DNA from: Gemmatimonadaceae bacterium
GTDB taxonomy: Bacteria; Gemmatimonadota; Gemmatimonadetes; Gemmatimonadales; Gemmatimonadaceae
Assembly: GCA_037721215.1 (NCBI GenBank)
Contig: JBBJNV010000007.1
Coordinates: 1-64,000, forward strand
Direction: 5' to 3'
Length of the DNA stretch: 64,000 bases
The translations under genes were made by a program, and so were the position numbers. Below the pieces are notes generated by a model. It had not been told where the DNA came from. It was given only the letters and a program-made list of their open reading frames with translations, and ran no database searches. Position 1 is the first letter of the stretch. The number at the start of each line of letters is the position of its first letter. This document shows positions 1 to 64,000 of the stretch, one piece after another.

Positions 1-1
1 C

Positions 2-1486
2 GGCCAGGCCCCGGCTGCAGGCGTTGTGACAGGCATCGGAATCGTGCATGGCCGGGAGGTGGTGGTCGTTGCCAACGATGCCACCGTCAAGGCCGGCTCG
101 TGGTGGCCCGAGACGATAAAGAAGATTCTCCGCGCGCAGGAAATCGCCATGCGATGCCGCGTGCCGATCATCTATCTCGTCGACTCTGCCGGTGTGAACC
201 TTCCCTATCAGGGCGGGGTCTTCCCAGGGCAATACGGCGCCGCACGCATTTTCTATTACAACTCGATCATGCGCCGCTACCTGCACGTTCCTCAACTCGC
301 CGCAGTTATGGGTCAGTGCGTTGCAGGTGGTGCTTACCTGCCGGCGCTGTCTGATGTGATCCTGATGGTCAAGGGAACATCGTTCATGGGCCTGGGAGGA
401 CCAAATCTCGTCAAGGGAGCAACCGGCGAGACGATTGACGGTGAGACGCTTGGCGGTGCCAGCACTCACACCCGGATCAGTGGCGTGGCGCACTACGCAC
501 TCGATGACGACAACGCCTGCCTCGCGAAGCTGCGGGATCTGATCGAGCGGCTTCCTGGTGAAGCCGCTGGCAGGCAGTCTGACGCTTACGCCGTGAGATT
601 CGAAGGGGCGGGCAAGAATTCGCATCGCAGCATTCGTGCGTCACGCGCAGCGAGATCCACCGCGAATCCTCCCGAACCGGCGACCGATCTCTATGATCTG
701 CTGCCGAGTGACCACCGTATGTCTTACGACATGCATGCAATCCTCGCAGCGATTCTGGATGACGGCGCAATCGACGAATTTCAGGATACGATCGCGCGCG
801 AGATGATCTGTGGAGATGCAAAGCTGCAGGGGATGACAGTCGGCGTCATCGCTAACCAGCGCGGCCTGATCAAGGGGAGGGAAGGGGAAAAGCCGCGGTT
901 CGGTGGCATCGTCTACGCTGAGAGCGCCGAGAAGGTCGCGTATTTCATCGATCGTTGTGACCGTCAGGGCATTCCGCTTCTATTCGTGCAGGATGTGTCA
1001 GGCTTCATGGTGGGGCCGGAAGCGGAGCACGAGGGCATAATCCGGGCTGGCGCGCGGTTCGTAGAGGCGATGGCCACGACACGGGTTCCGAAAATTGTGT
1101 TGACGGTCAATCATGCATCGGGCGCCGGATATTACGCGATGGCCGGCCAGGGGTTCGACCCTGACTTTATTTTCAGCTGGCCCACTGGCCGGATGGCCGT
1201 CATGGAAGGAGCATCGGCGGTTCAGGCAGTCCACGGCCCAGCGCTCGACGCAGCCAGATCCGCCGGTGTCGACCCATCACCCGAAGTCGCAAACGCGGCC
1301 GAAGCCATGCGCGCGGAATACGAACGCCAGCTCGATGCCCGATACGCTGGTGCTCGTGGCTTCATCGACGCGATAGTTTACCCGGAGGATACACGGGACG
1401 TGCTGGGAATGGCGCTCCGCACGTCGTTGCATAACACTGGACCTCACCTGGGACCGTTCGTGCTACCCCCTCATCTCGGAGAATGA
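2..1486 (+). CDS. Acyl-CoA carboxylase carboxyltransferase (beta) subunit, 5' end outside window
   Basis: Carboxyltransferase half of a biotin-dependent acyl-CoA carboxylase, moving CO2 from carboxybiotin to an acyl-CoA in the cytoplasm. The frame is open to the left edge, so the N-terminus is missing; 494 residues are visible. Crotonase-fold signatures are present: [15 protein letters not shown] in the N-terminal half, and [11 protein letters not shown] and [16 protein letters not shown] in the C-terminal half. The segment [20 protein letters not shown] resembles methylcrotonyl/geranyl-CoA carboxylase beta subunits more than acetyl-CoA carboxylase. The stop is one base before the AtuA-family gene, so the two are probably co-transcribed. 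Substrate (3-methylcrotonyl-, geranyl- or propionyl-CoA) cannot be settled from sequence alone. Confidence 0.9.
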
Positions 1487-1487
1487 T

Positions 1488-2846
1488 TTGACGAAGACCG
1501 TCAGGGTCGCGAGCGGCCAGGGCTTCTGGGGGGATTCGCTCGATGCCCCGCGGCAGCAGGCGGAAGGTGGACAGATCGACTATCTGATGCTCGACTATCT
1601 CGCCGAAGTCACGATGTCCATTCTTCAGAAACAGAAAGAGCGCGATCCGTCAACGGGTTACGCGCGCGACTTCGTCGGTGCCATCGACAGTGTGCTCACC
1701 GGCATTACGGAACGAGGGGTGCGCGTCATTGCAAACGCAGGCGGCGTCAATCCTCCCGCATGCGCATCAGCGATTCGACAGCTCGCCCACTCAAAAAGTG
1801 TTTCGGACAAGGTGCGAATCGCCGTCGTAACCGGTGACGACCTTCTCGGCGATCTCGACCGGCTTCTCGATTCGGGCCACCCTCTCGCCAACATGGAGTC
1901 CGGCGAATCCCTTGCAACGATTCGTGACGAAGTGCTCTCGGCGAACGCATACATCGGCTCAACACCGATCGTCGAAGGATTGGGTCGCGGGGCAAACATT
2001 GTTATTACAGGTCGGTCGACAGACACGGCTCTGACAATGGCGCCACTGCGTCACGAATTCGGATGGGGACCCACCGACTGGGACTTGCTGGCAGCGGGAA
2101 TCATTGCGGGCCACATCCTCGAGTGCGGTGCCCAGTGTTCGGGTGGCAACTGCCTGCACGATTGGCGCAGCATTCCCGACCTCGCCAACGTCGGATATCC
2201 GATTGCGGAAGCAAGTGCCGATGGTTCGTTCGTCGTTATGAAGCATCCTGGCACCGGCGGCCGCATCTCGGTTCCTTCGGTAACCGAGCAACTTGTGTAT
2301 GAAATGGGAGATCCCCGGGAGTACATCACCCCCGATGTAGTCGCTGATTTCACCACTATCCAGCTTGAATCGGATGGTGACAACCGTGTCCGCGTGTCTG
2401 GAATAAAGGGACGGCCGGCAACCGACAAGCTCAAGGTCTCGATTGCCTACCGTGCCGGGTTCAAGGCAATCGGGACCCTCGTTTATTCGTGGCCCGATGC
2501 ACTTGAGAAAGCCCAACTTGCGGATCGGATTCTGAGGGAGCGACTTGACCGGCTCGGACTTCATTTCGATGAAGTGCTGACGGAGTTCGTCGGCGTGTCG
2601 GCGACGCATGGTTCGCTCGCTGGCCAGCAGGCGGACTACCCGGAAGTTCAATTGCGGGTAGGAGTTCGCAGCCGGAACAAGGGAGCGGTCGAACGCTTTT
2701 CCCGGGAGATTGCACCGCTGGTGCTCAATGGACCGCCAGGTGTTACCGGTTTTGCCGGGGGTCGGCCAAAAACCGAGGAGATCGTTGCGTACTGGCCGGC
2801 GTTGATCGACAAGTCGGTAGTCAGCACCCACGTTGAGATGGTCTGA
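1488..2846 (+). CDS. AtuA family protein (DUF1446), acyclic terpene utilisation-like
   Basis: 452 residues, full length for the AtuA/DUF1446 family named after the citronellol/geraniol utilisation cluster of Pseudomonas, where atuA sits with the geranyl-CoA carboxylase genes. The biochemical role of the family is not established. Typical features are the N-terminal [10 protein letters not shown] segment, [11 protein letters not shown] near residue 84, and the glycine-rich [10 protein letters not shown] near residue 172. Translation starts two bases after the upstream carboxyltransferase stop and the stop codon overlaps the next start by one base, so all three genes are tightly coupled. A role in branched-chain or isoprenoid acyl-CoA catabolism is inferred from this linkage. 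Confidence 0.85.
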
Positions 2847-3208
2847 TGAAGATCCGATTGCTCGACATCGCACACGCGCGCTCAGGCGACAAGGGAGATA
2901 CTGCAAACGTGGGCTTGATCGCGCTCAGACCCGAGTGGTATGGGCTGCTCGTGGAGCATGTGACGCGGGATGCTGTACGCGCGCATTTTATGGGAGCGAT
3001 TACGGGCGATGTGGATCGGTTTGAGCTGCCCAATCTCAACGCCCTCAATTTCCTGCTCCACGGGGCGCTCGGCGGCGGCGGCACGCTGTCACTGAAGACA
3101 GACGCTCAGGGCAAGGTCTATTCCACGGCGCTCCTGCGAATGATCATCGAAGTGCCTGACGGTGAGGCCCGCACCAGTGGATTGTCTCCATCGGACTCGG
3201 CTGCATGA
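2846..3208 (+). CDS. AtuA-like C-terminal domain protein
   Basis: 120 residues. It matches the small domain that in many genomes is fused to the C-terminus of AtuA and here stands as a separate gene. The hallmark is the N-terminal LLDIAHARSGDKGDTANVGL motif, followed by FELPNLNALNFLLHGALGGGG. The start overlaps the AtuA stop by one base (TGATG). The two products probably act together as one functional unit; that is inference from fusion and adjacency. The stop codon overlaps the start of the following 54-residue ORF as ATGA. Confidence 0.85.
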   Translation: MKIRLLDIAHARSGDKGDTANVGLIALRPEWYGLLVEHVTRDAVRAHFMGAITGDVDRFELPNLNALNFLLHGALGGGGTLSLKTDAQGKVYSTALLRMIIEVPDGEARTSGLSPSDSAA

Positions 3209-3369
3209 CTCCGATGACTACCGCCAGGCTTGCGCTCGCCCTCGCCGCGGCGGTGCTGTTCGGCCTTGGCATCAGGGCCGATTCGTCTCCTTTACGGTGG
3301 GCCGCGATGGCTCTGCTTACCGCGGCGCTGATCATGCGGTTTTTTGACCGCGACAGGAAGAAAAAATGA
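3205..3369 (+). CDS. Small two-helix membrane protein (54 aa)
   Basis: Short ORF of 54 codons, starting MTPMTTARLA and ending DRDRKKK. Two hydrophobic stretches, about residues 7-23 and 31-46, look like a helical hairpin with a strongly basic C-terminus that should face the cytoplasm. The start overlaps the upstream AtuA-like gene as ATGA, and the stop overlaps the start of the aminotransferase gene as ATGA, the usual pattern for translationally coupled genes. That makes it more likely real than its size suggests. I recognise no family. It could be a small integral-membrane partner of the operon. Confidence 0.6.
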   Translation: MTPMTTARLALALAAAVLFGLGIRADSSPLRWAAMALLTAALIMRFFDRDRKKK

Positions 3370-4274
3370 GGACGAATGAACAGCTGGCTGAACCAGTCCC
3401 GCGGCCCGATGCGAAGGGCGATGCCGGGGCAACTGTCTATTTCGACGGCCGATTCATTTCGAAGACTGAGGTCAGGGTTTCACCTGACGACCGCGGCTTC
3501 CTCCTGGGCGACGGCATCTATGAAGTTGCTGCAGCGTACGATGGGCGGTTCATTGCGCTCGATCGCCACATCGCGCGGCTCCGACGCAGCCTCACCGAGG
3601 CACGAATCGACGGCGATGTCGCCGATCCCATGGAGACGGTGTTTCAGGAATTGCTCGAGAGAAATGGATTGTCCGAACGCGGGAACGCCATGGTATATCT
3701 CCAAGTAACGCGTGGCTCGGCGCCCCGCACCCATGCCTTTCCAAAAGGAAAGGTTCGTCCTACCGTCTATGCGTATGCGGCACTATTCCCGGCGGTGGGA
3801 GATTTGACCGCTGGTGTGTCAGCGATCACCCGGCCTGACCTGCGATGGTCCCGGTGCGATATCAAAACCATCTCGCTGATCGCCAACTGTATGGCCAATC
3901 AGGAAGCAAAGGAAGCGGGGGCGTTCGAGGCAATTCTTGTTCGGGACGGGATTGCGCTTGAAGGGACTCACACAAGTTTCTTCGCCGTGGTAGACGGAAC
4001 GGTGCGTACGGCTCCTCTGTCGAATTTGATTCTGCCCGGGATTACCCGCGAGATAGTCATCGAGGCGTGCAGACGGGATGGGCTCGATGTCAACGAAGAA
4101 AACATTCCAGTTGATCTGCTGCCAGCCGCCGACGAGCTCTTCATAACAGGGACGACTACCGAGGTAGTCCCGATTGTCAGCCTCGACGGCAGGCACGTGG
4201 GTGACGGCAGCCCCGGTCCGGTGACACTAAGAATCGCCCGACTTTATCGTAGCGCAATCGGCATGGCTGGATAA
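3366..4274 (+). CDS. Class IV PLP aminotransferase, D-amino-acid transaminase-like
   Basis: 302 residues, normal for fold-type IV PLP enzymes (D-alanine transaminase, branched-chain aminotransferase, aminodeoxychorismate lyase). Motifs: VYFDGRFISKTEVRVS at the N-terminus, GDGIYEV, and the expected Schiff-base lysine in CDIKTISLIAN. The C-terminal half has EGTHTSFFAVVDG and LPGITR. The RXH-like region and overall spacing favour D-amino-acid transaminase over BCAT, but substrate is inferred. The start overlaps the small membrane ORF (ATGA). Last gene of the carboxylase/AtuA cluster; 35 bp separate it from the U32 gene. Confidence 0.85.
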   Translation: MRTNEQLAEPVPRPDAKGDAGATVYFDGRFISKTEVRVSPDDRGFLLGDGIYEVAAAYDGRFIALDRHIARLRRSLTEARIDGDVADPMETVFQELLERNGLSERGNAMVYLQVTRGSAPRTHAFPKGKVRPTVYAYAALFPAVGDLTAGVSAITRPDLRWSRCDIKTISLIANCMANQEAKEAGAFEAILVRDGIALEGTHTSFFAVVDGTVRTAPLSNLILPGITREIVIEACRRDGLDVNEENIPVDLLPAADELFITGTTTEVVPIVSLDGRHVGDGSPGPVTLRIARLYRSAIGMAG

Positions 4275-4309
4275 CAACTGGAAGTGACCACCTCCCGCTA
4301 GATTGGGGG

Positions 4310-6880
4310 GTGCCTCGCAACAACGTCATACCCGAGCTTCTTGCGCCGGCCGGTTGCCTCGATGCGGTTCGCGCGGCAATCGCCAACGGTGCTGACGCCG
4401 TTTACCTCGGCGCTCAAAAGTTCAATGCGCGCGATGAAGGTGCTCAACTCACACTTGATGAGGTCGGCACCGCATGTCGCCTGGCTCACTCGCGCGGCAG
4501 TCGCATCTATCTCACACTGAACACACTGGTCAAACCAGCCGAGCTTGCCGATGCGCTCCTCTTTCTCGGTGACGCGATCGATCGTGGCGTCGATGCGGCG
4601 ATCGTACAGGATATCGGCATCATCCGGCTGATTCAGGCTGTTTATCCGGGCTTCGAGATACACGGGTCCACTCAACTCACCGTTCACGACACGGCCGGCG
4701 CGGCCGTGATGCGCGACCTCGGCATCGACCGCGTCGTGCTGGCGCGCGAAAACACACTTGCTGACATCGGCGCGATCAGGTCGGCTGTACCGGAGCTGGG
4801 ACTCGAAACGTTCGTGCACGGCGCGCTGTGCATTTCGTACTCAGGTCAATGCTACATGTCCGGGATGATTTCAGAGCGAAGCGCCAACCGGGGTTCCTGC
4901 GCGCAGTCGTGTCGCAAGGACTACACACTTCGCGATCTGGATAGCGGTGAGTTGCTCGATGAAGGGTACCTGATCTCCGCCCGCGATCTCGCCGCGCACG
5001 AGAGTCTGCCCAACCTTGCTCGCGCAGGGGTGGGGTGCCTCAAGATTGAAGGCCGCAAAAAGAAGCCGGAATATGTGGCGGTGGTCACACGAAATTACCG
5101 CGGAGTGCTCGATCGTATTGCAACGGGGGATAACCCGGTGCTTGACGAGGAAAACATCCAGGATCTGGTGCAGATTTTCAGCCGCGGCTTTACACCGGGG
5201 ATGTATACGGGAAGAGCCGGCAGAGATTATGTCACTCGGTCGCACCCGGACAATCGCGGGCTCGTGCTTGGGACAGTCGCCGGTCAGGAAGGGGATGACG
5301 TCATCGTGGAGTTGACAGCCTCCCTCGTGGTGGGCGATGGCGTAGGCTTCGAGCCTCCGCCGGGTGAAAATGGAGCAGTGAGCGGATTCTTCGTAACAAA
5401 CGTCCGGACTCTCGTGGACGCGCCGGGCGCAGTGAGGCAGGCGATTCGTTCGAGGATCCGGGTTGCCGCGGGTTGGCAGGTGGTCAGGAGCTTCGACTCG
5501 AGGCTGATGAATGCGGCGCGACACAGTTATGAGAGCATTGATGTGTTGCAAAAGGCTTTGCGGATCCGTGTTGACGCGCGGATTTTTGGCTCTCCCGGCT
5601 CGCCTCTCAAGGTTGTGTTCGCTACGTCAGACCAGACTGTAACCGTGATGAGCGACATTGCGCTCGCACCAGCTGCGCGACGTTCGCTCGACGAAGCCCA
5701 GCTCAGAATACAACTCGGCAGGCTCGGTGAAACCCCATTCGTGCTCGGCACAGTCAATACGGAGGCATTGCACGACGGGCTGTTCATTCCTGTCAGCGAG
5801 CTCAACCGGATGCGGCAGGTGGCCACCGAACAGCTCGAGTTGCGGTTGAAGCGGAGCGAGGACGGCAGTCGTGCAGACCGAGCTGAGCGTGTCGCCGCGG
5901 CAATCGCCGGTGTCCCGCTGTCGTTGCGAAGTGTGTCGGCAATTGTGTCAGGCGAGATGGGAACCCACCGGGGTGTGCCCGCCGCTTTCTCCCCTCAACC
6001 GGCGCCGGAATCGGCATCGCCGGAGTTCGGTCTTACCGCCGAGGCGTTCGATCTGGATGATGCGCTGACCGCGGCGCGCGGCGGCGCGACGGAAATTTGC
6101 TTTGATCCTTTCCTGCGCCATCCTGCACCTCCGCTCGCCCGGGTCAACCTGCTCCGTGAAAATCTGCTGTCCGAGGGGGCGAGCCTTCGCATTCGGCTGC
6201 CGTCTATCGTCAGGCCGGAAGAGCGGCGCTCAATCCAGAAGTGGCTCGATCTGGGACTGCCCATGAGCTCGGGACATCTTGGTCTGGTCGCCGAGCAGTC
6301 AGGGGAAGGACGTGACATCATTGCGGACTACGCGGTGAATTGTTTCAACCAGCACACTGCCGCGGAGCTATTCCGCCTTGGCGCGCGCCGGATCGTGCTG
6401 TCGGTAGAGTTGACGGCAGCCGAGATGATCGATATCACCGCACCATGGAATGGCGCCGGTTTCGATGCGTTCATCTACGGGCGGCCCGAAGGAATGACAA
6501 TCGAACATTGCGTGTTGTCGGCAGCATTCAATCGCAAGCCCAAGACATGCCGGGATCTTTGTGTCAGGGATCATCCAAACGTCGAGCTCACCGATCCCGC
6601 TGGCTATGTTTTTCCGGTAGCGACTGATAACGCCTGTCGCAACCGGCTGCTTCATTCAAGGCCTCTCGAGGCTTCCGAATTTGTGCCACGGCTTTGGCAC
6701 GCAGGAATACGAAATTATCGAGCGGTATTCAACGTTCGAGGTGATCAGGTGGGCAGTATCGTCGGCGGCTACCGCGATCTGCTCGAATCGCTGCAATCTG
6801 GCGAGCAGCCGCGCACTCACCTGCCGCGATCGCTGATGGGGAATCAGTTCACGCGTGGTCATTTCGCCCGCGCAGTCTGA
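4310..6880 (+). CDS. U32 family peptidase-like protein (RlhA/TrhP type), long form
   Basis: 856 residues with a GTG start. The N-terminus LLAPAGCLDAVRAAIANGAD and YLGAQKFNAR is the TIM-barrel opening of the U32 family. The family signature lies near residues 165-185 (ETFVHGALCISYSGQCYMSG), followed by NRGSCAQSCRKDY. Characterised E. coli relatives hydroxylate 23S rRNA (RlhA) or tRNA (TrhP) rather than degrade protein, so an RNA-modification role is likely. The protein is longer than RlhA: after residue 560 a second, degenerate U32-like barrel follows (FNQHTAAELFRLGARRIVLS, FIYGRPEGM), a layout also known in long U32 proteins with the DUF3656 insert. Confidence 0.85.
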   Translation: MPRNNVIPELLAPAGCLDAVRAAIANGADAVYLGAQKFNARDEGAQLTLDEVGTACRLAHSRGSRIYLTLNTLVKPAELADALLFLGDAIDRGVDAAIVQDIGIIRLIQAVYPGFEIHGSTQLTVHDTAGAAVMRDLGIDRVVLARENTLADIGAIRSAVPELGLETFVHGALCISYSGQCYMSGMISERSANRGSCAQSCRKDYTLRDLDSGELLDEGYLISARDLAAHESLPNLARAGVGCLKIEGRKKKPEYVAVVTRNYRGVLDRIATGDNPVLDEENIQDLVQIFSRGFTPGMYTGRAGRDYVTRSHPDNRGLVLGTVAGQEGDDVIVELTASLVVGDGVGFEPPPGENGAVSGFFVTNVRTLVDAPGAVRQAIRSRIRVAAGWQVVRSFDSRLMNAARHSYESIDVLQKALRIRVDARIFGSPGSPLKVVFATSDQTVTVMSDIALAPAARRSLDEAQLRIQLGRLGETPFVLGTVNTEALHDGLFIPVSELNRMRQVATEQLELRLKRSEDGSRADRAERVAAAIAGVPLSLRSVSAIVSGEMGTHRGVPAAFSPQPAPESASPEFGLTAEAFDLDDALTAARGGATEICFDPFLRHPAPPLARVNLLRENLLSEGASLRIRLPSIVRPEERRSIQKWLDLGLPMSSGHLGLVAEQSGEGRDIIADYAVNCFNQHTAAELFRLGARRIVLSVELTAAEMIDITAPWNGAGFDAFIYGRPEGMTIEHCVLSAAFNRKPKTCRDLCVRDHPNVELTDPAGYVFPVATDNACRNRLLHSRPLEASEFVPRLWHAGIRNYRAVFNVRGDQVGSIVGGYRDLLESLQSGEQPRTHLPRSLMGNQFTRGHFARAV

Positions 6881-7057
6881 AGCAGCGGACGATCGGTGCA
6901 ATACTGGCGCTGCCGCTTGTTCTACGCGCGCTCGCTCGGACATTCCCTGATGCACGCCGGAAAGGTTCTGCGGAGTTACGGGGCCGGCGCGAGGAATTCG
7001 GAGTCTCGCGCGATTGCTCGATGATGCTTTTGCGAGCTTATCCAACACCTTGACTTG

Positions 7058-9148
7058 ATGTCCCGCCCAACAATGGATGCAGCGCGCGACGCTCTGAAAT
7101 CCGCGTTCGGCTACGACCAGTTCAGGCCGGGACAGGAGGAGGCCATACGGGCTGTTCTCTCCGGCAGGGACACCCTCGTGGTCTTGCCCACGGGGGGAGG
7201 CAAGTCCGTCTGCTTCCAGATTCCCGCGCTGGTCCTGCCCGGAATAACGGTGGTAGTTTCGCCGCTGATCTCCCTCATGAAGGATCAGGTAGATGCACTG
7301 GAGGCGCGCAACCTCCCCGCGACTTTCATCAACAGCACACTCACGTCGTCCCAGGTCTCCGACAGGCTGGCGCGGGCTCAGCGCGGCGACATCAAGCTTC
7401 TGTATCTCGCTCCCGAGCGCCTCGACTTCGGCAACGTGACAAACCGTCTCGGAGAGATGGGAGTCAGCCTCCTGGCGGTGGACGAGGCGCATTGCATCAG
7501 CCAATGGGGCCATGACTTTCGACCCAGCTATATGCGTGTTGCCGAAGCGAGGAAAAAACTCGGCGCACCGCCAACGGTTGCGCTTACTGCCACCGCCACG
7601 CCTGAAGTGCGAGACGACATTTGCCGTCAGCTTGCTCTCACCAATCCTCAAACGATCATTACCGGTTTCGACCGCACGAATCTGGCGTATTATGTGCTCC
7701 CTGCCCGTAATGATGCAGAAAAGGATGAACTGCTGGTGCAAACCCTGAATCACCACGAGGGTCTGGCAGTCGTTTACGCCGCGACACGCAAAGCCGTGGA
7801 CCGGCTGACCTTTGTTCTTGAAAGGGAAGGCATTGCCGCAGCCGGATACCATGCCGGTCTGGACGATTCACACCGGCGAGAAGTTCAGGAGTCATTCATG
7901 ACGGAGCGGATTCGCGCAATCATCGCTACCAACGCGTTTGGCATGGGGATAGACAAACCGAACGTCCGCATCGTCATTCATCATGCGATGCCAGGCACTC
8001 TGGAAGCGTATTATCAGGAAGCGGGCAGGGCCGGGCGGGACGGAAAGCATTCGGATGTCTTCCTGCTGCACTCTTTCCCCGATCGCTTTACTCACGAATT
8101 CTTCATCAAGGGTGCGCATCCGGATCGGAAAACCGTCGGGCTCGTGTATGATGCCCTCGCGCGGCAGTCAGTGGCCGGTCGCGACTTGCCCACCAATATC
8201 GATGACATCCTGCCTCTGATCCGCGCGAAAACAAACGCCCGCGAAGTTGACAGCTCGCTGCGAATCCTCCAGCAGGCAGGAGCAGTGACGGATGCGACAG
8301 GCTCCGGCAGCTGCGTGCTTGTTCGCCTTCTTGCAACCCCTGAGCGAATCAAGCGGGAGCTGCCTGGCGGGGAAAATCCCGAGCTCGGATTGTTGCGGGC
8401 CTTCTGGCGCCTGGCCGGCGACGCGCTGAGTTCGGGCGCAACCATCAACCTCGATTTTTTGCCACCGGGACTGTCTGCGCGATCTACGGCACACCGCCTT
8501 CTCGATTCGCTGCAATCGCGCCAGTTCGTAGTCTGGGAACGCGCCGACGGCGGCCTTTCGCTCCCGAACGCGACGATGCCGCTGGCAGCTTTCAAGGTGA
8601 ACTGGGCAGCAATTGAGAAACGCCGCACCGGCGAGTTGTCCAAGCTCGACGCAGTGCAGAAGTACGCCTACACAAAAAGCTGCCGCCGCGGATTCATCCT
8701 TCGTTACTTTGGCGATCCCGCGGCACGGGACCGTTGCAGTGGCTGCGACAACTGCCTGAGTACTGGCGGGCCGCGCCGCAGCTCCATTCCAGCCCGGGGA
8801 AATGCAGCACCGGCTCGTGCCCCCAGATCCGCGGCGCGGGGTCTGCGCGGCGCGTCCAGCGCCAGCCGAACAGTACACAGTGTCTCCGAACCAAACGAGC
8901 CGCTGGAAGCTTCTGCGGAACGCTTGTTCGCGGCGCTGAAGACGCGGCGAGGCGAGATCGCGCGCGAGCAGAAGATTCCCGCATATATTGTATTTTCCGA
9001 TCGCACACTCGCGGAAATTGCGACGCGCAAGCCCCGATCTCTCGGTGCACTGGGCGAGGTTCGAGGCGTTGGACAAGCAAAGCTGGCCCGCTACGGCGAG
9101 ACCTTTCTTGCCATTGTTCGCGGGGCCGACGAAACCGAAGCCGCATAG
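7058..9148 (+). CDS. recQ: ATP-dependent DNA helicase RecQ
   Basis: 696 residues from ATG at 7058; a TTG one codon upstream is also possible. 3'-5' superfamily 2 helicase acting in recombination and fork repair. Visible: RPGQEEAI Q-motif region, Walker A LPTGGGKS (about residue 44), DEAH box AVDEAHCISQWGHDFR (about residue 140), motif VI YYQEAGRAGRDG, and the RecQ zinc-binding cysteines in CRRGFILRYFGD with CSGCDNC. After an Ala/Arg-rich linker (about residues 575-620) an HRDC domain ends the protein (FSDRTLAEIA, LGEVRGVGQAKLARYG). A full three-domain RecQ. The acyl-CoA dehydrogenase gene starts 3 bp later. Confidence 0.95.
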   Translation: MSRPTMDAARDALKSAFGYDQFRPGQEEAIRAVLSGRDTLVVLPTGGGKSVCFQIPALVLPGITVVVSPLISLMKDQVDALEARNLPATFINSTLTSSQVSDRLARAQRGDIKLLYLAPERLDFGNVTNRLGEMGVSLLAVDEAHCISQWGHDFRPSYMRVAEARKKLGAPPTVALTATATPEVRDDICRQLALTNPQTIITGFDRTNLAYYVLPARNDAEKDELLVQTLNHHEGLAVVYAATRKAVDRLTFVLEREGIAAAGYHAGLDDSHRREVQESFMTERIRAIIATNAFGMGIDKPNVRIVIHHAMPGTLEAYYQEAGRAGRDGKHSDVFLLHSFPDRFTHEFFIKGAHPDRKTVGLVYDALARQSVAGRDLPTNIDDILPLIRAKTNAREVDSSLRILQQAGAVTDATGSGSCVLVRLLATPERIKRELPGGENPELGLLRAFWRLAGDALSSGATINLDFLPPGLSARSTAHRLLDSLQSRQFVVWERADGGLSLPNATMPLAAFKVNWAAIEKRRTGELSKLDAVQKYAYTKSCRRGFILRYFGDPAARDRCSGCDNCLSTGGPRRSSIPARGNAAPARAPRSAARGLRGASSASRTVHSVSEPNEPLEASAERLFAALKTRRGEIAREQKIPAYIVFSDRTLAEIATRKPRSLGALGEVRGVGQAKLARYGETFLAIVRGADETEAA

Positions 9149-9151
9149 GTA

Positions 9152-10366
9152 ATGGACGATTCACTGTATTTCACCGAACAGCACATCGCCGTTCGTGACA
9201 TGGTGCGCGAATTCGCGCGCGACGAAGTTGCTCCGGTAGCAGCAAAATTCGATGCCTCGCAGGATTTTCCCTGGGAGAACATCCAGAAGATGGGCGAGCT
9301 GGGGTTGCTCGGAATCCCCTGGCCCGAAGAAATGGGTGGCGCCGGACTCGATCTGCTGAGCTACATGATTGCGATCCACGAGATGTCGAAGGTCGATGCA
9401 TCGCACGGGATAACGATATCAGCGCACACCACTCTGGGTACGTCCCCGATAGTCAATTTCGGTACGGCCGAACAAAAGGAGCGATTCGTACCTCTTCTCG
9501 CGTCCGGCAGTGTTCTGGGTGGCTTCGGACTCACCGAGCCTTCGGCGGGTAGCGATGCCGCGGGGACACGTACCACCGCCGTGCGCCGGAACGGTCATTT
9601 CGTCCTCAACGGGTCCAAAATCTTCATAACTCATGGTGGCGTTGGCGAGATTTTCGTCGTCACTGCCGTGACTGACCCATCCGCGGGAACGAAAGGCATC
9701 AGCTCGTTCATTCTCACGAAGCACGCCGATTTGTCGACTCGCGCTGCATCGACGATAGGGCACGACCCGTCGCTGCCGGACATGCGCGGCTTCAGGGCGG
9801 GAAAGAAGGAAGACAAACTCGGCTGGCGAGCGTCGGACACGCGCGAGCTGATTTTCGAAGACGTCGAAGTGCCCGAGGAAAACCTGCTCGGCGCTGAGGG
9901 AATGGGGTTCATCAATTTCATGCAGACACTCGATTCCGGACGCGTTGGAATCGCCGCACTGTCGCTTGGAATCGCGGAAGGCGCCTTTGAGCAGTCACTC
10001 AGGTACGCCAGCGAGAGGAAGCAGTTCGGTCAGGCGATCGCGAGCTTCCAGGGAATTCAGTTCCAGCTGGCCGACATGGCGACCGAAATCGAAGCAGGGA
10101 AGCATCTCCTGTATCATGCCGCCTGGCTGGCGCAGCACCGGAAACCATTCGGAAAGGAGGCTGCCATTGCCAAGCTCTTCTGCTCCGAACTGGCGATGCG
10201 CACTACGATCAAGGCCATACAGATCCATGGCGGATACGGTTATACCAAGGACTATCCGGTCGAAAGAATGATGCGTGACGCCAAAATCTGCGAGATTGGC
10301 GAAGGAACATCGGAGATTCAGCGGATTGTGATCGCGCGGCACCTGTTACGGGGTATGCTCGATTGA
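9152..10366 (+). CDS. Acyl-CoA dehydrogenase
   Basis: 404 residues. FAD-dependent alpha,beta-desaturation of acyl-CoA, passing electrons to electron-transfer flavoprotein. The fold is complete: [20 protein letters not shown] at the N-terminus, [13 protein letters not shown] flavin-contact motif, [16 protein letters not shown], and the catalytic-base region [18 protein letters not shown] near the C-terminus with Glu in the usual short-chain/butyryl position. There is an insert of about 20 residues between the [10 protein letters not shown] and GKKEDKLG segments. Chain-length preference is not predictable. Co-transcribed with recQ by position and overlapping the next gene by 4 bp (TTGA). Confidence 0.93.
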
Positions 10367-10914
10367 CCTATTCGGAGGTCGCCAAGAAACTGCGACTTCC
10401 GCTGGGATTCGCTCTCGGCCTTGCCTACCTCATCTGGGCCCCCGCTGTTGCCACCGGCCTGACGCTGCTTGTCGGAGGGGTCGTCGCGCTGGCCGGTATC
10501 ATTGTCAGAGCATGGGCGTCCGGCCATATAACCAAGAACGAGAGACTGGCAACGACGGGCCCGTACGCGCACACGCGTAACCCGCTCTATTTCGGCAGCT
10601 TTCTCATCGGCGCGGGCTTTGCAATCGCGGCGCACTGGGCGCTGCTGCTGGTCGTCATAGCGTTCTGGGCACTGGTGTACGCTCCGACGATGCAGCGCGA
10701 GCGCGCCAACATCAGCGGGCGCTTCCCAGACGCCTATGATCAGTATTCAGCAAATGTGCCCGCCTTTGTGCCAAGGGTCACTCCGTGGCGGAACGGTCCG
10801 GATGAGGGCGGATTCAGCGGAGCGCTCTACATGAAACACGGCGAATGGAAGGCTGGAATCACTTTCATTCTCGTGATCGGATGGCTTGTGCTGAGGATGA
10901 AGCGAGGGCTGTAA
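10363..10914 (+). CDS. Isoprenylcysteine carboxyl methyltransferase-like membrane protein
   Basis: 183 residues with a TTG start overlapping the acyl-CoA dehydrogenase stop as TTGA; no ATG is available near the start. Several membrane segments are evident (about residues 13-30, 32-50, 75-105, 160-177). The cytosolic signature [16 protein letters not shown], then [17 protein letters not shown], is that of the ICMT/PEMT-like family, which methylates carboxyl groups or lipids using S-adenosylmethionine. Bacterial members are mostly of unknown substrate; phospholipid N-methylation is an alternative. Nothing in the context fixes the substrate. Confidence 0.75.
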
Positions 10915-11154
10915 GTTGTTGTCGCCATTGCACGAACGGCTCTGTCGCCACTACATTCACCGAAAGGAATCTTTGCCCGGCAGGCATGCGGATGTACGCG
11001 CGACTCGCGTCAGCCATACACATGCCTGGCCGGCATGCACAACCGTGTAACTGCACATTCAGGCGTCGCGTTACCGCGCGCCCATACCTTGGGATAATCC
11101 GCCAGCCGAGCACCAGCGCCGAGTCGCCGTTGGGTGAGGGCGAGGCGGGTGACG

Positions 11155-12777
11155 ATGAAAAGAGAACTCCTCATAAACGCCGGTCCGCGCGAGACCCGGG
11201 TGGCGATTCTGGAGGACGGCAAGCTCGTAGAGCTGCTTGTGGACCGTCCGGACACCCGGCGCATGGTGGGCGATATATATCTCGGCAGAGTCGAAGCTGT
11301 CCTTCCGGGCATACAGGCCGCATTCGTCGACATTGGCACCGAGAAAAGCGCATTTCTTCATGCCACGGACATTGTGCGTGAGTCTGCGGAAGAAGCGGCG
11401 GACGAGGATGAAGACGACGACGTCGACATTCCGGAGTCTCCAGGCGCCGATGCCAGGGTGGCAGGTGTAAGCCGGAACTCTGCTCCGGCGCAGGCGGCTT
11501 CGAACGGTGTCGGGTCGCGCCGGGGCGGTAAGGCTCCGCCTATCCAGGACGCTCTCAAGCGCGGCCAGGAAATCATGGTTCAGATATCGAAGGAACCGAT
11601 TTCCACCAAAGGCCCCAGGGTAACCGCACAGATCTCGATGGCCGGTCGCTTCCTGGTTTACATCCCTGACTCGTCGCGAGTGGGCGTGAGCCGCAAGATT
11701 GGACAAGGGCCCGAGCGTCAGCGGTTGAAGGAGCAGGTCGCGGCGATACTCCCGGAAAAATCGGGTGGGGTAATCGTCAGAACCGTCAGCGAGGACGCCA
11801 CCCCCGAGGCGCTCAAGCGCGACCTCGAAACGCTGATGGCTCAGTGGAAAAAAATCAAGCGCAAGAGCACGTTCACCCGCGGCCCGGCGTTGCTGCACAG
11901 GGAAAGCGGGCTCACCAGCGGGCTGGTGCGCGATTTGTTCAGTGCCAAGGTCGATAACCTGACGATCGATGCAAAACCGGTCTTCGCCGAAGTCACGGAA
12001 TATCTGAAAACCGTCGCGCCGGATCTCATTCCCAGGGTAAGGCTGCACGAGGATCGCGTGCCGTTGTTCGATCAGGCCGGAATCGAGGCAGAAATCAGGG
12101 ACGCGTTCAAGCGTCGCTGTGAACTGCCATCTGGCGGCTACCTGATCGTCGAGCCGACTGAAGCGCTTGTCTCGATTGATGTTAACTCAGGGCGTTACAC
12201 GGGCAAAAAAGACCCCGAAAAAACGGTCCTGCGCACCAACATGGAGGCGGCCGCGGAGATCGCCCGGCAGCTGAGGCTCCGCGACGTTGGCGGCATTATC
12301 GTTTGCGACTTCATCGACATGGAGACGAAGCAGAACAGGGAGAGGGTTCTCCAGGAGCTTCGAACGCATCTCAGCCGCGATCGTGCGCGAACGAAGGCCT
12401 TTGCGGTAAGCGATCTGGGCCTGATCGAGATGACGAGGCAGCGGGTTCGGCAGAGCCACTATCAGACGATGACGGAATCGTGTCCGACGTGCGAGGGTAC
12501 CGGCCGCGTGTTCACCCCGGAAACCATCGTCCGGAGAATGGAGCGATCGGTTCGGCGGATGGTGGTGGAAGGCAGGAAGGACAACCTGCTGGTCAAGCTG
12601 CATCCTGACGTGGCGATGTATGTGCTGGAGCAGGAGCGTGAGCTTGTCGGCAAGCTGCAAAAGGCGGCGTCATTCTCGCTTGAGTTGCGCGACGATCCGC
12701 TTCTGAAGCCGGATGAGTTCAAGCTCGTCGTCAAAGGGCAAGGGCGTGATGTTACGCAACAGTACGCAATGGCGTGA
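11155..12777 (+). CDS. rng: Ribonuclease G (RNase E/G family)
   Basis: 540 residues from ATG at 11155 (an in-frame GTG at 11134 is less likely, because family homology begins at MKRELLINAGPRETRVAI). Endoribonuclease for rRNA maturation and mRNA decay. S1 domain with GDIYLGRVEAVLPGIQAAFVD, 5'-sensor/RNase H region, catalytic Asp in VSIDVNSGR and CDFIDME, and the zinc-link CPTCEGTGR. The S1 domain carries an insertion of about 55 residues (about residues 78-135), with an acidic run (DEDEDDDVD) followed by an Ala/Ser/Gly-rich stretch, absent in E. coli RNase G. A 7-bp hairpin follows the stop, then the rplU promoter. Confidence 0.93.
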   Translation: MKRELLINAGPRETRVAILEDGKLVELLVDRPDTRRMVGDIYLGRVEAVLPGIQAAFVDIGTEKSAFLHATDIVRESAEEAADEDEDDDVDIPESPGADARVAGVSRNSAPAQAASNGVGSRRGGKAPPIQDALKRGQEIMVQISKEPISTKGPRVTAQISMAGRFLVYIPDSSRVGVSRKIGQGPERQRLKEQVAAILPEKSGGVIVRTVSEDATPEALKRDLETLMAQWKKIKRKSTFTRGPALLHRESGLTSGLVRDLFSAKVDNLTIDAKPVFAEVTEYLKTVAPDLIPRVRLHEDRVPLFDQAGIEAEIRDAFKRRCELPSGGYLIVEPTEALVSIDVNSGRYTGKKDPEKTVLRTNMEAAAEIARQLRLRDVGGIIVCDFIDMETKQNRERVLQELRTHLSRDRARTKAFAVSDLGLIEMTRQRVRQSHYQTMTESCPTCEGTGRVFTPETIVRRMERSVRRMVVEGRKDNLLVKLHPDVAMYVLEQERELVGKLQKAASFSLELRDDPLLKPDEFKLVVKGQGRDVTQQYAMA

Positions 12778-12778
12778 C

Positions 12779-12799
12779 CGCAGAAATCATACTTCTGCG
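12779..12799 (+). terminator. Hairpin after rng
   Basis: A 7-bp perfect stem, CGCAGAA / TTCTGCG, with a 7-base loop lies two bases after the rng stop. There is no T-run behind it, so a weak or factor-assisted terminator, or a 3'-end stabilising hairpin, is as likely as an intrinsic terminator. Confidence 0.35.
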
Positions 12800-12802
12800 A
12801 AA

Positions 12803-12831
12803 TTGACTTGATCCTGTCGGGCTTTTATCTT
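12803..12831 (+). promoter_or_regulatory. Sigma-70 type promoter for rplU-rpmA
   Basis: -35 TTGACT (12803-12808), 17-base spacer, -10 TATCTT (12826-12831). It lies 38 bp upstream of the rplU ATG, directly behind the rng hairpin. The hexamers each differ from consensus by one or two bases and the spacing is ideal. Confidence 0.65.
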
Positions 12832-12868
12832 TAGAGGCTGTAAAGCTTTCTCCAACCAGCAGTTACTA

Positions 12869-13186
12869 ATGTCCTACGCAATCATCCGAACCGGCGGCAA
12901 GCAATTCCGCGCCGAGTCTGGCAAAACTCTCAGGATTCCAAGCCTTCCCGGCGATGCCGGTGCCAAGGTCACATTCAACGACGTGATTCTGGGCTCCGAT
13001 GGCGACAAGACCTTTGTCGGTGTGCCGTCGCTCAGCGGAGCCTCGGTGGCCGCGGAGATCGTCAAGCATGGCCGCGACAAAAAGATCGTGGTCTTCAAGA
13101 TGAAGCGGCGGAAGAATTACGCAAAGAAGCAGGGTCACCGCCAGGGCTTCACTGAAGTCCGTATCGGCGACATCACGCTCGGATAG
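12869..13186 (+). CDS. rplU: 50S ribosomal protein L21
   Basis: 105 residues, the usual length. Starts [20 protein letters not shown], the conserved L21 N-terminus, and ends with the basic signature [20 protein letters not shown] plus IGDITL. L21 binds 23S rRNA in the large subunit. Gene order rplU-rpmA is conserved across bacteria and holds here, with 11 bp between the two genes. Confidence 0.98.
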
Positions 13187-13197
13187 AGGAATTTCAG

Positions 13198-13476
13198 ATG
13201 GCACATAAGAAAGGCGTCGGCTCGTCCAGAAACGGCCGCACCAGCAATCCACAGTACCGCGGTGTGAAGAAATTTGGCGGCGAAAAAGTTATCGCCGGCA
13301 ACATTATCATCCGCCAATGCGGAACCAAGTGGCACCCGGGGCGTAATGTCGGCCTGGGCACCGATTTTACCATCTATGCCCTGATCGACGGCTTCGTCCG
13401 GTTCGAGCACAAGAACAAGACGAGATTCAAGGTGAGCGTTTACCCCGAGCAGCAGGAAGTGGCTGGCGCTGCTTAG
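13198..13476 (+). CDS. rpmA: 50S ribosomal protein L27
   Basis: 92 residues. [20 protein letters not shown] is the canonical L27 start; the flexible N-terminal arm reaches the peptidyl-transferase centre. Also visible: [20 protein letters not shown] and [14 protein letters not shown]. No N-terminal cleavage extension of the Firmicute kind. A strong intrinsic terminator follows 22 bp after the stop. Confidence 0.98.
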
Positions 13477-13498
13477 CCGCCAATTAGCCTCTTGCACC

Positions 13499-13524
13499 AA
13501 CCCCCGCTTGCGGGGGTTTTTTTT
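13499..13524 (+). terminator. Intrinsic terminator of rplU-rpmA
   Basis: Perfect 8-bp GC-rich stem AACCCCCG / CGGGGGTT with a 4-base loop (CTTG), running into a tract of eight Ts. The clearest factor-independent terminator in the window. Confidence 0.92.
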
Positions 13525-13591
13525 GCCCGAAACCCCGGCTGTTTTTTTGCGTAATGACATTCGCGTATTGCCACTTCAACAAGAGACGACA

Positions 13592-14017
13592 ATGGCGTTC
13601 ATCGATAAGCTGAAAGAAGAACTTGACCGCGCAGGCAAGGCGGCCCAGGGCGCGTTCGACGACGGGAAGACACGGCTCGAGGCGTTTCGCACGCGCCAGC
13701 TCGCCGACAAGGCCGCGCAATCGCTTGGGTACGCGGTGTTCCGGGCCAGGCAGAGCGGGTCGGATGTGGATAGCGACACTTACGACCGACTCTCCGCGAC
13801 ACTCGCAACGCACGATGCAGAAGCCTCGCGTTACGAAACAGAGCTCGATCAGAAACGCAGGGAGTCGACCGCGGAGCGCGACGCCCACACCGCCTCGGCA
13901 GATATGTCGCCGCCTGCTGCGCCGACTGCAACGGCAACGTCGGCCACACCGCCAAAATCCTCGGCTCCCGGGAGCGACCACGGTATCTCGCCAGAAGCTC
14001 AGGATATTTCTGGGTAA
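13592..14017 (+). CDS. Small hypothetical protein, helical with low-complexity tail
   Basis: 141 residues from ATG at 13592; earlier in-frame starts would lie in the rpmA terminator. The N-terminal 100 residues are charged and look alpha-helical (MAFIDKLKEELDRAGKAAQG, then RTRQLADKAAQSLGYAVFRA), ending in a heptad-like ATLATHDAEASRYETELDQK stretch. The last 40 residues are Ala/Pro/Thr-rich and probably disordered. No signal peptide or membrane segment, so a cytoplasmic protein. I do not recognise a family. It stands alone between the L27 terminator and a convergent amidohydrolase gene. Confidence 0.6.
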   Translation: MAFIDKLKEELDRAGKAAQGAFDDGKTRLEAFRTRQLADKAAQSLGYAVFRARQSGSDVDSDTYDRLSATLATHDAEASRYETELDQKRRESTAERDAHTASADMSPPAAPTATATSATPPKSSAPGSDHGISPEAQDISG

Positions 14018-14103
14018 GCCTCAACTCCTCAAGACAACATCAGGACAAGGTTCGCGGACGACTGCTCTCCAATAATGACCGACGGAAGCAGCGCGTCAAA
14101 CGA

Positions 14104-14133
14104 GAACGCCGCCCCCAACAGGAGGCGGCGTTC
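14104..14133. terminator. Bidirectional terminator between convergent genes
   Basis: A 10-bp perfect inverted repeat, GAACGCCGCC / GGCGGCGTTC, with a 10-base loop. It lies midway between the small hypothetical gene (plus strand) and the amidohydrolase gene (minus strand), followed by TTCTTTGCGTT on the plus side. It probably serves both transcripts. Confidence 0.6.
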
Positions 14134-14154
14134 TTTGCGTTATGCCTGCCAGAC

Positions 14155-15468
14155 CTACCTCCTTATCGGCATGGCCGGATTCGGCGGAAGCTGTTTATAG
14201 CGCTCAGTGAGAAGCTCCTGCCTGTTGAGCGCCGGATATTCGCGACCGCGCACAAGCACCCGCTCCGCATTTGAAGTGAACTCGAACGGATCACCGCTCC
14301 AGATCACAACATTGCCGTCCCGCCCTGCCCGAAGCGAACCGATTTTGTCGGCGACGCCAAACACCTCGGCCGGCGTCAGCGTTACTGCCCGCAACGCATC
14401 ATTCCACGACATTCCGTAGGCAATGGCATTGCCTGCCTCCTGCTTGATATTGCGTACATTGAAGGTTTCTTCATCGCCGTTGCCCGAGTTTCCGATAACA
14501 ATCACCTGCACGCCAGCGCGCCTCAAGAGGCCGGCGTTCTCCTGAATCTGACCGAGTGTCGTAAAGCTGCCCGGAATGTTGTTCATTGCGCCGGTCAATA
14601 CCGGCACACGGGCGGCAGCCAGTCTGTCGGCAAGCATCCACGCCTCGGCGCCGCCCCCGATGATGATCTTGATATTGTTTTCGCGTCCGATGCGAAGCGC
14701 GGCATCGATGTCGTTCGCCTTGTCGGCCGTCACCAGTAACGGCAGCCTGCCCTCGACGACAGGGATCATGGCCTGAAGGTCGAGACGGCTGGCGGCAAAA
14801 TCACGCGTTGCCGCTCTCTCGTACGCCGCACGATTCCGCACGAACGCCCGGGTATCCTCGATCAGCTCCCGAAGCTTCACCAGCAATTCTGCGCGTGCGC
14901 CGGTACCCGCGGCCTGCGGTGCCTGCACCTGCGCGACCATCGCAACCGGAGCACGGACGACCATGTCGCTCGCCATGCCGTCCACCAGAGTCAGGAGCGC
15001 GGCCTGACCCGACACCAGATGATTGCCACTTGGCAATACCACGATATTCGTGACGCCTTCGCGTCGCGCGGGAGCGATGAGAACTGACTGGGTATTAACG
15101 CCCTCCCAGACCGTAAACGCTGCGGCAATATTGTCTTCACCTCGCGCGGCGTCGTCGCGGGTGTTGGCGATCTGGCCGACCTCGACGAGGCCAAGCTGGG
15201 TCGCGGAATTGATGAGTCCGGGCGTTACCCACTTGCCTGTTGCGTCGATACGTTTTGCATTGGCGGGAATCGCAATGCCCGCTCCTACGGCGACAATTTT
15301 GCCGTCCCTGATCAGCACTGTTCCGTTATCGATTGGCGCGCTGCTGACGGGATAGACTTTGCCACCGGTGATCGCGATCGTCTGTGCAGCTATCGCATCG
15401 GGTAGTACCGATCCGATGGCGCACACAACAAGCCCTCGAGTGACATTGAGGCGGGACGAATATTTCAT
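14155..15468 (-). CDS. Exported amidohydrolase-family protein lacking the metal ligands
   Basis: 437 residues. An N-terminal signal peptide is likely (MKYSSRLNVTRGL, hydrophobic core, cleavage after DAIAAQ). It has the N-terminal beta-sandwich and barrel entry of the imidazolonepropionase-like amidohydrolases (GKIVAVGAGIAIP, GKWVTPGLIN) and the C-terminal sandwich (GSLRAGRDGNVVIWSGDPFE). The metal-binding HxH is replaced: GLINSATQLG where its neighbour reads GLIDTHSHVG. The later His ligands are also gone (VIVIGNSGNGD against VAVHSDD). Probably non-hydrolytic. It overlaps the upstream amidohydrolase by 4 bp, so both are made from one transcript and exported together. Confidence 0.85.
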   Translation of the reverse strand: MKYSSRLNVTRGLVVCAIGSVLPDAIAAQTIAITGGKVYPVSSAPIDNGTVLIRDGKIVAVGAGIAIPANAKRIDATGKWVTPGLINSATQLGLVEVGQIANTRDDAARGEDNIAAAFTVWEGVNTQSVLIAPARREGVTNIVVLPSGNHLVSGQAALLTLVDGMASDMVVRAPVAMVAQVQAPQAAGTGARAELLVKLRELIEDTRAFVRNRAAYERAATRDFAASRLDLQAMIPVVEGRLPLLVTADKANDIDAALRIGRENNIKIIIGGGAEAWMLADRLAAARVPVLTGAMNNIPGSFTTLGQIQENAGLLRRAGVQVIVIGNSGNGDEETFNVRNIKQEAGNAIAYGMSWNDALRAVTLTPAEVFGVADKIGSLRAGRDGNVVIWSGDPFEFTSNAERVLVRGREYPALNRQELLTERYKQLPPNPAMPIRR

Positions 15469-16886
15469 CGGTTCATTCCTTCTGGTGTCGGTACAAATCC
15501 AAGCTCGAAGTCAGTGCGCCATCGCTGGCGGGGGTCGGCACGGTTGTATAGCATTGCACCATCAATCCAGACTTTCTCCGGACGCGTGTAAATGCTGAAA
15601 GGATCGCCGGACCAGAGCACCAGATCGGCATTCTTTCCCGTTTCAATCGAGCCAATCCGGTCGTCAAGGCCAAGCTGCCACGCGGGGTTGATCGTCACCC
15701 ACTTGATTGCCTGTTCGGCCGATACCGGAATGCCGGCGAGGTTGCCGGCTGCCATGGCCTTGGCCGCTTCCTGAGTGAGGCGCTGCGAGCCCGATGCATC
15801 GTCCGAGTGAACCGCTACCCGCACACCAGCGCGGTCGCTCAGCGCGACATTTGCCTTGATGCCGTCGAGGGCCTCCATCTTGAACGAGCCCCAATCTGCC
15901 CACAACGAGCCGCCGATCTGTTCGCGGGCCAGAATATCCGCGACCTTGTACACCTCGACGCCATGATGAAAAGCGCGAATCTTGTAGCCAAATTCCCGCG
16001 CGATGTCGATCATCTGCGCCATCTCGTCGGCACGGTAGCAATGATTGTGAACGAGAATGTTGCCGCGAAGGACTTCAGCCAGCGTCTCCATGCCCAGGTC
16101 GCGCACCGGCGGATCACCCTTGCTCTCCTTGTTCCACTTGTCCCAACGCCTGCGGTAGACCTCTGCCGTCACCCATGCAGCGCGATACCCGGCGACGTTT
16201 CCCATGCGGGTGGAAGGCCCTCGCGCGGCGTAAACCCGTTTCGGATTCTCGCCGCAGGCCATTTTCAATCCATACTTTGCCCCGGGGAATTTCATCTGCT
16301 GGACGGTGCGGGCCGGAACGACTTTCAAAACCGAGCTGCGACCGCCGATCAGGTTTGCCGAACCGGGCAGCACCTGAAGCGTCGTCACGCCTCCCGATAA
16401 TTCGCGGGGCAGTTGCGGATCCTGCGGCCAGACTGAGTGCTCGACCCAGACATACGGTGTCGACGGGTTGGTGCCTTCATTGACATCGCTGTTTGCCTGC
16501 GTTCCCGGGGCCCCGCCCGCGCCGACATGTGAATGCGTATCGATCAGCCCCGGAGTGAGGTATTTGCCAGTTCCATCGACAACGACTGCGCCCGCAGGAA
16601 CTTCCACCGACGCGCCGACGGCAACGATTTTTCCGTCCACCACCGAGACTGCCCCGTTCGAGATCATCGGACCGGCAGCAGTCAGGATATTGACGTTCCG
16701 GATAACCGTCGGCGCCGAAGGGAATCGCACGTATGTGCTCGGAAACGGATCGGCGTTGGGAAGCGATCTTCCACCCAGCCCCGGCGTTTGCGTCGAATCT
16801 GCTTTCGGCGAGGGTGCTCGCGTCGACCGGGCCGGCGCGCACGCCCAGGCCGACACCAAGGCGATAAGTACGACACTCGATTTCAT
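15465..16886 (-). CDS. Exported amidohydrolase, imidazolonepropionase-like, metal site intact
   Basis: 473 residues from ATG at 16886; an upstream ATG at 16949 would bury the signal sequence. The N-terminus MKSSVVLIALVSAWACAPA is a short signal with Cys at position 16, possibly a lipoprotein, although the lipobox is marginal. Metal ligands of the amidohydrolase superfamily are all visible: HSH in GLIDTHSHVG, ILVHNHCYRADEM, AFHHGVEVYK and VAVHSDDASG. The C-terminus LDDRIGSIETGKNADLVLWS is typical. The substrate is unknown; relatives act on N-acyl amino acids or dipeptides in the periplasm. First gene of a two-gene minus-strand operon with the ligand-less paralogue. Confidence 0.88.
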   Translation of the reverse strand: MKSSVVLIALVSAWACAPARSTRAPSPKADSTQTPGLGGRSLPNADPFPSTYVRFPSAPTVIRNVNILTAAGPMISNGAVSVVDGKIVAVGASVEVPAGAVVVDGTGKYLTPGLIDTHSHVGAGGAPGTQANSDVNEGTNPSTPYVWVEHSVWPQDPQLPRELSGGVTTLQVLPGSANLIGGRSSVLKVVPARTVQQMKFPGAKYGLKMACGENPKRVYAARGPSTRMGNVAGYRAAWVTAEVYRRRWDKWNKESKGDPPVRDLGMETLAEVLRGNILVHNHCYRADEMAQMIDIAREFGYKIRAFHHGVEVYKVADILAREQIGGSLWADWGSFKMEALDGIKANVALSDRAGVRVAVHSDDASGSQRLTQEAAKAMAAGNLAGIPVSAEQAIKWVTINPAWQLGLDDRIGSIETGKNADLVLWSGDPFSIYTRPEKVWIDGAMLYNRADPRQRWRTDFELGFVPTPEGMNR

Positions 16887-16976
16887 CAGTTTAAGCTCTC
16901 CAGCGAAGTTCATGGCCGGCGCACGGTGCGCTCGATCGACAGAGAACATAGCAGTCCTCGCAATGAGTCGGCAGCG

Positions 16977-17705
16977 TCACTGCGAAAGAATCGCGCGTTT
17001 CCACCGTACCAACTCATCCACCTTGTCGGTGCAGATGCCGAAGACGCCCATTTTCGTCAGGCGCCCCCATTCGCCGGGGTCGTTGACCGTCCAGGCTATC
17101 ACCCGTCCACCGCACGCGCGAACGTTCGTCACCAGCGCGCTGTCGATGAAATCGAAACGCTGCCACAAATCCTGCGCACCGGCGGCACGCATCATCCCGC
17201 AGGAATCAATCGGATAGGAAGCCTGTAGAACTCCGGTGCGAACCGATGGCGCCAGCTGAAGCATCGCTTTCACCGTGCGATGATCGAAGGAATGGACCGC
17301 GCACTCGCCGATGCTGGATGGATGACGGCGCAGGCATCTCGCAACAGCCGCTTCGATGCCCGTTGCCTTGATCTCGATGTACAGGCCAGCATTGGCGGCA
17401 ACTTCGGCCAGTACGTCATCCAGCGTTGGAATGACGTGGTCACCCGCGAGCCGAAGCGACGAGATCGCCTTCGAATCGAGCTGGGCAATGGGCAACCCTG
17501 CAGGCTGATCGTCGCCGCCGGGAACCACAACGTCTGCATCGTGATGCACGTAAACCGTTCCATCGCGGCTGGCGTGCACGTCGAGCTCGATCGCCTCAGC
17601 ACCCGCCGCCATCGCCAGCCTGAAGGCGGAGAACGAGTTTTCCGGCACACGTGAGTGCAGGCCGCGGTGTGAGATTGCCATTACGGAAACAGGTGCGGAA
17701 TACAT
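16977..17705 (-). CDS. Glycerophosphodiester phosphodiesterase
   Basis: 242 residues, the length of cytosolic UgpQ-type enzymes. Hydrolyses glycerophosphodiesters to glycerol-3-phosphate and an alcohol. GDPD motifs: ISHRGLHSRVPENSFSAF at the N-terminus with catalytic His and Arg, ELDVHASRDGTVYVHHD with the metal-binding Glu/Asp and second His, then YIEIKA and the C-terminal VIAWTVNDPGEWGRLTKMGV. No signal peptide, so cytoplasmic. It is followed downstream by the amidohydrolase pair (91 bp gap) and is divergent from the ECF sigma operon; the 151-bp divergent gap should hold both promoters. Confidence 0.92.
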   Translation of the reverse strand: MYSAPVSVMAISHRGLHSRVPENSFSAFRLAMAAGAEAIELDVHASRDGTVYVHHDADVVVPGGDDQPAGLPIAQLDSKAISSLRLAGDHVIPTLDDVLAEVAANAGLYIEIKATGIEAAVARCLRRHPSSIGECAVHSFDHRTVKAMLQLAPSVRTGVLQASYPIDSCGMMRAAGAQDLWQRFDFIDSALVTNVRACGGRVIAWTVNDPGEWGRLTKMGVFGICTDKVDELVRWKRAILSQ

Positions 17706-17856
17706 GCTTGCGGTGATTGAAGTTCGATATTTCCGGTGCCACGCGCTGGCTGCCGCGGCGCGGTCAGTCGTGCAATGTTACTGCATGCTCCGGGACTATG
17801 GATCAGGCGTACGCGGTTAACACGTCACCTTGCCTGGCGTCTACCTTCACGACTGG

Positions 17857-18411
17857 ATGATTCCCGCAACTCAGGGCAGTGGAGACGAGACCGATCATCA
17901 ATTGATCGAACGGTGGAAGTCGGGTGATTCGCGGGCCGCAACTCAGCTCGTGGGCCGACACGCCGACGCACTCGCGCGCTTTGCCGCGAGCTCAGGGGAG
18001 CGGGAGGAAATTGAGGAGCTGGTCCAGGATACTTTCGTGCGAGCCTTTGGTTCGATCGACTCGTTCAGGGGCGACAGCTCGTTGCGGACGTGGCTTTTCA
18101 CGATCGAGCGGCGCCTCATGCTCGACCGGCGACGGGCCGAGATGCGACAGAAAACGATGGTGCCGGTAGAGGAAACCGATGCAGCGACTGAATATGATGC
18201 GCTCGACGGGATGCTGGCGGACGAGGCCGGGACTTTGGTCCGGCGAGCTGTTGACAGACTTTCGCCGATGCAGCGCGAGGTGTTCTCGCTTCGAGTTGAG
18301 AGAGGATGTTCGTACAGGGAGATTGCGGCTGTCGTCGGAACCACCGAAGGCGCCGCGCGAGTTCATTACCACAACGCGATGCGCGCAGTGAAGGAGTTCA
18401 TACGTGACTGA
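17857..18411 (+). CDS. ECF-type RNA polymerase sigma factor
   Basis: 184 residues from ATG at 17857; a TTG at 17830 is an alternative. Region 2 is clear (EELVQDTFVRAFGSIDSFRG, then LRTWLFTIERRLMLDRRR) and region 4 carries the helix-turn-helix (LSPMQREVFSLRVERGCSYR, EIAAVVGTTEGAARVHYHNA). Regions 1.1 and 3 are absent, as in group 4 sigma factors. The stop overlaps the anti-sigma gene start by 8 bp, the usual arrangement that keeps sigma and anti-sigma in balance. Target genes are unknown; the downstream Spy-like gene suggests envelope stress. Confidence 0.92.
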   Translation: MIPATQGSGDETDHQLIERWKSGDSRAATQLVGRHADALARFAASSGEREEIEELVQDTFVRAFGSIDSFRGDSSLRTWLFTIERRLMLDRRRAEMRQKTMVPVEETDAATEYDALDGMLADEAGTLVRRAVDRLSPMQREVFSLRVERGCSYREIAAVVGTTEGAARVHYHNAMRAVKEFIRD

Positions 18412-19123
18412 ATGCTTGAATAACGGAATCCGCGACGTTCTGCCGGACCTTATCCACGGACACCTCGGAGCGCCCGACCGGGCACTCATACTGAGCCACG
18501 TCGACAGCTGCTCGGCGTGCATGGAAGAGTTGACGTTGCTGCGGGAGGTTCGTGCAACCGCGCCGTTGGCGCCGGCGATTGACATCGATCGCATTGTTAC
18601 GGCGTTGCCGCAGCCTGGCCGAGGTTACGGGTCAGTGTCGCTGTTGGCTGGGGGTGGTGCGACGAATGGCGCGGCCCGGGAGAGCGTCCCTGCATATCGG
18701 CTCTCTCATCGCACCGTCTGGCGCGTCGCCGCGGCAGCAGTAATCGTCGTCGTCGGTGGCTACTCAATTCTTGCCGGCAATCCCGGTGCGGCCGGCAGTC
18801 GCAGGGCAGTCCCGGTGGCCGCGGCCCGGTTGCCAGCCAGTCCCGCCGCGGGGGTGGCCGAAGGCACAGCGGGGGATATTGACGGGAGCGATGCTCGCGG
18901 CACAGCCTCTCCGGCTGCACCTGCTGGCTCCAGGACGGTCACAACGCCCCTAGGCGGAATACTTTCTCGCACGTTAGAGCTGACACTTGTTGGCGGTGTC
19001 AGCGAGCTTTCGGACGCGCATATCGAACGACTGATGAAAGAATTGGATGAGCTCGAGGGAATGCCGTTATCCGAGCCCGAATCGGCGACGCACACGCTGG
19101 AGAATCTGGAGGGCGAAGGATGA
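18404..19123 (+). CDS. Anti-sigma factor, zinc-finger type, single transmembrane
   Basis: 239 residues, GTG start overlapping the sigma gene by 8 bp. The N-terminal domain has the ZAS-type zinc motif H-x3-C-x2-C in LSHVDSCSACMEEL (about residues 31-44). A single membrane helix follows around residues 104-123 (VAAAAVIVVVGGYSILAG). The periplasmic part is Ala/Gly/Ser-rich and ends in an acidic helix. It should hold the sigma factor at the membrane until an envelope signal releases it. The stop overlaps the following gene as ATGA. Confidence 0.82.
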   Translation: MTECLNNGIRDVLPDLIHGHLGAPDRALILSHVDSCSACMEELTLLREVRATAPLAPAIDIDRIVTALPQPGRGYGSVSLLAGGGATNGAARESVPAYRLSHRTVWRVAAAAVIVVVGGYSILAGNPGAAGSRRAVPVAAARLPASPAAGVAEGTAGDIDGSDARGTASPAAPAGSRTVTTPLGGILSRTLELTLVGGVSELSDAHIERLMKELDELEGMPLSEPESATHTLENLEGEG

Positions 19124-19782
19124 CGTCGAAGGGCGCAGCCATCCTCGCAATTGGCGGAGGGTTCGCTTTCCTGAATCTCGCGGGCAATCTCACTGCGCAG
19201 TCGCCGCCGGCGGATCGGGGACAGGCGGCAGCTGCGGCTCAGCCCCAGTCGCGAAGGGCGGAAAAAGCTGAACTGGAGCGGGCGGGGCAGCAGCAGCGCG
19301 GTGAACCGTTGCGGGGTACCGGGCAGTCAGAGCCAGGCATAGCGCGACGCCGGCAACTCGAGGAGCGCTTCCGACAGCGAACGGGAGATGTGGTTCGCAG
19401 ACGGTTGAAGTTGACAGACCATCAGATGATCCGGCTTCAGACCACCAACCGGCAGTTTGAACAGCAGCGGTTAGCGTTGCTGGCCCGGGAGCGCGAACTC
19501 CGGCGTGAGCTTCGCCAGCAGCTGGTGGCCGGGGACAATGCCGATCAAAGCCGCGTCGGAGAACTGCTGGATCAGACCATGCGGGTCCACCGGCAAAGAC
19601 TCGACCTCGCTGACAGCGAGCAGCGGGAGCTCGCGAAGTTCCTAGAGCCGGTGCAAAGGGCGAAGTATTTTGGACTGCAGAACGAGTTGCGAAGACGTAT
19701 GCAGGAGCTGCGCGACCCCGGCGCTCGGCGGTCACCTAATCGTCGGCGGCAGGCTCGGCCTATTCGTCCAGCGCGGGTTTGA
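19120..19782 (+). CDS. Spy/CpxP-like periplasmic protein
   Basis: 220 residues. The N-terminus (MTSKGAAILAIGGGFAFLNL, then AGNLTAQ) is a signal peptide. The mature part is Gln/Arg/Glu-rich and helical, with a region like the LTxxQ repeats of CpxP and Spy (RLKLTDHQMIRLQTTNRQFE) and a second helix around LAKFLEPVQRAKYFGLQNEL. CpxP/Spy proteins are periplasmic chaperones or stress sensors. The C-terminus is unusually Arg/Pro-rich (SPNRRRQARPIRPARV). It ends the three-gene sigma operon, so it may be the sensor or an effector; family assignment rests on pattern, not on strict identity. Confidence 0.7.
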   Translation: MTSKGAAILAIGGGFAFLNLAGNLTAQSPPADRGQAAAAAQPQSRRAEKAELERAGQQQRGEPLRGTGQSEPGIARRRQLEERFRQRTGDVVRRRLKLTDHQMIRLQTTNRQFEQQRLALLARERELRRELRQQLVAGDNADQSRVGELLDQTMRVHRQRLDLADSEQRELAKFLEPVQRAKYFGLQNELRRRMQELRDPGARRSPNRRRQARPIRPARV

Positions 19783-19791
19783 ACTAGCGGC

Positions 19792-19820
19792 TTGTCACGG
19801 CTGCTTTCCCCGTGTAAATA
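19792..19820 (+). promoter_or_regulatory. Promoter of tRNA-Leu
   Basis: -35 TTGTCA (19792-19797), 17-base spacer, -10 TAAATA (19815-19820). The -10 ends nine bases before the first base of the tRNA, a spacing that would start transcription at or close to the mature 5' end. Confidence 0.6.
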
Positions 19821-19829
19821 CCGATCTCT

Positions 19830-19913
19830 GCCCGGGTGGCGGAATCGGTAGACGCAGGGGACTCAAAATCCCCCGGCCTTCGGGCCTTACGAGTTCGAGT
19901 CTCGTCCCGGGTA
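19830..19913 (+). tRNA. tRNA-Leu (anticodon CAA)
   Basis: 84-nt class II tRNA. The acceptor stem GCCCGGG pairs with CCCGGGT (one G-U), with discriminator A at 19913. Anticodon stem GGGGA/TCCCC encloses the loop CTCAAAA, giving anticodon CAA for Leu UUG. A long variable arm (CGGCCTTCGGGCC hairpin) and the T-loop GTTCGAGTC are present. CCA is not encoded. The 3' part from the anticodon loop onward is repeated 1.17 kb downstream, which marks this tRNA as a likely integration site. Confidence 0.95.
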
Positions 19914-19916
19914 TTG
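19859..19916 (+). repeat. Direct repeat copy 1 (tRNA-Leu 3' part, attL-like)
   Basis: 58 bp covering the anticodon arm to the end of tRNA-Leu plus three flanking bases. It matches 21027-21084 at 55 of 58 positions, including 31 identical bases in a row from the anticodon loop into the T arm. The intact tRNA is the left copy. Confidence 0.85.
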
Positions 19917-19928
19917 GTTTGGGAGATA

Positions 19929-19987
19929 ATGACCTACGGGGATTCAGGGGGGCTGGTTCAGTCGCCCCTGAATCCCCGTTCGGTCAT
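19929..19987. repeat. Long inverted repeat behind tRNA-Leu
   Basis: Two arms of 15 perfectly complementary bases (ACGGGGATTCAGGGG at 19936-19950 and its complement at 19965-19979) with a 14-base loop. Six further paired bases lie outside (ATGACC / GGTCAT) after a small bulge. On the plus strand AGTTTTTG follows, so it could terminate the tRNA transcript. It could also be a recombination or replication-associated palindrome of the inserted segment. Confidence 0.75.
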
Positions 19988-20009
19988 AGTTTTTGTCATA
20001 TTCGCGCGT

Positions 20010-20958
20010 CTAAATGGGTGCCTTGAGCACCAGGTACTGGCAGTTGCCGGCGACACCGAGACGCCCCCTCTGCAGTTGGGTCCAGTGGAGGCCGTCAGGG
20101 CTGCGCCGCTCCGCCTCAGCAACCGCCTCTTCCATCGAATGAAAGCGGCCGAGCTGAGTGGTGTGCCTTTCACCTTTCCTGGTGACTTCGAGCGTCCAGT
20201 CCATCATGCCTTCGGCTTCCCGCTCGGCTCGGTCGCCCGCTTGCGCTGTTACCGCGAGGATTGCGGAAATCCTGTCCCATGCGGCACGGCGGCTCGGGTC
20301 AGCGTTTCCCTCAAGCACTCCCCGTATCAAGTAAGCGCGGAGCGGGCCGAACAGAACCCACATGGCCTCTTCCTCACGACCATCGGTACGATGCTGGGCG
20401 GAATCAAGCAACAACTCTTGAAGCTCGTCTGATTCACCTTTTTTCTGATTGCTGGCAGCGATTAACTCATCTACGACGCGGCGTTCGACAGAGAGTTTTT
20501 CAAACTCTTTCTCGATTCGCTCCAGATCGTCCCATGGGGCAACAGCTAAGCGCTTGGCCAACGATCGAACGTGGCTGGGAATCACTTCCGCACCGGCACG
20601 ACGACCATCTGAGGCATAGCTCAATATAGCGCGTCCCGCTTCCTAGGCGCCGCCGGAGTGCGATCGCCTTATCTGTTCTGTCATTTACCAGGCATGCGCG
20701 TCTTAGCGATCGGAGTGCCTGCTCGGCACACAACTGGTCTACGCCGGGAGTCGGAAGGCTAAACGAACTGCCGGATTCGTCCAACGGTATTTGCCCGACC
20801 GGGTTGGCCGCAGCGAGAATATCCAGCCGGGCCACCTTCATCGGATCCAGAGACGGACCAAAGCTTTCGAGGATGGAGCCCTCCTTCTGTGGGGCAACCA
20901 AGTCGGCGACCGCGGCGTGATACTCCTGCGGGCCGAGCTTCAGCAAGGCGTCGGTCAC
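20010..20958 (-). pseudogene. Frameshifted hypothetical gene inside the tRNA-Leu island
   Basis: Two overlapping minus-strand reading frames look like one gene broken by a single-base shift near 20640. The 5' part (GTG at 20958, starting MTDALLKLGPQEYHAAVADL) is plausible up to AIALRRRLG. The 3' part (20642 to 20010) continues with RAILSYASDGRRAGAEVIPS and runs to the stop, giving about 315 residues in total. The C-terminal part is charged, helical and soluble (WDDLERIEKEFEKL; GRFHSMEEAVAEAERRS). I recognise no family. It is the only gene-like content between the two tRNA-derived repeats. A sequencing error could also explain the shift. Confidence 0.5.
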
Positions 20959-21026
20959 GGCGATAACAAGTTCGCATCGTGTCTACACTTCTAGGAGCGG
21001 TGCGGGCAGGCGCAACGGATTGACGC

Positions 21027-21084
21027 GGACTTAAAATCCCCCGGCCTTCGGGCCTTACGAGTTTGAGTCTCGTGCCGGGTATTG
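21027..21084 (+). repeat. Direct repeat copy 2 (partial tRNA-Leu, attR-like)
   Basis: Second copy of the 3' part of tRNA-Leu, differing from 19859-19916 at three positions, two of which break pairing that a functional tRNA would need. The sequence just upstream does not supply a matching acceptor or D arm, so this is a remnant. Together the copies bracket about 1.1 kb, as expected for a small element integrated at the tRNA 3' end. Confidence 0.8.
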
Positions 21085-21299
21085 TCATCTCAGCTCCATG
21101 CTGCTCGCATCTCGGTTCGACTACTTTGTTGTTGTCGACCTGCCAGCATTTATGGGCACCGTAACCCCTTGCTTGTCGCATGACGTCAAGCCGACACGGC
21201 TATTCAGCCCGCGGATTCGGCCCCTTGCAGTGTCTCCCATCTGGCTGGTGATCTGATGACATTCGATCTCGAACGCTTCTCACTGGTTGACATGCTGCA

Positions 21300-22378
21300 G
21301 TGCGGACGCGGGGTTCGACGAGCGGCGGAAGGCGCGACGGACGTCGAGGGTGCCGCCAGGTGTTGGAGGATGAGATAGGTTTTTCGCACGACGTGATTGT
21401 GGTGTATCCGGATTCTCTCAGAGCAACGGCGGCGGACGTCGCCAACATTGCGATCCCCGGCAACGCCGCCGACCCGGTCACGGGCCAGCCTACGATGATC
21501 CGACTGTCGCAGGTTGCCAGTATCGAACCCAGTGTAGCCCCCCAACAGATTAACCGGCGCTCGCTCGAACGGCAGGTATCCGTCTCGGCAGGGGTGTTGC
21601 CGGGGTTCGACATGGGTTCGGTTGCCAGCGCGGTGAGAGCAGGAATCGATTCGATCGGACTGCCCCTGGGATATCACGTCGTTTTTGGTGGTGACGTTCA
21701 GAATCTCGAAGAAACAAAGGCGTACGTCCTCGCCGCTCTTGGTCTGGCCGTCGTGTTCATTTATCTGATTTTGGCTTCGCTTTTCGGATCGTTTTTCCAG
21801 CCTCTGGCGATCATGCTTGCACTGCCGCTCAGCTTCATCGGTGTCGCTCTCGCGTTGCTCATGACGAGTGGGAATATCAACGTCATGACGATGATCGGCA
21901 TCATCATGCTGATGGGACTGGTTACGAAGAACGGTATCCTGCTGCTCGACTTCTCGAACCAGCAGCGTGTCGCGGGGATGACGCGTGAGGAAGCCCTGCT
22001 GAGTGCTGGCAGAGTGAGGCTTCGCCCAATTCTCATGACGACGGTTGCAATGATCTTCGGAATGCTTCCGCTCGCCCTCGCGATTGGTGAAGGCGCGGAA
22101 CAGCGGGCACCTAGGCCCGGGCTGTCATTGGAGGTCTCATCACGTCGACGCTGCTGACGCTGTTCGTCGTGCCTGTAACGTCGACTTTGCTCGAGGATGC
22201 CGTGTCTTCGGTGAGGAGTATGCCGGAAGCGCTGCGCCGAAGGCGAGTCCGAGCCGGCAGCCGTGAACCGCGTCAGGCGCCAGGCTTCCCCGCCCGCGCA
22301 CCGATCTCAGCGTCCGCCGAGTCGGCGGCCGCCACCCCGTTTCGCATGGATCTGGCTGAGGGCGCCGGTAAGTACTAG
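21300..22378 (+). pseudogene. Truncated and frameshifted RND efflux transporter remnant
   Basis: C-terminal third of an AcrB/MdtB-type inner-membrane RND pump. Homology starts abruptly near 21370 (GFSHDVIVVYPDS) and runs through the porter domain (IRLSQVASIEP) into membrane helices (AVVFIYLILASLFGSFFQPL; VMTMIGIIMLMGLVTKNGIL). The family hallmark PLALAIGEGAEQRAP is followed by a one-base shift near 22112, after which the frame at 22169 continues with STLLEDAVSS to a stop at 22378. About 650-700 N-terminal residues are missing and no membrane-fusion partner is nearby, so it cannot make a working pump. Confidence 0.85.
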
Positions 22379-23455
22379 GGCATCGCGGGGCAGGGCACGA
22401 AGGTCCCGCTGGGCGGCTCGCGCATTATCATCCGCAAGGCGGTGCGAAAAAGAGGGGCCTTCCGAAACAGAGCCCCTCTTTTCCATCGCGCGGCAAGAGT
22501 CCGCGGTCCGGAAGCGTCGTCGTCGTCACGACTCTGTCGCGACGTAATCCCGATGGAACGACTTCAGTGATCGTGACCGAAGTGACCGCAAACCGGTCGC
22601 TGGTCGTTGGATGCCGGCTGTAGACAATCGAGCACTGTCCTGGTGTCAGAATAACCCACGCTGCCAGCAGGTCGCCCGTCTGTCTGCCCGTCGCTGATAC
22701 GTTGAACGTATAGCTCCGGCGGGGCTGGATGGATCTTGCAGACCGATGCTTCGCCCTGAACCTCGTTCCAGAAAATCTACGTGCCTGCGGAACGGCGGCA
22801 ACAATCACAGTCGGGTGGGCGCTTATCAAACACTCCGCGGCGTATCAAGGAGGTATCGGCTTGGTGTGTTAGTGTAACGCTCGGATATCTATCCTGCCCG
22901 GCCGGATCTGATAGCTGGTAAGACGGCGTACAGTGGAAACGAGAAAGATCGGCTCCGATGTAACGGATCCGGCCTTTCACCTCCTGAAGAACATCGGGGC
23001 TGACTCGACGCGAGCCTGCATCTTATTCAGTATCTGTCCCTGAGATCAGCACTTATCCGGTCAGACGTCAGGCTCGCAGCAAAGGCGAAGACACCTGATT
23101 CACAGTCATCAGCGGATTTCCAGCTACACGGGACGGCGTGCGCGACGGCGCCGCGCGCGTAGAATAGGCGTATGACACCGAGGCGCCGTGTTCAAACTTG
23201 CCGAGTGCTTGCCGGCTGTCGTTGGACATGGGTGGTCAGGCTTTGCCGCGCAGGTGGTGGTTGCGCATCAACACAGTTGGACGTCGGGCAAGGATGTTCG
23301 GCGAGGCAACGCAAGACGTCGTGGTCGGGCACGCGCCCCGACTTCTGCATGGATTTCTCCATGGTAAACGCCCGTGACGATTATGTCCGCATAAGCAACA
23401 ACATTCCCCGAGCACCGCAATAGGGATGAAATATTTGTGACGTGGACAAAGAACG
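22379..23455. other. Gene-poor segment, about 1.1 kb
   Basis: No convincing gene on either strand. Two short minus-strand frames have some protein-like character: 22428-22829 contains SYTFNVSATGRQTGDLLAAW and SVTITEVVPSG, beta-rich like a surface domain, and 22777-22980 starts MKGRIRYIGADLSRF. They are in different frames, have no obvious start context, and the first ends inside a terminator hairpin. They look like debris from a decayed gene. With the RND remnant and tRNA-Leu island this makes a 3.5-kb zone of decay within an otherwise dense chromosome. Confidence 0.5.
22447..22482. terminator. Hairpin with A- and T-tracts
   Basis: An 11-bp stem, AAAAGAGGGGC / GCCCCTCTTTT, with a 13-base loop. 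The A-tract on one side and T-tract on the other make it a good intrinsic terminator in both directions. It lies in the gene-poor segment, presumably left from a gene that has since decayed. Confidence 0.75.
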
Positions 23456-23484
23456 TTGCTCGGAATCTGGAGTACGTCTAACTT
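23456..23484 (+). promoter_or_regulatory. Candidate promoter of icd
   Basis: -35 TTGCTC (23456-23461), 17-base spacer, -10 TAACTT (23479-23484), 34 bp before the icd ATG. Four of six bases match consensus in each hexamer. The spacing is right and no other candidate is better. Confidence 0.4.
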
Positions 23485-23518
23485 TGTCTGGCCTCTCCAC
23501 TCCTTCTCTTTCATCCAC

Positions 23519-24766
23519 ATGCGCGATTATAAGCTGTCCACCGTCCCCGCCGCCGGGGACGCAATTACCTTTTCCGGCGAAGTCGTTGCAGTACCGAACC
23601 GCCCGATAATTCCCTTTGTCGAGGGCGATGGTACCGGGCCCGACATCTGGCGCGCGTCCGTCCGGGTTTTCGATGCCGCGGTGGAAAAGGCGTACGGATC
23701 GGAGCGCAAAGTCGAATGGATGGAAGTCTTCGCCGGTGAGAAGGCGTTCCGCCAGCACGACACTTGGCTGCCCCAGGAAACGATCGACGCAATGCAGGAA
23801 TTCCGCGTATCCATAAAGGGACCCCTCACAACCCCTGTCGGCGGAGGAATCAGGTCGTTGAACGTCACCTTGCGTCAGGTACTCGATCTGTACGCCTGCA
23901 TCCGTCCGGTTCGTTACTTCGAAGGCGTTGGAGCGCCGGTGAAGGAACCGGAGAAAGTCGATGTCGTGATCTTTCGCGAGAACACCGAAGATGTATACGC
24001 GGGCATCGAATGGAAGGCAGGTTCACCGGAGGCGTCAAGGCTTCGGGAGTACCTGGCGTCGGAATTCGGGAGCGAGATTCGTGAGAACTCCGCTATCGGC
24101 ATCAAACCGATGTCGGAATTCGGCTCGAAGCGGCTGGTCGAGATGGCGATCCGCTTCGCAATCACCAAATGCCGCGAGTCGGTCACACTGGTGCACAAAG
24201 GGAACATCATGAAGTTTACGGAAGGCGCGTTCAGAGACTGGGGATATGAGGTGGCAAAAGAGAATTTCCCCCAGACGACTGTGACCGAGGCAGACCTCGC
24301 CAAAGGCAGCGCGGGATCTCGCGCAGACGCTGTCGTCATCCGGGACCGCATTGCCGACTCGATGTTCCAGCAGATGCTTCTGCGCCCTTCGGAGTACTCC
24401 GTAATTGCGACCCCGAACCTCAATGGCGATTACCTCTCTGACGCCGCTGCAGCCCAGGTCGGCGGCCTGGGTATCGCCCCTGGCGGCAATGTCGGCGACG
24501 GGCTTGCCGTATTCGAAGCGACCCACGGCACCGCGCCGAAGTACGCGGGTCTCGATCGCATCAATCCGGGCAGTGTCATTCTTTCCGGTGTCATGATGTT
24601 CGACTACATGGGCTGGAGCGAGGCCTCATCGTTGATCGTCTCAGGCGTCGAGAACGCCATCAAGTCAAAGCGCGTAACGTACGATCTCGCCCGCCAAATG
24701 CCGGGAGCGACTGAAGTGTCGACGTCGGCCTTCGGTAATGCGGTGATTGCGGGAATGAAACCGTAG
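23519..24766 (+). CDS. icd: Isocitrate dehydrogenase (NADP+)
   Basis: 415 residues from ATG at 23519, close to the 416 of E. coli Icd; an in-frame TTG at 23456 lies on the promoter. Converts isocitrate to 2-oxoglutarate in the TCA cycle. Substrate loop [20 protein letters not shown] with the serine that AceK phosphorylates in E. coli, [16 protein letters not shown], and [19 protein letters not shown]. The cofactor region [20 protein letters not shown] has the Lys-Tyr pair of NADP-specific enzymes. pepA begins at the next base after the stop. This gene marks the right end of the decayed region. Confidence 0.95.
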
Positions 24767-26245
24767 ATGCCGCTTTCCGTCACACTGAGCGACGGCGACG
24801 CATCGGCTTTCGAAGGGTCGATGCTCGTGATCGCACTGAACGAAAAAGCGGAGCTTTCGGATTCCGTCACCACCCTCGACGCGGCCATGGGGGGTTCGTT
24901 ACGCCGCTCGGTGGAACTGCGCGACTTCCGCGGCGCACGCGATGAAGTTCTTCATCTGACGGGACCCAGCGGCGGCGCGCGGCGGGTGGTGGTCGTTGGC
25001 ATGGGAAGTTCGGAAGATCGCCCGGGTAGCCTCAGGCGAGCTGCAGCAATCGCAGCCCGACAGGCAGCAAAACTCGGTGCGGATCAGATTGGATGGCACG
25101 GCGGCGTGCTCAGCGAGACTGAAGTCGAAGCAATTACCGTTGGGCTTATGGCTGGCGCCTGGACCTATCTCGACCTCAAGACGCCGCCGCCTGAAGACGA
25201 GCGACGATTGCCGTTGGTGTCCGCCACCATTTTTGCCGCCGATTCCCCTGATGCGCGCCGAGGCCTTGCTTCGGGAGAAGCGATTGCCGCAGGACAGGCG
25301 CTGGCCAGAACACTGGCGATGATGCCGGGCAATCTCTGCACGCCGGAGTTCCTTGCATCGACCGGCACCGCCATCGCGGACCGTCACGGAATGGCCATTA
25401 CCGTGCTGGGCCGGACGGAAATGCAAGCTGAGGGAATGGGTGCACTTCTTTGCGTTGCGCAAGGTACGCCCCAGGATCCAAAACTCATTGCGATCGAATA
25501 CAAGGGGGGCGCCCCGGGCGAAAAACCCATCACGCTGGTGGGCAAGGGACTTTGCTTCGATAGCGGCGGTATCTCGATAAAGCCCGCCCAGTCGATGGAG
25601 GACATGAAGTTCGACATGTGCGGAGCGGCAGCGGTGCTCGGCGCAATGGAGTCCATAGGTCGGCTGAAGCTTCGCGTGAACGTTGTTGGCCTCATCGGTT
25701 CTACCACGAACATGCCCTCCGGGACTGCGGTCAATCCTGGCGACGTAGTTCGAAGTCACCTGGGCAAGTACATCGAAATCATAAATACCGACGCCGAGGG
25801 ACGGCTGGTGCTCGCAGATGTCCTTTCGTACGCGCGACGCTTCGATCCCGCCGTTGTCATCGACGCCGCTACGCTGACGGGCGCAGTCGTGATCGCGCTT
25901 GGCCATACAGCGACTGGGGTTTTCAGTCGCGACGAGGAGCTTATTGCCGAAGTCATCGCTGCGGGCAAGCGTGCCGGCGAGCCGGGGTGGTCATTGCCAC
26001 TCTGGGACGAATACCGCGACCTGATCAAGTCTGAGGTCGCTGATATCAAGAACAGCGGCGGCCGGGCAGCCGGGGCGGTTACGGCGGCAATGTTCCTGAA
26101 AGAGTTCACCGACAGCTATCCGTGGGTGCACCTCGACATTGCGGGAACTGCGTACACGGAGTCCGACCTCGGTGCCATTCCCAAAGGCCCCACCGGCGTT
26201 CCGACCGCCACATTCATAGAATTCGTTCGAGGCCGGTCAAACTGA
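24767..26245 (+). CDS. pepA: Leucyl aminopeptidase (M17)
   Basis: 492 residues. Cytosolic di-metal aminopeptidase that removes N-terminal residues from peptides. The N-terminal macrodomain-like half is variable; the C-terminal catalytic domain is fully conserved: VGKGLCFDSGGISIKPAQSM with metal-binding Lys and Asp, DMKFDMCGAAAVLG, the family signature NTDAEGRLVLAD, and DAATLTGAV. It starts directly at the icd stop, so the two share a transcript. In E. coli PepA also binds DNA as an accessory recombination factor; nothing here tests that. Confidence 0.95.
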   Translation: MPLSVTLSDGDASAFEGSMLVIALNEKAELSDSVTTLDAAMGGSLRRSVELRDFRGARDEVLHLTGPSGGARRVVVVGMGSSEDRPGSLRRAAAIAARQAAKLGADQIGWHGGVLSETEVEAITVGLMAGAWTYLDLKTPPPEDERRLPLVSATIFAADSPDARRGLASGEAIAAGQALARTLAMMPGNLCTPEFLASTGTAIADRHGMAITVLGRTEMQAEGMGALLCVAQGTPQDPKLIAIEYKGGAPGEKPITLVGKGLCFDSGGISIKPAQSMEDMKFDMCGAAAVLGAMESIGRLKLRVNVVGLIGSTTNMPSGTAVNPGDVVRSHLGKYIEIINTDAEGRLVLADVLSYARRFDPAVVIDAATLTGAVVIALGHTATGVFSRDEELIAEVIAAGKRAGEPGWSLPLWDEYRDLIKSEVADIKNSGGRAAGAVTAAMFLKEFTDSYPWVHLDIAGTAYTESDLGAIPKGPTGVPTATFIEFVRGRSN

Positions 26246-28068
26246 TCACCCTTCGGGCTTGCTTCCGATACGCCCGCCCTGGCGCAATCGCCGGGGCGTT
26301 TTTGTGGACCGTGGTACGCGTTGCGGGGGCGCAGGTGGTTGTCCCGCCGGCCAGCGAAGTGCCGATCCCTCCCAAGCCGGCGACTGACACGGCGCCGCCT
26401 GCCCCGGATACGATACAGCCGCCGTTCGGACGCCTCGCCGCTCCGCGAACTGCGACCCTGGGTGAAAAGTATGAATGGAACCGCGAAGAGATGTTTGCCA
26501 GCGGGGCATTGTCAGTTGCTGACCTCCTCGAGCGTATTCCGGCCGCAACGTCATTTCGCACCGGGTGGCTCGCTTCGCCCAAACTGGTTGCCGTCAACGG
26601 GGATTTCGGCCGTCTCAGAATTCTGTATGACGGTCTGGAAATCGACGATATAGACCCCCGGAACGGGTCCGTCCTCGATCTTGCCCGGGTGCAGCTGTGG
26701 ACCCTCGAACACGTTTCTGTGGAGCAGTTCGCAAACGAACTCATCGTACGTCTGCGGAGCTGGCAGGTCGACCGGACTACGGCCTACACGCGCACGGATG
26801 TGTCGACGGGAGACGAAGATTCCAATCTGTACCGCGGGTTTTATGGCAAGAGGTTTTCGGGTGGGGGCGGCCTTCAGGCGGGCGGACAGCAATACAGTAC
26901 TACCGCCGCGCGACTCGGCGGTGGGGGGGACGCGCTTTCGCTCCTGCTCCGCGCGGGCATCGCGCGCCAGCGATGGAGTGTCGACGCATTTTTGAACCGC
27001 AGTCAGCAGACTCGCGTCCTTCAACCCACGTTCGGCTCCGGACTTTCGATCCCCGATTTCGAGGCATCGCACCGGCTCGCGTACTTGCGCGCGGCGTACG
27101 GTGATCTGAACGGGGGACCGTGGATTCAGGCTACGGCATCCAACACGAGACTTGCCGAAACGAGCCGGCAGACAACAATTGCTGACGCCATGTCCCGCCG
27201 GGTTGTGTCCGACACGGCGGATACAGCCACATCGCGCAGCCAGTATCTGCTCTCGGGCGGATACGCGCGCGGCCTCCTGCGCGCCTCCGCTTACAATCGA
27301 ATCAGATCGTTTGCGGGGGAGACGTTCCATTCGCCGGGGGCACGCCTCGAGTTGGTGCGTTCTCAGACCCTGGTTGTGCTTGCCGCTGAACGGGACGGAT
27401 TCAGAGGTTTGAACCGTGTCGATGCCTCGTTTCTGCTGACACCGTTCAATACCGTGGCAGTCTCGGGGGCGCTATCGAGATCATCCGGCAACGGTTCCGA
27501 CTCCCTCATCCGCCAGCCCGGCGTGACGGCAGTGCGTCTCGAGGCCGGTGTGAAGGTGTTAGGGGCATGGCTATCGGCAGGATACCTGAGCCGGGATACC
27601 GCACTTCTTCTGCCGCCCCTCGTTTTTGACACTGCCTACGTTCCGCAGGCGACTGGGCGGCGCTCCGCGGGATTCCTCACTTTGCGCGGACGGGTCTACC
27701 GGGATATCGGTGTGGATGTCGTGGCCACCGGATGGAATTCTGCGTCTTTTTATCAGCCTCGATACCAGGCGAGATCGGAGGCAAACCTCATTACGCGATG
27801 GATATCCAGGTTCCCGAGCGGAAATTTCGGGCTGAAAGCAGCCGTCGCCTACGATTATCGGGGCGCCGTGGCATTTCCGGTGCCCGGACGGCTGTCGGTT
27901 GCCGACGCCAGCGGAACTGTCTCTGCACTCCTCGAAATCCGGATACTCCGCGCCGTTGTTTCCTATCAGGTCCGCAACATCGCGGGCGAACTTTATCAGA
28001 CCGTTCCCGGCTTCTTCATGCCGCGGGCGATCAATTTCTATGGAGTACGCTGGGAGTTCTGGAATTGA
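26242..28068 (+). CDS. TonB-dependent receptor-like outer-membrane protein
   Basis: About 608 residues. The start is uncertain: the frame is open back to a GTG at 26122 inside pepA and has no ATG. A CTG overlaps the pepA stop at 26242 and a TTG lies at 26302. A hydrophobic stretch ending VVRVAGAQ looks like a signal peptide. A plug-like domain follows (SVADLLERIPAATSFRTGWL; LRILYDGLEIDDIDPRNGSV), then a long Gly/Ser/aromatic beta-strand region. The C-terminus GVRWEFWN has the aromatic end expected for outer-membrane barrel insertion. No CarboxypepD domain or clear TonB box is visible, so transport is inferred. Confidence 0.7.
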   Translation: MITLRACFRYARPGAIAGAFLWTVVRVAGAQVVVPPASEVPIPPKPATDTAPPAPDTIQPPFGRLAAPRTATLGEKYEWNREEMFASGALSVADLLERIPAATSFRTGWLASPKLVAVNGDFGRLRILYDGLEIDDIDPRNGSVLDLARVQLWTLEHVSVEQFANELIVRLRSWQVDRTTAYTRTDVSTGDEDSNLYRGFYGKRFSGGGGLQAGGQQYSTTAARLGGGGDALSLLLRAGIARQRWSVDAFLNRSQQTRVLQPTFGSGLSIPDFEASHRLAYLRAAYGDLNGGPWIQATASNTRLAETSRQTTIADAMSRRVVSDTADTATSRSQYLLSGGYARGLLRASAYNRIRSFAGETFHSPGARLELVRSQTLVVLAAERDGFRGLNRVDASFLLTPFNTVAVSGALSRSSGNGSDSLIRQPGVTAVRLEAGVKVLGAWLSAGYLSRDTALLLPPLVFDTAYVPQATGRRSAGFLTLRGRVYRDIGVDVVATGWNSASFYQPRYQARSEANLITRWISRFPSGNFGLKAAVAYDYRGAVAFPVPGRLSVADASGTVSALLEIRILRAVVSYQVRNIAGELYQTVPGFFMPRAINFYGVRWEFWN

Positions 28069-28117
28069 AGGAACCCGCGGCGATCCTGTTGTCGAATATC
28101 GACTTGCATACGGCCAC

Positions 28118-28993
28118 ATGATCTACAGCATGACCGGGTTCGGATCGGCGGATGGAATGGTTGGCGTGTCGGCCCTGAGTGTCGAGGTGCGTACGGTCAA
28201 CCACCGCTTCTTCAATCCTAGCATCAAATTGCCCGCGAACTTCGCGCGATGGGATACCGAGGTGCGCGAGCTGCTCAAACAGAACATTGCGAGGGGTCAT
28301 GTCTCGCTTTCGGCTCGAGTCGAACCACTTGGGAGTTCCCGAACCCCAATCGACGAGGAACGATTCGGCGAGTATGTAACGATGATCCGCGGGCTGCAGG
28401 AACGCCATGGGCTGCATGGCTCGCTCGACGCCGCGACGATACTCAGCCTGCCGGATGTAATCAGTTCGCGTGTCGAAGCAGCAGAGCAAACCTCCCCAGC
28501 CGAGCTGCTGGCGATAGTCGGTGAGGCAGTTGCCCGTCTCCGCCTCATGCGCGCCGAGGAAGGCGCACGGCTGGCGGTATTTCTGAATGAGCGAGTCACG
28601 TTTGTCGAGGGCGCTGTAGCAAGGATCGCGGAGCGAGCTCCGCATCGTCTGGTCGAGCAACATGCGAGGATTAACAAGTCTGTTCACGACCTTATTGGCG
28701 AAACGGGCGTCGATCCCCAGCGTCTGGCGCAGGAGATTGCCATCATGGCAGACCGCCTGGACATCTCCGAGGAGATCGAACGGTTCGAATCGCACATCGA
28801 TTCGTTTCGCCGGACATTGCAGGCCAATGGCGACGAGCCCGTTGGCAAGCGTCTGGGTTTCCTGCTCCAGGAGATGGTTCGGGAGGCCAACACGATCGGG
28901 AGCAAGGCAAACGACTCTGCAATTCTCGGAGATGTCGTGCTGGTCAAAGAGGAGCTGGAGCGGATTCGCGAACAGGTCGAGAATATCGAGTGA
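28118..28993 (+). CDS. YicC family endoribonuclease
   Basis: 291 residues from ATG at 28118, where family homology starts (MIYSMTGFGSADG). YicC proteins are stress-associated endoribonucleases in E. coli and B. subtilis. Conserved blocks: EVRTVNHRFFNPSIKLP near the N-terminus, HDLIGETGVDPQRLAQEIAI, and the C-terminal DUF1732 region KRLGFLLQEMVREANTIGSK with VLVKEELERIREQVENIE. The yicC-gmk-rpoZ-coaBC order seen here is widely conserved. The stop overlaps the gmk start as GTGA. Confidence 0.92.
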   Translation: MIYSMTGFGSADGMVGVSALSVEVRTVNHRFFNPSIKLPANFARWDTEVRELLKQNIARGHVSLSARVEPLGSSRTPIDEERFGEYVTMIRGLQERHGLHGSLDAATILSLPDVISSRVEAAEQTSPAELLAIVGEAVARLRLMRAEEGARLAVFLNERVTFVEGAVARIAERAPHRLVEQHARINKSVHDLIGETGVDPQRLAQEIAIMADRLDISEEIERFESHIDSFRRTLQANGDEPVGKRLGFLLQEMVREANTIGSKANDSAILGDVVLVKEELERIREQVENIE

Positions 28994-29637
28994 CTCGCTT
29001 TCCGCTCATTCTTTCCTCGCCGTCTGGGGGCGGCAAGACTACGCTTGCGCGCGAACTGCTCAAGCTGCGCGCAGACACCGGTTATTCTGTATCTTGTACC
29101 ACCAGGCAGCCACGCGATAAGGAAGCCCAGGGGCGAGACTATTATTTCTTATCGAGGCATGAGTTCGACGAAGCGCGCGTTTCTGGTGCATTTGCTGAAT
29201 CAGCTGAAGTTCACGGTGAAATGTATGGAACGCTTCGCCGGGAAGTAGATGGTTTGCTCGCCGCGGGCAAGCATGTAGTGATGGACATCGATGTGCAGGG
29301 TGCCCGTCAGTTCATTGCTGCATATCCTGCGTCGGCGCTCATTTTCGTGCTGCCGCCGGACGTCGGGGTTTTGCTGGACAGGTTGCGAGCGCGCGGTACC
29401 GAGGATCAGAAGTCGATGGCGAGACGTCTGCGCAGTGCCATCGCCGAGCTTCAGGCAGTGGGGATGTATCAGTACGTGGTTGTTAACGATGATCTGGGGC
29501 GCGCCGTCGAGTCGGTATCCCGGATCATCGATGCTGAGGCGGCGAAGACGGCGAGAGCGAGTGATCTAGCCGGGACATTACAGTCATTGGTTGCCGGACT
29601 CGAAGGCGAGCTGGCCGACATCAACAGGAGCAGATAG
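28990..29637 (+). CDS. gmk: Guanylate kinase
   Basis: 215 residues, GTG start overlapping yicC by 4 bp. Phosphorylates GMP to GDP. P-loop LSSPSGGGKTTLARELL at the N-terminus, GMP-binding residues in SCTTRQPRDKEAQGRDYYFL and EYGT-equivalent HGEMYGTLRREVD, and the DIDVQGARQF segment. The C-terminal tail extends a little past the E. coli enzyme. rpoZ follows after 2 bp, the common gmk-rpoZ pair that links nucleotide pools with transcription. Confidence 0.95.
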   Translation: MTRFPLILSSPSGGGKTTLARELLKLRADTGYSVSCTTRQPRDKEAQGRDYYFLSRHEFDEARVSGAFAESAEVHGEMYGTLRREVDGLLAAGKHVVMDIDVQGARQFIAAYPASALIFVLPPDVGVLLDRLRARGTEDQKSMARRLRSAIAELQAVGMYQYVVVNDDLGRAVESVSRIIDAEAAKTARASDLAGTLQSLVAGLEGELADINRSR

Positions 29638-29639
29638 TC

Positions 29640-29849
29640 ATGCAGGTATTTATCCCGACCGACGTTGCTGAACACGCAACCAACAAGTATCTGGGCGTGC
29701 TGGTCGCCGCGAAATTTGCGCGCGTTCTCAACGAGTTTCCCCGCGACCGGTCTGCTTCGGGCGAGAAGAAGTTGACCACGCGCGCGCTCGAGGATCTGAT
29801 TGATGGGGAAATCGGATATCGGGTAATACCGCGCCGCCGCACCGAGTAG
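29640..29849 (+). CDS. rpoZ: DNA-directed RNA polymerase omega subunit
   Basis: 69 residues, short but normal for omega. It starts MQVFIPTDVAEHATNKYLGV, then VAAKFARVLNEFPRD and KLTTRALEDLIDGEIGYRVI, where the LTTRALEDLIDGEI block corresponds to the conserved omega helix that embraces the beta' C-terminus. The usual KYEAVLVAAKRAR motif appears in the variant form KYLGVLVAAKFAR. Position between gmk and coaBC supports the call. Confidence 0.88.
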   Translation: MQVFIPTDVAEHATNKYLGVLVAAKFARVLNEFPRDRSASGEKKLTTRALEDLIDGEIGYRVIPRRRTE

Positions 29850-29854
29850 CGGAA

Positions 29855-31066
29855 GTGCGGCCATTCGACGGCCGCCGCATTCTTCTCGGGGTCACGGGCG
29901 GCATCGCCAGCTACAAATCAGCCATGCTTGCCCGGCTTCTTGCCCAGTCAGGAGCGGAGGTCGATGTCGTGATGACACGCGCCGCTCAGGAGTTCGTTGG
30001 GTCAATCACGTTCGAGGCTGTCACGGGCCGGAAAACCTTTTCCGAGATTTTTGGTGCCGGTAACGCTCTTGACCATATCCGGCTCGCTCGTGAGGCGGCA
30101 ATTCTGGTTGTTGCTCCCGCGACTGCCGATTTTCTCGCACGCTCCGCTCATGGGCACGCCGACGACCTGCTGACTGCCTGCCTTCTCGCCAATACCGCTC
30201 CGGTGCTTCTTGTTCCCGCAATGAACGACCGCATGTGGGCCAACGCACAGACCGCTCAGAACGTCGCCCATTTGCGGGAACTCGGATATTCTGTGCTCGA
30301 CCCGGACGATGGTCCGCTTGCGGCGGGTGAGGGGGCCGGACCGGGCCGGATGCCTGAACCTGAGGCGATCATGGCCGCGATGGCCCGAATGCTGGAGCCG
30401 CGTGGAGGCCTGTACGGTCGCACGATTGTAGTGACTGCGGGCGCAACTCGAGAGCCGGTCGATCCGGTGAGATTCATATCCAATCACAGCAGCGGACGCA
30501 TGGGTGTCGCACTTGCCGATGCCGCTCACCGGCGAGGCGCAGAAGTGACGCTTGTCGCGGGGCACCTGGATGTTACCGCCGGATCGTGGCTTCGGGTGGT
30601 GCGAGCGGCGACGACAGCCAACATGCTGGCCGCTGTAGAGGAGCTGCTGCCCGCGTCCGATGTGCTGATTATGGCGGCCGCCCCGGCCGATTTCCGCCCG
30701 GCCAAGCCCGCCGCTCGCAAGATCAAGAAGAGCAGTTCGTCCCTGCCGGCCGCCATCGAGCTGACGCAAACCGAGGACATCATCAGATCGACGGCAAGCG
30801 CTCGCCGAGCTGGGTCAGTGGTTGTCGGCTTTGCGCTCGAGACGGAGAACGAACTTGCCAACGGCGCTCAGAAACTGCGAGAAAAGCGCCTCGATCTCGT
30901 CGTAGTCAACAGCGCGGTCGAGGATGGGGCCGGATTTGTCTCTGATACAAACCGTGTGACGCTGCTGGCGCCCGGCGAGGCTGCCGTACACGTCCCGATG
31001 ATGAAGAAGACCGAGCTCGCCGACGTCATCCTCGATCGGGTTGAATCGATTCTGAATGGACGCTAG
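29855..31066 (+). CDS. coaBC: Bifunctional phosphopantothenoylcysteine decarboxylase/synthetase
   Basis: 403 residues, GTG start, complete two-domain enzyme of coenzyme A synthesis. CoaC half: GVTGGIASYKSAMLARLLAQ flavoprotein motif, the catalytic His in NALDHIRLAREA, PALNxRMW motif as VPAMNDRMWANAQTAQNV. CoaB half from about residue 188: VVTAGATREPVDPVRFISNH and SSGRMGVALADAA, then AAPADFRPAKPAARKIKKS with the conserved lysine region. It converts 4'-phosphopantothenate to 4'-phosphopantetheine using cysteine and CTP. The 3' end overlaps the next gene by 11 bp. Confidence 0.95.
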   Translation: MRPFDGRRILLGVTGGIASYKSAMLARLLAQSGAEVDVVMTRAAQEFVGSITFEAVTGRKTFSEIFGAGNALDHIRLAREAAILVVAPATADFLARSAHGHADDLLTACLLANTAPVLLVPAMNDRMWANAQTAQNVAHLRELGYSVLDPDDGPLAAGEGAGPGRMPEPEAIMAAMARMLEPRGGLYGRTIVVTAGATREPVDPVRFISNHSSGRMGVALADAAHRRGAEVTLVAGHLDVTAGSWLRVVRAATTANMLAAVEELLPASDVLIMAAAPADFRPAKPAARKIKKSSSSLPAAIELTQTEDIIRSTASARRAGSVVVGFALETENELANGAQKLREKRLDLVVVNSAVEDGAGFVSDTNRVTLLAPGEAAVHVPMMKKTELADVILDRVESILNGR

Positions 31067-31895
31067 ACAGCGATTGCGGAGATATCTGGAGGATCGCCGC
31101 GATCTGGGCGAATCTGAACTCGTGCTCGATTCCATGACGGTCGAGGACGCGCTGCGCACAATAGGCGCAATCCGGGCAGGCTCGATTTCAGGGCCACCAG
31201 ATCGCTCTCCGCAGAACGTGACCCCGACGGCCGATCCGTCATCGCAAGCCGGAAATGAAGCTTCCGAGTCATTGGATCCGGTCAGCGCCAATGAAGCGAT
31301 GAAGCCGGCAGATCAGCCCGAAGCTACTGCCCCGGCTCAATCGCTCGAGAGCATTGCCCGGATTGTGGAGGACTGCACCAGATGCGCGTTGTACAAGACT
31401 GCGACGCGTGGCGTGCCGGGAGATGGACCGCTGAATGCCCGGCTGGTCTGCGTCGGCGAAGCTCCCGGAGCGAACGAAGATGTGACTGGACACCCGTTTG
31501 TTGGTGCGGCAGGAAATCTCCTGACAAAGATCCTCGCGGCTGTCGATCTCACCCGCGATGAAGTCTTTATCACAAACGTCGTCAAGCACCGGCCGCCCGG
31601 CAATCGCAATCCTGCTCCCGATGAGATAGCCGCGTGCAATCCGTTCCTGGTGACGCAACTCGAGCTGATCAGGCCGAAAGTCATCGTTGCGTTCGGAACT
31701 TTCGCGGCGCAAACTCTTCTCAACACCAAAACGCCGATCGGAAAGCTTCGCGGTGAAGTGCACCGCTACCACGGAATTCCCCTCGTCGTCACTTATCACC
31801 CTGCCGCGTTGCTCCGCAATCCGGCCTGGAAACGACCTACCTGGGAAGATGTCAAGCTCGCCCGCAGAATTCTCGATGGCGCCCCCGGCGCGTGA
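31056..31895 (+). CDS. Uracil-DNA glycosylase, family 4
   Basis: 279 residues, ATG inside the end of coaBC. Removes uracil from DNA; family 4 enzymes carry an Fe-S cluster. The catalytic domain begins after about 90 residues of charged, Ala/Pro-rich sequence. Cluster cysteines start with DCTRCALYKTATRG, followed by motif 1 VGEAPGANEDVTGHPFVGAA, TNVVKHRPPGNRNPAPDEIA, VIVAFGTFAAQTLL, and motif 2 YHPAALLRNP. The N-terminal extension begins with a short helical segment (QRLRRYLEDRRDLGESELVL) common in bacterial members. The start of dnaB lies within its last 20 bp. Confidence 0.92.
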   Translation: MDARQRLRRYLEDRRDLGESELVLDSMTVEDALRTIGAIRAGSISGPPDRSPQNVTPTADPSSQAGNEASESLDPVSANEAMKPADQPEATAPAQSLESIARIVEDCTRCALYKTATRGVPGDGPLNARLVCVGEAPGANEDVTGHPFVGAAGNLLTKILAAVDLTRDEVFITNVVKHRPPGNRNPAPDEIAACNPFLVTQLELIRPKVIVAFGTFAAQTLLNTKTPIGKLRGEVHRYHGIPLVVTYHPAALLRNPAWKRPTWEDVKLARRILDGAPGA

Positions 31896-33270
31896 TCCAT
31901 ATTCGGAACGGCGTCCCCCCTACTCGGAGGATGCCGAGCAGGCGGTTCTGTCGGCCATGCTCATGGATCCGGATGCAGTGCTGCGCGCCGTCGAACACGT
32001 CGATGACACGATGTTTTACCGGGAGGGCCACCGGCGCATCTTCCGGTCGATGCTCGCCCTGGCGGACCGCGGCGATGTAATCGATCCACTCACGCTCTCG
32101 GAAGAACTTTCCCGGAACGGGGACCTCCAGGCGAGCGGCGGAAAGGACTACATCGGATTCCTCATCGACGCCGTTCCGACGTCGGCCAACGTCGAGTATC
32201 ACGCGCGCATCGTACGGGAAAAGGCCTTGCGCCGGCGACTGATCGAAGTCTCAACCGCAATTGTTGCAGAGGCGTTCGATTCCGCTGCACCCGCGGCCGA
32301 GCTTCTGGACGCGGCCGAGCACAAAATCTTCGAAGTGAATCAAAGCCGTGGAGCAGAGGGATTCTCGCGCATCAAGGAGTTGCTCTGGACCGCGATGGAG
32401 CGCATCGAAGACCTCCGCGCTCGAGGGGAATCGATCACCGGCGTTCCGAGCGGCTTCAAGGACCTCGACGAGATGACGACTGGTTTCCAGCCGTCCGATC
32501 TGATCATCATTGCCGCCCGGCCATCAATGGGAAAGACAGCGTTCGTTCTCAATATCGTTCAGAATGCTGCGCTGGACGCAAATGTGGGAGTAGCATTTTT
32601 CTCGCTCGAAATGAGCAAGGATCAGCTGGTGCAGCGGATGCTGACTGCGGAGGGCCGCGTCGACGCGCAACGGCTTCGCAAGTCAAAGCTCCACGATTCG
32701 GAGTTCAGTTTGTTGAGCAGAGCGGCCGGTGACCTTTCCCGGGCGCCTATCTGGATCGACGACACGCCCGGAATCACCCTCCTCGAGATGCGCTCCAAGG
32801 CGCGGCGGATGAAAGCCGAGAATAACATCGGCCTCGTAGTTGTCGATTATCTGCAACTGATGCAGGGGCCATCGAACACGGAGAACCGGCAGCAGGAAAT
32901 CAGCTACATATCGCGCTCTCTCAAATCACTGGCCCGGGAACTCAAATTACCCGTGATAGCGCTCTCGCAACTTTCCCGTGCCCCGGAGCAGCGAACCGGC
33001 GAGAACAAGCGACCCCAGCTTTCCGATCTTCGTGAATCCGGCGCGATAGAACAGGATGCAGACGTAGTGATGTTCATCTACCGGCCCGAGGTATATCAGC
33101 ACCTGCTGGAAGGGAATTCAAAAGAAAGGGATGGCGATCAGAACCTGGAGGGCCTTGCCGAGATCATCATTGGCAAACAGCGTAACGGGCCAACTGGCGC
33201 AATCAAACTGTTCTTCAGCAAGACATTCACCCGCTTCGACAATTACTCGCCCCGTCCGTTGCCGCGGTGA
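31876..33270 (+). CDS. dnaB: Replicative DNA helicase DnaB
   Basis: 464 residues from ATG at 31876, chosen because the conserved N-terminus (PPYSEDAEQAVLSAMLMDPD) follows at once; the frame extends further upstream inside udg. Ring helicase of the replication fork. The N-terminal domain runs to about residue 150, followed by a linker and a RecA-like domain with FQPSDLIIIAARPSMGKTAF Walker A, the Walker B region GLVVVDYLQLMQG, and LSQLSRAPEQR and DLRESGAIEQDADVVMF. No intein interrupts the gene. The stop overlaps the radA start (GTGA). Confidence 0.95.
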   Translation: MAPPARDPYSERRPPYSEDAEQAVLSAMLMDPDAVLRAVEHVDDTMFYREGHRRIFRSMLALADRGDVIDPLTLSEELSRNGDLQASGGKDYIGFLIDAVPTSANVEYHARIVREKALRRRLIEVSTAIVAEAFDSAAPAAELLDAAEHKIFEVNQSRGAEGFSRIKELLWTAMERIEDLRARGESITGVPSGFKDLDEMTTGFQPSDLIIIAARPSMGKTAFVLNIVQNAALDANVGVAFFSLEMSKDQLVQRMLTAEGRVDAQRLRKSKLHDSEFSLLSRAAGDLSRAPIWIDDTPGITLLEMRSKARRMKAENNIGLVVVDYLQLMQGPSNTENRQQEISYISRSLKSLARELKLPVIALSQLSRAPEQRTGENKRPQLSDLRESGAIEQDADVVMFIYRPEVYQHLLEGNSKERDGDQNLEGLAEIIIGKQRNGPTGAIKLFFSKTFTRFDNYSPRPLPR

Positions 33271-34673
33271 CGCCAAAGGCGCGCTCGACATTTCGATGCA
33301 GCAGCTGCGGCGCTGACTCTCCTCGATGGGCAGGACGCTGTGACGTCTGCGGCGACTGGAACACCCTCGTTGAAGAGGCGATCACAAAAACCGCTGCCGC
33401 GACCGGAGCGAAGGCTGCGGCGGCTCGCCGTGCCGGCGGGCCTCAATCACTCGGCGAGGGCGGAACGGTTGCCAGGACTCAGAAAGTCCGCGACGTAATC
33501 GGAGCGGCTGAGCCTCGCTGGCTGACCGGCATGGCGGAGTTCGATTTCGTGCTTGGCGGCGGTCTCGTCCCTGGTTCGATGACACTTGTGGGTGGTGAGC
33601 CGGGTATCGGGAAATCGACGATTCTGCTGCAGGTGGCGGCAAAGCTCGAGGCTGCCGGGCAGCGGACGCTCTATGTGTCCGGTGAAGAGTCGCCGCTTCA
33701 GGTAAGGCTGCGTGCTGATCGGCTCAGCGATTCCGCGAGCGACGTAGAGCTTTTGGGTGAGACACTTCTCGAGACCATTATTGCGACTGCTTCGGCAATG
33801 TCGCCCTCGGTGCTGATCGTGGACTCGATTCAGACCGTCTTTACCGGTGACCTCGATGGCGCGCCCGGGAGCGTGGGTCAGGTACGGGAATGCGCTGCGC
33901 GACTGATGCGGTTCGCAAAGGATAGCGGGACCTCCGTTTTCGTCGTTGGTCACGTCACGCGCGAAGGCGGAATAGCGGGCCCCAAGACACTCGAACATAT
34001 CGTCGATACGGTGCTCTACTTCGAAGGCGAAGGAATGCTTGACCACCGGATGCTCAGGGCGATCAAAAACCGGTTCGGCAGTGTCGACGAGATTGGCGTA
34101 TTCCGAATGACGGCGGCTGGTCTCGACCCCGTTTCCAATCCGTCGGAGCTGTTTCTCGGCGATCGTCAGGGTCACACGTCGGGTAGTGCAGTCACAGCGT
34201 TGCTCGAGGGAAGCCGTCCGGTGCTGATCGAGATTCAGGGCCTCGCGGCGAAAGCCGGTTTCGGTACTCCGCAGCGCGTGGCCACCGGTTACGACAGCCG
34301 CAGACTTGCGCTTCTGCTCGCGGTGCTCGACAAACGCGCGGGACTTTCATTTACGCAGCTCGATGTCTTCCTCAATGTCGTCGGCGGCATGCGAATGCAG
34401 GAGCCGGCTGGCGACCTCGCCGTCGCGGCCGCCCTTGCATCCAGCGTTTACGATCGCGCCATCGGTACCGACGCGATCTTCCTGGGGGAGGTGGGACTGG
34501 GCGGGGAAGTCAGGCCGGTGTCACAGGCAGAAAGACGTCTGGCCGAGGCAGCCAAGATGGGAATGAAAACGGCGTACATGGCGCAGCGTGGAATTCCATC
34601 CCGTGGTACCCGTGGCATCACGACCGTGGGAGTGACGACCGTGTCTGAACTTTTTGGGCAGCTGTTCAAATGA
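33267..34673 (+). CDS. radA: DNA repair protein RadA
   Basis: 468 residues, GTG start overlapping dnaB by 4 bp. RadA promotes branch migration of recombination intermediates. N-terminal C4 zinc finger RCSSCGADSPRWAGRCDVCG, Walker A in VGGEPGIGKSTILLQ, the RadA-specific KNRFGS motif (IKNRFGSVDEIGVF), and a C-terminal Lon-like domain (GGMRMQEPAGDLAVAAALAS; LGEVGLGGEVRPVSQAERRL). All domains intact. Pairing with dnaB fits RadA's helicase-like, DnaB-related motor. Confidence 0.95.
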   Translation: MTPKARSTFRCSSCGADSPRWAGRCDVCGDWNTLVEEAITKTAAATGAKAAAARRAGGPQSLGEGGTVARTQKVRDVIGAAEPRWLTGMAEFDFVLGGGLVPGSMTLVGGEPGIGKSTILLQVAAKLEAAGQRTLYVSGEESPLQVRLRADRLSDSASDVELLGETLLETIIATASAMSPSVLIVDSIQTVFTGDLDGAPGSVGQVRECAARLMRFAKDSGTSVFVVGHVTREGGIAGPKTLEHIVDTVLYFEGEGMLDHRMLRAIKNRFGSVDEIGVFRMTAAGLDPVSNPSELFLGDRQGHTSGSAVTALLEGSRPVLIEIQGLAAKAGFGTPQRVATGYDSRRLALLLAVLDKRAGLSFTQLDVFLNVVGGMRMQEPAGDLAVAAALASSVYDRAIGTDAIFLGEVGLGGEVRPVSQAERRLAEAAKMGMKTAYMAQRGIPSRGTRGITTVGVTTVSELFGQLFK

Positions 34674-35359
34674 CAGCCGATGTTGGAGTTATAATCGTCG
34701 CTGGCGGTGCTGGCTCCCGTGTCGGCGGCAACGAGCTGAAGCAGTTTCGCTGGGTAGCCGGCAAACCAATGCTGCTTCACAGCGTTCAGATATTTCAGCA
34801 GAGAGCGGACGTCGGTATGGTCGTGGTTGTGCTTCCGTACGAGCACGTTGGAGATCCGCCACCGTGGCTGTTTCAATGCGATACCGACCGGCTCCTGCTG
34901 TCCGTGGGAGGAAAGGAGCGTGGCGATTCGGTGCGTAACGGGCTCGAAGATGTGCCGGACGATTTGACCTTCGTCATGATTCACGACGCTGCGAGGCCGC
35001 TTGTGACCGAGTCGATGATCGAGCGCGTGATGAGCGAAGCGCGAAAGGGTCACGGCGCGGCTCCCGGGATCCCGGTGGTTGACGCCCTGAAGCAGGCCGA
35101 CAGCGAACGGCGGATCGTCGCAACGATCGATCGCACGAACATCTTCCGCATACAGACGCCGCAGGCGTTTCCACGAGAGATGATCGAGCGAGCGCATGCC
35201 GATGCACGATCCGCGGGAATGCGGGCCGCTGACGACGCTGCTCTTTGCGAACGGCTCGGGTTAGCAGTCGTCATCGTTCCGGGCAGCGAACGCGCCCTCA
35301 AGATCACCGATGAAAGTGATTTCGCTCGCGCGGAAGCGCTGAGTATCTTGAGTGAATGA
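34670..35359 (+). CDS. ispD: 2-C-methyl-D-erythritol 4-phosphate cytidylyltransferase
   Basis: 229 residues, ATG overlapping radA by 4 bp. Third step of the MEP isoprenoid pathway. The CTP-binding loop is VGVIIVAGGAGSRVGGNELK-QF; the Pro before Lys-Gln in most IspD proteins is Leu here, but the Arg and Lys are kept. Further motifs: VGGKERGDSVRNGLEDV, MIHDAARPLV, APGIPVVDALKQ, and IFRIQTPQAFPRE. ispF is not next to it. The stop overlaps the next gene by 4 bp. Confidence 0.93.
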   Translation: MTADVGVIIVAGGAGSRVGGNELKQFRWVAGKPMLLHSVQIFQQRADVGMVVVVLPYEHVGDPPPWLFQCDTDRLLLSVGGKERGDSVRNGLEDVPDDLTFVMIHDAARPLVTESMIERVMSEARKGHGAAPGIPVVDALKQADSERRIVATIDRTNIFRIQTPQAFPREMIERAHADARSAGMRAADDAALCERLGLAVVIVPGSERALKITDESDFARAEALSILSE

Positions 35360-36027
35360 TCTCTGCGCCACGCGCGATTCCCTTCTGGTCACCTGATGAA
35401 ATCGAAGCGGCGATCGGGGGAACGATTGCCCACATTCATGCGCGCGGTGTCGTGGGATACCCGACAGAAACGGTTTACGGATTCGGCGGCGGCGTGGACA
35501 GGGAGTCGGTGATGAACCTGATCGCGCTGAAAGGAAGACCGGACAACAAGCCTTTTCTGATAATCGTCGCTTCGAGCGAAATGATCACCCGCCTCGGGCT
35601 TCAGCTCACGAGTTACGCGTCGCAGCTGGCGGCGCGATTCTGGCCCGGCCCGCTTACCCTCGTTCTGCCTGGGGGCGAAAAACGGCTCCCGGAGCAGCTG
35701 CGGGGTCCCGAGGGCGGAATCGCGGTGCGCTGGACCCCGCACGAAGGCCTCGCCCGCCTCATCCTTGCGTACGGCGAGCCGATCACCTCCACGAGTGCCA
35801 ACCGCCCGCGCGTGCCCCCCGCGACCAGTGCCGGCGAGATATTGCAGCAATGGGGAGACGAGGTCGCACGCGGCACGCTTCACGTCCTGGATGGAGGAAA
35901 ATTGTCGAGCTCAAGTCCGTCGACGGTGGTCGATTGTACCAGCCGCCGACCCCGCGTCATTCGCCCAGGAGCTATCTCGGCTGAATTGCTGCGCGAGAGC
36001 GTGCCTGACGTTATCGGAGACACCTGA
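35356..36027 (+). CDS. tsaC: L-threonylcarbamoyladenylate synthase (Sua5/YrdC family)
   Basis: 223 residues. Makes threonylcarbamoyl-AMP for the t6A modification of tRNAs reading ANN codons. Motifs: GVVGYPTETVYGFGGGVDRE, the KxR motif in ALKGRPDNKPFLIIV, AARFWPGPLTLVLPG, and EPITSTSANRPRVPPATSAG. The size is that of the short YrdC/TsaC form without the Sua5 C-terminal domain. It overlaps ispD by 4 bp and is followed by a phosphatase after 5 bp, as in many genomes where a Sua5 gene sits by a low-molecular-weight phosphatase. Confidence 0.9.
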   Translation: MISAPRAIPFWSPDEIEAAIGGTIAHIHARGVVGYPTETVYGFGGGVDRESVMNLIALKGRPDNKPFLIIVASSEMITRLGLQLTSYASQLAARFWPGPLTLVLPGGEKRLPEQLRGPEGGIAVRWTPHEGLARLILAYGEPITSTSANRPRVPPATSAGEILQQWGDEVARGTLHVLDGGKLSSSSPSTVVDCTSRRPRVIRPGAISAELLRESVPDVIGDT

Positions 36028-36032
36028 CGGAT

Positions 36033-36488
36033 ATGCGGATTCTGTTCGTGTGTACCGGCAACACCTGCCGTAGCCCGCTTGCTGAAGCAATCGCGAGGCG
36101 AATGTTGTCCGATGCGGGCCGGACAGATATCGAGGTCGCAAGTGCGGGCGTGCAGGCGTGGAACGGCTCGCCGGCAAGTGACGAGGCGCTGCTCATCGGA
36201 CTCGAGCGGAACCTCGATCTTTCCGCCCACAGGTCGCGGCCATTGACGCAGGACATTCTTGCGGAAAGCGATCTGGTTCTGACCATGTCGGCAACACATC
36301 TGGCGCATGTGATGCAAATGAGGCCTGGCGCGAACGTTCATCTCGTTGCCGGCTTTGCGAACGAGACGAGGGCGCGTCGCGACATCCAGGACCCATTTAG
36401 CGGCGATCTCGCTGACTACCGCGAAACCGCTGACGATCTCGAATGCGAGTTGTCCGGTCTTCCCGATAAAATCCCGCATGAACCATAG
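36033..36488 (+). CDS. Low-molecular-weight protein-tyrosine phosphatase
   Basis: 151 residues, full LMW-PTP fold. The phosphate loop C-x5-R is at the N-terminus: ILFVCTGNTCRSPLAEAIAR with nucleophile Cys7 and Arg13. The general-acid Asp is in DIQDPFSGDLADYRETADDL. Alternatives are an arginine phosphatase (YwlE-like; the Thr after Cys-Thr-Gly-Asn matches YwlE rather than the tyrosine-specific loop) or arsenate reductase, but the extra redox cysteines of ArsC are not evident. The YwlE reading is attractive because ywlE sits beside a sua5 homologue in Bacillus. It overlaps aroE by 11 bp. Confidence 0.88.
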   Translation: MRILFVCTGNTCRSPLAEAIARRMLSDAGRTDIEVASAGVQAWNGSPASDEALLIGLERNLDLSAHRSRPLTQDILAESDLVLTMSATHLAHVMQMRPGANVHLVAGFANETRARRDIQDPFSGDLADYRETADDLECELSGLPDKIPHEP

Positions 36489-37332
36489 AGACCGGCTTCT
36501 TCTAATTGGATATCCCGTCCGCCACTCGCTGTCCCCGATAATTCAGAACGCGGCTCTCGACGCCGCGGGGATCGCGCTGCGATACGAAACGCTTGACGTT
36601 CCACCAGAGGGCCTGGCTGCGACACTGAAAGAGCTTGCATCGATAAACTCGGCCGGAAACATCACAAGTCCACATAAACTGGCGGCGATGGGGTCGATGA
36701 GCGCGGTGAGCGCATCCGCGGCGGGAACTGGAGTAGTGAATACGTTCTGGTCCGATATGGATGGCCACATGGCGGGAGACAATACCGATGTGGCAGGGTT
36801 TGACTACCTTGCCCGGCAGACTCTGGGCGAAATACCCCGCGACTGCCGGGTCGCCGTGCTGGGATCAGGGGGCGGCGCCGCTGCAGTACTTGCCGCTGTA
36901 CAAGGCTGGGCGGGGTGCACAGCGACGGTCCACGCCCGCTCCCCCGAAAGAGCCGGCACGCTGAGCGGGCGTTTTTCCGGTTTTGCGCGGGCTGGTACGA
37001 TGTCGGACGCCGCCATCTCGACGGCCGATATTGTCGTAAACGCAACGCCGATAGGACTCTTTGATGATGCGAAGCCTGTTGATCTCGCGAGACTCAGCAG
37101 GAACGCAGCAATTATTGACCTGGTCTACGGCCCTGACGAAACGGCCTGGGTGCGCAACGCGCGGGCCAGTGGCCATCGCACATCAGACGGTTTGTCGATG
37201 CTGGTGAGGCAAGGTGCACTGGCGTTTCGAAAGTGGTTCGATGTCGACCCCGACGAGGAAGCAATGTGGGCCGCAGTCCTGAAGGAAACCGGACGCAGGA
37301 ACTTTCCAGGTGGCACCCTCCCGCCGGGGTAA
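36478..37332 (+). CDS. aroE: Shikimate 5-dehydrogenase
   Basis: 284 residues from ATG at 36478; the frame is open further upstream inside the phosphatase gene but family homology starts at RLLLIGYPVRHSLSPIIQNA. NADPH-dependent reduction of dehydroshikimate in aromatic amino-acid synthesis. Shikimate-binding SLS motif, catalytic Lys in NITSPHKLAA, Asp in DNTDVAGFDYL, and the nucleotide-binding loop AVLGSGGGAAAVLAAV. The C-terminal helix SMLVRQGALAFRKWFDVDPD is complete. Confidence 0.93.
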   Translation: MNHRDRLLLIGYPVRHSLSPIIQNAALDAAGIALRYETLDVPPEGLAATLKELASINSAGNITSPHKLAAMGSMSAVSASAAGTGVVNTFWSDMDGHMAGDNTDVAGFDYLARQTLGEIPRDCRVAVLGSGGGAAAVLAAVQGWAGCTATVHARSPERAGTLSGRFSGFARAGTMSDAAISTADIVVNATPIGLFDDAKPVDLARLSRNAAIIDLVYGPDETAWVRNARASGHRTSDGLSMLVRQGALAFRKWFDVDPDEEAMWAAVLKETGRRNFPGGTLPPG

Positions 37333-38072
37333 TTCGCGAGATTGCCCACGGTGTCATCGATCTCCTGTTGCCGGTCAGTTGCATTGTGTGCGAGAGACCT
37401 GCGGGACCACGGGACGATGGAATCGTATGCGGCCACTGCTGGTCGCGCATACACCCGCTTCCAGCCCCTCGGTGCGACCGATGTGGACATCCTGTTACAA
37501 AGCACCTTTGTCGGTGGTGCGACAATCTGCCACACTATGTCCGGGCCGCCCGCTCCTGGTGCTGGGTGGGTGTTGGCACGGGTAGCGAAATCGTTCACGC
37601 GTTCAAGTACGGTGGCTGGCAGCGCGCCGGTGCACAGATCGCCCGGCGCATGGCACGAGTTTCCTGGCCCGTCGATGTCGTGTCGGAGCGAACGGCGACC
37701 ATCGCGGTGCCGCTGGCGATCCCGCGCGAACGCGAGCGGGGCTTCAACCAGAGTGCCGTGCTTTCGACCGAGCTTGCGGCTATCTGGGGCATTCCGGCGT
37801 GGAATGACGCTGTAGTACGCACGCGTTCGACACGCAGCCAGACGGAGTTGACTCCGGGGGAACGACAAGGCAATGTTGCCGGTGCGTTTCGTGTCAGGCC
37901 GGAACGTCAGGCATCGCTTGCCGGAGCACATATAATTCTTGTGGACGACGTGATAACGACCGGGGCGACACTGCGAGCCTGTTCAAGAGCGCTGTTTCAT
38001 TCGGGCGCACGCATTATCAGCTATATGACTTTTGGCCGGGCGCCGGCATCAGGCGACCGTATTCCCAAATAG
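37266..38072 (+). CDS. ComF family phosphoribosyltransferase-like protein
   Basis: About 268 residues from a GTG at 37266; the frame has another GTG at 37233 and no ATG, so the start is unsure and overlaps the end of aroE. Homology becomes clear at IDLLLPVSCIVCERPAG. A zinc-ribbon region has CIVC, CGHC, RCDRCGHP and LCRWC pairs, followed by a type I phosphoribosyltransferase domain (VPLAIPRERERGFNQSAVLS) with the PRPP loop ILVDDVITTGATL. ComF proteins take part in DNA uptake in competent bacteria; elsewhere the role is unknown. 12 bp precede gap. Confidence 0.85.
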   Translation: MGRSPEGNRTQELSRWHPPAGVIREIAHGVIDLLLPVSCIVCERPAGPRDDGIVCGHCWSRIHPLPAPRCDRCGHPVTKHLCRWCDNLPHYVRAARSWCWVGVGTGSEIVHAFKYGGWQRAGAQIARRMARVSWPVDVVSERTATIAVPLAIPRERERGFNQSAVLSTELAAIWGIPAWNDAVVRTRSTRSQTELTPGERQGNVAGAFRVRPERQASLAGAHIILVDDVITTGATLRACSRALFHSGARIISYMTFGRAPASGDRIPK

Positions 38073-38084
38073 GAAAATCATTAC

Positions 38085-39095
38085 ATGGCGACCAGAGTAG
38101 GTATCAATGGTTTCGGCAGGATTGGAAGACAGGTTCTTCGAGCGGCGAGAGAAGAGGGAATCGCGGACATTGATTTTGTGGCGATCAATGACCTCACCGA
38201 CACGCGAACACTGGCCCATCTCTTTAAATACGACTCGGTACATCGCACGTATTCCGGAGATGTCGACACCGGCACCAATTCGATCACCGTCGACGGAGAC
38301 GAGATCAGGGTTCTCAGTGAAAAGGACCCCGCTTCGCTGCCGTGGAAAGATCTCGGGGTAGACATTGTGCTGGAATCCACGGGGCGATTTACCAGCGCCC
38401 CGGACGCCCGCAAGCATCTGGAGGCAGGTGCCAGAAAAGTTCTGATCTCCGCTCCCGCCAAAGGCGAGGACATCACCATTGTCATGGGCATCAACAGCGA
38501 CAAGTACAATCCGGCACACCACCACATCGTGTCCAACGCCTCCTGCACGACCAATTGCCTCGTCCCGCTGGTGAAGGTTGTACGCGACAATTTCGGGTTC
38601 CGCCACGCGTCGATGCTCACCGTTCACAGCTACACGAACGACCAGCAGATTCTCGATCTGCCGCACAAGGATCTCCGTCGCGCACGCGCCGCAGCCCTGT
38701 CGATGATTCCGACGACGACGGGCGCGGCCAAGGCGACTGGGCTCGTGATTCCCGAGGTGAAAGGGAAGATCGACGGGTTCTCGATCCGCGTCCCCACCCC
38801 GGATGTGTCGTTCACCGAGCTCACCGCCGAAGTCGAGAAGCACACGACGATAGCGGAGGTCAACGCGGCATTCAGGACAGCAGCCGAAGGCGAGCTTTCG
38901 GGCATCCTTCAGTACACGGATGTCGAGCTGGTGTCCACTGATTATATCGGCAACCCGCATTCCTGCATCCTCGATTCCAAAATCACGAACGTCATCGACA
39001 ACACCATGGTCAAGGTGTCCGGATGGTACGACAATGAGTGGGGATACGCAGCAAGGTGCGTGGACATGTTGCGATTCATCGGCGCCCGGCTGTAA
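38085..39095 (+). CDS. gap: Glyceraldehyde-3-phosphate dehydrogenase, type I
   Basis: 336 residues. NAD-binding start [20 protein letters not shown], catalytic Cys in [17 protein letters not shown], and the C-terminal SWYDNEWGY equivalent [18 protein letters not shown]. Residue Asp in VAINDLTD at the adenine ribose suggests NAD rather than NADP. Glycolytic gene in the gap-pgk-tpiA order, 9 bp before pgk. One internal oddity: the loop TKGVDVA-type segment reads [16 protein letters not shown], still standard for bacterial GapA. Confidence 0.96.
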
Positions 39096-39104
39096 CGGCT
39101 GCCT

Positions 39105-40310
39105 GTGAAGACGGCCACTGTCCTCGATCTCTCTGACGAGCAGCTGAGGGGGAAACGCGTGCTGGTGCGGGCAGATTTCAACGTCCCACAGAACAATCAC
39201 CGCGAAATCACCGACGACACGAGAATCAACGCGGCGATCCCGACCCTCCGACACCTCCTCGCACGCGGCGCCAGACCGATCGTTCTGTCCCACCTCGGCC
39301 GGCCAAAAGGCGCGCCAGATCCTCGCTATTCGCTCGATGTCGTAGCCGTCGGGCTGCAGGCCCTTCTCGGCTCGACAGTGAGTTTTTGCGAAACGACCGA
39401 CAGCGAGGACGCACTCGAAAGGTCGCGGTCGCTGCCGGAGGGCGACGTGCTGCTGCTCGAAAACACGCGATTTTTGCCGGGGGAAGAATCAAACGATCGT
39501 GATCTTTCCCGCAGGCTCGCCGCGCTGGGCGACGTTTTCGTGAATGATGCCTTTGGGACAGCCCATCGTGCCCACGCTTCGACCGCAGGAGTCACCGAGT
39601 TCCTGCGACCCGCGGTCGCTGGTTTGCTCATGCAGCGTGAGCTCGACTACCTGGGCGCATCCCTGACGGATGCAAAGCGCCCTTTTGTTGCTGTGCTGGG
39701 AGGGTCCAAGATATCCGGGAAGATCGATGTGATATCGCATCTCCTGCCCAAAGTGGACGCGATGCTGATCGGCGGCGCAATGGCCTGCACCTTCTTTCGC
39801 GCCCGGGGATTCGAGACAGGCCAATCGCTGTTTGAGCACGATCGGGTTGATATGGCCCGGAAAATCCTCGAGACGGCAGGGAGCCGGCTCATCCTTCCGC
39901 ACGATGCAATCGTCGCCCGTTCGGTTGATGACCCGGAAAGTGCGCGGACAGTCCGCGCGGACTCTATCCCGCCGGATCATGCAATGCTCGACATCGGTCC
40001 TGAAACATCGCAATCATACGGGCGGGCCATAAGATCAGCGAAGACTGTGCTGTGGAACGGGCCGATGGGGGTTTTTGAAACTCCCGCGTTTGCCAGCGGA
40101 ACGCGCGCGATTGCAGACGCGATGGCGGCAGGCGCGTCCCAGGGCGCGATCACAATCGTAGGTGGCGGCGACTCGGCTGCCGCTGTCGGGCAAGCGGGGC
40201 TTTCGGACCGCATGAGCCACGTTTCGACCGGGGGTGGCGCATCACTTGAATTTCTCGAGGGGAAGCTTCTCCCCGGCGTTGAAGCGCTCGATACCCGGAG
40301 TGCAACATGA
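39105..40310 (+). CDS. pgk: Phosphoglycerate kinase
   Basis: 401 residues, GTG start. Substrate-level ATP formation in glycolysis. N-terminal signature KRVLVRADFNVPQNNHREIT, LSHLGRPKGAPDPRYSLDVV, ENTRFLPGEESND, and VNDAFGTAHRAHASTAGVTE. Nucleotide-binding C-terminal lobe with LGGSKISGKIDVISHLL, GPMGVFETPAFASGTRAIAD and IVGGGDSAAAVGQAGL. Complete, with no fusion to TpiA. It overlaps tpiA by 4 bp (ATGA). Confidence 0.96.
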   Translation: MKTATVLDLSDEQLRGKRVLVRADFNVPQNNHREITDDTRINAAIPTLRHLLARGARPIVLSHLGRPKGAPDPRYSLDVVAVGLQALLGSTVSFCETTDSEDALERSRSLPEGDVLLLENTRFLPGEESNDRDLSRRLAALGDVFVNDAFGTAHRAHASTAGVTEFLRPAVAGLLMQRELDYLGASLTDAKRPFVAVLGGSKISGKIDVISHLLPKVDAMLIGGAMACTFFRARGFETGQSLFEHDRVDMARKILETAGSRLILPHDAIVARSVDDPESARTVRADSIPPDHAMLDIGPETSQSYGRAIRSAKTVLWNGPMGVFETPAFASGTRAIADAMAAGASQGAITIVGGGDSAAAVGQAGLSDRMSHVSTGGGASLEFLEGKLLPGVEALDTRSAT

Positions 40311-41065
40311 ATCGGCCCGTCATTGCGGCTAACTGGAAAATGAACAACGGGCCCACGTCGGCCGGTGAGTTCATGCAGTCATTCCTCGATCAATATCCAA
40401 GGCAGAACGATCGCACGATCCTCATATTTCCTCCTGCGCTCTCATTTCACGTTGTGGCTGCCGCGCTCGCCGACCGGCGAGACATTCTGCTGGGCGTTCA
40501 GAACGTCCACGCTGCAGACCAGGGTGCATTCACCGGCGAATTATCCGTCGGAATGGCGCGCGACGCTGGGGCCCGGGTCATCCTAGTTGGTCACTCCGAG
40601 CGTCGCCACATTTTTGGCGAAACCAGCGAGCAGACAGCTCTGAAATGCGCGGCTACGGAGCGAGGCGGACTGACCCCCCTGCTTTGCATTGGGGAGACCC
40701 TGGCTCAGCGAGACGCCGGAGAGGCCGAAGCTGTGGTTCTGGACCAGCTCCGGGTGGGCTTTTCGCAAATGACACAACTTGCGACGAGGGAAGTAATGGT
40801 CGCATATGAGCCCGTATGGGCAATCGGAACAGGCCGTACTGCCACACCCGACGACGCGACGTCGATGCACTCGGCCATTCGGACCGAGTTGAAAAACCTC
40901 TGTGGGGATCGCTCGCGAACTACACCTGTGCTTTATGGTGGCAGCGTGAGCGCAGCCAATGTCACCTCTTTACTCGCCGCACGCGAAGTGGATGGTCTCC
41001 TTGTAGGCGGCGCAAGCCTCGATGCAGGATCGTGGCTGACCGTTGCCCGGGGACAGGCACCCTGA
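40307..41065 (+). CDS. tpiA: Triosephosphate isomerase
   Basis: 252 residues, standard length. Interconverts dihydroxyacetone phosphate and glyceraldehyde 3-phosphate. Active-site lysine in IAANWKMNNGPTSAG, electrophile His in ILVGHSERRHIFGE, base Glu in MVAYEPVWAIGTGRTATPDD with the flexible loop 6, and the phosphate-binding YGGSVSAAN and GGASLDAGSW. Last glycolytic gene of the trio; a candidate promoter for secG follows the stop. Confidence 0.96.
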   Translation: MNRPVIAANWKMNNGPTSAGEFMQSFLDQYPRQNDRTILIFPPALSFHVVAAALADRRDILLGVQNVHAADQGAFTGELSVGMARDAGARVILVGHSERRHIFGETSEQTALKCAATERGGLTPLLCIGETLAQRDAGEAEAVVLDQLRVGFSQMTQLATREVMVAYEPVWAIGTGRTATPDDATSMHSAIRTELKNLCGDRSRTTPVLYGGSVSAANVTSLLAAREVDGLLVGGASLDAGSWLTVARGQAP

Positions 41066-41072
41066 CGTTCAC

Positions 41073-41102
41073 TTGACTGTGTCGCAGGATTCCGGCGATA
41101 TT
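41073..41102 (+). promoter_or_regulatory. Candidate promoter of secG-carA
   Basis: -35 TTGACT (41073-41078), 18-base spacer, -10 GATATT (41097-41102), starting 8 bp after tpiA and 33 bp before secG. The hexamers are good and the spacer is one base longer than ideal. Confidence 0.4.
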
Positions 41103-41134
41103 GCGGGCTGCTCGGGTGTCTCCAACAACTTGAA

Positions 41135-41614
41135 ATGTTCTATAATTTTCTTCTCGTCATTCTCGTAATCGACGCGATAGTTCTCGTCGCCAGCATTCTT
41201 TTGCAAGCCGGCAAGGGCAGCGGACTCGCCGCCAGCTTTGGCGGTGCGAGCTCGTCGCCAGACGCCTTCATCGGCATCCGTCAGGCGGGGACCTTGCTGA
41301 CGAAGGCCGCGTGGTGGTGCGGCGGCATTTTTCTGACGCTCGCATTCGTCCTCCAGATCATGTCGACGCGGGCGCGGGCACCTCGCTCGATTCTCGAAGA
41401 TACGTTTTCGAATCCGCCGGCCGGCGCAGCGCCTGCGCCTCTGTCAACGCCACCTGCAAGCCCTGCTGTACCGCTCGAGCCGGCTCCAGGAGCCGCCCCA
41501 CGGACCATACCACCGCCGCCAGCGGCGACCGCTCCGGCTACTCGACCACCCGCGTCAATTCCGCCTGCGGGCGCGCCCGCTACCACTCCTCCCCCGCCGC
41601 CGTCGCAACGGTAA
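41135..41614 (+). CDS. secG: Preprotein translocase subunit SecG with proline-rich tail
   Basis: 159 residues. The first 80 residues are a normal SecG: helix 1 (FLLVILVIDAIVLVASILLQ), the conserved GKGSGLAASFGGASSSPDAF turn, and helix 2 after LLTKAAWWCGGIFLTLAFVL. SecG assists SecYE in protein export. The remaining 75 residues are Pro/Ala/Thr-rich and disordered, about twice the length needed; similar tails occur in other SecG proteins but this one is long. tpiA-secG order is common in bacteria. carA starts 12 bp later. Confidence 0.92.
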   Translation: MFYNFLLVILVIDAIVLVASILLQAGKGSGLAASFGGASSSPDAFIGIRQAGTLLTKAAWWCGGIFLTLAFVLQIMSTRARAPRSILEDTFSNPPAGAAPAPLSTPPASPAVPLEPAPGAAPRTIPPPPAATAPATRPPASIPPAGAPATTPPPPPSQR

Positions 41615-41626
41615 CCGGGCCGGGCG

Positions 41627-42778
41627 ATGGACGTTAACAGTGAGCCAGGGTTTCTCCTCCTCGAGGACGGAACCCTTTTTCACGGCTCTGTTACTCGCAA
41701 CCGATCCGATTCAAGCGGCAGCGACGCAGTTGTGCGCGCGGTCAGGAACGAGCCGGTCGTCGCTGAAGTCGTTTTCTCAACGAACATGACTGGCTACCAG
41801 GAAATGTTCACCGATCCTTCGTTTCGCGGCCAGATCGTCGTCATGACCGCGACGCAGATCGGGAATTACGGGGTCAACACCGAAGATCCCGAATCGACCA
41901 CGCCTCAGGTAGCGGGCGTGATCGTCCGTGAATTATCTGCCTCGTACTCCAACTGGCGTGCAACGGGCAATCTTGCGGAGTGGCTTGGCGCCGCCCAAGT
42001 GCCTATCCTGCATGGCGTTGACACCCGTCGTCTTACACGCCACCTGCGGTCAGCGGGTGTCATGAGAGGCGTGATCGACACGGGCGAATCGCCGAGTGAG
42101 GTGGCGACGAACGCGCTGGCCGGATGTCCGTCGATGGAGGGGCTCGATCTCGCATCGAGAGTGTCCACGCGCGACCGGTATGTCTGGGGCGATCCTCAGG
42201 CCACCAGACACATCATCGCCTACGATTTTGGGATAAAACGCAATATTCTGAGACTGTTCGCCGACAACGGTTGTCGCGTCACCGTTGTGCCGTCGACTAC
42301 GCCGGCGACAGATGTTTTGACCGAGGCCCCGGACGGTATCTTTCTCTCCAACGGACCTGGCGATCCTGACGCCATCGCCTACGCGCCGGATGCCGTTCGC
42401 GATCTTGCCACAAGCGGCATCCCGGTGTTCGGGATCTGCCTCGGGCACCAGCTTCTTGGGCTCGCTTTCGGAGGGTCGACTGTGAAGCTCCCGTTCGGTC
42501 ATCGGGGGGGGAACCATCCGGTGCGGGAAGTCTCATCGGGCCGGGTTCTGATAACCTCACAGAATCACGGGTTCGCCGTGCAGGGCGACGAGGCGTCGGT
42601 CAGTGGCGCCCCGGACCTTGCGGTGACGCACGTGAATCTGAATGACGGCACAATCGAGGGCCTCAGACACTCCCAACTGCCCGTTTTCGGCGTTCAGTAT
42701 CATCCTGAGGCCGCGCCAGGGCCTCACGATGCGGTTCCACATTTCGCTGAATTTCTGAAAGCTATTCAGGACCGCTGA
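41627..42778 (+). CDS. carA: Carbamoyl-phosphate synthase small subunit
   Basis: 383 residues. Glutaminase subunit supplying ammonia to CarB for arginine and pyrimidine synthesis. N-terminal CPSase domain: [32 protein letters not shown] and [15 protein letters not shown]-terminal class I amidotransferase domain: nucleophile Cys in [20 protein letters not shown], and His/Glu in [16 protein letters not shown]. carB is not in the following 20 kb, so the pair is split. It is the last gene before the HU promoter. Confidence 0.94.
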
Positions 42779-42815
42779 GGCATCCGCGCGGACAATTGAG
42801 CGGCTCCCGAAACGC

Positions 42816-42860
42816 TTGACACGGTTTTAGTAACGTCATAATATTTAACGAGTTACGTTA
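42816..42860 (+). promoter_or_regulatory. Near-consensus promoter of the HU-family gene, with overlapping inverted repeat
   Basis: -35 TTGACA (42816-42821, perfect), 17-base spacer, -10 TAATAT (42839-42844, one mismatch). It is the strongest promoter seen in the window, 46 bp before the ATG. TAACGT at 42831-42836 and ACGTTA at 42855-42860 form an inverted repeat that brackets the -10, and further TAACG/CGTTA pieces lie in and after it (42846-42850, 42868-42873). This spacing suits an operator, possibly for self-control by the HU product. Confidence 0.75.
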
Positions 42861-42890
42861 TTCTGCGGGCGTTACTTCAGAGGCACATTC

Positions 42891-43229
42891 ATGACGAAGG
42901 CGGACCTTGTCGAACGAGTCACGGCGCAGATTTCCCGCACCGCGGGGCCGATGATCTCAAAGAAGGACTGCGCCCGGGTCGTCGATGCTTTTCTCGAGTC
43001 GATCAAGGAGTCACTTCAGCATCAGGAAAACATCGAAGTGCGGGGATTTGGTACATTCAAGATACGGAGACGCAAGACGCGGATGGCCCGGAACCCACGG
43101 ACCGGATCGCCCGTAGAGGTCTCGGCGCGGCCTGTGCCTGTTTTCAAACCTTCGAAAGAGTTGCGAGCACTGGTGGCGGGGGTCGAGATCTCCGAGCTGA
43201 GCGACGCCAATATTGCCGACGAGCAGTAA
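42891..43229 (+). CDS. HU/IHF family DNA-binding protein
   Basis: 112 residues. Nucleoid-associated dimeric protein. Starts MTKADLVERVTAQISRTAGP; the family signature GFGTFKIRRRKTRMARNPRT-G with the conserved RNP of the DNA-intercalating arm is present, and PVPVFKPSKELRALV ends the core. The C-terminus is about 18 residues longer than E. coli HU and acidic (EISELSDANIADEQ). Whether HU or IHF-like cannot be told. A very strong promoter precedes it, as expected for an abundant protein. moaD starts 18 bp later. Confidence 0.93.
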   Translation: MTKADLVERVTAQISRTAGPMISKKDCARVVDAFLESIKESLQHQENIEVRGFGTFKIRRRKTRMARNPRTGSPVEVSARPVPVFKPSKELRALVAGVEISELSDANIADEQ

Positions 43230-43247
43230 TTTGAGTTGGGAGGTCCA

Positions 43248-43490
43248 ATGAACGTCACGGTCAGGTTCTTTGCGTCGTACGCCGATTCTCTCGGCCGCTC
43301 CACCATGGATTTAGTTTTGCCCGATGGCGCCACAGTGCTCGATTTGAGGGCCTCGATCGCGGCCCTGCCAGACGCGTTGCGGCTGCCGCCGAATCCACTG
43401 ATCGCCATCAATCATGCTTACGCTGCACCGACAGCGCTGATCGCCGGTGGGGATGAGATCGCCGTCATTCCCCCGGTTGCTGGCGGCTGA
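43248..43490 (+). CDS. moaD: Molybdopterin synthase sulfur carrier subunit
   Basis: 80 residues from ATG at 43248, preceded by a good Shine-Dalgarno (GGGAGG six bases upstream). Ubiquitin-like small subunit; the C-terminus IPPVAGG ends in the Gly-Gly that is thiocarboxylated. Also VRFFASYADSLGRS at the start and NHAYAAPTALIAGGDEIAVI before the tail. Overlap of function and position with moaE (2 bp gap) confirms MoaD over ThiS. Confidence 0.93.
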   Translation: MNVTVRFFASYADSLGRSTMDLVLPDGATVLDLRASIAALPDALRLPPNPLIAINHAYAAPTALIAGGDEIAVIPPVAGG

Positions 43491-43492
43491 GG

Positions 43493-43921
43493 GTGAGGGT
43501 CAGGCTGGTCAACGAAACGATCGAAACCTTCCGGCTCCTCGATGAGGTGGCTTCATACAGCAGGGGGGCGACTGCGATCTTCGTGGGCACAGTCCGAAAT
43601 CAAAATAATGGCCGTACAGTCACAGCGATCGAGTATTCCGCATACGATGCTATGGCTGAGAGCGAAATGCTGGCCATAATCAGCGAGGCTGGGGAACGGT
43701 TCGATCGGCCTGATATCGTAGTCGAGCACCGGCTGGGGCTGCTGCAAGTTGGCGATGCGAGCATCGTGATAGCAGCCGCTCATGAACGTCGCGCGCAGGC
43801 TATTGGTGCTATGCAATACGTGATCGAGGAGTTCAAGCTTCGGGTCCCGATTTGGAAGATGGAGCATTACGAAGATGGAAGCCGGGTCTGGATCGATCCG
43901 ACACGGGAGCGCGCGGCGTGA
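43493..43921 (+). CDS. moaE: Molybdopterin synthase catalytic subunit
   Basis: 142 residues, GTG start. Large subunit of molybdopterin synthase, taking sulfur from MoaD to make the dithiolene. Motifs: GATAIFVGTVRNQNNGRTVT near the N-terminus, IEYSAYDAMAESEMLAIISE, HRLGLLQVGDASIVIAAAHE, and the catalytic lysines with VPIWKMEHYEDGSRVWI. It overlaps moaA as GTGA. moaC and moaB are not in the window, so the pathway is completed elsewhere. Confidence 0.94.
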   Translation: MRVRLVNETIETFRLLDEVASYSRGATAIFVGTVRNQNNGRTVTAIEYSAYDAMAESEMLAIISEAGERFDRPDIVVEHRLGLLQVGDASIVIAAAHERRAQAIGAMQYVIEEFKLRVPIWKMEHYEDGSRVWIDPTRERAA

Positions 43922-44901
43922 CCGCAAGCCTGCTGGACCAGCACGGGCGAAGCATCGAGTATCTTCGCGTTTCGGTCACGGATCGATGCAATTTCAGGTG
44001 TCTCTACTGCATGCCCGCCGAGGGTCTCGAATGGCTGCCCAAGGCGGATATTCTGACCTATGAGGAGATCGCCGCGATTGTCGGCCAACTCGCCGCGGTT
44101 GGCCTTCGCCGAGTGCGGCTGAGTGGCGGCGAGCCGACGCTCCGGCCGGGACTGACAGCGCTCATTGCAATGCTGCGGTCGATCCGGGACATCGAGGATA
44201 TTTCGCTATCCACCAACGGCGTCCGCCTGGCCGAGCTTGCGCCGGCGATGAGGCGGGCTGGGCTCGACCGGGTGAACATGAGCGTCGATTCATTGCAGCC
44301 CGGCAGAATCGCGACGATTGCGCGACGTTCAGTGAGCTTCGATCCGGTCGCTGCGGCGACGGCTGCCGAGCGAAATGGACTCGACCCAGTCAAGATCAAC
44401 GTAGTGGTGATGCGGGGGATCAACGACGACGAAATTCTTGATTTCGCCCGATTGACACTCGACCACCCGTGGCATGTCAGATTCATCGAGTTGATGCCGG
44501 TGGGCGACATGAGAGCGCTCACGTGGGATCATATCGTCGAATCGGAAGAGGTTCTCGACCGAGTATCGGCCCTTGGCAGCGTGACCCGTACTCCGGGACC
44601 GGCGCAGAGTAATGGGCCGGCTGATTATTATCGGCTCGACGGTGGTGCCGGAACGATTGGTGTCATTTCGCCGATGACGCACACCTACTGCGGCTCGTGC
44701 AACCGCGTTCGCCTCACAGCCGATGGGCGCCTGCGAACATGCCTGTTCGGAGACCACGAGGTCAGTCTAAGGGATCCTCACCGCCGCGGCGAACCACTCG
44801 AGCCGTTTTTTCGACAGGCGTTGGCCGAAAAACCAAAGGAGCACCAGCTGTTGCAGATGCGCGTTGGCGGACTTCGGGCACTGTCGCAAGTCGGAGGGTA
44901 G
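43918..44901 (+). CDS. moaA: GTP 3',8-cyclase (molybdenum cofactor biosynthesis)
   Basis: 327 residues from GTG at 43918, overlapping the moaE stop; the frame is open further upstream but homology starts at LLDQHGRSIEYLRVSVTDRC. Radical SAM cluster CNFRCLYCMP (C-x3-C-x2-C), LSGGEPTLRPGL, and the second 4Fe-4S site in TYCGSCNRVRLTADGRLRTC. The C-terminus ends QVGG, the conserved double-glycine tail required for activity. Forms a moaD-moaE-moaA unit. A promoter for mdh follows. Confidence 0.95.
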   Translation: MTASLLDQHGRSIEYLRVSVTDRCNFRCLYCMPAEGLEWLPKADILTYEEIAAIVGQLAAVGLRRVRLSGGEPTLRPGLTALIAMLRSIRDIEDISLSTNGVRLAELAPAMRRAGLDRVNMSVDSLQPGRIATIARRSVSFDPVAAATAAERNGLDPVKINVVVMRGINDDEILDFARLTLDHPWHVRFIELMPVGDMRALTWDHIVESEEVLDRVSALGSVTRTPGPAQSNGPADYYRLDGGAGTIGVISPMTHTYCGSCNRVRLTADGRLRTCLFGDHEVSLRDPHRRGEPLEPFFRQALAEKPKEHQLLQMRVGGLRALSQVGG

Positions 44902-44930
44902 ACCGCTACTACCGGCATGGCGCCGACAGT

Positions 44931-44959
44931 TTGCCCTCCCGCACCGCGCGAAATAACTT
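44931..44959 (+). promoter_or_regulatory. Candidate promoter of mdh-sdhCAB
   Basis: -35 TTGCCC (44931-44936), 17-base spacer, -10 TAACTT (44954-44959), 35 bp before the mdh ATG. The -10 and spacing equal those of the candidate icd promoter, so two TCA-cycle units may share one promoter type. Confidence 0.4.
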
Positions 44960-44994
44960 TCGCGCTCGAAGTCATTCATCCCCGGACAAATTAA

Positions 44995-45924
44995 ATGGTC
45001 AATAAAATAACGGTCGTCGGCGCAGGCAATGTCGGCGCGACGACCGCTCAGCGTATCGCCGAGAAAGAGCTGGCGAGGCATGTAATACTCGTCGATATCC
45101 AGGAAGGGATTCCTCAGGGAAAGTCGCTCGACCAGTGGCAATCTGCACCTATCGAAGGTTTTGATTCCCGGGTTACTGGCACCAACAGCTACGAGGAGAC
45201 GGCTGGATCCGAAGTGGTCGTGATCACCGCTGGCATTGCGCGCAAGCCGGGAATGTCGCGCGACGACCTTCTCAATACGAATGCCGGCATCGTCAAGCAG
45301 GTTTCCGAGAGTGTGCGCGACACGTCTCCCAATGCGATTGTCATCGTGGTGTCGAATCCGCTCGACGTCATGTCGTATGTCGCGAAACAGGTGACCGGAT
45401 TTCCCCGCGAGCGTGTGCTGGGTATGGCCGGTGTGCTGGACACAGCGCGCTACCGGGCCTTCATCGCCGAAGCACTTGACGTATCGGTTCGCGACATTCA
45501 GGCAATGGTGCTCGGCGGACACGGCGACACGATGGTCCCGCTGATATCGTATACAAGTGTAAGCGGAATCCCCGTTACGCAACTGATGTCGCGGCAGACA
45601 CTGGATGCCATCGTCGAACGCACCCGAACGGGCGGGGCCGAGATCGTCAAGCACCTGAAGACAGGCTCTGCGTATTATGCGCCTTCAGCTGCGGCCGTGC
45701 AGATGTGCGAGGCGATCGTCCGCGATCAAAAAAGAATTCTCCCTTGCGCCGCCTGGCTCGAGGGAGAGTACGGCATGTCGGGCCTGTTCCTTGGAGTGCC
45801 CTGTGTTCTTGGCAGCAAGGGCCTTGCAAGGATCATCGAAGTCGAGCTTACCGAGTCTGAGCGGGATGCACTTGCCAAGAGTGCCGAAGCGGTTCGCGAG
45901 CCGATGAGCGCGGTGAGCCTCTAG
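44995..45924 (+). CDS. mdh: Malate dehydrogenase (LDH-like type)
   Basis: 309 residues. NAD-linked malate/oxaloacetate interconversion. Rossmann start [20 protein letters not shown], Asp at the end of beta-2 ([12 protein letters not shown]) for NAD, substrate loop with Arg in [28 protein letters not shown], and the catalytic His in [19 protein letters not shown]. The Arg in the mobile loop (RKPGM) marks malate rather than lactate specificity. Seven bases before sdhC, so the two TCA steps form one operon. Confidence 0.95.
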
Positions 45925-45931
45925 TGCGGAG

Positions 45932-46594
45932 ATGAGCCGGGTAGTTCGATTCTACAAATCGGCGATAGGAAAAAAAGCAGTGATGGGCCTCACGGGGCTG
46001 ATATGGGTTGGATTCGTCGTTGGACACATGTCGGGTAATCTGCTGGTGATGCAGGGCCGTGAGGCGATCAACGCATATTCGCATTTTCTGAAAAGCACCG
46101 GCGAGCTTCTCTGGCTGGTGCGGGCGGTACTTGCCTCGGCACTGGTTGTTCATGTTGTTGCGGCAGTTCAGCTGACAGTGCAGAATCGCGCTGCCCGTCC
46201 GGTGGGCTACGCACAGCGCGAACCGCAGGTCTCGACAGTGGCATCCCGCACCATGAGGTGGGGCGGGGCTCTGTTGCTGCTGTTCGTCATACTACATATC
46301 CTGCATTTCACGACGGGAACCATCAGGCCGGCAGGATCGTTCAGTGTCGCTGATGTCTATTCAAACATTGTAACGAGCTTCAGAATCTGGTGGGTGTCGG
46401 CGTTCTACGTAATTTCAATGATTGCGGTCGGATTGCACCTTTATCATGGCGTGTGGAGTTCGGTCCGTTCGCTTGGTTTTGCGCAGCGCTCCACCGACCC
46501 GCTTCGCCGAAAGTTCGCGCTGATCGTTGCTGTGCTGGTCTGGTTCGGATTTACAATAGTTCCGGTGGCCGTGATCGCCGGCTGGGTGCGATAA
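45932..46594 (+). CDS. sdhC: Succinate dehydrogenase cytochrome b subunit
   Basis: 220 residues with five hydrophobic segments, the one-subunit, di-haem type B anchor of the cytochrome b558 family (no sdhD follows). Candidate haem-ligand histidines: His32 in [14 protein letters not shown], then histidines in helix 2 ([13 protein letters not shown]), [14 protein letters not shown] and [13 protein letters not shown]. It anchors SdhAB and passes electrons to menaquinone or another quinone. Type B enzymes of this kind are common in Bacteroidota, Epsilonproteobacteria and Gemmatimonadota. sdhA starts 1 bp after the stop. Confidence 0.92.
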
Positions 46595-46595
46595 C

Positions 46596-48509
46596 GTGGA
46601 GCTGAACGCACGCACGCCCGGCGGGCCGCTCGAGAAGAAGTGGGATCGTCATCGCTTCGAGATGCGGCTGGTCAATCCGGCTAACAAGCGGAAGTACGAG
46701 ATCGTCGTCGTCGGCTCCGGTCTTGGCGGCGCAGCCGCGGCCGCGACGCTTGCCGAGCTTGGCTACAAAGTCAGGTGTTTCTGCTTTCAGGATTCCCCGC
46801 GACGCGCGCACAGCATTGCGGCTCAGGGCGGCATCAACGCCGCCAAGAATTATCAGAACGACGGTGACAGCATCTACCGGCTGTTCTACGACACGATCAA
46901 AGGCGGGGATTTCCGCGCGCGGGAGGCAAACGTCTACCGCCTCGCCGAGATCAGCGTCAACATCATCGATCAGTGCGTTGCGCAGGGGGTGCCGTTCGCG
47001 CGGGAATACGGCGGGCTGCTGGCCAATCGTTCGTTTGGTGGGGCGCAGGTCTCGAGAACTTTTTATGCACGCGGTCAGACCGGCCAGCAGTTGCTGCTTG
47101 GCGCATATCAGGCACTGGAGCGACAGATCGCGCTTGGCAATGTCGAGATGCATACGCGCTCGGAGATGCTCGACCTCGTGGTTGTGGATGGCAAGGCGCG
47201 CGGGATCGTCACGCGCGACCTCGTGAGCGGCAAGATTGAGTCGCATGTCGCCGATGCGGTGGTGCTCGGTACTGGTGGATATGGCAACGTTTTCTACCTC
47301 TCCACCAACGCAAAGGGCTCAAACGCCACCGCCATCTGGCGCGCGTACAAGCGGGGTGCAGCGTTCGCGAATCCGTGTTTCACGCAGATCCATCCGACCT
47401 GTATCCCCGTCAGCGGCGAATATCAGTCAAAGCTCACGCTGATGAGTGAATCGCTGCGCAATGACGGCCGCGTGTGGGTGCCCCTGGCGGTGGGCGACAA
47501 GCGGCCCCCACGCGAGATTCCGGAGGCAGAGCGCGACTACTTTCTCGAACGCAAGTATCCGAGCTTCGGCAACCTTGCCCCTCGTGATATCGCATCGCGC
47601 GGGGCGAAGGAAGTTTGCGATGAGGGCCGCGGTGTTGGAGAAAGCGGCCTCGGGGTGTATCTCGATTTTGCCGACGCAATCGAGCGGCTCGGTGAAAAGG
47701 TCATCCGGGAACGCTACGGGAATCTTTTCGAGATGTATCAGCGAATCACGGACGAGAATCCCTACACGCTCCCCATGCGTATATACCCGGCGGTTCACTA
47801 CACAATGGGCGGGTTGTGGGTCGACTATAATCTGATGAGCACCGTTGAAGGTCTGCACGTGATTGGCGAAGCGAATTTTTCCGATCATGGTGCCAACCGG
47901 CTGGGCGCAAGCGCGTTGATGCAGGGTCTGGCGGACGGTTACTTCGTTCTGCCCAATACCATTGGTGATTACCTCGCGTCCAGCAGGCCGTCGAAACTCG
48001 ACTCGACGCATCCCGCGTTCCGCGAAGCCGAAGCCGGAGTGGCGGAGCGCACGGAAAAGTTCCTGACGATTGGCGGAAAGCGGACGGTGGATTCTTTTCA
48101 TCGTGAGCTTGGCAGGATCATGTGGGATTCCTGCGGTATGGCCCGCAACGACGCCGGCCTGCGAAAAGCACTCGAGCTCATCCCGGAATTACGGGCTGAA
48201 TTCTGGCGAAACGTGAATGTTCCCGGAAGCGATGCGCAACTCAATCAGGCTCTCGAAAAGGCGGGACGAGTTGCTGATTTTCTCGAGCTTTCCGAGCTCA
48301 TGTGCAGAGACGCTCTTCATCGCACTGAATCCTGCGGCGGACATTTTCGAGAGGAAAGCCAGACCCCTGACGGCGAGGCGCTCCGGAACGATGAGGATTT
48401 CACTTATGTAGCAGCCTGGGAATACGCGGGCGCGGACAGGGAGCCGATCCTCAATCGCGAGCCACTCGTGTTCGAAAATGTGAAGCTGTCGCAACGGAGC
48501 TACAAGTGA
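46596..48509 (+). CDS. sdhA: Succinate dehydrogenase flavoprotein subunit
   Basis: 637 residues, GTG start. FAD-binding GxGxxG in [20 protein letters not shown]; the His that binds FAD covalently is His72 in [16 protein letters not shown]. Substrate-site residues occur in [12 protein letters not shown] and [12 protein letters not shown], and the capping/active-site region [19 protein letters not shown] is present. It is about 50 residues longer than E. coli SdhA and carries a GTG start with basic lead ([19 protein letters not shown]), as in type B fumarate reductase/SDH flavoproteins of Bacteroidota. Overlaps sdhB by 4 bp. Confidence 0.95.
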
Positions 48510-49252
48510 TGCACCTCAAGCTCCGAATCTGGAGACAGGAGAACGCGGGCAGTCGTGGGGCCCTGGTTGACTACGATGCACCGGACATCAGTCCTGACAT
48601 GTCGTTTCTGGAGATGCTCGACGTGTTGAATGAGAGGCTGACCGTGGAGGGCGGAAACCCGATAGCGTTCGATCACGACTGCCGCGAGGGAATCTGTGGG
48701 TCGTGCTCGCTGATGATAAACGGGGCTGCTCACGGACCGATGAAGGGAACCGCCACATGTCAGTTGCACATGAGAAGCTTTGCCGACGGCGATACGATCG
48801 TCATTGAACCGTGGCGAGCCAAAGCATTCCCGGTTATTCGCGACCTGGTGGTGAACAGGGAAGCGCTCGACCGGATCATTCAGGCAGGTGGCTTCGTGAG
48901 TGCGTCAACCGGCGGCGCACAGGATGCGAACGAAATTCTGATCGGCAAGACTTCTGCTGACGCTGCAATGGATGCCGCGTCCTGCATTGGTTGTGGTGCG
49001 TGCGTGGCCGCATGCCCCAACGCCTCGGCTTCACTCTTCACGGCGTCAAAGATCAGCCACCTCGGGCACCTGCCGCAGGGTCAACCCGAGAGACATCGGC
49101 GCGTCATCTCGATGGTTGCACAGATGGACCTCGAAACGTTCGGAAGCTGCACATTATTTGGCGAGTGCCAGGAAGCTTGTCCGAAGGAGATCAGTATTGA
49201 CACCATTTCGCGAATGAACAGGGACTTCATTCGAGCAGGCCTGCACGGCTGA
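48506..49252 (+). CDS. sdhB: Succinate dehydrogenase iron-sulfur subunit
   Basis: 248 residues; starts at GTG 48506 or the adjacent ATG 48509. N-terminal ferredoxin domain binds 2Fe-2S through [17 protein letters not shown] plus a later Cys in [12 protein letters not shown]. The C-terminal domain has 4Fe-4S and 3Fe-4S ligand sets: [18 protein letters not shown] and [20 protein letters not shown]. The C-terminal set matches the fumarate-reductase-like type B subunit. Last gene of mdh-sdhCAB; an 8-bp hairpin lies after the stop. Confidence 0.95.
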
Positions 49253-49268
49253 AGGGTCAGCCGGCGAG

Positions 49269-49287
49269 TTGCGTTTCAAAAACGCAA
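49269..49287 (+). terminator. Hairpin after sdhB
   Basis: Perfect 8-bp stem TTGCGTTT / AAACGCAA with a 3-base loop, 17 bases after the sdhB stop. No T-tract follows, so this may be a weak terminator or a 3'-end hairpin. It lies just upstream of the riboswitch. Confidence 0.4.
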
Positions 49288-49344
49288 TCGTCGAGGGTGC
49301 AGTAGCCGACATCCACATGCATGAACGCTCTTCCATGCGGAGTC

Positions 49345-49434
49345 GCGATAAGGGCAAACCCGTCGAAAGGCGGGGACGCAAAGCTACGAGGCTAACGTCC
49401 GCGAAAGCACGCAGACAATGCCAGTCGAGCTACC
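49345..49434 (+). ncRNA. Cyclic di-GMP-I (GEMM-I) riboswitch
   Basis: The aptamer is recognisable from its invariant core: AGGGCAAACC at 49351-49360, GAAA tetraloop at 49365-49368, GGGACGCAAAGC at 49372-49383 and GAGGCTAA at 49388-49395. Then comes a second arm (49396-49417) and the closing block ATGCCAGTCGAGCTACC at 49418-49434. These match the consensus order of GEMM-I, including the tetraloop and receptor pair in P2. GEMM-I elements commonly control surface, motility or extracellular matrix genes. The gene it controls here is the damaged PKD-domain protein directly downstream. Confidence 0.85.
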
Positions 49435-49437
49435 AAA

Positions 49438-50129
49438 CTAAATTCAACGAACAGGCTCCTGCGCACAAATACCCTCGCAGCGCCAACCACTCCACCACCG
49501 CCACCACCCCCGCCGCCGGCACCACCACCACCACCACCGCCACCGCCGCCTGTCAACACTGCGCCCGTGGCCAACTTCACCTGGAGCTGCAGTGGCCTGA
49601 CGTGCAACCTCAACGGATCGAGTTCGACCGATGATGGTCAGATTGTCTCCTACAACTGGAACGTCGGGAAGTCAGCCGGTCCGACGGCGACGGGGCAGGT
49701 CGTATCCGCCACGTATCCGCACGAGGGAAACAGGGTTGTGGTCCTCACGGTGACCGACAACGCAGGAAACAGCAGTTGTGTAACGAAAACAATAGTTGTC
49801 GGTGGGGGCTGTAGTGCCGCCGCCTCCGCCTCCGCCTAACGCGCCACCCGGCTGCGAACTTCACCTGGAGCTGTACAGGCCTGACATGCACACTCGACGC
49901 ATCCAGCTCGACCGACGACGTGCAGGTTGTCTCCTACACCTGGAACCTCGGGCGGTCACCGGATCCGACTACCTCAGGCAAGGTCGTTAGCGCCACCTAC
50001 CCGCACAGTGGTAACCGCGTCGTCACCCTGACGGTGAACGAGGCTAACGCCTGCGTGAACGCGCAGACCACGACAGTCGAGTTACCGAACGAAACACACG
50101 GAGGAATCATATTGTTGCCTGGGAGGGGA
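49438..50129 (+). pseudogene. Proline-rich tandem PKD-domain surface protein, start-less and frameshifted
   Basis: Encodes a poly-proline stretch (about 49490-49555) then a PKD domain (PVANFTWSCSGLTCNLNGSS, NWNVGKSAGPTATGQVVSAT), a second short proline stretch, and a second PKD domain (FTWSCTGLTCTLDASSSTDD, YTWNLGRSPDPTTSGKVVSA). The two domains are near copies. The frame changes twice: frame 1 to 2 near 49805, and 2 to 0 near 49850. In frame 1 there is no ATG, GTG or TTG between a TAA at 49393 and the PKD domain, so the start and any signal peptide are missing. Frame 0 runs on antisense into dcd, so the normal end is gone too. Probably a decayed c-di-GMP-controlled surface protein, though the low-complexity tracts could also hide assembly errors. 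Confidence 0.75.
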
Positions 50130-50150
50130 TCGATGGCGCCACGCCATCGA
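50130..50150. terminator. Hairpin between PKD remnant and dcd
   Basis: Perfect 9-bp stem TCGATGGCG / CGCCATCGA with a 3-base loop, flanked by a second stem GGGGA / TCCCC. It lies between convergent reading directions and 25 bp beyond the dcd stop, so it may end the dcd transcript, although no T-run follows on that strand. Confidence 0.4.
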
Positions 50151-50174
50151 CGTGCTTCCCCGGCGCTTTGGTTC

Positions 50175-50729
50175 CTAAAGTTTCGGGAGAGTTACCCCGG
50201 TCTGCCCCTGATACTTTCCCTTCTTGTCCTTGTAGGAAACGAGGGGTTCCTCATCGCCCTTGAAAAACAAAACCTGCGCGATACCCTCGTTGGCGTAAAT
50301 CTTCGCGGGCAGCGGAGTTGTGTTGGATATCTCCAGTGTTACGTAACCTTCCCACTCCGGCTCGAGCGGGGTTACGTTCGTGATGATCCCGCAGCGCGCG
50401 TATGTGGATTTACCGACCGTAACCGTAAGCACATTCCGGGGGATCCGGAAATACTCCACCGATCTTGCGAGCGCGAAAGAATTGGGGGGCACGATACAGA
50501 CTTCACCTTCGTACTCGACAAAGGACTTCGGATCGAAGGCCTTCGGATCCACTATCGAGTTCAGGACATTGGTGAAGATGCGAAACTCGTTCGCCACCCT
50601 CATGTCGTATCCGTAGGAGCTGACGCCATACGAGATTACGCCGGAGCGCACCTGACTGCTCTCGAATGGATCGATCATGCCATGCAACGAGGCCATCTCG
50701 GTGATCCAGCGATCTGATTGGATTGACAT
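50175..50729 (-). CDS. dcd: dCTP deaminase
   Basis: 184 residues from ATG at 50729; upstream in-frame starts would add a basic tail not seen in the family. Trimeric enzyme making dUTP (or dUMP) from dCTP. Motifs: [38 protein letters not shown] equivalent to the nucleotide-binding GRSSxARLG segment, and the catalytic Glu in [20 protein letters not shown]. The C-terminal tail [12 protein letters not shown] covers the active site in relatives. Divergent from nuoA across 170 bp. Confidence 0.93.
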
Positions 50730-50870
50730 TTGTTGGTTGGGAATTGCGGAGCCGCCGTGCATCGGTTGCCGACGCCGGGCGCGTGAATGTAAGAAGTCCT
50801 TTCGTTTCCGTCTACCGCGTCCCCTTTCGCGCGTGCCGGTGGGGACGATAAATTCTGGTCTCAACCGTTA

Positions 50871-50884
50871 GTGAAATTTTTCAC
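50871..50884. promoter_or_regulatory. Short palindrome upstream of nuoA
   Basis: GTGAAATTTTTCAC, two 6-base arms around TT, 15 bases before the nuoA ATG. It could be a regulator site or a small 5'-leader hairpin in the nuo transcript. I see no convincing -35/-10 pair in the 170-bp gap. Confidence 0.35.
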
Positions 50885-50899
50885 GAAGTCCGGAACTCA

Positions 50900-51304
50900 A
50901 TGAGTCGCGCGTACCTGCCGGTGCTGATGCTCCTCGGGTTTGTGGTCATGAACGCTCTTCTGATCGTGGCCATTTCGGCCCTCACAATGCGTTCGCGTCC
51001 CACGCCCGTAAAACAGAATCCATACGAATCCGGGATCCCGGTTCTCGGAGACGCGCGCGAGCGCTTTTCGATCAAGTTCTACCTTGTCGCGATTCTGTTC
51101 ATCATCTTCGACATCGAAACCGTTTTCATGATCCCGTGGGGCGTCTACTACAGGCACCTGTCATGCTCGGTTCCACTCCTCAACGGTTCGTGTCCTGCCG
51201 GTCAGACTTCGTTCTTCGGACTCGGCGAGATGCTCGTGTTCATGCTGATTCTCGTGGTCGGCCTGGCGTACGTCTGGAAAAAGGGAGCACTTCAATGGGA
51301 CTAG
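50900..51304 (+). CDS. nuoA: NADH-quinone oxidoreductase subunit A
   Basis: 134 residues, three membrane helices (about residues 6-30, 62-85, 104-127). First gene of a full nuoA-N operon for the proton-pumping NADH dehydrogenase. Conserved NuoA loop [20 protein letters not shown] and [20 protein letters not shown] with the helix 2 acidic residues. The loop between helices 2 and 3 has an insertion with two cysteines ([20 protein letters not shown]). It overlaps nuoB by 10 bp. Confidence 0.94.
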
Positions 51305-51921
51305 CATCTCGCACGGAGACCCGCTCGGTCTCCTACGAACCGCAGAGTCAGGAAGGCTGGGTCACGACCCGCCTCGATTTCCTGGTCAACTGGGGGCGCG
51401 CCAACTCGCTCTGGCCAATGCCCTTCGGAACGGCATGCTGCGCCATCGAGTTCATGGCCACCGCCGCAAGCCGCTTTGATCTCGCGAGGTTCGGCATGGA
51501 ACGGATGAGTTTCTCCCCCAGGCAGGCGGATGTTCTCATCTGCGCTGGGCGTGTGCCTTTCAAGCTGGCACCGATCATCCGTCGGATCTGGCAGCAGATG
51601 CCTCAGCCCAAATGGTGTATTTCGATGGGTGCGTGCGCTTCCAGCGGCGGGATGTTCGACAACTACGCGGTTGTCCAGGGAATCGATACGATCATTCCGG
51701 TCGACGTTTACGTTCCCGGCTGCCCGCCGCGGCCGGAAGGGCTGATCTACGGCATCCGGATGTTGCAGGACAAGGTGATGAACGAACGTGGGTCGGACAG
51801 CCGACTCAGGGACGAGATCGTTCCCGATCCTTCCAGTCAGCTGTATATCCCTGCCGCCGCCATCGACGAATTGTCGGAGCCATTCGGTAATTCGGTACAG
51901 CAGAATCGATCAGCGCCGTGA
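51295..51921 (+). CDS. nuoB: NADH-quinone oxidoreductase subunit B
   Basis: 208 residues from ATG at 51295. Holds iron-sulfur cluster N2, the electron donor to quinone. Cluster ligands: tandem cysteines in [39 protein letters not shown] and [18 protein letters not shown]. The C-terminus is some 40 residues longer than the minimal form ([20 protein letters not shown]). The start codon lies inside nuoA, and the stop overlaps nuoC by 4 bp. Confidence 0.96.
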
Positions 51922-52619
51922 CTGAGAAGTTCGACGTCGTTGCCGCAGGCAGTGCAGCAACAGATGGGGTGGTGCCGGCAACGCCACGGAACATTCCGCA
52001 CCGGGGCGGACCGCCAAATCCAGGCAGCGCCGCGATGATGGCACAATTTCCGGGTTCGGTGCTCCGCAGCGATGTGGTCTGGGGCGAAACCACAGTGGTT
52101 ATCAAAACGGACGCTGTTACCGGCATCATGCAGTGGCTCCGCGATGATCCTGCGCAGCGGTACGATTATCTGAGCGACGTCACCGCCGTTGAGTACCGCG
52201 ACTTCGACCAGCCAATCGAAGTCGTCTGGCACCTCCGCTCGCTGCCATTTCGGCGGTTTTTGCGTGTCAAGACCCAACTCGCCAAGGACGCACCCCTACG
52301 AGTGCCGAGCGTCTGGGGGATATGGAAAGCCGCAGACTGGATGGAGCGGGAGTGCTACGACATGTTCGGCATCGCGTTCGACGGTCATCCGGATCTGCGC
52401 CGGATCCTCATGTGGGAGCAGTACAAGGAAGGCTATCCGCTGCGCAAGGATTTCCCATTGCGCGGGCGTTTCAGTCGCGCCGAGCAGTTGCGACAGGCGT
52501 TGTCGCAAAATCCTGAAGCGAAGTATTCGATGGACGAGCTCAGCATTGCCGACGCTTTCGAGGACTTGCCCGAAGAGATGCGCAAGCGGCTGGGCGCCGG
52601 CGAACGGACGGGGGAGTAG
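51918..52619 (+). CDS. nuoC: NADH-quinone oxidoreductase subunit C
   Basis: 233 residues, GTG start. Peripheral-arm 30-kDa subunit. The core has [20 protein letters not shown] and the 30-kDa signature [25 protein letters not shown]. The first 40 residues ([20 protein letters not shown]) are low complexity and not part of the usual fold. Separate from nuoD, unlike the fused NuoCD of E. coli. nuoD follows after 1 bp. Confidence 0.94.
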
Positions 52620-52620
52620 C

Positions 52621-53928
52621 ATGGCAAATCGAACTGTCGAAATGGAACTCTCCACCACCGGCCTCGATCAACAGGGCCGGCCGCAGCGCGTTCCCCTCGT
52701 CACCGACAATCGTGGCGCCGCGGTCGACGTCATGCCGCCCGAGTCGATGGAGCCCGAGCTCGACGGCGATCACATGCTGATCAACATCGGACCTCAGCAC
52801 CCTGCAACCCACGGAGTTTTGCGCCTGGTGCTCGAGCTCGACGGCGAGACCGTCGTCCGGTGCATCCCTCACGTCGGTTATCTGCACTGTGGATTCGAGA
52901 AGATCGGCGAATATCGCCAATACAACCAGATCATTCCCTGGACCGATCGTGAGGACTATCTCAATTCGATCGGCAACAATGTCGCCTTCGCGCTCGGCGC
53001 CGAAAGACTTTTTGGCATCGAGATCACCGAGCGCTGCACCGTTCTGAGAGTGATAGCGGCCGAGCTGTCGCGGATCATCTCCCATCTCGTGTGGCTTGGA
53101 ACGACCTGCATCGATATTGGCGCATTTACGCCGTTCCTTTGGGCATTCCAGGAACGCGAGAACGTCTACAATCTGCTTGAAGGTTGGGTAGGGGCGCGCC
53201 TGACGACGTCTGCTACTCGCGTGGGCGGGATGGCGGCTGACATCCCAGCCGGCTGGATGGACGGTCTTGGGCAGTTCCTTCGGAACTTCCCCCAGACGCT
53301 CGACGAAATTGACCGCATGCTGACAAAGAATGCGATCTGGGTGGGGCGCACGATCGGCCTCGGCGTGATGAGTCCGGAGGAGGCAGTGAACTGGGGATTA
53401 TCAGGCCCCATGCTCAGAGCTTCCGGCGTTGCGTACGACGTCCGCAAGGATTTTCCGTACCTCGACTACGAGACCTACGACTTTGATGTTCCGGTGGGAA
53501 CGAATGGCGATGTATACGATCGTTTCCTGGTGCGCATGGAAGAGCTCAGGCAATCGGTACGAATTCTTCAGCAGGCGGCCGAGCGGCTTCCGGATGGACC
53601 GGTGAACGTGGACGATGCGCGTGTCATTCTGCCGCCAAAATCGAAGGCGACAAGTGAAATGGAATCGATGATTCATCACTTCAAGCAGGTGATGGAAGGC
53701 CCGCGTCCGCCGACTGGTGAATCGTATGTTGCGGTCGAGAGCCCCAAGGGTGAAAAAGGGTATTACATGGTATCGGATGGCACGTCCAAGCCGGTTCGCT
53801 GGCGGATCCGTCCGCCATCGTTCATCAACCTTTCGGCGATTCCCAAGATGGTGGAAGGGCACCTGTTGTCGGACGTCATTGCGATTAACGCCAGCATTGA
53901 CATCGTGATGGGGGAAATCGACCGGTGA
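52621..53928 (+). CDS. nuoD: NADH-quinone oxidoreductase subunit D
   Basis: 435 residues from ATG at 52621; the frame is open far upstream inside nuoC but homology starts only here. 49-kDa subunit forming the quinone pocket with NuoB. Motifs: INIGPQHPATHGVLRLVLEL with the quinone-site His, HCGFEKIGEYRQYNQIIPWT, RVGGMAADIPAGW, and the C-terminal HLLSDVIAINASIDIVMGEI ending in Asp-Arg. N-terminal 50 residues are extra. It overlaps nuoE by 4 bp. Confidence 0.96.
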   Translation: MANRTVEMELSTTGLDQQGRPQRVPLVTDNRGAAVDVMPPESMEPELDGDHMLINIGPQHPATHGVLRLVLELDGETVVRCIPHVGYLHCGFEKIGEYRQYNQIIPWTDREDYLNSIGNNVAFALGAERLFGIEITERCTVLRVIAAELSRIISHLVWLGTTCIDIGAFTPFLWAFQERENVYNLLEGWVGARLTTSATRVGGMAADIPAGWMDGLGQFLRNFPQTLDEIDRMLTKNAIWVGRTIGLGVMSPEEAVNWGLSGPMLRASGVAYDVRKDFPYLDYETYDFDVPVGTNGDVYDRFLVRMEELRQSVRILQQAAERLPDGPVNVDDARVILPPKSKATSEMESMIHHFKQVMEGPRPPTGESYVAVESPKGEKGYYMVSDGTSKPVRWRIRPPSFINLSAIPKMVEGHLLSDVIAINASIDIVMGEIDR

Positions 53929-54479
53929 GTGCTCAAGCGATGGGTGGCAAAGCTTCCCCTGCGCTTGCATCCCATGATCACGACGGCCACGCTGCAGCTG
54001 ATTACACGCCGGTCTTTACCGGAGAGGCACAGCGCGAGCTCGATGAGCTGTTGACTCGCTATCCCACAAAGATGGCGGCGCTCCTCCCGGCATTGTGGAT
54101 GGTGCAGCGGGAGCGGGGCTGGGTAAGTGGACCGGCCATGGCGGAAGTGGCCGAGGTTCTCGATCTGACACCCGCCTACGTAAAGGGCGTGGTGACGTTC
54201 TACACGATGTACCACCAGCATCCGGTCGCGAAATACTTCATTCAGGTGTGCACGACCTCGCCGTGCGGTATCTGCGGCGCGGATGAGGTCGTCAAGTCCC
54301 TTCTGAAACACACCGGCACCGGGGAGCTCGGAGTGACATCGCCGGACAATCGATTCGCGGTAATCGAGGTTGAATGCCTGGGTGCGTGCGGGTTTCCTAC
54401 GCCACTGATGATAAACGACGAATTCATCGAATCAGTCATCCCTGATACCGTACCAGCCCTTCTCGAGCGCCTGCCATAA
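53925..54479 (+). CDS. nuoE: NADH-quinone oxidoreductase subunit E
   Basis: 184 residues. Thioredoxin-like 24-kDa subunit with 2Fe-2S cluster N1a. Ligands are in CTTSPCGICGADEVVKSLLK and ECLGACGFPTPLMINDEF (C-x4-C and C-x3-C). The helical N-terminal part ALLPALWMVQRERGWVSGPA and YVKGVVTFYTMYHQHPVAKY is standard. The first 25 residues are a His-rich tail of low conservation. The stop overlaps the nuoF ATG by one base. Confidence 0.95.
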   Translation: MSAQAMGGKASPALASHDHDGHAAADYTPVFTGEAQRELDELLTRYPTKMAALLPALWMVQRERGWVSGPAMAEVAEVLDLTPAYVKGVVTFYTMYHQHPVAKYFIQVCTTSPCGICGADEVVKSLLKHTGTGELGVTSPDNRFAVIEVECLGACGFPTPLMINDEFIESVIPDTVPALLERLP

Positions 54480-55792
54480 TGGGTTATCCGCACAAATCCC
54501 ACGCGCGTGAAACTCCGATTCTCTCGGAATATTTTGGCGATCCCGACGCTCGCTCGCTTGATGGCTGGAAAAAGCGTGGTGGATACCAGGCTCTGGAGAA
54601 GGCGCTTGGAATGACTCCGGAGGCAATTGTCGGCATCGTCAAGGAATCGGGCCTGCGCGGGCGTGGCGGAGCCGGGTTCCCCACCGGAATGAAGTGGTCG
54701 TTCATGAAACCCGGCGACGGAAAGCCCCATTACCTCTGCTGTAACGCGGACGAATCCGAGCCGGGAACGTTCAAGGACCGCGAGATCATGCGGTGGACAC
54801 CGCATTCGCTGGTAGAGGGATGCGCGATCGGAGCATATGCGATCGGCGCCGAAACTGCCTACATCTATATTCGCGGGGAATTTACGGAGCCGCTGCTGTG
54901 GATGGAGCGCGCTGTGAAGGAGGCGTATGATGCCGGGATTCTTGGCGCCAATGCGATGGGCACGGGAAAGCGCATCGACGTATACGTTCACAAGGGCGCT
55001 GGCGCCTACATATGCGGCGAGGAGACCGCGCTCATGAACTCGCTCGAGGGCAGGCGCGGGAATCCGCGAATTAAACCGCCTTTCCCCGCGGTTTCCGGAG
55101 TGTTCGGGCAGCCGACGACGATCAACAATGTCGAGACGCTCGCTGCCGTCAACGCGATTCTGATCCAGGGCGCGGACTGGTATAAGGGAATGTCGCTTTC
55201 GAATCCAAAAAGCACCGGATCCAAGCTTTTTTCTGTCTGCGGTAATGTGCGGTTCCCGGGCACCTACGAAGTCGCGATGGGATTTCCTTTCAAGGAATTT
55301 CTGTACGATCTGTGCGGTGGCCCGACAGAAGGCAGAAAGTTCAAGGCCGTGATCCCCGGCGGTGCTTCGGTGCCGATTCAAACCATGGACGAGGCTGACG
55401 CCACGCTGATGGATTACGAAGGTTTCGTGGCCCAGGGGTCGATGCTCGGATCGGGCGGGGTAATCGTGATCGACGACGCTCAGTCGATGGTTCGGGTAAT
55501 TGCGCGACTCGCGCGCTTCTTCGCACATGAAAGCTGTGCACAGTGCACTCAGTGTCGCGAAGGCACCGCCTGGACCACGAAAATTCTGGAGCGTATCCGC
55601 GACGGACAGGGAACAATGGAGGATCTCGACACGCTCATGGATATCGCCGAGAACATGACCGGGACGACCATCTGCGTGCTGAGCGATTCGTGTGCGACGC
55701 CTGTTATCTCGGGCATTCGAAAGTTTCGTTCGGAGTTCGAATCGTTGATTCACGGCAAGCGCGTTCACTCGGTCATGGCGGCGGTGGCCTGA
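54479..55792 (+). CDS. nuoF: NADH-quinone oxidoreductase subunit F
   Basis: 437 residues. NADH-oxidising 51-kDa subunit with FMN and cluster N3. FMN loop SGLRGRGGAGFPTGMKWSFM, NADH-binding CNADESEPGTFKDREIM, and cluster ligands ESCAQCTQCREGTAWTTKIL plus the Cys of GTTICVLSDSCATPVISGIR. Complete. It overlaps nuoG by one base. Together with NuoE and NuoG it forms the NADH dehydrogenase module. Confidence 0.96.
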   Translation: MGYPHKSHARETPILSEYFGDPDARSLDGWKKRGGYQALEKALGMTPEAIVGIVKESGLRGRGGAGFPTGMKWSFMKPGDGKPHYLCCNADESEPGTFKDREIMRWTPHSLVEGCAIGAYAIGAETAYIYIRGEFTEPLLWMERAVKEAYDAGILGANAMGTGKRIDVYVHKGAGAYICGEETALMNSLEGRRGNPRIKPPFPAVSGVFGQPTTINNVETLAAVNAILIQGADWYKGMSLSNPKSTGSKLFSVCGNVRFPGTYEVAMGFPFKEFLYDLCGGPTEGRKFKAVIPGGASVPIQTMDEADATLMDYEGFVAQGSMLGSGGVIVIDDAQSMVRVIARLARFFAHESCAQCTQCREGTAWTTKILERIRDGQGTMEDLDTLMDIAENMTGTTICVLSDSCATPVISGIRKFRSEFESLIHGKRVHSVMAAVA

Positions 55793-57356
55793 TGGGTGAT
55801 CTGAAGATGGTGAATCTCACGATTGAGGGCCGTCCGGTATCGGTTCCCGAAGGCACGTCGATTCTCGAAGCCGCGAAAACGGCCGGGATTCTCATACCCC
55901 ACTACTGCTATCACCCGAGCCTGCCAATTCCTGGCGTGTGCCGGATGTGCCTGGTGGAAGTGGAGAAAGCACCGAAGCTCGCACCGTCCTGCGCTACATC
56001 TGTGGCGGAGGGGCAGGTGGTTCACGTTCACAACGATCGGGCGCTCGAGGCGCGGAAAGGCGTCCTTGAATTCCTGCTGATCAATCACCCGCTGGACTGT
56101 CCGATCTGCGATCAGTCAGGGGAATGTGAGCTCCAGGACTTCACCTTTCAGGAGGGACGCGCTGATTCGCGTTATCGCGACCCCAAGCGCTTCAACCCGG
56201 TGGAGGATTTTGGCGGGGACGTCCTGTATGTGCCCAACCGCTGCATTCTGTGCACTCGGTGTGTCCGCTTCATGGACGACCTTGCTCACGACACGGTACT
56301 CAACGTCAGCGAGCGCGGTGACCGAGCGCTTATCGGAAAATTCGAGGGCCGCGATCTGACGCACCCCTGGGCCGCGAATGTTATTGATCTGTGTCCCGTC
56401 GGAGCGCTGCTGTCGAAGGATTTTCTGAACAAGGCGCGGGCGTGGGAGCTCGACCGCGCTGCTTCTGTGTGCCCCAACTGCACACAGGGCTGCAACATGA
56501 TGATCGAGGTGAGGGACAACGCTGTCACGCGGCTGAAGCCGAGGCCAAATGCAGAAGTCAATGAATACTTCATGTGCGATTACGGCCGCCTCAATTATCG
56601 TTGGATGAACCGCCAGGATCGCGCCGAATCGCCTATGGTTCGGCAATCCGGAGCATTGGCCGTCTGCGACTGGGAGGCGGCGATCCATTCCGCTGCAGAT
56701 TTGCTTCGCGACAGGCGGGCTTTTGTACTCGCCTCGCCAATGCTTTCAAACGAGGCGCTCTATCTCCTCACGCTGCTGATAAATCGGAATGGTGGCGATG
56801 GCGTATTTCGCGTTGTAACCGGCGATGAAGCGCCACTACCTGGCGTCGAGGATCTCGCTCTCAGAAAAGACCGGGCCGCCAACGTCAATGGTGCCGAGCT
56901 TCTCGGTTTTACACGCTCCGACTCGCCATTGGCTGACTTCGCCGAGGGAGACGTCCTGATTGTCGCCGACGACGATCTTGCCGGAATTCCAGCTGCCGAT
57001 CTGGCCAGGGCCTCGTCGGTGATCCTGATCGGCACTACGCTGCCAGCCTCCGTAAGGCACGCCGCAGTGGTTCTCCCGACTTCGAACTTCACGGAGGAGG
57101 AAGGCACGTTCACCAATATCCGTGGAAGGGTACAGCGGTTCACGCAGGCGCGGGCGGCACCGGGCCTTGCACGCCCAAGCTGGCTCGTGCTCGGTGATCT
57201 GCTCGGCGCGCTCGATGCGCAGAACAATTTCTATCTGCCGTCGGACGTGTTTGGAAGGCTCGCTGCATCTCATCCGGCTTTTTCGGGCCTCAGCTATGAT
57301 GCCATCGGGTTGCGGGGGCTCAAGGTGCTGGATCCGATGGCGTCAGCGGTCTCACA

Positions 57357-57360
<4 letters not shown>
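55792..57360 (+). CDS. nuoG: NADH-quinone oxidoreductase subunit G (short form)
   Basis: 522 residues from ATG at 55792; the frame extends back into nuoF but the ferredoxin domain starts here. Ligands for N1b (HYCYHPSLPIPGVCRMCLVE), N4 and N5 (HPLDCPICDQSGECELQD; NRCILCTRCVRF; DLCPVGAL). A further set C-x2-C-x3-C-x27-C (VCPNCTQGC, then FMCDYGR) matches cluster N7. The molybdopterin-like C-terminal domain is much reduced: E. coli NuoG has about 900 residues. Overlaps nuoH by 4 bp. Confidence 0.95.
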
Positions 57361-58636
<1,276 letters not shown>

Positions 58637-58637
<1 letters not shown>

Positions 58638-59134
58638 TGGCTATCAACGTGAAGGTTCTCGACCGTCCCATCGAAGACGTGAGCTACATCAGGGCGACGG
58701 TGAAGGGCATGGCGCTGACATTCAAACATCTGATGAATCCGCACAAAGTCACAGTGCAGTATCCGGAGGAAAAGTGGCAGATCTCTCCCCGGTGGCGCGG
58801 AACGCATCGCATGCTCACCGATGAAACAGGTAAGGCAAAATGCGTGGCGTGCGGATTGTGTCCGACGGTTTGCCCTGCCAACTGCATCAAGCTTATCCCC
58901 GGCGAGGACGAGAATGGCAATCGATATCCGCTGCTGTTCGAGATCGACGAGTTTCGTTGTATCTTCTGCGGCTATTGCCAGGAGGTCTGCCCCGAGGAGG
59001 CGATCCACGTGGGACGACATTATGAGAATTCGGAGTACAGCCGCGCTGGTTTCGTCTACGATCTGGAGCGGTTGACAGCGCAGACCCATCCTGTTTGCGA
59101 GATGTGGGATCCTGAAGACCCGAAGGGCGAATGA
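58637..59134 (+). CDS. nuoI: NADH-quinone oxidoreductase subunit I
   Basis: 165 residues. Two-cluster ferredoxin-like subunit carrying N6a and N6b. Ligand sets CVACGLCPTVCPANCIKLIP and CIFCGYCQEVCPEEAIHVGR. An N-terminal amphipathic part (YIRATVKGMALTFKHLMNPH) sits on the membrane. Complete. It overlaps nuoJ by 4 bp. Confidence 0.96.
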
Positions 59135-59685
59135 TGGAGCCCCATTATCCGCTTTTCTACCAGTTCCATTTTTACTTTTTCGGTGTCGTCTCGATCGCCT
59201 CGGCACTTGCGTTTGTGACGCGCAAGAGCCCGGTTGCCGCTGCGCTCTGGCTCGTCAACACCATGTTCTCGATTGCCGCGCTGTTCGTGCTTCTCGATGC
59301 GGAGTTCATCGGCATCATGCAGGTGCTGGTCTATGCAGGCGCAATCATGGTCGTATTTCTTTTCGTCGTCATGCTGCTGAATCTCGGGCATCCATCCGAG
59401 ATAGCCGATGCGCGCGGAAAGTGGCCCGCATTTGCCGCCGTTGTGATTGGCATTGCGATGCTGAGCATGATCATGACGATTTCACGCGGGCGGATTGCGG
59501 GGACGTTCCAGGTTCCCGCCGGATTCGCCGTTCAGCAGATGAACAGATATGGCGCAGTGGGCAGCGTTGCCCGGCCGCTTTTCAACGAATACCTGCTGGC
59601 CTTTGAACTCACCAGCGTGCTGTTGCTCGTCGCCATTGCCGGTGCCGTGGTACTGGGACGCAGGAGAGAAGCCGATGCTCGCTGA
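59131..59685 (+). CDS. nuoJ: NADH-quinone oxidoreductase subunit J
   Basis: 184 residues, five hydrophobic helices. Contains the NuoJ motif [20 protein letters not shown], where the pi-bulge helix 3 lies, and [12 protein letters not shown]. The hydrophilic loop from about residue 115 ([20 protein letters not shown]) and the last helix are standard. The nuoK start lies inside the last 11 bp of this gene. Confidence 0.94.
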
Positions 59686-59968
59686 GTCCCTCGCACTTTC
59701 GGCCGCGCTTTTCACCATCGGCGTGGTAGGGGTTCTGACGCGTCGCAACGCGATAATCATCTTCATGTGCGTCGAGCTGATGCTCAATGCCGTCAATCTT
59801 ACATTTGTCGCGTTTTCGCGGTTCTACGGTGCAGAGGGACAGGTTTTCGTCGTCTTCGTGATGACCGTCGCTGCCGCTGAGGCAGCCGTTGGTCTGGCAA
59901 TCATCATTTCGATTTTCCGGCACCAGCAGTCCATCAACCTGCAAAACATCAATCTGCTGAAGGGATGA
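59675..59968 (+). CDS. nuoK: NADH-quinone oxidoreductase subunit K
   Basis: 97 residues from ATG at 59675, with an AGGAGAG ribosome site just upstream; the frame is open further back but the extra residues are nuoJ antiframe. Three membrane helices with the two conserved glutamates in [20 protein letters not shown] and [20 protein letters not shown]. Small antiporter-like core subunit. Overlaps nuoL by 4 bp. Confidence 0.95.
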
Positions 59969-62175
59969 TGATTCTCTCTCAGATAGCTGCTGAGGCACAC
60001 CCGCTCGCCGGCACCGCGGCCGAGCTGGTCTGGCTTCTTCCCGCGCTGCCACTGGCGGGGTTTATCATCAACGGGGCGTTGTCGATCGCAAGCGCGGGGC
60101 GCATCGGTCCGAACGATCCGGACATGGGTCACGTCAGTACGGACAATGCAGAACACGGTTACGATGCACGTGACATCGCGCTGGCTGAACAATCAGGTGC
60201 GCATGGCGATGATCATCACGCGATCAAGCCTCACCGTTATGCATCGATTGCCAGCATCGTAGGGCCTCTCGTGCTCGGGCTGTCGTTTCTTCTCTCGCTG
60301 GTAATATTCGCCGCCATGCGCTCTGCCAGCATGGAGGCGCCGTTCATCCAGACCCTGTTCAGCTGGATGCCGGTGGGCAGCCTTCAGATAGACGCCGCGC
60401 TCCAGCTCGACCAGCTATCGATGGTTATGGTGTTGGTCATTACCGGCGTGGGCACGCTGATTCACATATTCAGTGTGGGCTACATGCGGGAGGATCCCGG
60501 GTATCCGAGATATTTCGCCTACCTGAATCTTTTTGTGTTCTTCATGCTCGTCCTGGTGCTTGGCGCGAATTATCCGGTGCTGTTCGTTGGATGGGAGGGT
60601 GTTGGGCTTTGCTCTTATCTGCTGATCGGGTTCTGGTTCTCCGACAAGGCCAACGCCGACGCAGGGAAGAAAGCATTCATCGTGAATCGAATCGGGGATT
60701 TCGGCTTTCTGGTAGCGATGTTCCTGATGTTCGCGACCCTTGGCACGCTCGATTTCGGAGGAGTGAACGGCGCCGCCGCCTCGCTGCCATTTGGAGGATT
60801 CGTAGTAACCGCCATCTGCTTGTTTCTCTTCCTCGGTTGCGCCGGCAAGAGTGCCCAGATTCCCCTCTATGTATGGCTGCCTGATGCCATGGCGGGTCCT
60901 ACTCCTGTCTCAGCGCTGATTCACGCCGCGACCATGGTCACGGCCGGCGTATATCTTGTCGCCCGCAGCTCAGTGCTCTTCTCGATGGCTCCGGTCGCCG
61001 GTTTGGCGGTCGCTTTAATCGGGGCGCTGACAGCCATCTTTGCAGCGACGATCGGTCTCAAGCAGTGGGACATCAAGAAGGTTCTGGCGTATTCGACAGT
61101 CTCGCAGCTCGGCTACATGTTCATCGGTGTCGGCGTCGGATCGTACACCGCCGGCGTCTTTCATCTGGTAACGCATGCGTTCTTCAAGGCGTTGCTCTTT
61201 CTGGGCGCCGGATCGGTGATTTATGCGATGCATGCCGCATATCATCACACACATGCCGCAGACGACGCTCAGGACATGCGCAACATGGGCGGCCTCAGGA
61301 GTTACATGCCGGTGACTTGGGTCCTGATGTGGATTGCGACCCTCGCGATATCCGGGATCCCATTTTTTTCAGGCTTCTTCTCGAAGGACGAAGTGCTTGG
61401 CGCGGTGTTTACACGCGCGGGTCACTCCACCCTTGCGGATGCGACCCTGCTGGGAATTCCGGGAGGATTCATTCTTTATGTCGTGTATCTGCTGGGTCTG
61501 GCCGCGGCGCTGCTTACAGCGATCTACATGACCCGGCTGATGCTGTACACGTTTCATGGTCCCAACCGCACCGGCGACTCAGCGCGGCCGCATCTGCATG
61601 AGGCCCCCTGGATCATGACTGGCCCGCTCGTGGTGCTCGGCGGTCTGAGTGCGACCGGCGGCTGGCTCAACCTTCCTGCACTGATTCCATTGGGTCCCAT
61701 ACAATCTCTCGAGCACTGGCTGGAGCCGGTTGTCGGAGCTTCTTCCGCCCGCGTCGCCGGGCCCGAGGCAGGGCCGCATTCCGCCAGCACCGAGGCGGTC
61801 TTGATAGGGATTGCGGTGCTGATAGCGGCAGCCGGAGTTGCCTACGCATTTGCCCGCCTCAAGCCGGAACGTCTGCTGCCGAAAAAGGACTCTCGAGCAG
61901 AAGAAGGATTCGAGCGCGTACTCGCCAACAAGTATTTCATCGACGAAGGCTACGATTTCGCGATTGTCGACCCGACTTACCAGATATCGCGCAGCGTTCT
62001 GTGGAAAGGAGTAGATACCGGGCTTATCGACGGATTTCTGGTAAATGGCAGCACTGCGGTGATGCGGGCTTTCGGCTGGGTAGGATCGCGGGTGCAGACG
62101 GGCGCTGTTGGTACGTATGCCTGGGTGTTAGTCGCCGGCGTGCTGGTTGTGCTGGGCGCCGTCACTTTCCGCTGA
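59965..62175 (+). CDS. nuoL: NADH-quinone oxidoreductase subunit L
   Basis: 736 residues, longer than the 613 of E. coli. Distal antiporter-like proton-pumping subunit. Motifs: [18 protein letters not shown] with the key Glu region, [40 protein letters not shown], and [20 protein letters not shown] with conserved Lys and His. Between helices 1 and 2 (about residues 40-85) lies a hydrophilic Asp/His-rich loop ([18 protein letters not shown]) not found in E. coli. The C-terminal amphipathic helix HL and final helix ([19 protein letters not shown]) are present. Confidence 0.95.
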
Positions 62176-62181
62176 ATCCAC

Positions 62182-63786
62182 ATGGAAGAAATGCTCAGGT
62201 CGCTCGGCTACAACTCATGGGTTTTGCCCGCTTTGCTTCTGATTCCGCTCGCAGGCGCAGCGTTGTTGCTGGCGCTTTCGTCCGCGTCACGAAACGGGGG
62301 CGAGGATTCGAACCGCACTGCCCGACGCGTTGCGTTGGGGGTTTTCACGGTGGAGTTTCTGGTTTCGCTGGGGCTTTGGTGGTCTTTCGACCCGGCAAAT
62401 GGCGGCTGGCAGGCGGCCGTCGACGCCGCCTGGATTCCAATGTGGGGAATCCGGTTTACGCTGGGTCTCGATGGCATCGCGCTGATGATGGTTCTGCTCA
62501 CCACTTTCCTGATGCCGCTGACGGTGCTCGGCAGCTGGACGAGCGTCAAGACGAAGGTACACTCGTTCTTTGCTCTCATGCTGGTGCTCACGAGCGGCAT
62601 GCTCGGTGTGTTCATGGCGCGCGATTTGTTTCTCTTCTACGTGATGTGGGAAGTGATGCTGGTGCCGATGTATTTCATCATCGGCATCTGGGGTGGGGAA
62701 CGGCGAATCTACGCAAGCCTCAAGTTTTTCATCTATACGATGCTGCCGTCGCTGCTCATGCTGGTAGCCATTCTCTACCTAGGCATTCACGCCGGTAACG
62801 AGACGACTGGCACGCCGAACTTCAGTTACGACAACATCCTTGCGAATCCAGTCGTCAATCCGGTTGCTGCGCTCTGGCTTTTTGGCGCATTCTTCGCGGC
62901 GTTCGCGGTAAAGGTCCCGATGTTTCCATTCCACACGTGGCTGCCCGATGCGCACGTCGAGGCGCCGACGGCGGGGTCTGTCATTCTCGCCGCGATCATG
63001 CTCAAGATGGGCACGTTCGGGTTTCTTCGATTTGCGCTGCCACTGTTTCCGGGTGCGGCGATGCATCCCACTGTGCGGACGGTGATTGTGACGCTGGCCG
63101 TGATCGGTATTGTTTATGGAGCGCTGGTAGCAATGGTACAGCCCGACTTCAAAAAGCTTGTTGCCTATTCCTCCGTCAGCCACCTGGGCTTTGTCATGCT
63201 CGGTATTTTCGCGCTCACGCTGCAGAGCGTGCAGGGCTCGCTGATGATCATGATCAGCCATGGCATTTCAACCGGCGCCTTGTTTTTGCTCATCGGCATG
63301 ATCTACGAGCGCAAACATTCCCGGCAGATCGAGTCGTATGGAGGGATAGCGCGGGTAGTCCCCATTTTCGCGGCCCTGCTGACCCTCGTGGCATTGAGCA
63401 GCATCGGTTTGCCGGGTACGAACGGCTTCATCGGCGAGTTCCTGGTGCTCATCGGTTCCTTCAAGCCGTTCCCCATATTCACGATCGTCGCAACGACGGG
63501 GGTGATCTTCGCGGCTGTGTACCTGCTCTGGGCCCTCCAGCGGATCTTGTTCAATCCACTCGACCGGAAAGAGAATGAGAGAATCCCTGATCTGAACTGG
63601 CGGGAGATTGGACTGATGACGCCTCTTGTCGTCGTGATCATCTGGCTTGGCGTCTATCCGGCTCCAGTGCTTCGACGGATGGAGATGGCGGCCCAGAGTC
63701 TGGTCACACAAGTCGAGCGGGGAGCGAATTCGCTTCAGTCGGGCAGGCCGGTGCTGGCAGCGGGCGCAGGGGAGTCATCACCATGA
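62182..63786 (+). CDS. nuoM: NADH-quinone oxidoreductase subunit M
   Basis: 534 residues, 14-helix antiporter-like subunit. Motifs: FFLY-type VMWEVMLVPMYFIIGIWGGE with the conserved Glu, FAVKVPMFPFHTWLPDAHVE, APTAGSVILAAIMLKMGTFG, and KLVAYSSVSHLGFVMLGIFA. Complete, with a short acidic tail. Six bp after nuoL; its stop overlaps nuoN by 4 bp. Confidence 0.96.
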   Translation: MEEMLRSLGYNSWVLPALLLIPLAGAALLLALSSASRNGGEDSNRTARRVALGVFTVEFLVSLGLWWSFDPANGGWQAAVDAAWIPMWGIRFTLGLDGIALMMVLLTTFLMPLTVLGSWTSVKTKVHSFFALMLVLTSGMLGVFMARDLFLFYVMWEVMLVPMYFIIGIWGGERRIYASLKFFIYTMLPSLLMLVAILYLGIHAGNETTGTPNFSYDNILANPVVNPVAALWLFGAFFAAFAVKVPMFPFHTWLPDAHVEAPTAGSVILAAIMLKMGTFGFLRFALPLFPGAAMHPTVRTVIVTLAVIGIVYGALVAMVQPDFKKLVAYSSVSHLGFVMLGIFALTLQSVQGSLMIMISHGISTGALFLLIGMIYERKHSRQIESYGGIARVVPIFAALLTLVALSSIGLPGTNGFIGEFLVLIGSFKPFPIFTIVATTGVIFAAVYLLWALQRILFNPLDRKENERIPDLNWREIGLMTPLVVVIIWLGVYPAPVLRRMEMAAQSLVTQVERGANSLQSGRPVLAAGAGESSP

Positions 63787-64000
63787 CGCTCGACCTCTCG
63801 ATCCCGTCGCATCTAATGACGGCGTTTGCGCCCGACATCCTGCTTATGGGCGGGGCGATGATCCTGCTGCTCTGGTCCGCGTGGCGCCCTGAAAGTGAAC
63901 GACATCAGCGGAACGTTGGAGTTGCTGCGATCGTTCTCTGCGTAACGGTGATCATCACCATCGGCTTCTACATAGCGCGTGCCGACACCGTTTCCAGCGG
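63783..64000 (+). CDS. nuoN: NADH-quinone oxidoreductase subunit N, 3' end outside window
   Basis: First 72 codons of the gene, cut by the window end. Starts MTLDLSIPSHLMTAFAPDIL, then a hydrophobic helix LLMGGAMILLLWSAWRPESE and a second helix after QRNVGVAAIVLCVTVIITIG. The N-terminal PDI/LL pattern and the position behind nuoM (4-bp overlap) fit NuoN, the third antiporter-like subunit. The downstream motifs cannot be seen. Confidence 0.88.
   Translation, partial: MTLDLSIPSHLMTAFAPDILLMGGAMILLLWSAWRPESERHQRNVGVAAIVLCVTVIITIGFYIARADTVSS

Follow-up and report, generated by a model that had tools for sequence, protein, structure and literature searches.

The locus lies between sdhB and the convergent dcd in the window, by which we mean the whole 64,000-nucleotide stretch of DNA that was analyzed. 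The best named matches to sdhB were Gemmatimonadales and Gemmatimonadaceae metagenome assemblies, and the genome was therefore placed in Gemmatimonadales. A scan of genome contigs with sdhB returned relatives at 77% or less only, and no closer copy of the locus. The features identified are presented in Table 1.

Table 1. Features of the sdhB-dcd locus in the window, with the evidence for each.
Feature	Position	Strand	Evidence or remark
sdhB, upstream neighbour, intact	48506..49252	+	
Altered remnant (putative) of the CGCTCCTCC..ATGGAGG element found immediately 5' of the aptamer in intact relatives, a proposed anti-ribosome-site element	49326..49342	+	Window CGCTCTTCCATGCGGAG compared with L065/L066 upstream sequence and folds; weak alone
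Complete GEMM-I aptamer	49343..49437	+	RF01051, 81.7 bits; no ribosome site or start codon behind it now
Deletion joint	49438..49446	+	Leader similarity to about 49442, S8-tail similarity from about 49445
Last codons of S8 domain (S-T-N-R-L-L-R-T-N-T)	49445..49476	+	Compared with SPNRLLRVNV of L066 and with L072 DNA
First proline tract (linker)	49486..49557	+	Direct reading; proline/alanine linker at the equivalent place in L065, L066 and L072
PKD1	49567..49803	+	PKD_4, 48.5 bits (cut-off 27)
Second proline tract	49804..49853	+	ORF table; frame unlike either PKD repeat (two frame changes)
PKD2, cut ahead of its last strand	49854..50041	+	PKD_4, 33.6 bits without tail; 75% identical to PKD1 over 188 nt
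3' half of a second GEMM-I leader, including GGAGG and start region	50038..50114	+	Profile match, 24.5 bits; joined to PKD2 at a shared ACGA
dcd, convergent neighbour, intact	50175..50729	-	

The GEMM-I (c-di-GMP-I) aptamer reported in the first-pass annotation was borne out by an Rfam covariance search, in which it spanned all 87 RF01051 model positions and scored 81.7 bits against a gathering score of 35. It was the sole RF01051 match in a search of the whole genome, and as its score is still among the highest in its order, any decay would be recent. The unpaired base of the GGGC core is G in c-di-GMP binders and A in cGAMP binders; in the window aptamer it is G. Of 50 near-invariant positions 46 were kept, and the four departures, compared with zero to three in the other 29 aptamers (leave-one-out counts), may represent early drift, although this is a weak sign on its own. 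No terminator-like site, and no promoter-like site in a scan for sigma-70-type promoters, was found at the locus beyond chance. While the aptamer is a full-length member of its class, and in relatives precedes genes for secreted proteins, the window differs in that the expression platform and its link to a gene are gone: the coding remains have neither a ribosome site nor a start ahead of them, both of which are present in the intact loci L065 and L066 described below, and half a leader is found some 600 bases downstream. Judged by its sequence, the element would be a c-di-GMP-I aptamer but not a working riboswitch, and appears to be an orphan, possibly starting to drift.

With respect to the coding remains, the features described earlier, namely the proline tracts, the pair of PKD repeats and both changes of frame, were all recovered using PKD_4 scores and the ORF table, and the lack of a normal start was confirmed, with no ATG, GTG or TTG in the PKD1 frame from the aptamer to the first proline tract. 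Each of PKD1, the second proline tract and PKD2 is in a frame of its own, and both repeats exceed the Pfam PKD_4 cut-off. As would be expected for formerly coding sequence, the differences between the repeats were distributed 12, 11 and 24 over codon positions 1, 2 and 3. The frame changes are local, since sdhA, sdhB, dcd and nuoA are uninterrupted. The PKD2 frame remains open from 49854 to 50717 (+), through the second leader and across the antisense of dcd, for almost 290 codons; this is probably a matter of composition and not a gene. Two C-terminal PKD domains are thus present, and of the S8 catalytic domain, complete in L065 and L066, about 10 residues of the end remain. The locus would be classed as a pseudogene of the S8 subtilase-PKD family and not as a member of it.

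An intact gene adjoins sdhB in G005 (L065) and dcd in G015 (L066), both of the same genus as the window genome. Its order is aptamer, ribosome site, signal, I9 propeptide, S8 subtilase, linker and PKD; in both loci the GEMM-I aptamer is followed by GGAGGAG with a start codon about 20 bases on, and then by a protein of about 515-545 residues with an I9 propeptide, an S8 subtilase domain, a proline/alanine-rich linker and one PKD domain, the N-terminus of which looks like a lipoprotein signal. In no relative were the two flanks found together with the intact gene on one stretch, as the G005 contig ends after the PKD domain and the gene upstream in G015 is malate-dehydrogenase-like and not sdhB. 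The product had been expected to be adhesin-like; in the relatives it is instead a subtilase (I9, S8 and PKD), a secreted protease. S8-PKD proteins are a known architecture (PMC2605481). The intact relatives carry I9, S8 and PKD, of which the window retains no more than the end of S8 and two PKD repeats, their frames disrupted.

The aptamer and the coding remains meet at a single, clean joint. Beyond it, the translated residues correspond to those that end the S8 domain of L066, and L072 DNA is also close. Compared with L066 about 1.2 kb is lost, from about 5 bases past the aptamer to the last S8 codons, and with it the signal, propeptide and catalytic domain as well as the ribosome site and start. 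The proposal in the first-pass annotation that an internal deletion brought a longer protein's C-terminal tail up to the riboswitch, with decay afterwards, is well supported by this match and by the intact G005 and G015 genes.

A profile of 29 GEMM leaders, all from other genomes, matched the window twice, at the aptamer with 72.8 bits and at 50038-50114 with 24.5 bits and E 6.6e-7, the latter match covering model positions 44-116 and running beyond the aptamer into the start region. Similarity between PKD1 and PKD2 (75%) stops at 50041, and from 50038 the window resembles the 3' half of the aptamer (49386-49442) at 45 of 57 bases, with the next best stretch on either strand of the 64 kb reaching 30 of 57. 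Using a profile of the 3' half only, the fragment scored higher (22.8 bits) than the 3' half of the complete aptamer (15.5 bits). No further copy of the fragment besides the aptamer was found in the genome, and 18 relatives' loci and four other stretches of this genome (S8, PKD or sdhB-dcd) gave no such leader match except two true aptamers. A second full GEMM-I nearby was rejected, as only a sub-threshold 13.6-bit match at 50033-50090 (GGC variant) was obtained, consistent with a half. The fragment is followed by GGAGGAATCATATTG, which resembles the ribosome site and start of the relatives; this part alone gave no significant profile match, so that its identity rests on position and the GGAGG. 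Both window copies of the leader carry an A where 28 of the 29 relatives have G, which would fit a duplication within this lineage. The natural end of the coding region, previously taken to be lost in dcd, is indeed gone, but it was replaced by the second leader fragment; the end of dcd is at about 50175, on the opposite strand.

Loss of this gene at the same place was observed repeatedly. In G013 (L072) sdhB is followed by a DDE-superfamily (IS630-like) transposase gene (L072:1066-2184) and then by an S8 end and PKD only, an independent loss of the same gene. In G012 (L053) only a PKD end is present within the 240 bases between sdhB and dcd, and in G011, G008, G003, G017, G002, G014 and G004 no S8 or PKD match was found between sdhB and dcd on one stretch. 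These losses make the loss in the window unremarkable and a pure assembly error less likely. The rest of the genome did not yield the missing protease part: the S8 genes found on C35, C1 and C24 represent other paralogues, which lack PKD, and the one on C35, considered as a severed half because it lies near a contig end, terminates at a stop of its own. A further relative of the S8 proteases in this genome, G000:C24:10076-10663 (L176), is broken by a stop codon.

We therefore regard it as very probable that the locus is the decayed remnant of a c-di-GMP-riboswitch-controlled secreted S8 protease gene with C-terminal PKD, situated between sdhB and dcd, and a case of ordinary gene decay that is unusually readable. 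With respect to the order of events, we infer that a tandem duplication came about, probably via the short ACGA common to PKD2 and the aptamer; everything between a point just past the first aptamer and the S8 end would then have been lost in one deletion, and the body of the second copy in another, which spared the 3' half of its leader and the start region, and the two frame changes would have finished the loss. Relatives often carry S8 genes in tandem, with three consecutive ones in G028:C6, for instance; a tandem duplication of the leader-protease gene was seen in no relative.

An assembly artefact, in which one or two intact riboswitch-protease-PKD genes are present here and their repeated or proline-rich parts were skipped or garbled, is improbable. 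The region does contain repeats (two leaders, two PKDs and the proline tracts), intact genes exist in relatives and the assembly is unfinished, in 45 contigs. However, the joint links unlike sequences, the leader and the S8 end, and is no collapsed repeat; one repeat placed twice would not account for the leader halves, which disagree at 12 of 57 bases; and the locus is interior to a 143-kb contig, has intact neighbours and corresponds to a place of real losses in relatives. Assembly error is not needed to explain the locus. A reduced but working locus, in which the aptamer steers either an RNA that converges on dcd or a short PKD product with an unusual start, is very improbable: the high aptamer score and the well-preserved PKD repeats would agree with it, but not the two frame changes, the absence of both start codon and ribosome site ahead of the first proline tract, the excess of departures at near-invariant aptamer positions over those of the 29 relatives, or the lack of promoter- and terminator-like sites noted above.

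The origin of the PKD2 end was considered in two further ways. The leader-derived end adds 5.5 bits to the PKD score, compared with 10.7 bits for the true PKD1 end, and on account of this gain we leave a very slim chance that the 3' half of the riboswitch became coding, with the former aptamer writing the last PKD2 strand as a passable PKD end in a protein made now or formerly; the gain itself is taken as a probable coincidence in a low-complexity strand. Least probable of all is that 50038-50114 is an ordinary PKD end with a chance likeness to a leader, with one leader and one gene, for although its residues EANACVNAQTTTV fit the end of the PKD profile slightly, the identity to the aptamer far from matched elsewhere in the window, the E-value with a profile from other genomes, the PKD genes of relatives without such a match and the halt of PKD1-PKD2 similarity exactly where leader similarity starts all speak against it.

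In the relatives with the intact gene, L065 and L066, the aptamer is immediately preceded by the CGCTCCTCC..ATGGAGG element, and the AGGAGGAG of the gene follows it after 6 bases. In minimum-energy folds the partner of CUCCUCC was the neighbouring GGAGG in L065 but the ribosome site in L066, which would correspond to the two states expected of a translational switch. The CUCCUCC would thus pair with either the adjacent GGAGG or the GGAGGAG of the gene, and binding of c-di-GMP, by closing the base of the aptamer and drawing its flanks together, would probably favour CUCCUCC-GGAGGAG pairing and shut translation. We infer from this that c-di-GMP would be expected to switch the protease off in the relatives. 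The window has an altered 5' element and no longer a ribosome site, so that no regulated protein can follow, and on the sequence alone the remains would be incapable of yielding a regulated protease. ZmpI of Clostridioides difficile is a protease lowered by c-di-GMP via a type I riboswitch (PMC4591827). The relatives resemble it in placing a secreted protease under direct type I c-di-GMP riboswitch control; ZmpI differs in being a zinc metalloprotease, the riboswitch of which is reported to lower transcription, whereas translational control is what we propose here, for the relatives only.

At least one GEMM-I was present in 108 of 149 relatives. It lies directly upstream of a same-strand S8 gene, within about 210 bases of the match, in G005, G015, G038, G047, G049, G059, G072, G083 and G141, and the GEMM-I/S8-protease pairing thus occurs in at least nine genomes and two families of this order. 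From about two GEMM-I per 4-Mb genome we estimate that chance would produce far below one such case. In open-licence papers no report of GEMM-I in this phylum was found, and nothing on its pairing with PKD or subtilisin, so that the recurrent pairing in Gemmatimonadales is apparently unrecorded so far. It suggests control of extracellular proteolysis by c-di-GMP in Gemmatimonadales, and the relatives provide, in their CUCCUCC/GGAGGAG leader, a testable translational switch; in this respect the intact relatives are more useful than the window remnant itself. The window locus illustrates how a riboswitch can outlast its gene: its orphan aptamer passes Rfam easily, and automatic annotation would credit it with regulation of whatever lies downstream.

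Other arrangements of GEMM-I were also observed. Tandem same-strand pairs less than 100 bases apart occur in the sister family (G089:C3:4761-5007, G106:C246:724-995, G106:C176:43639-43909, G121:C77:47856-48131 and G148:C121:1952-2224), and these are possible two-aptamer switches. In G008:C197 aptamers at 9193-9281 (-) and 9582-9672 (+) stand back to back about 300 bases apart, with divergent genes. In L009, L013, L014, L015 and L028, of the same genus as the window genome, GEMM-I is followed almost at once by GAGGAG and then by a response-regulator-like gene; the ribosome site nearly overlaps the end of the aptamer, a leader design unlike that of the protease genes.
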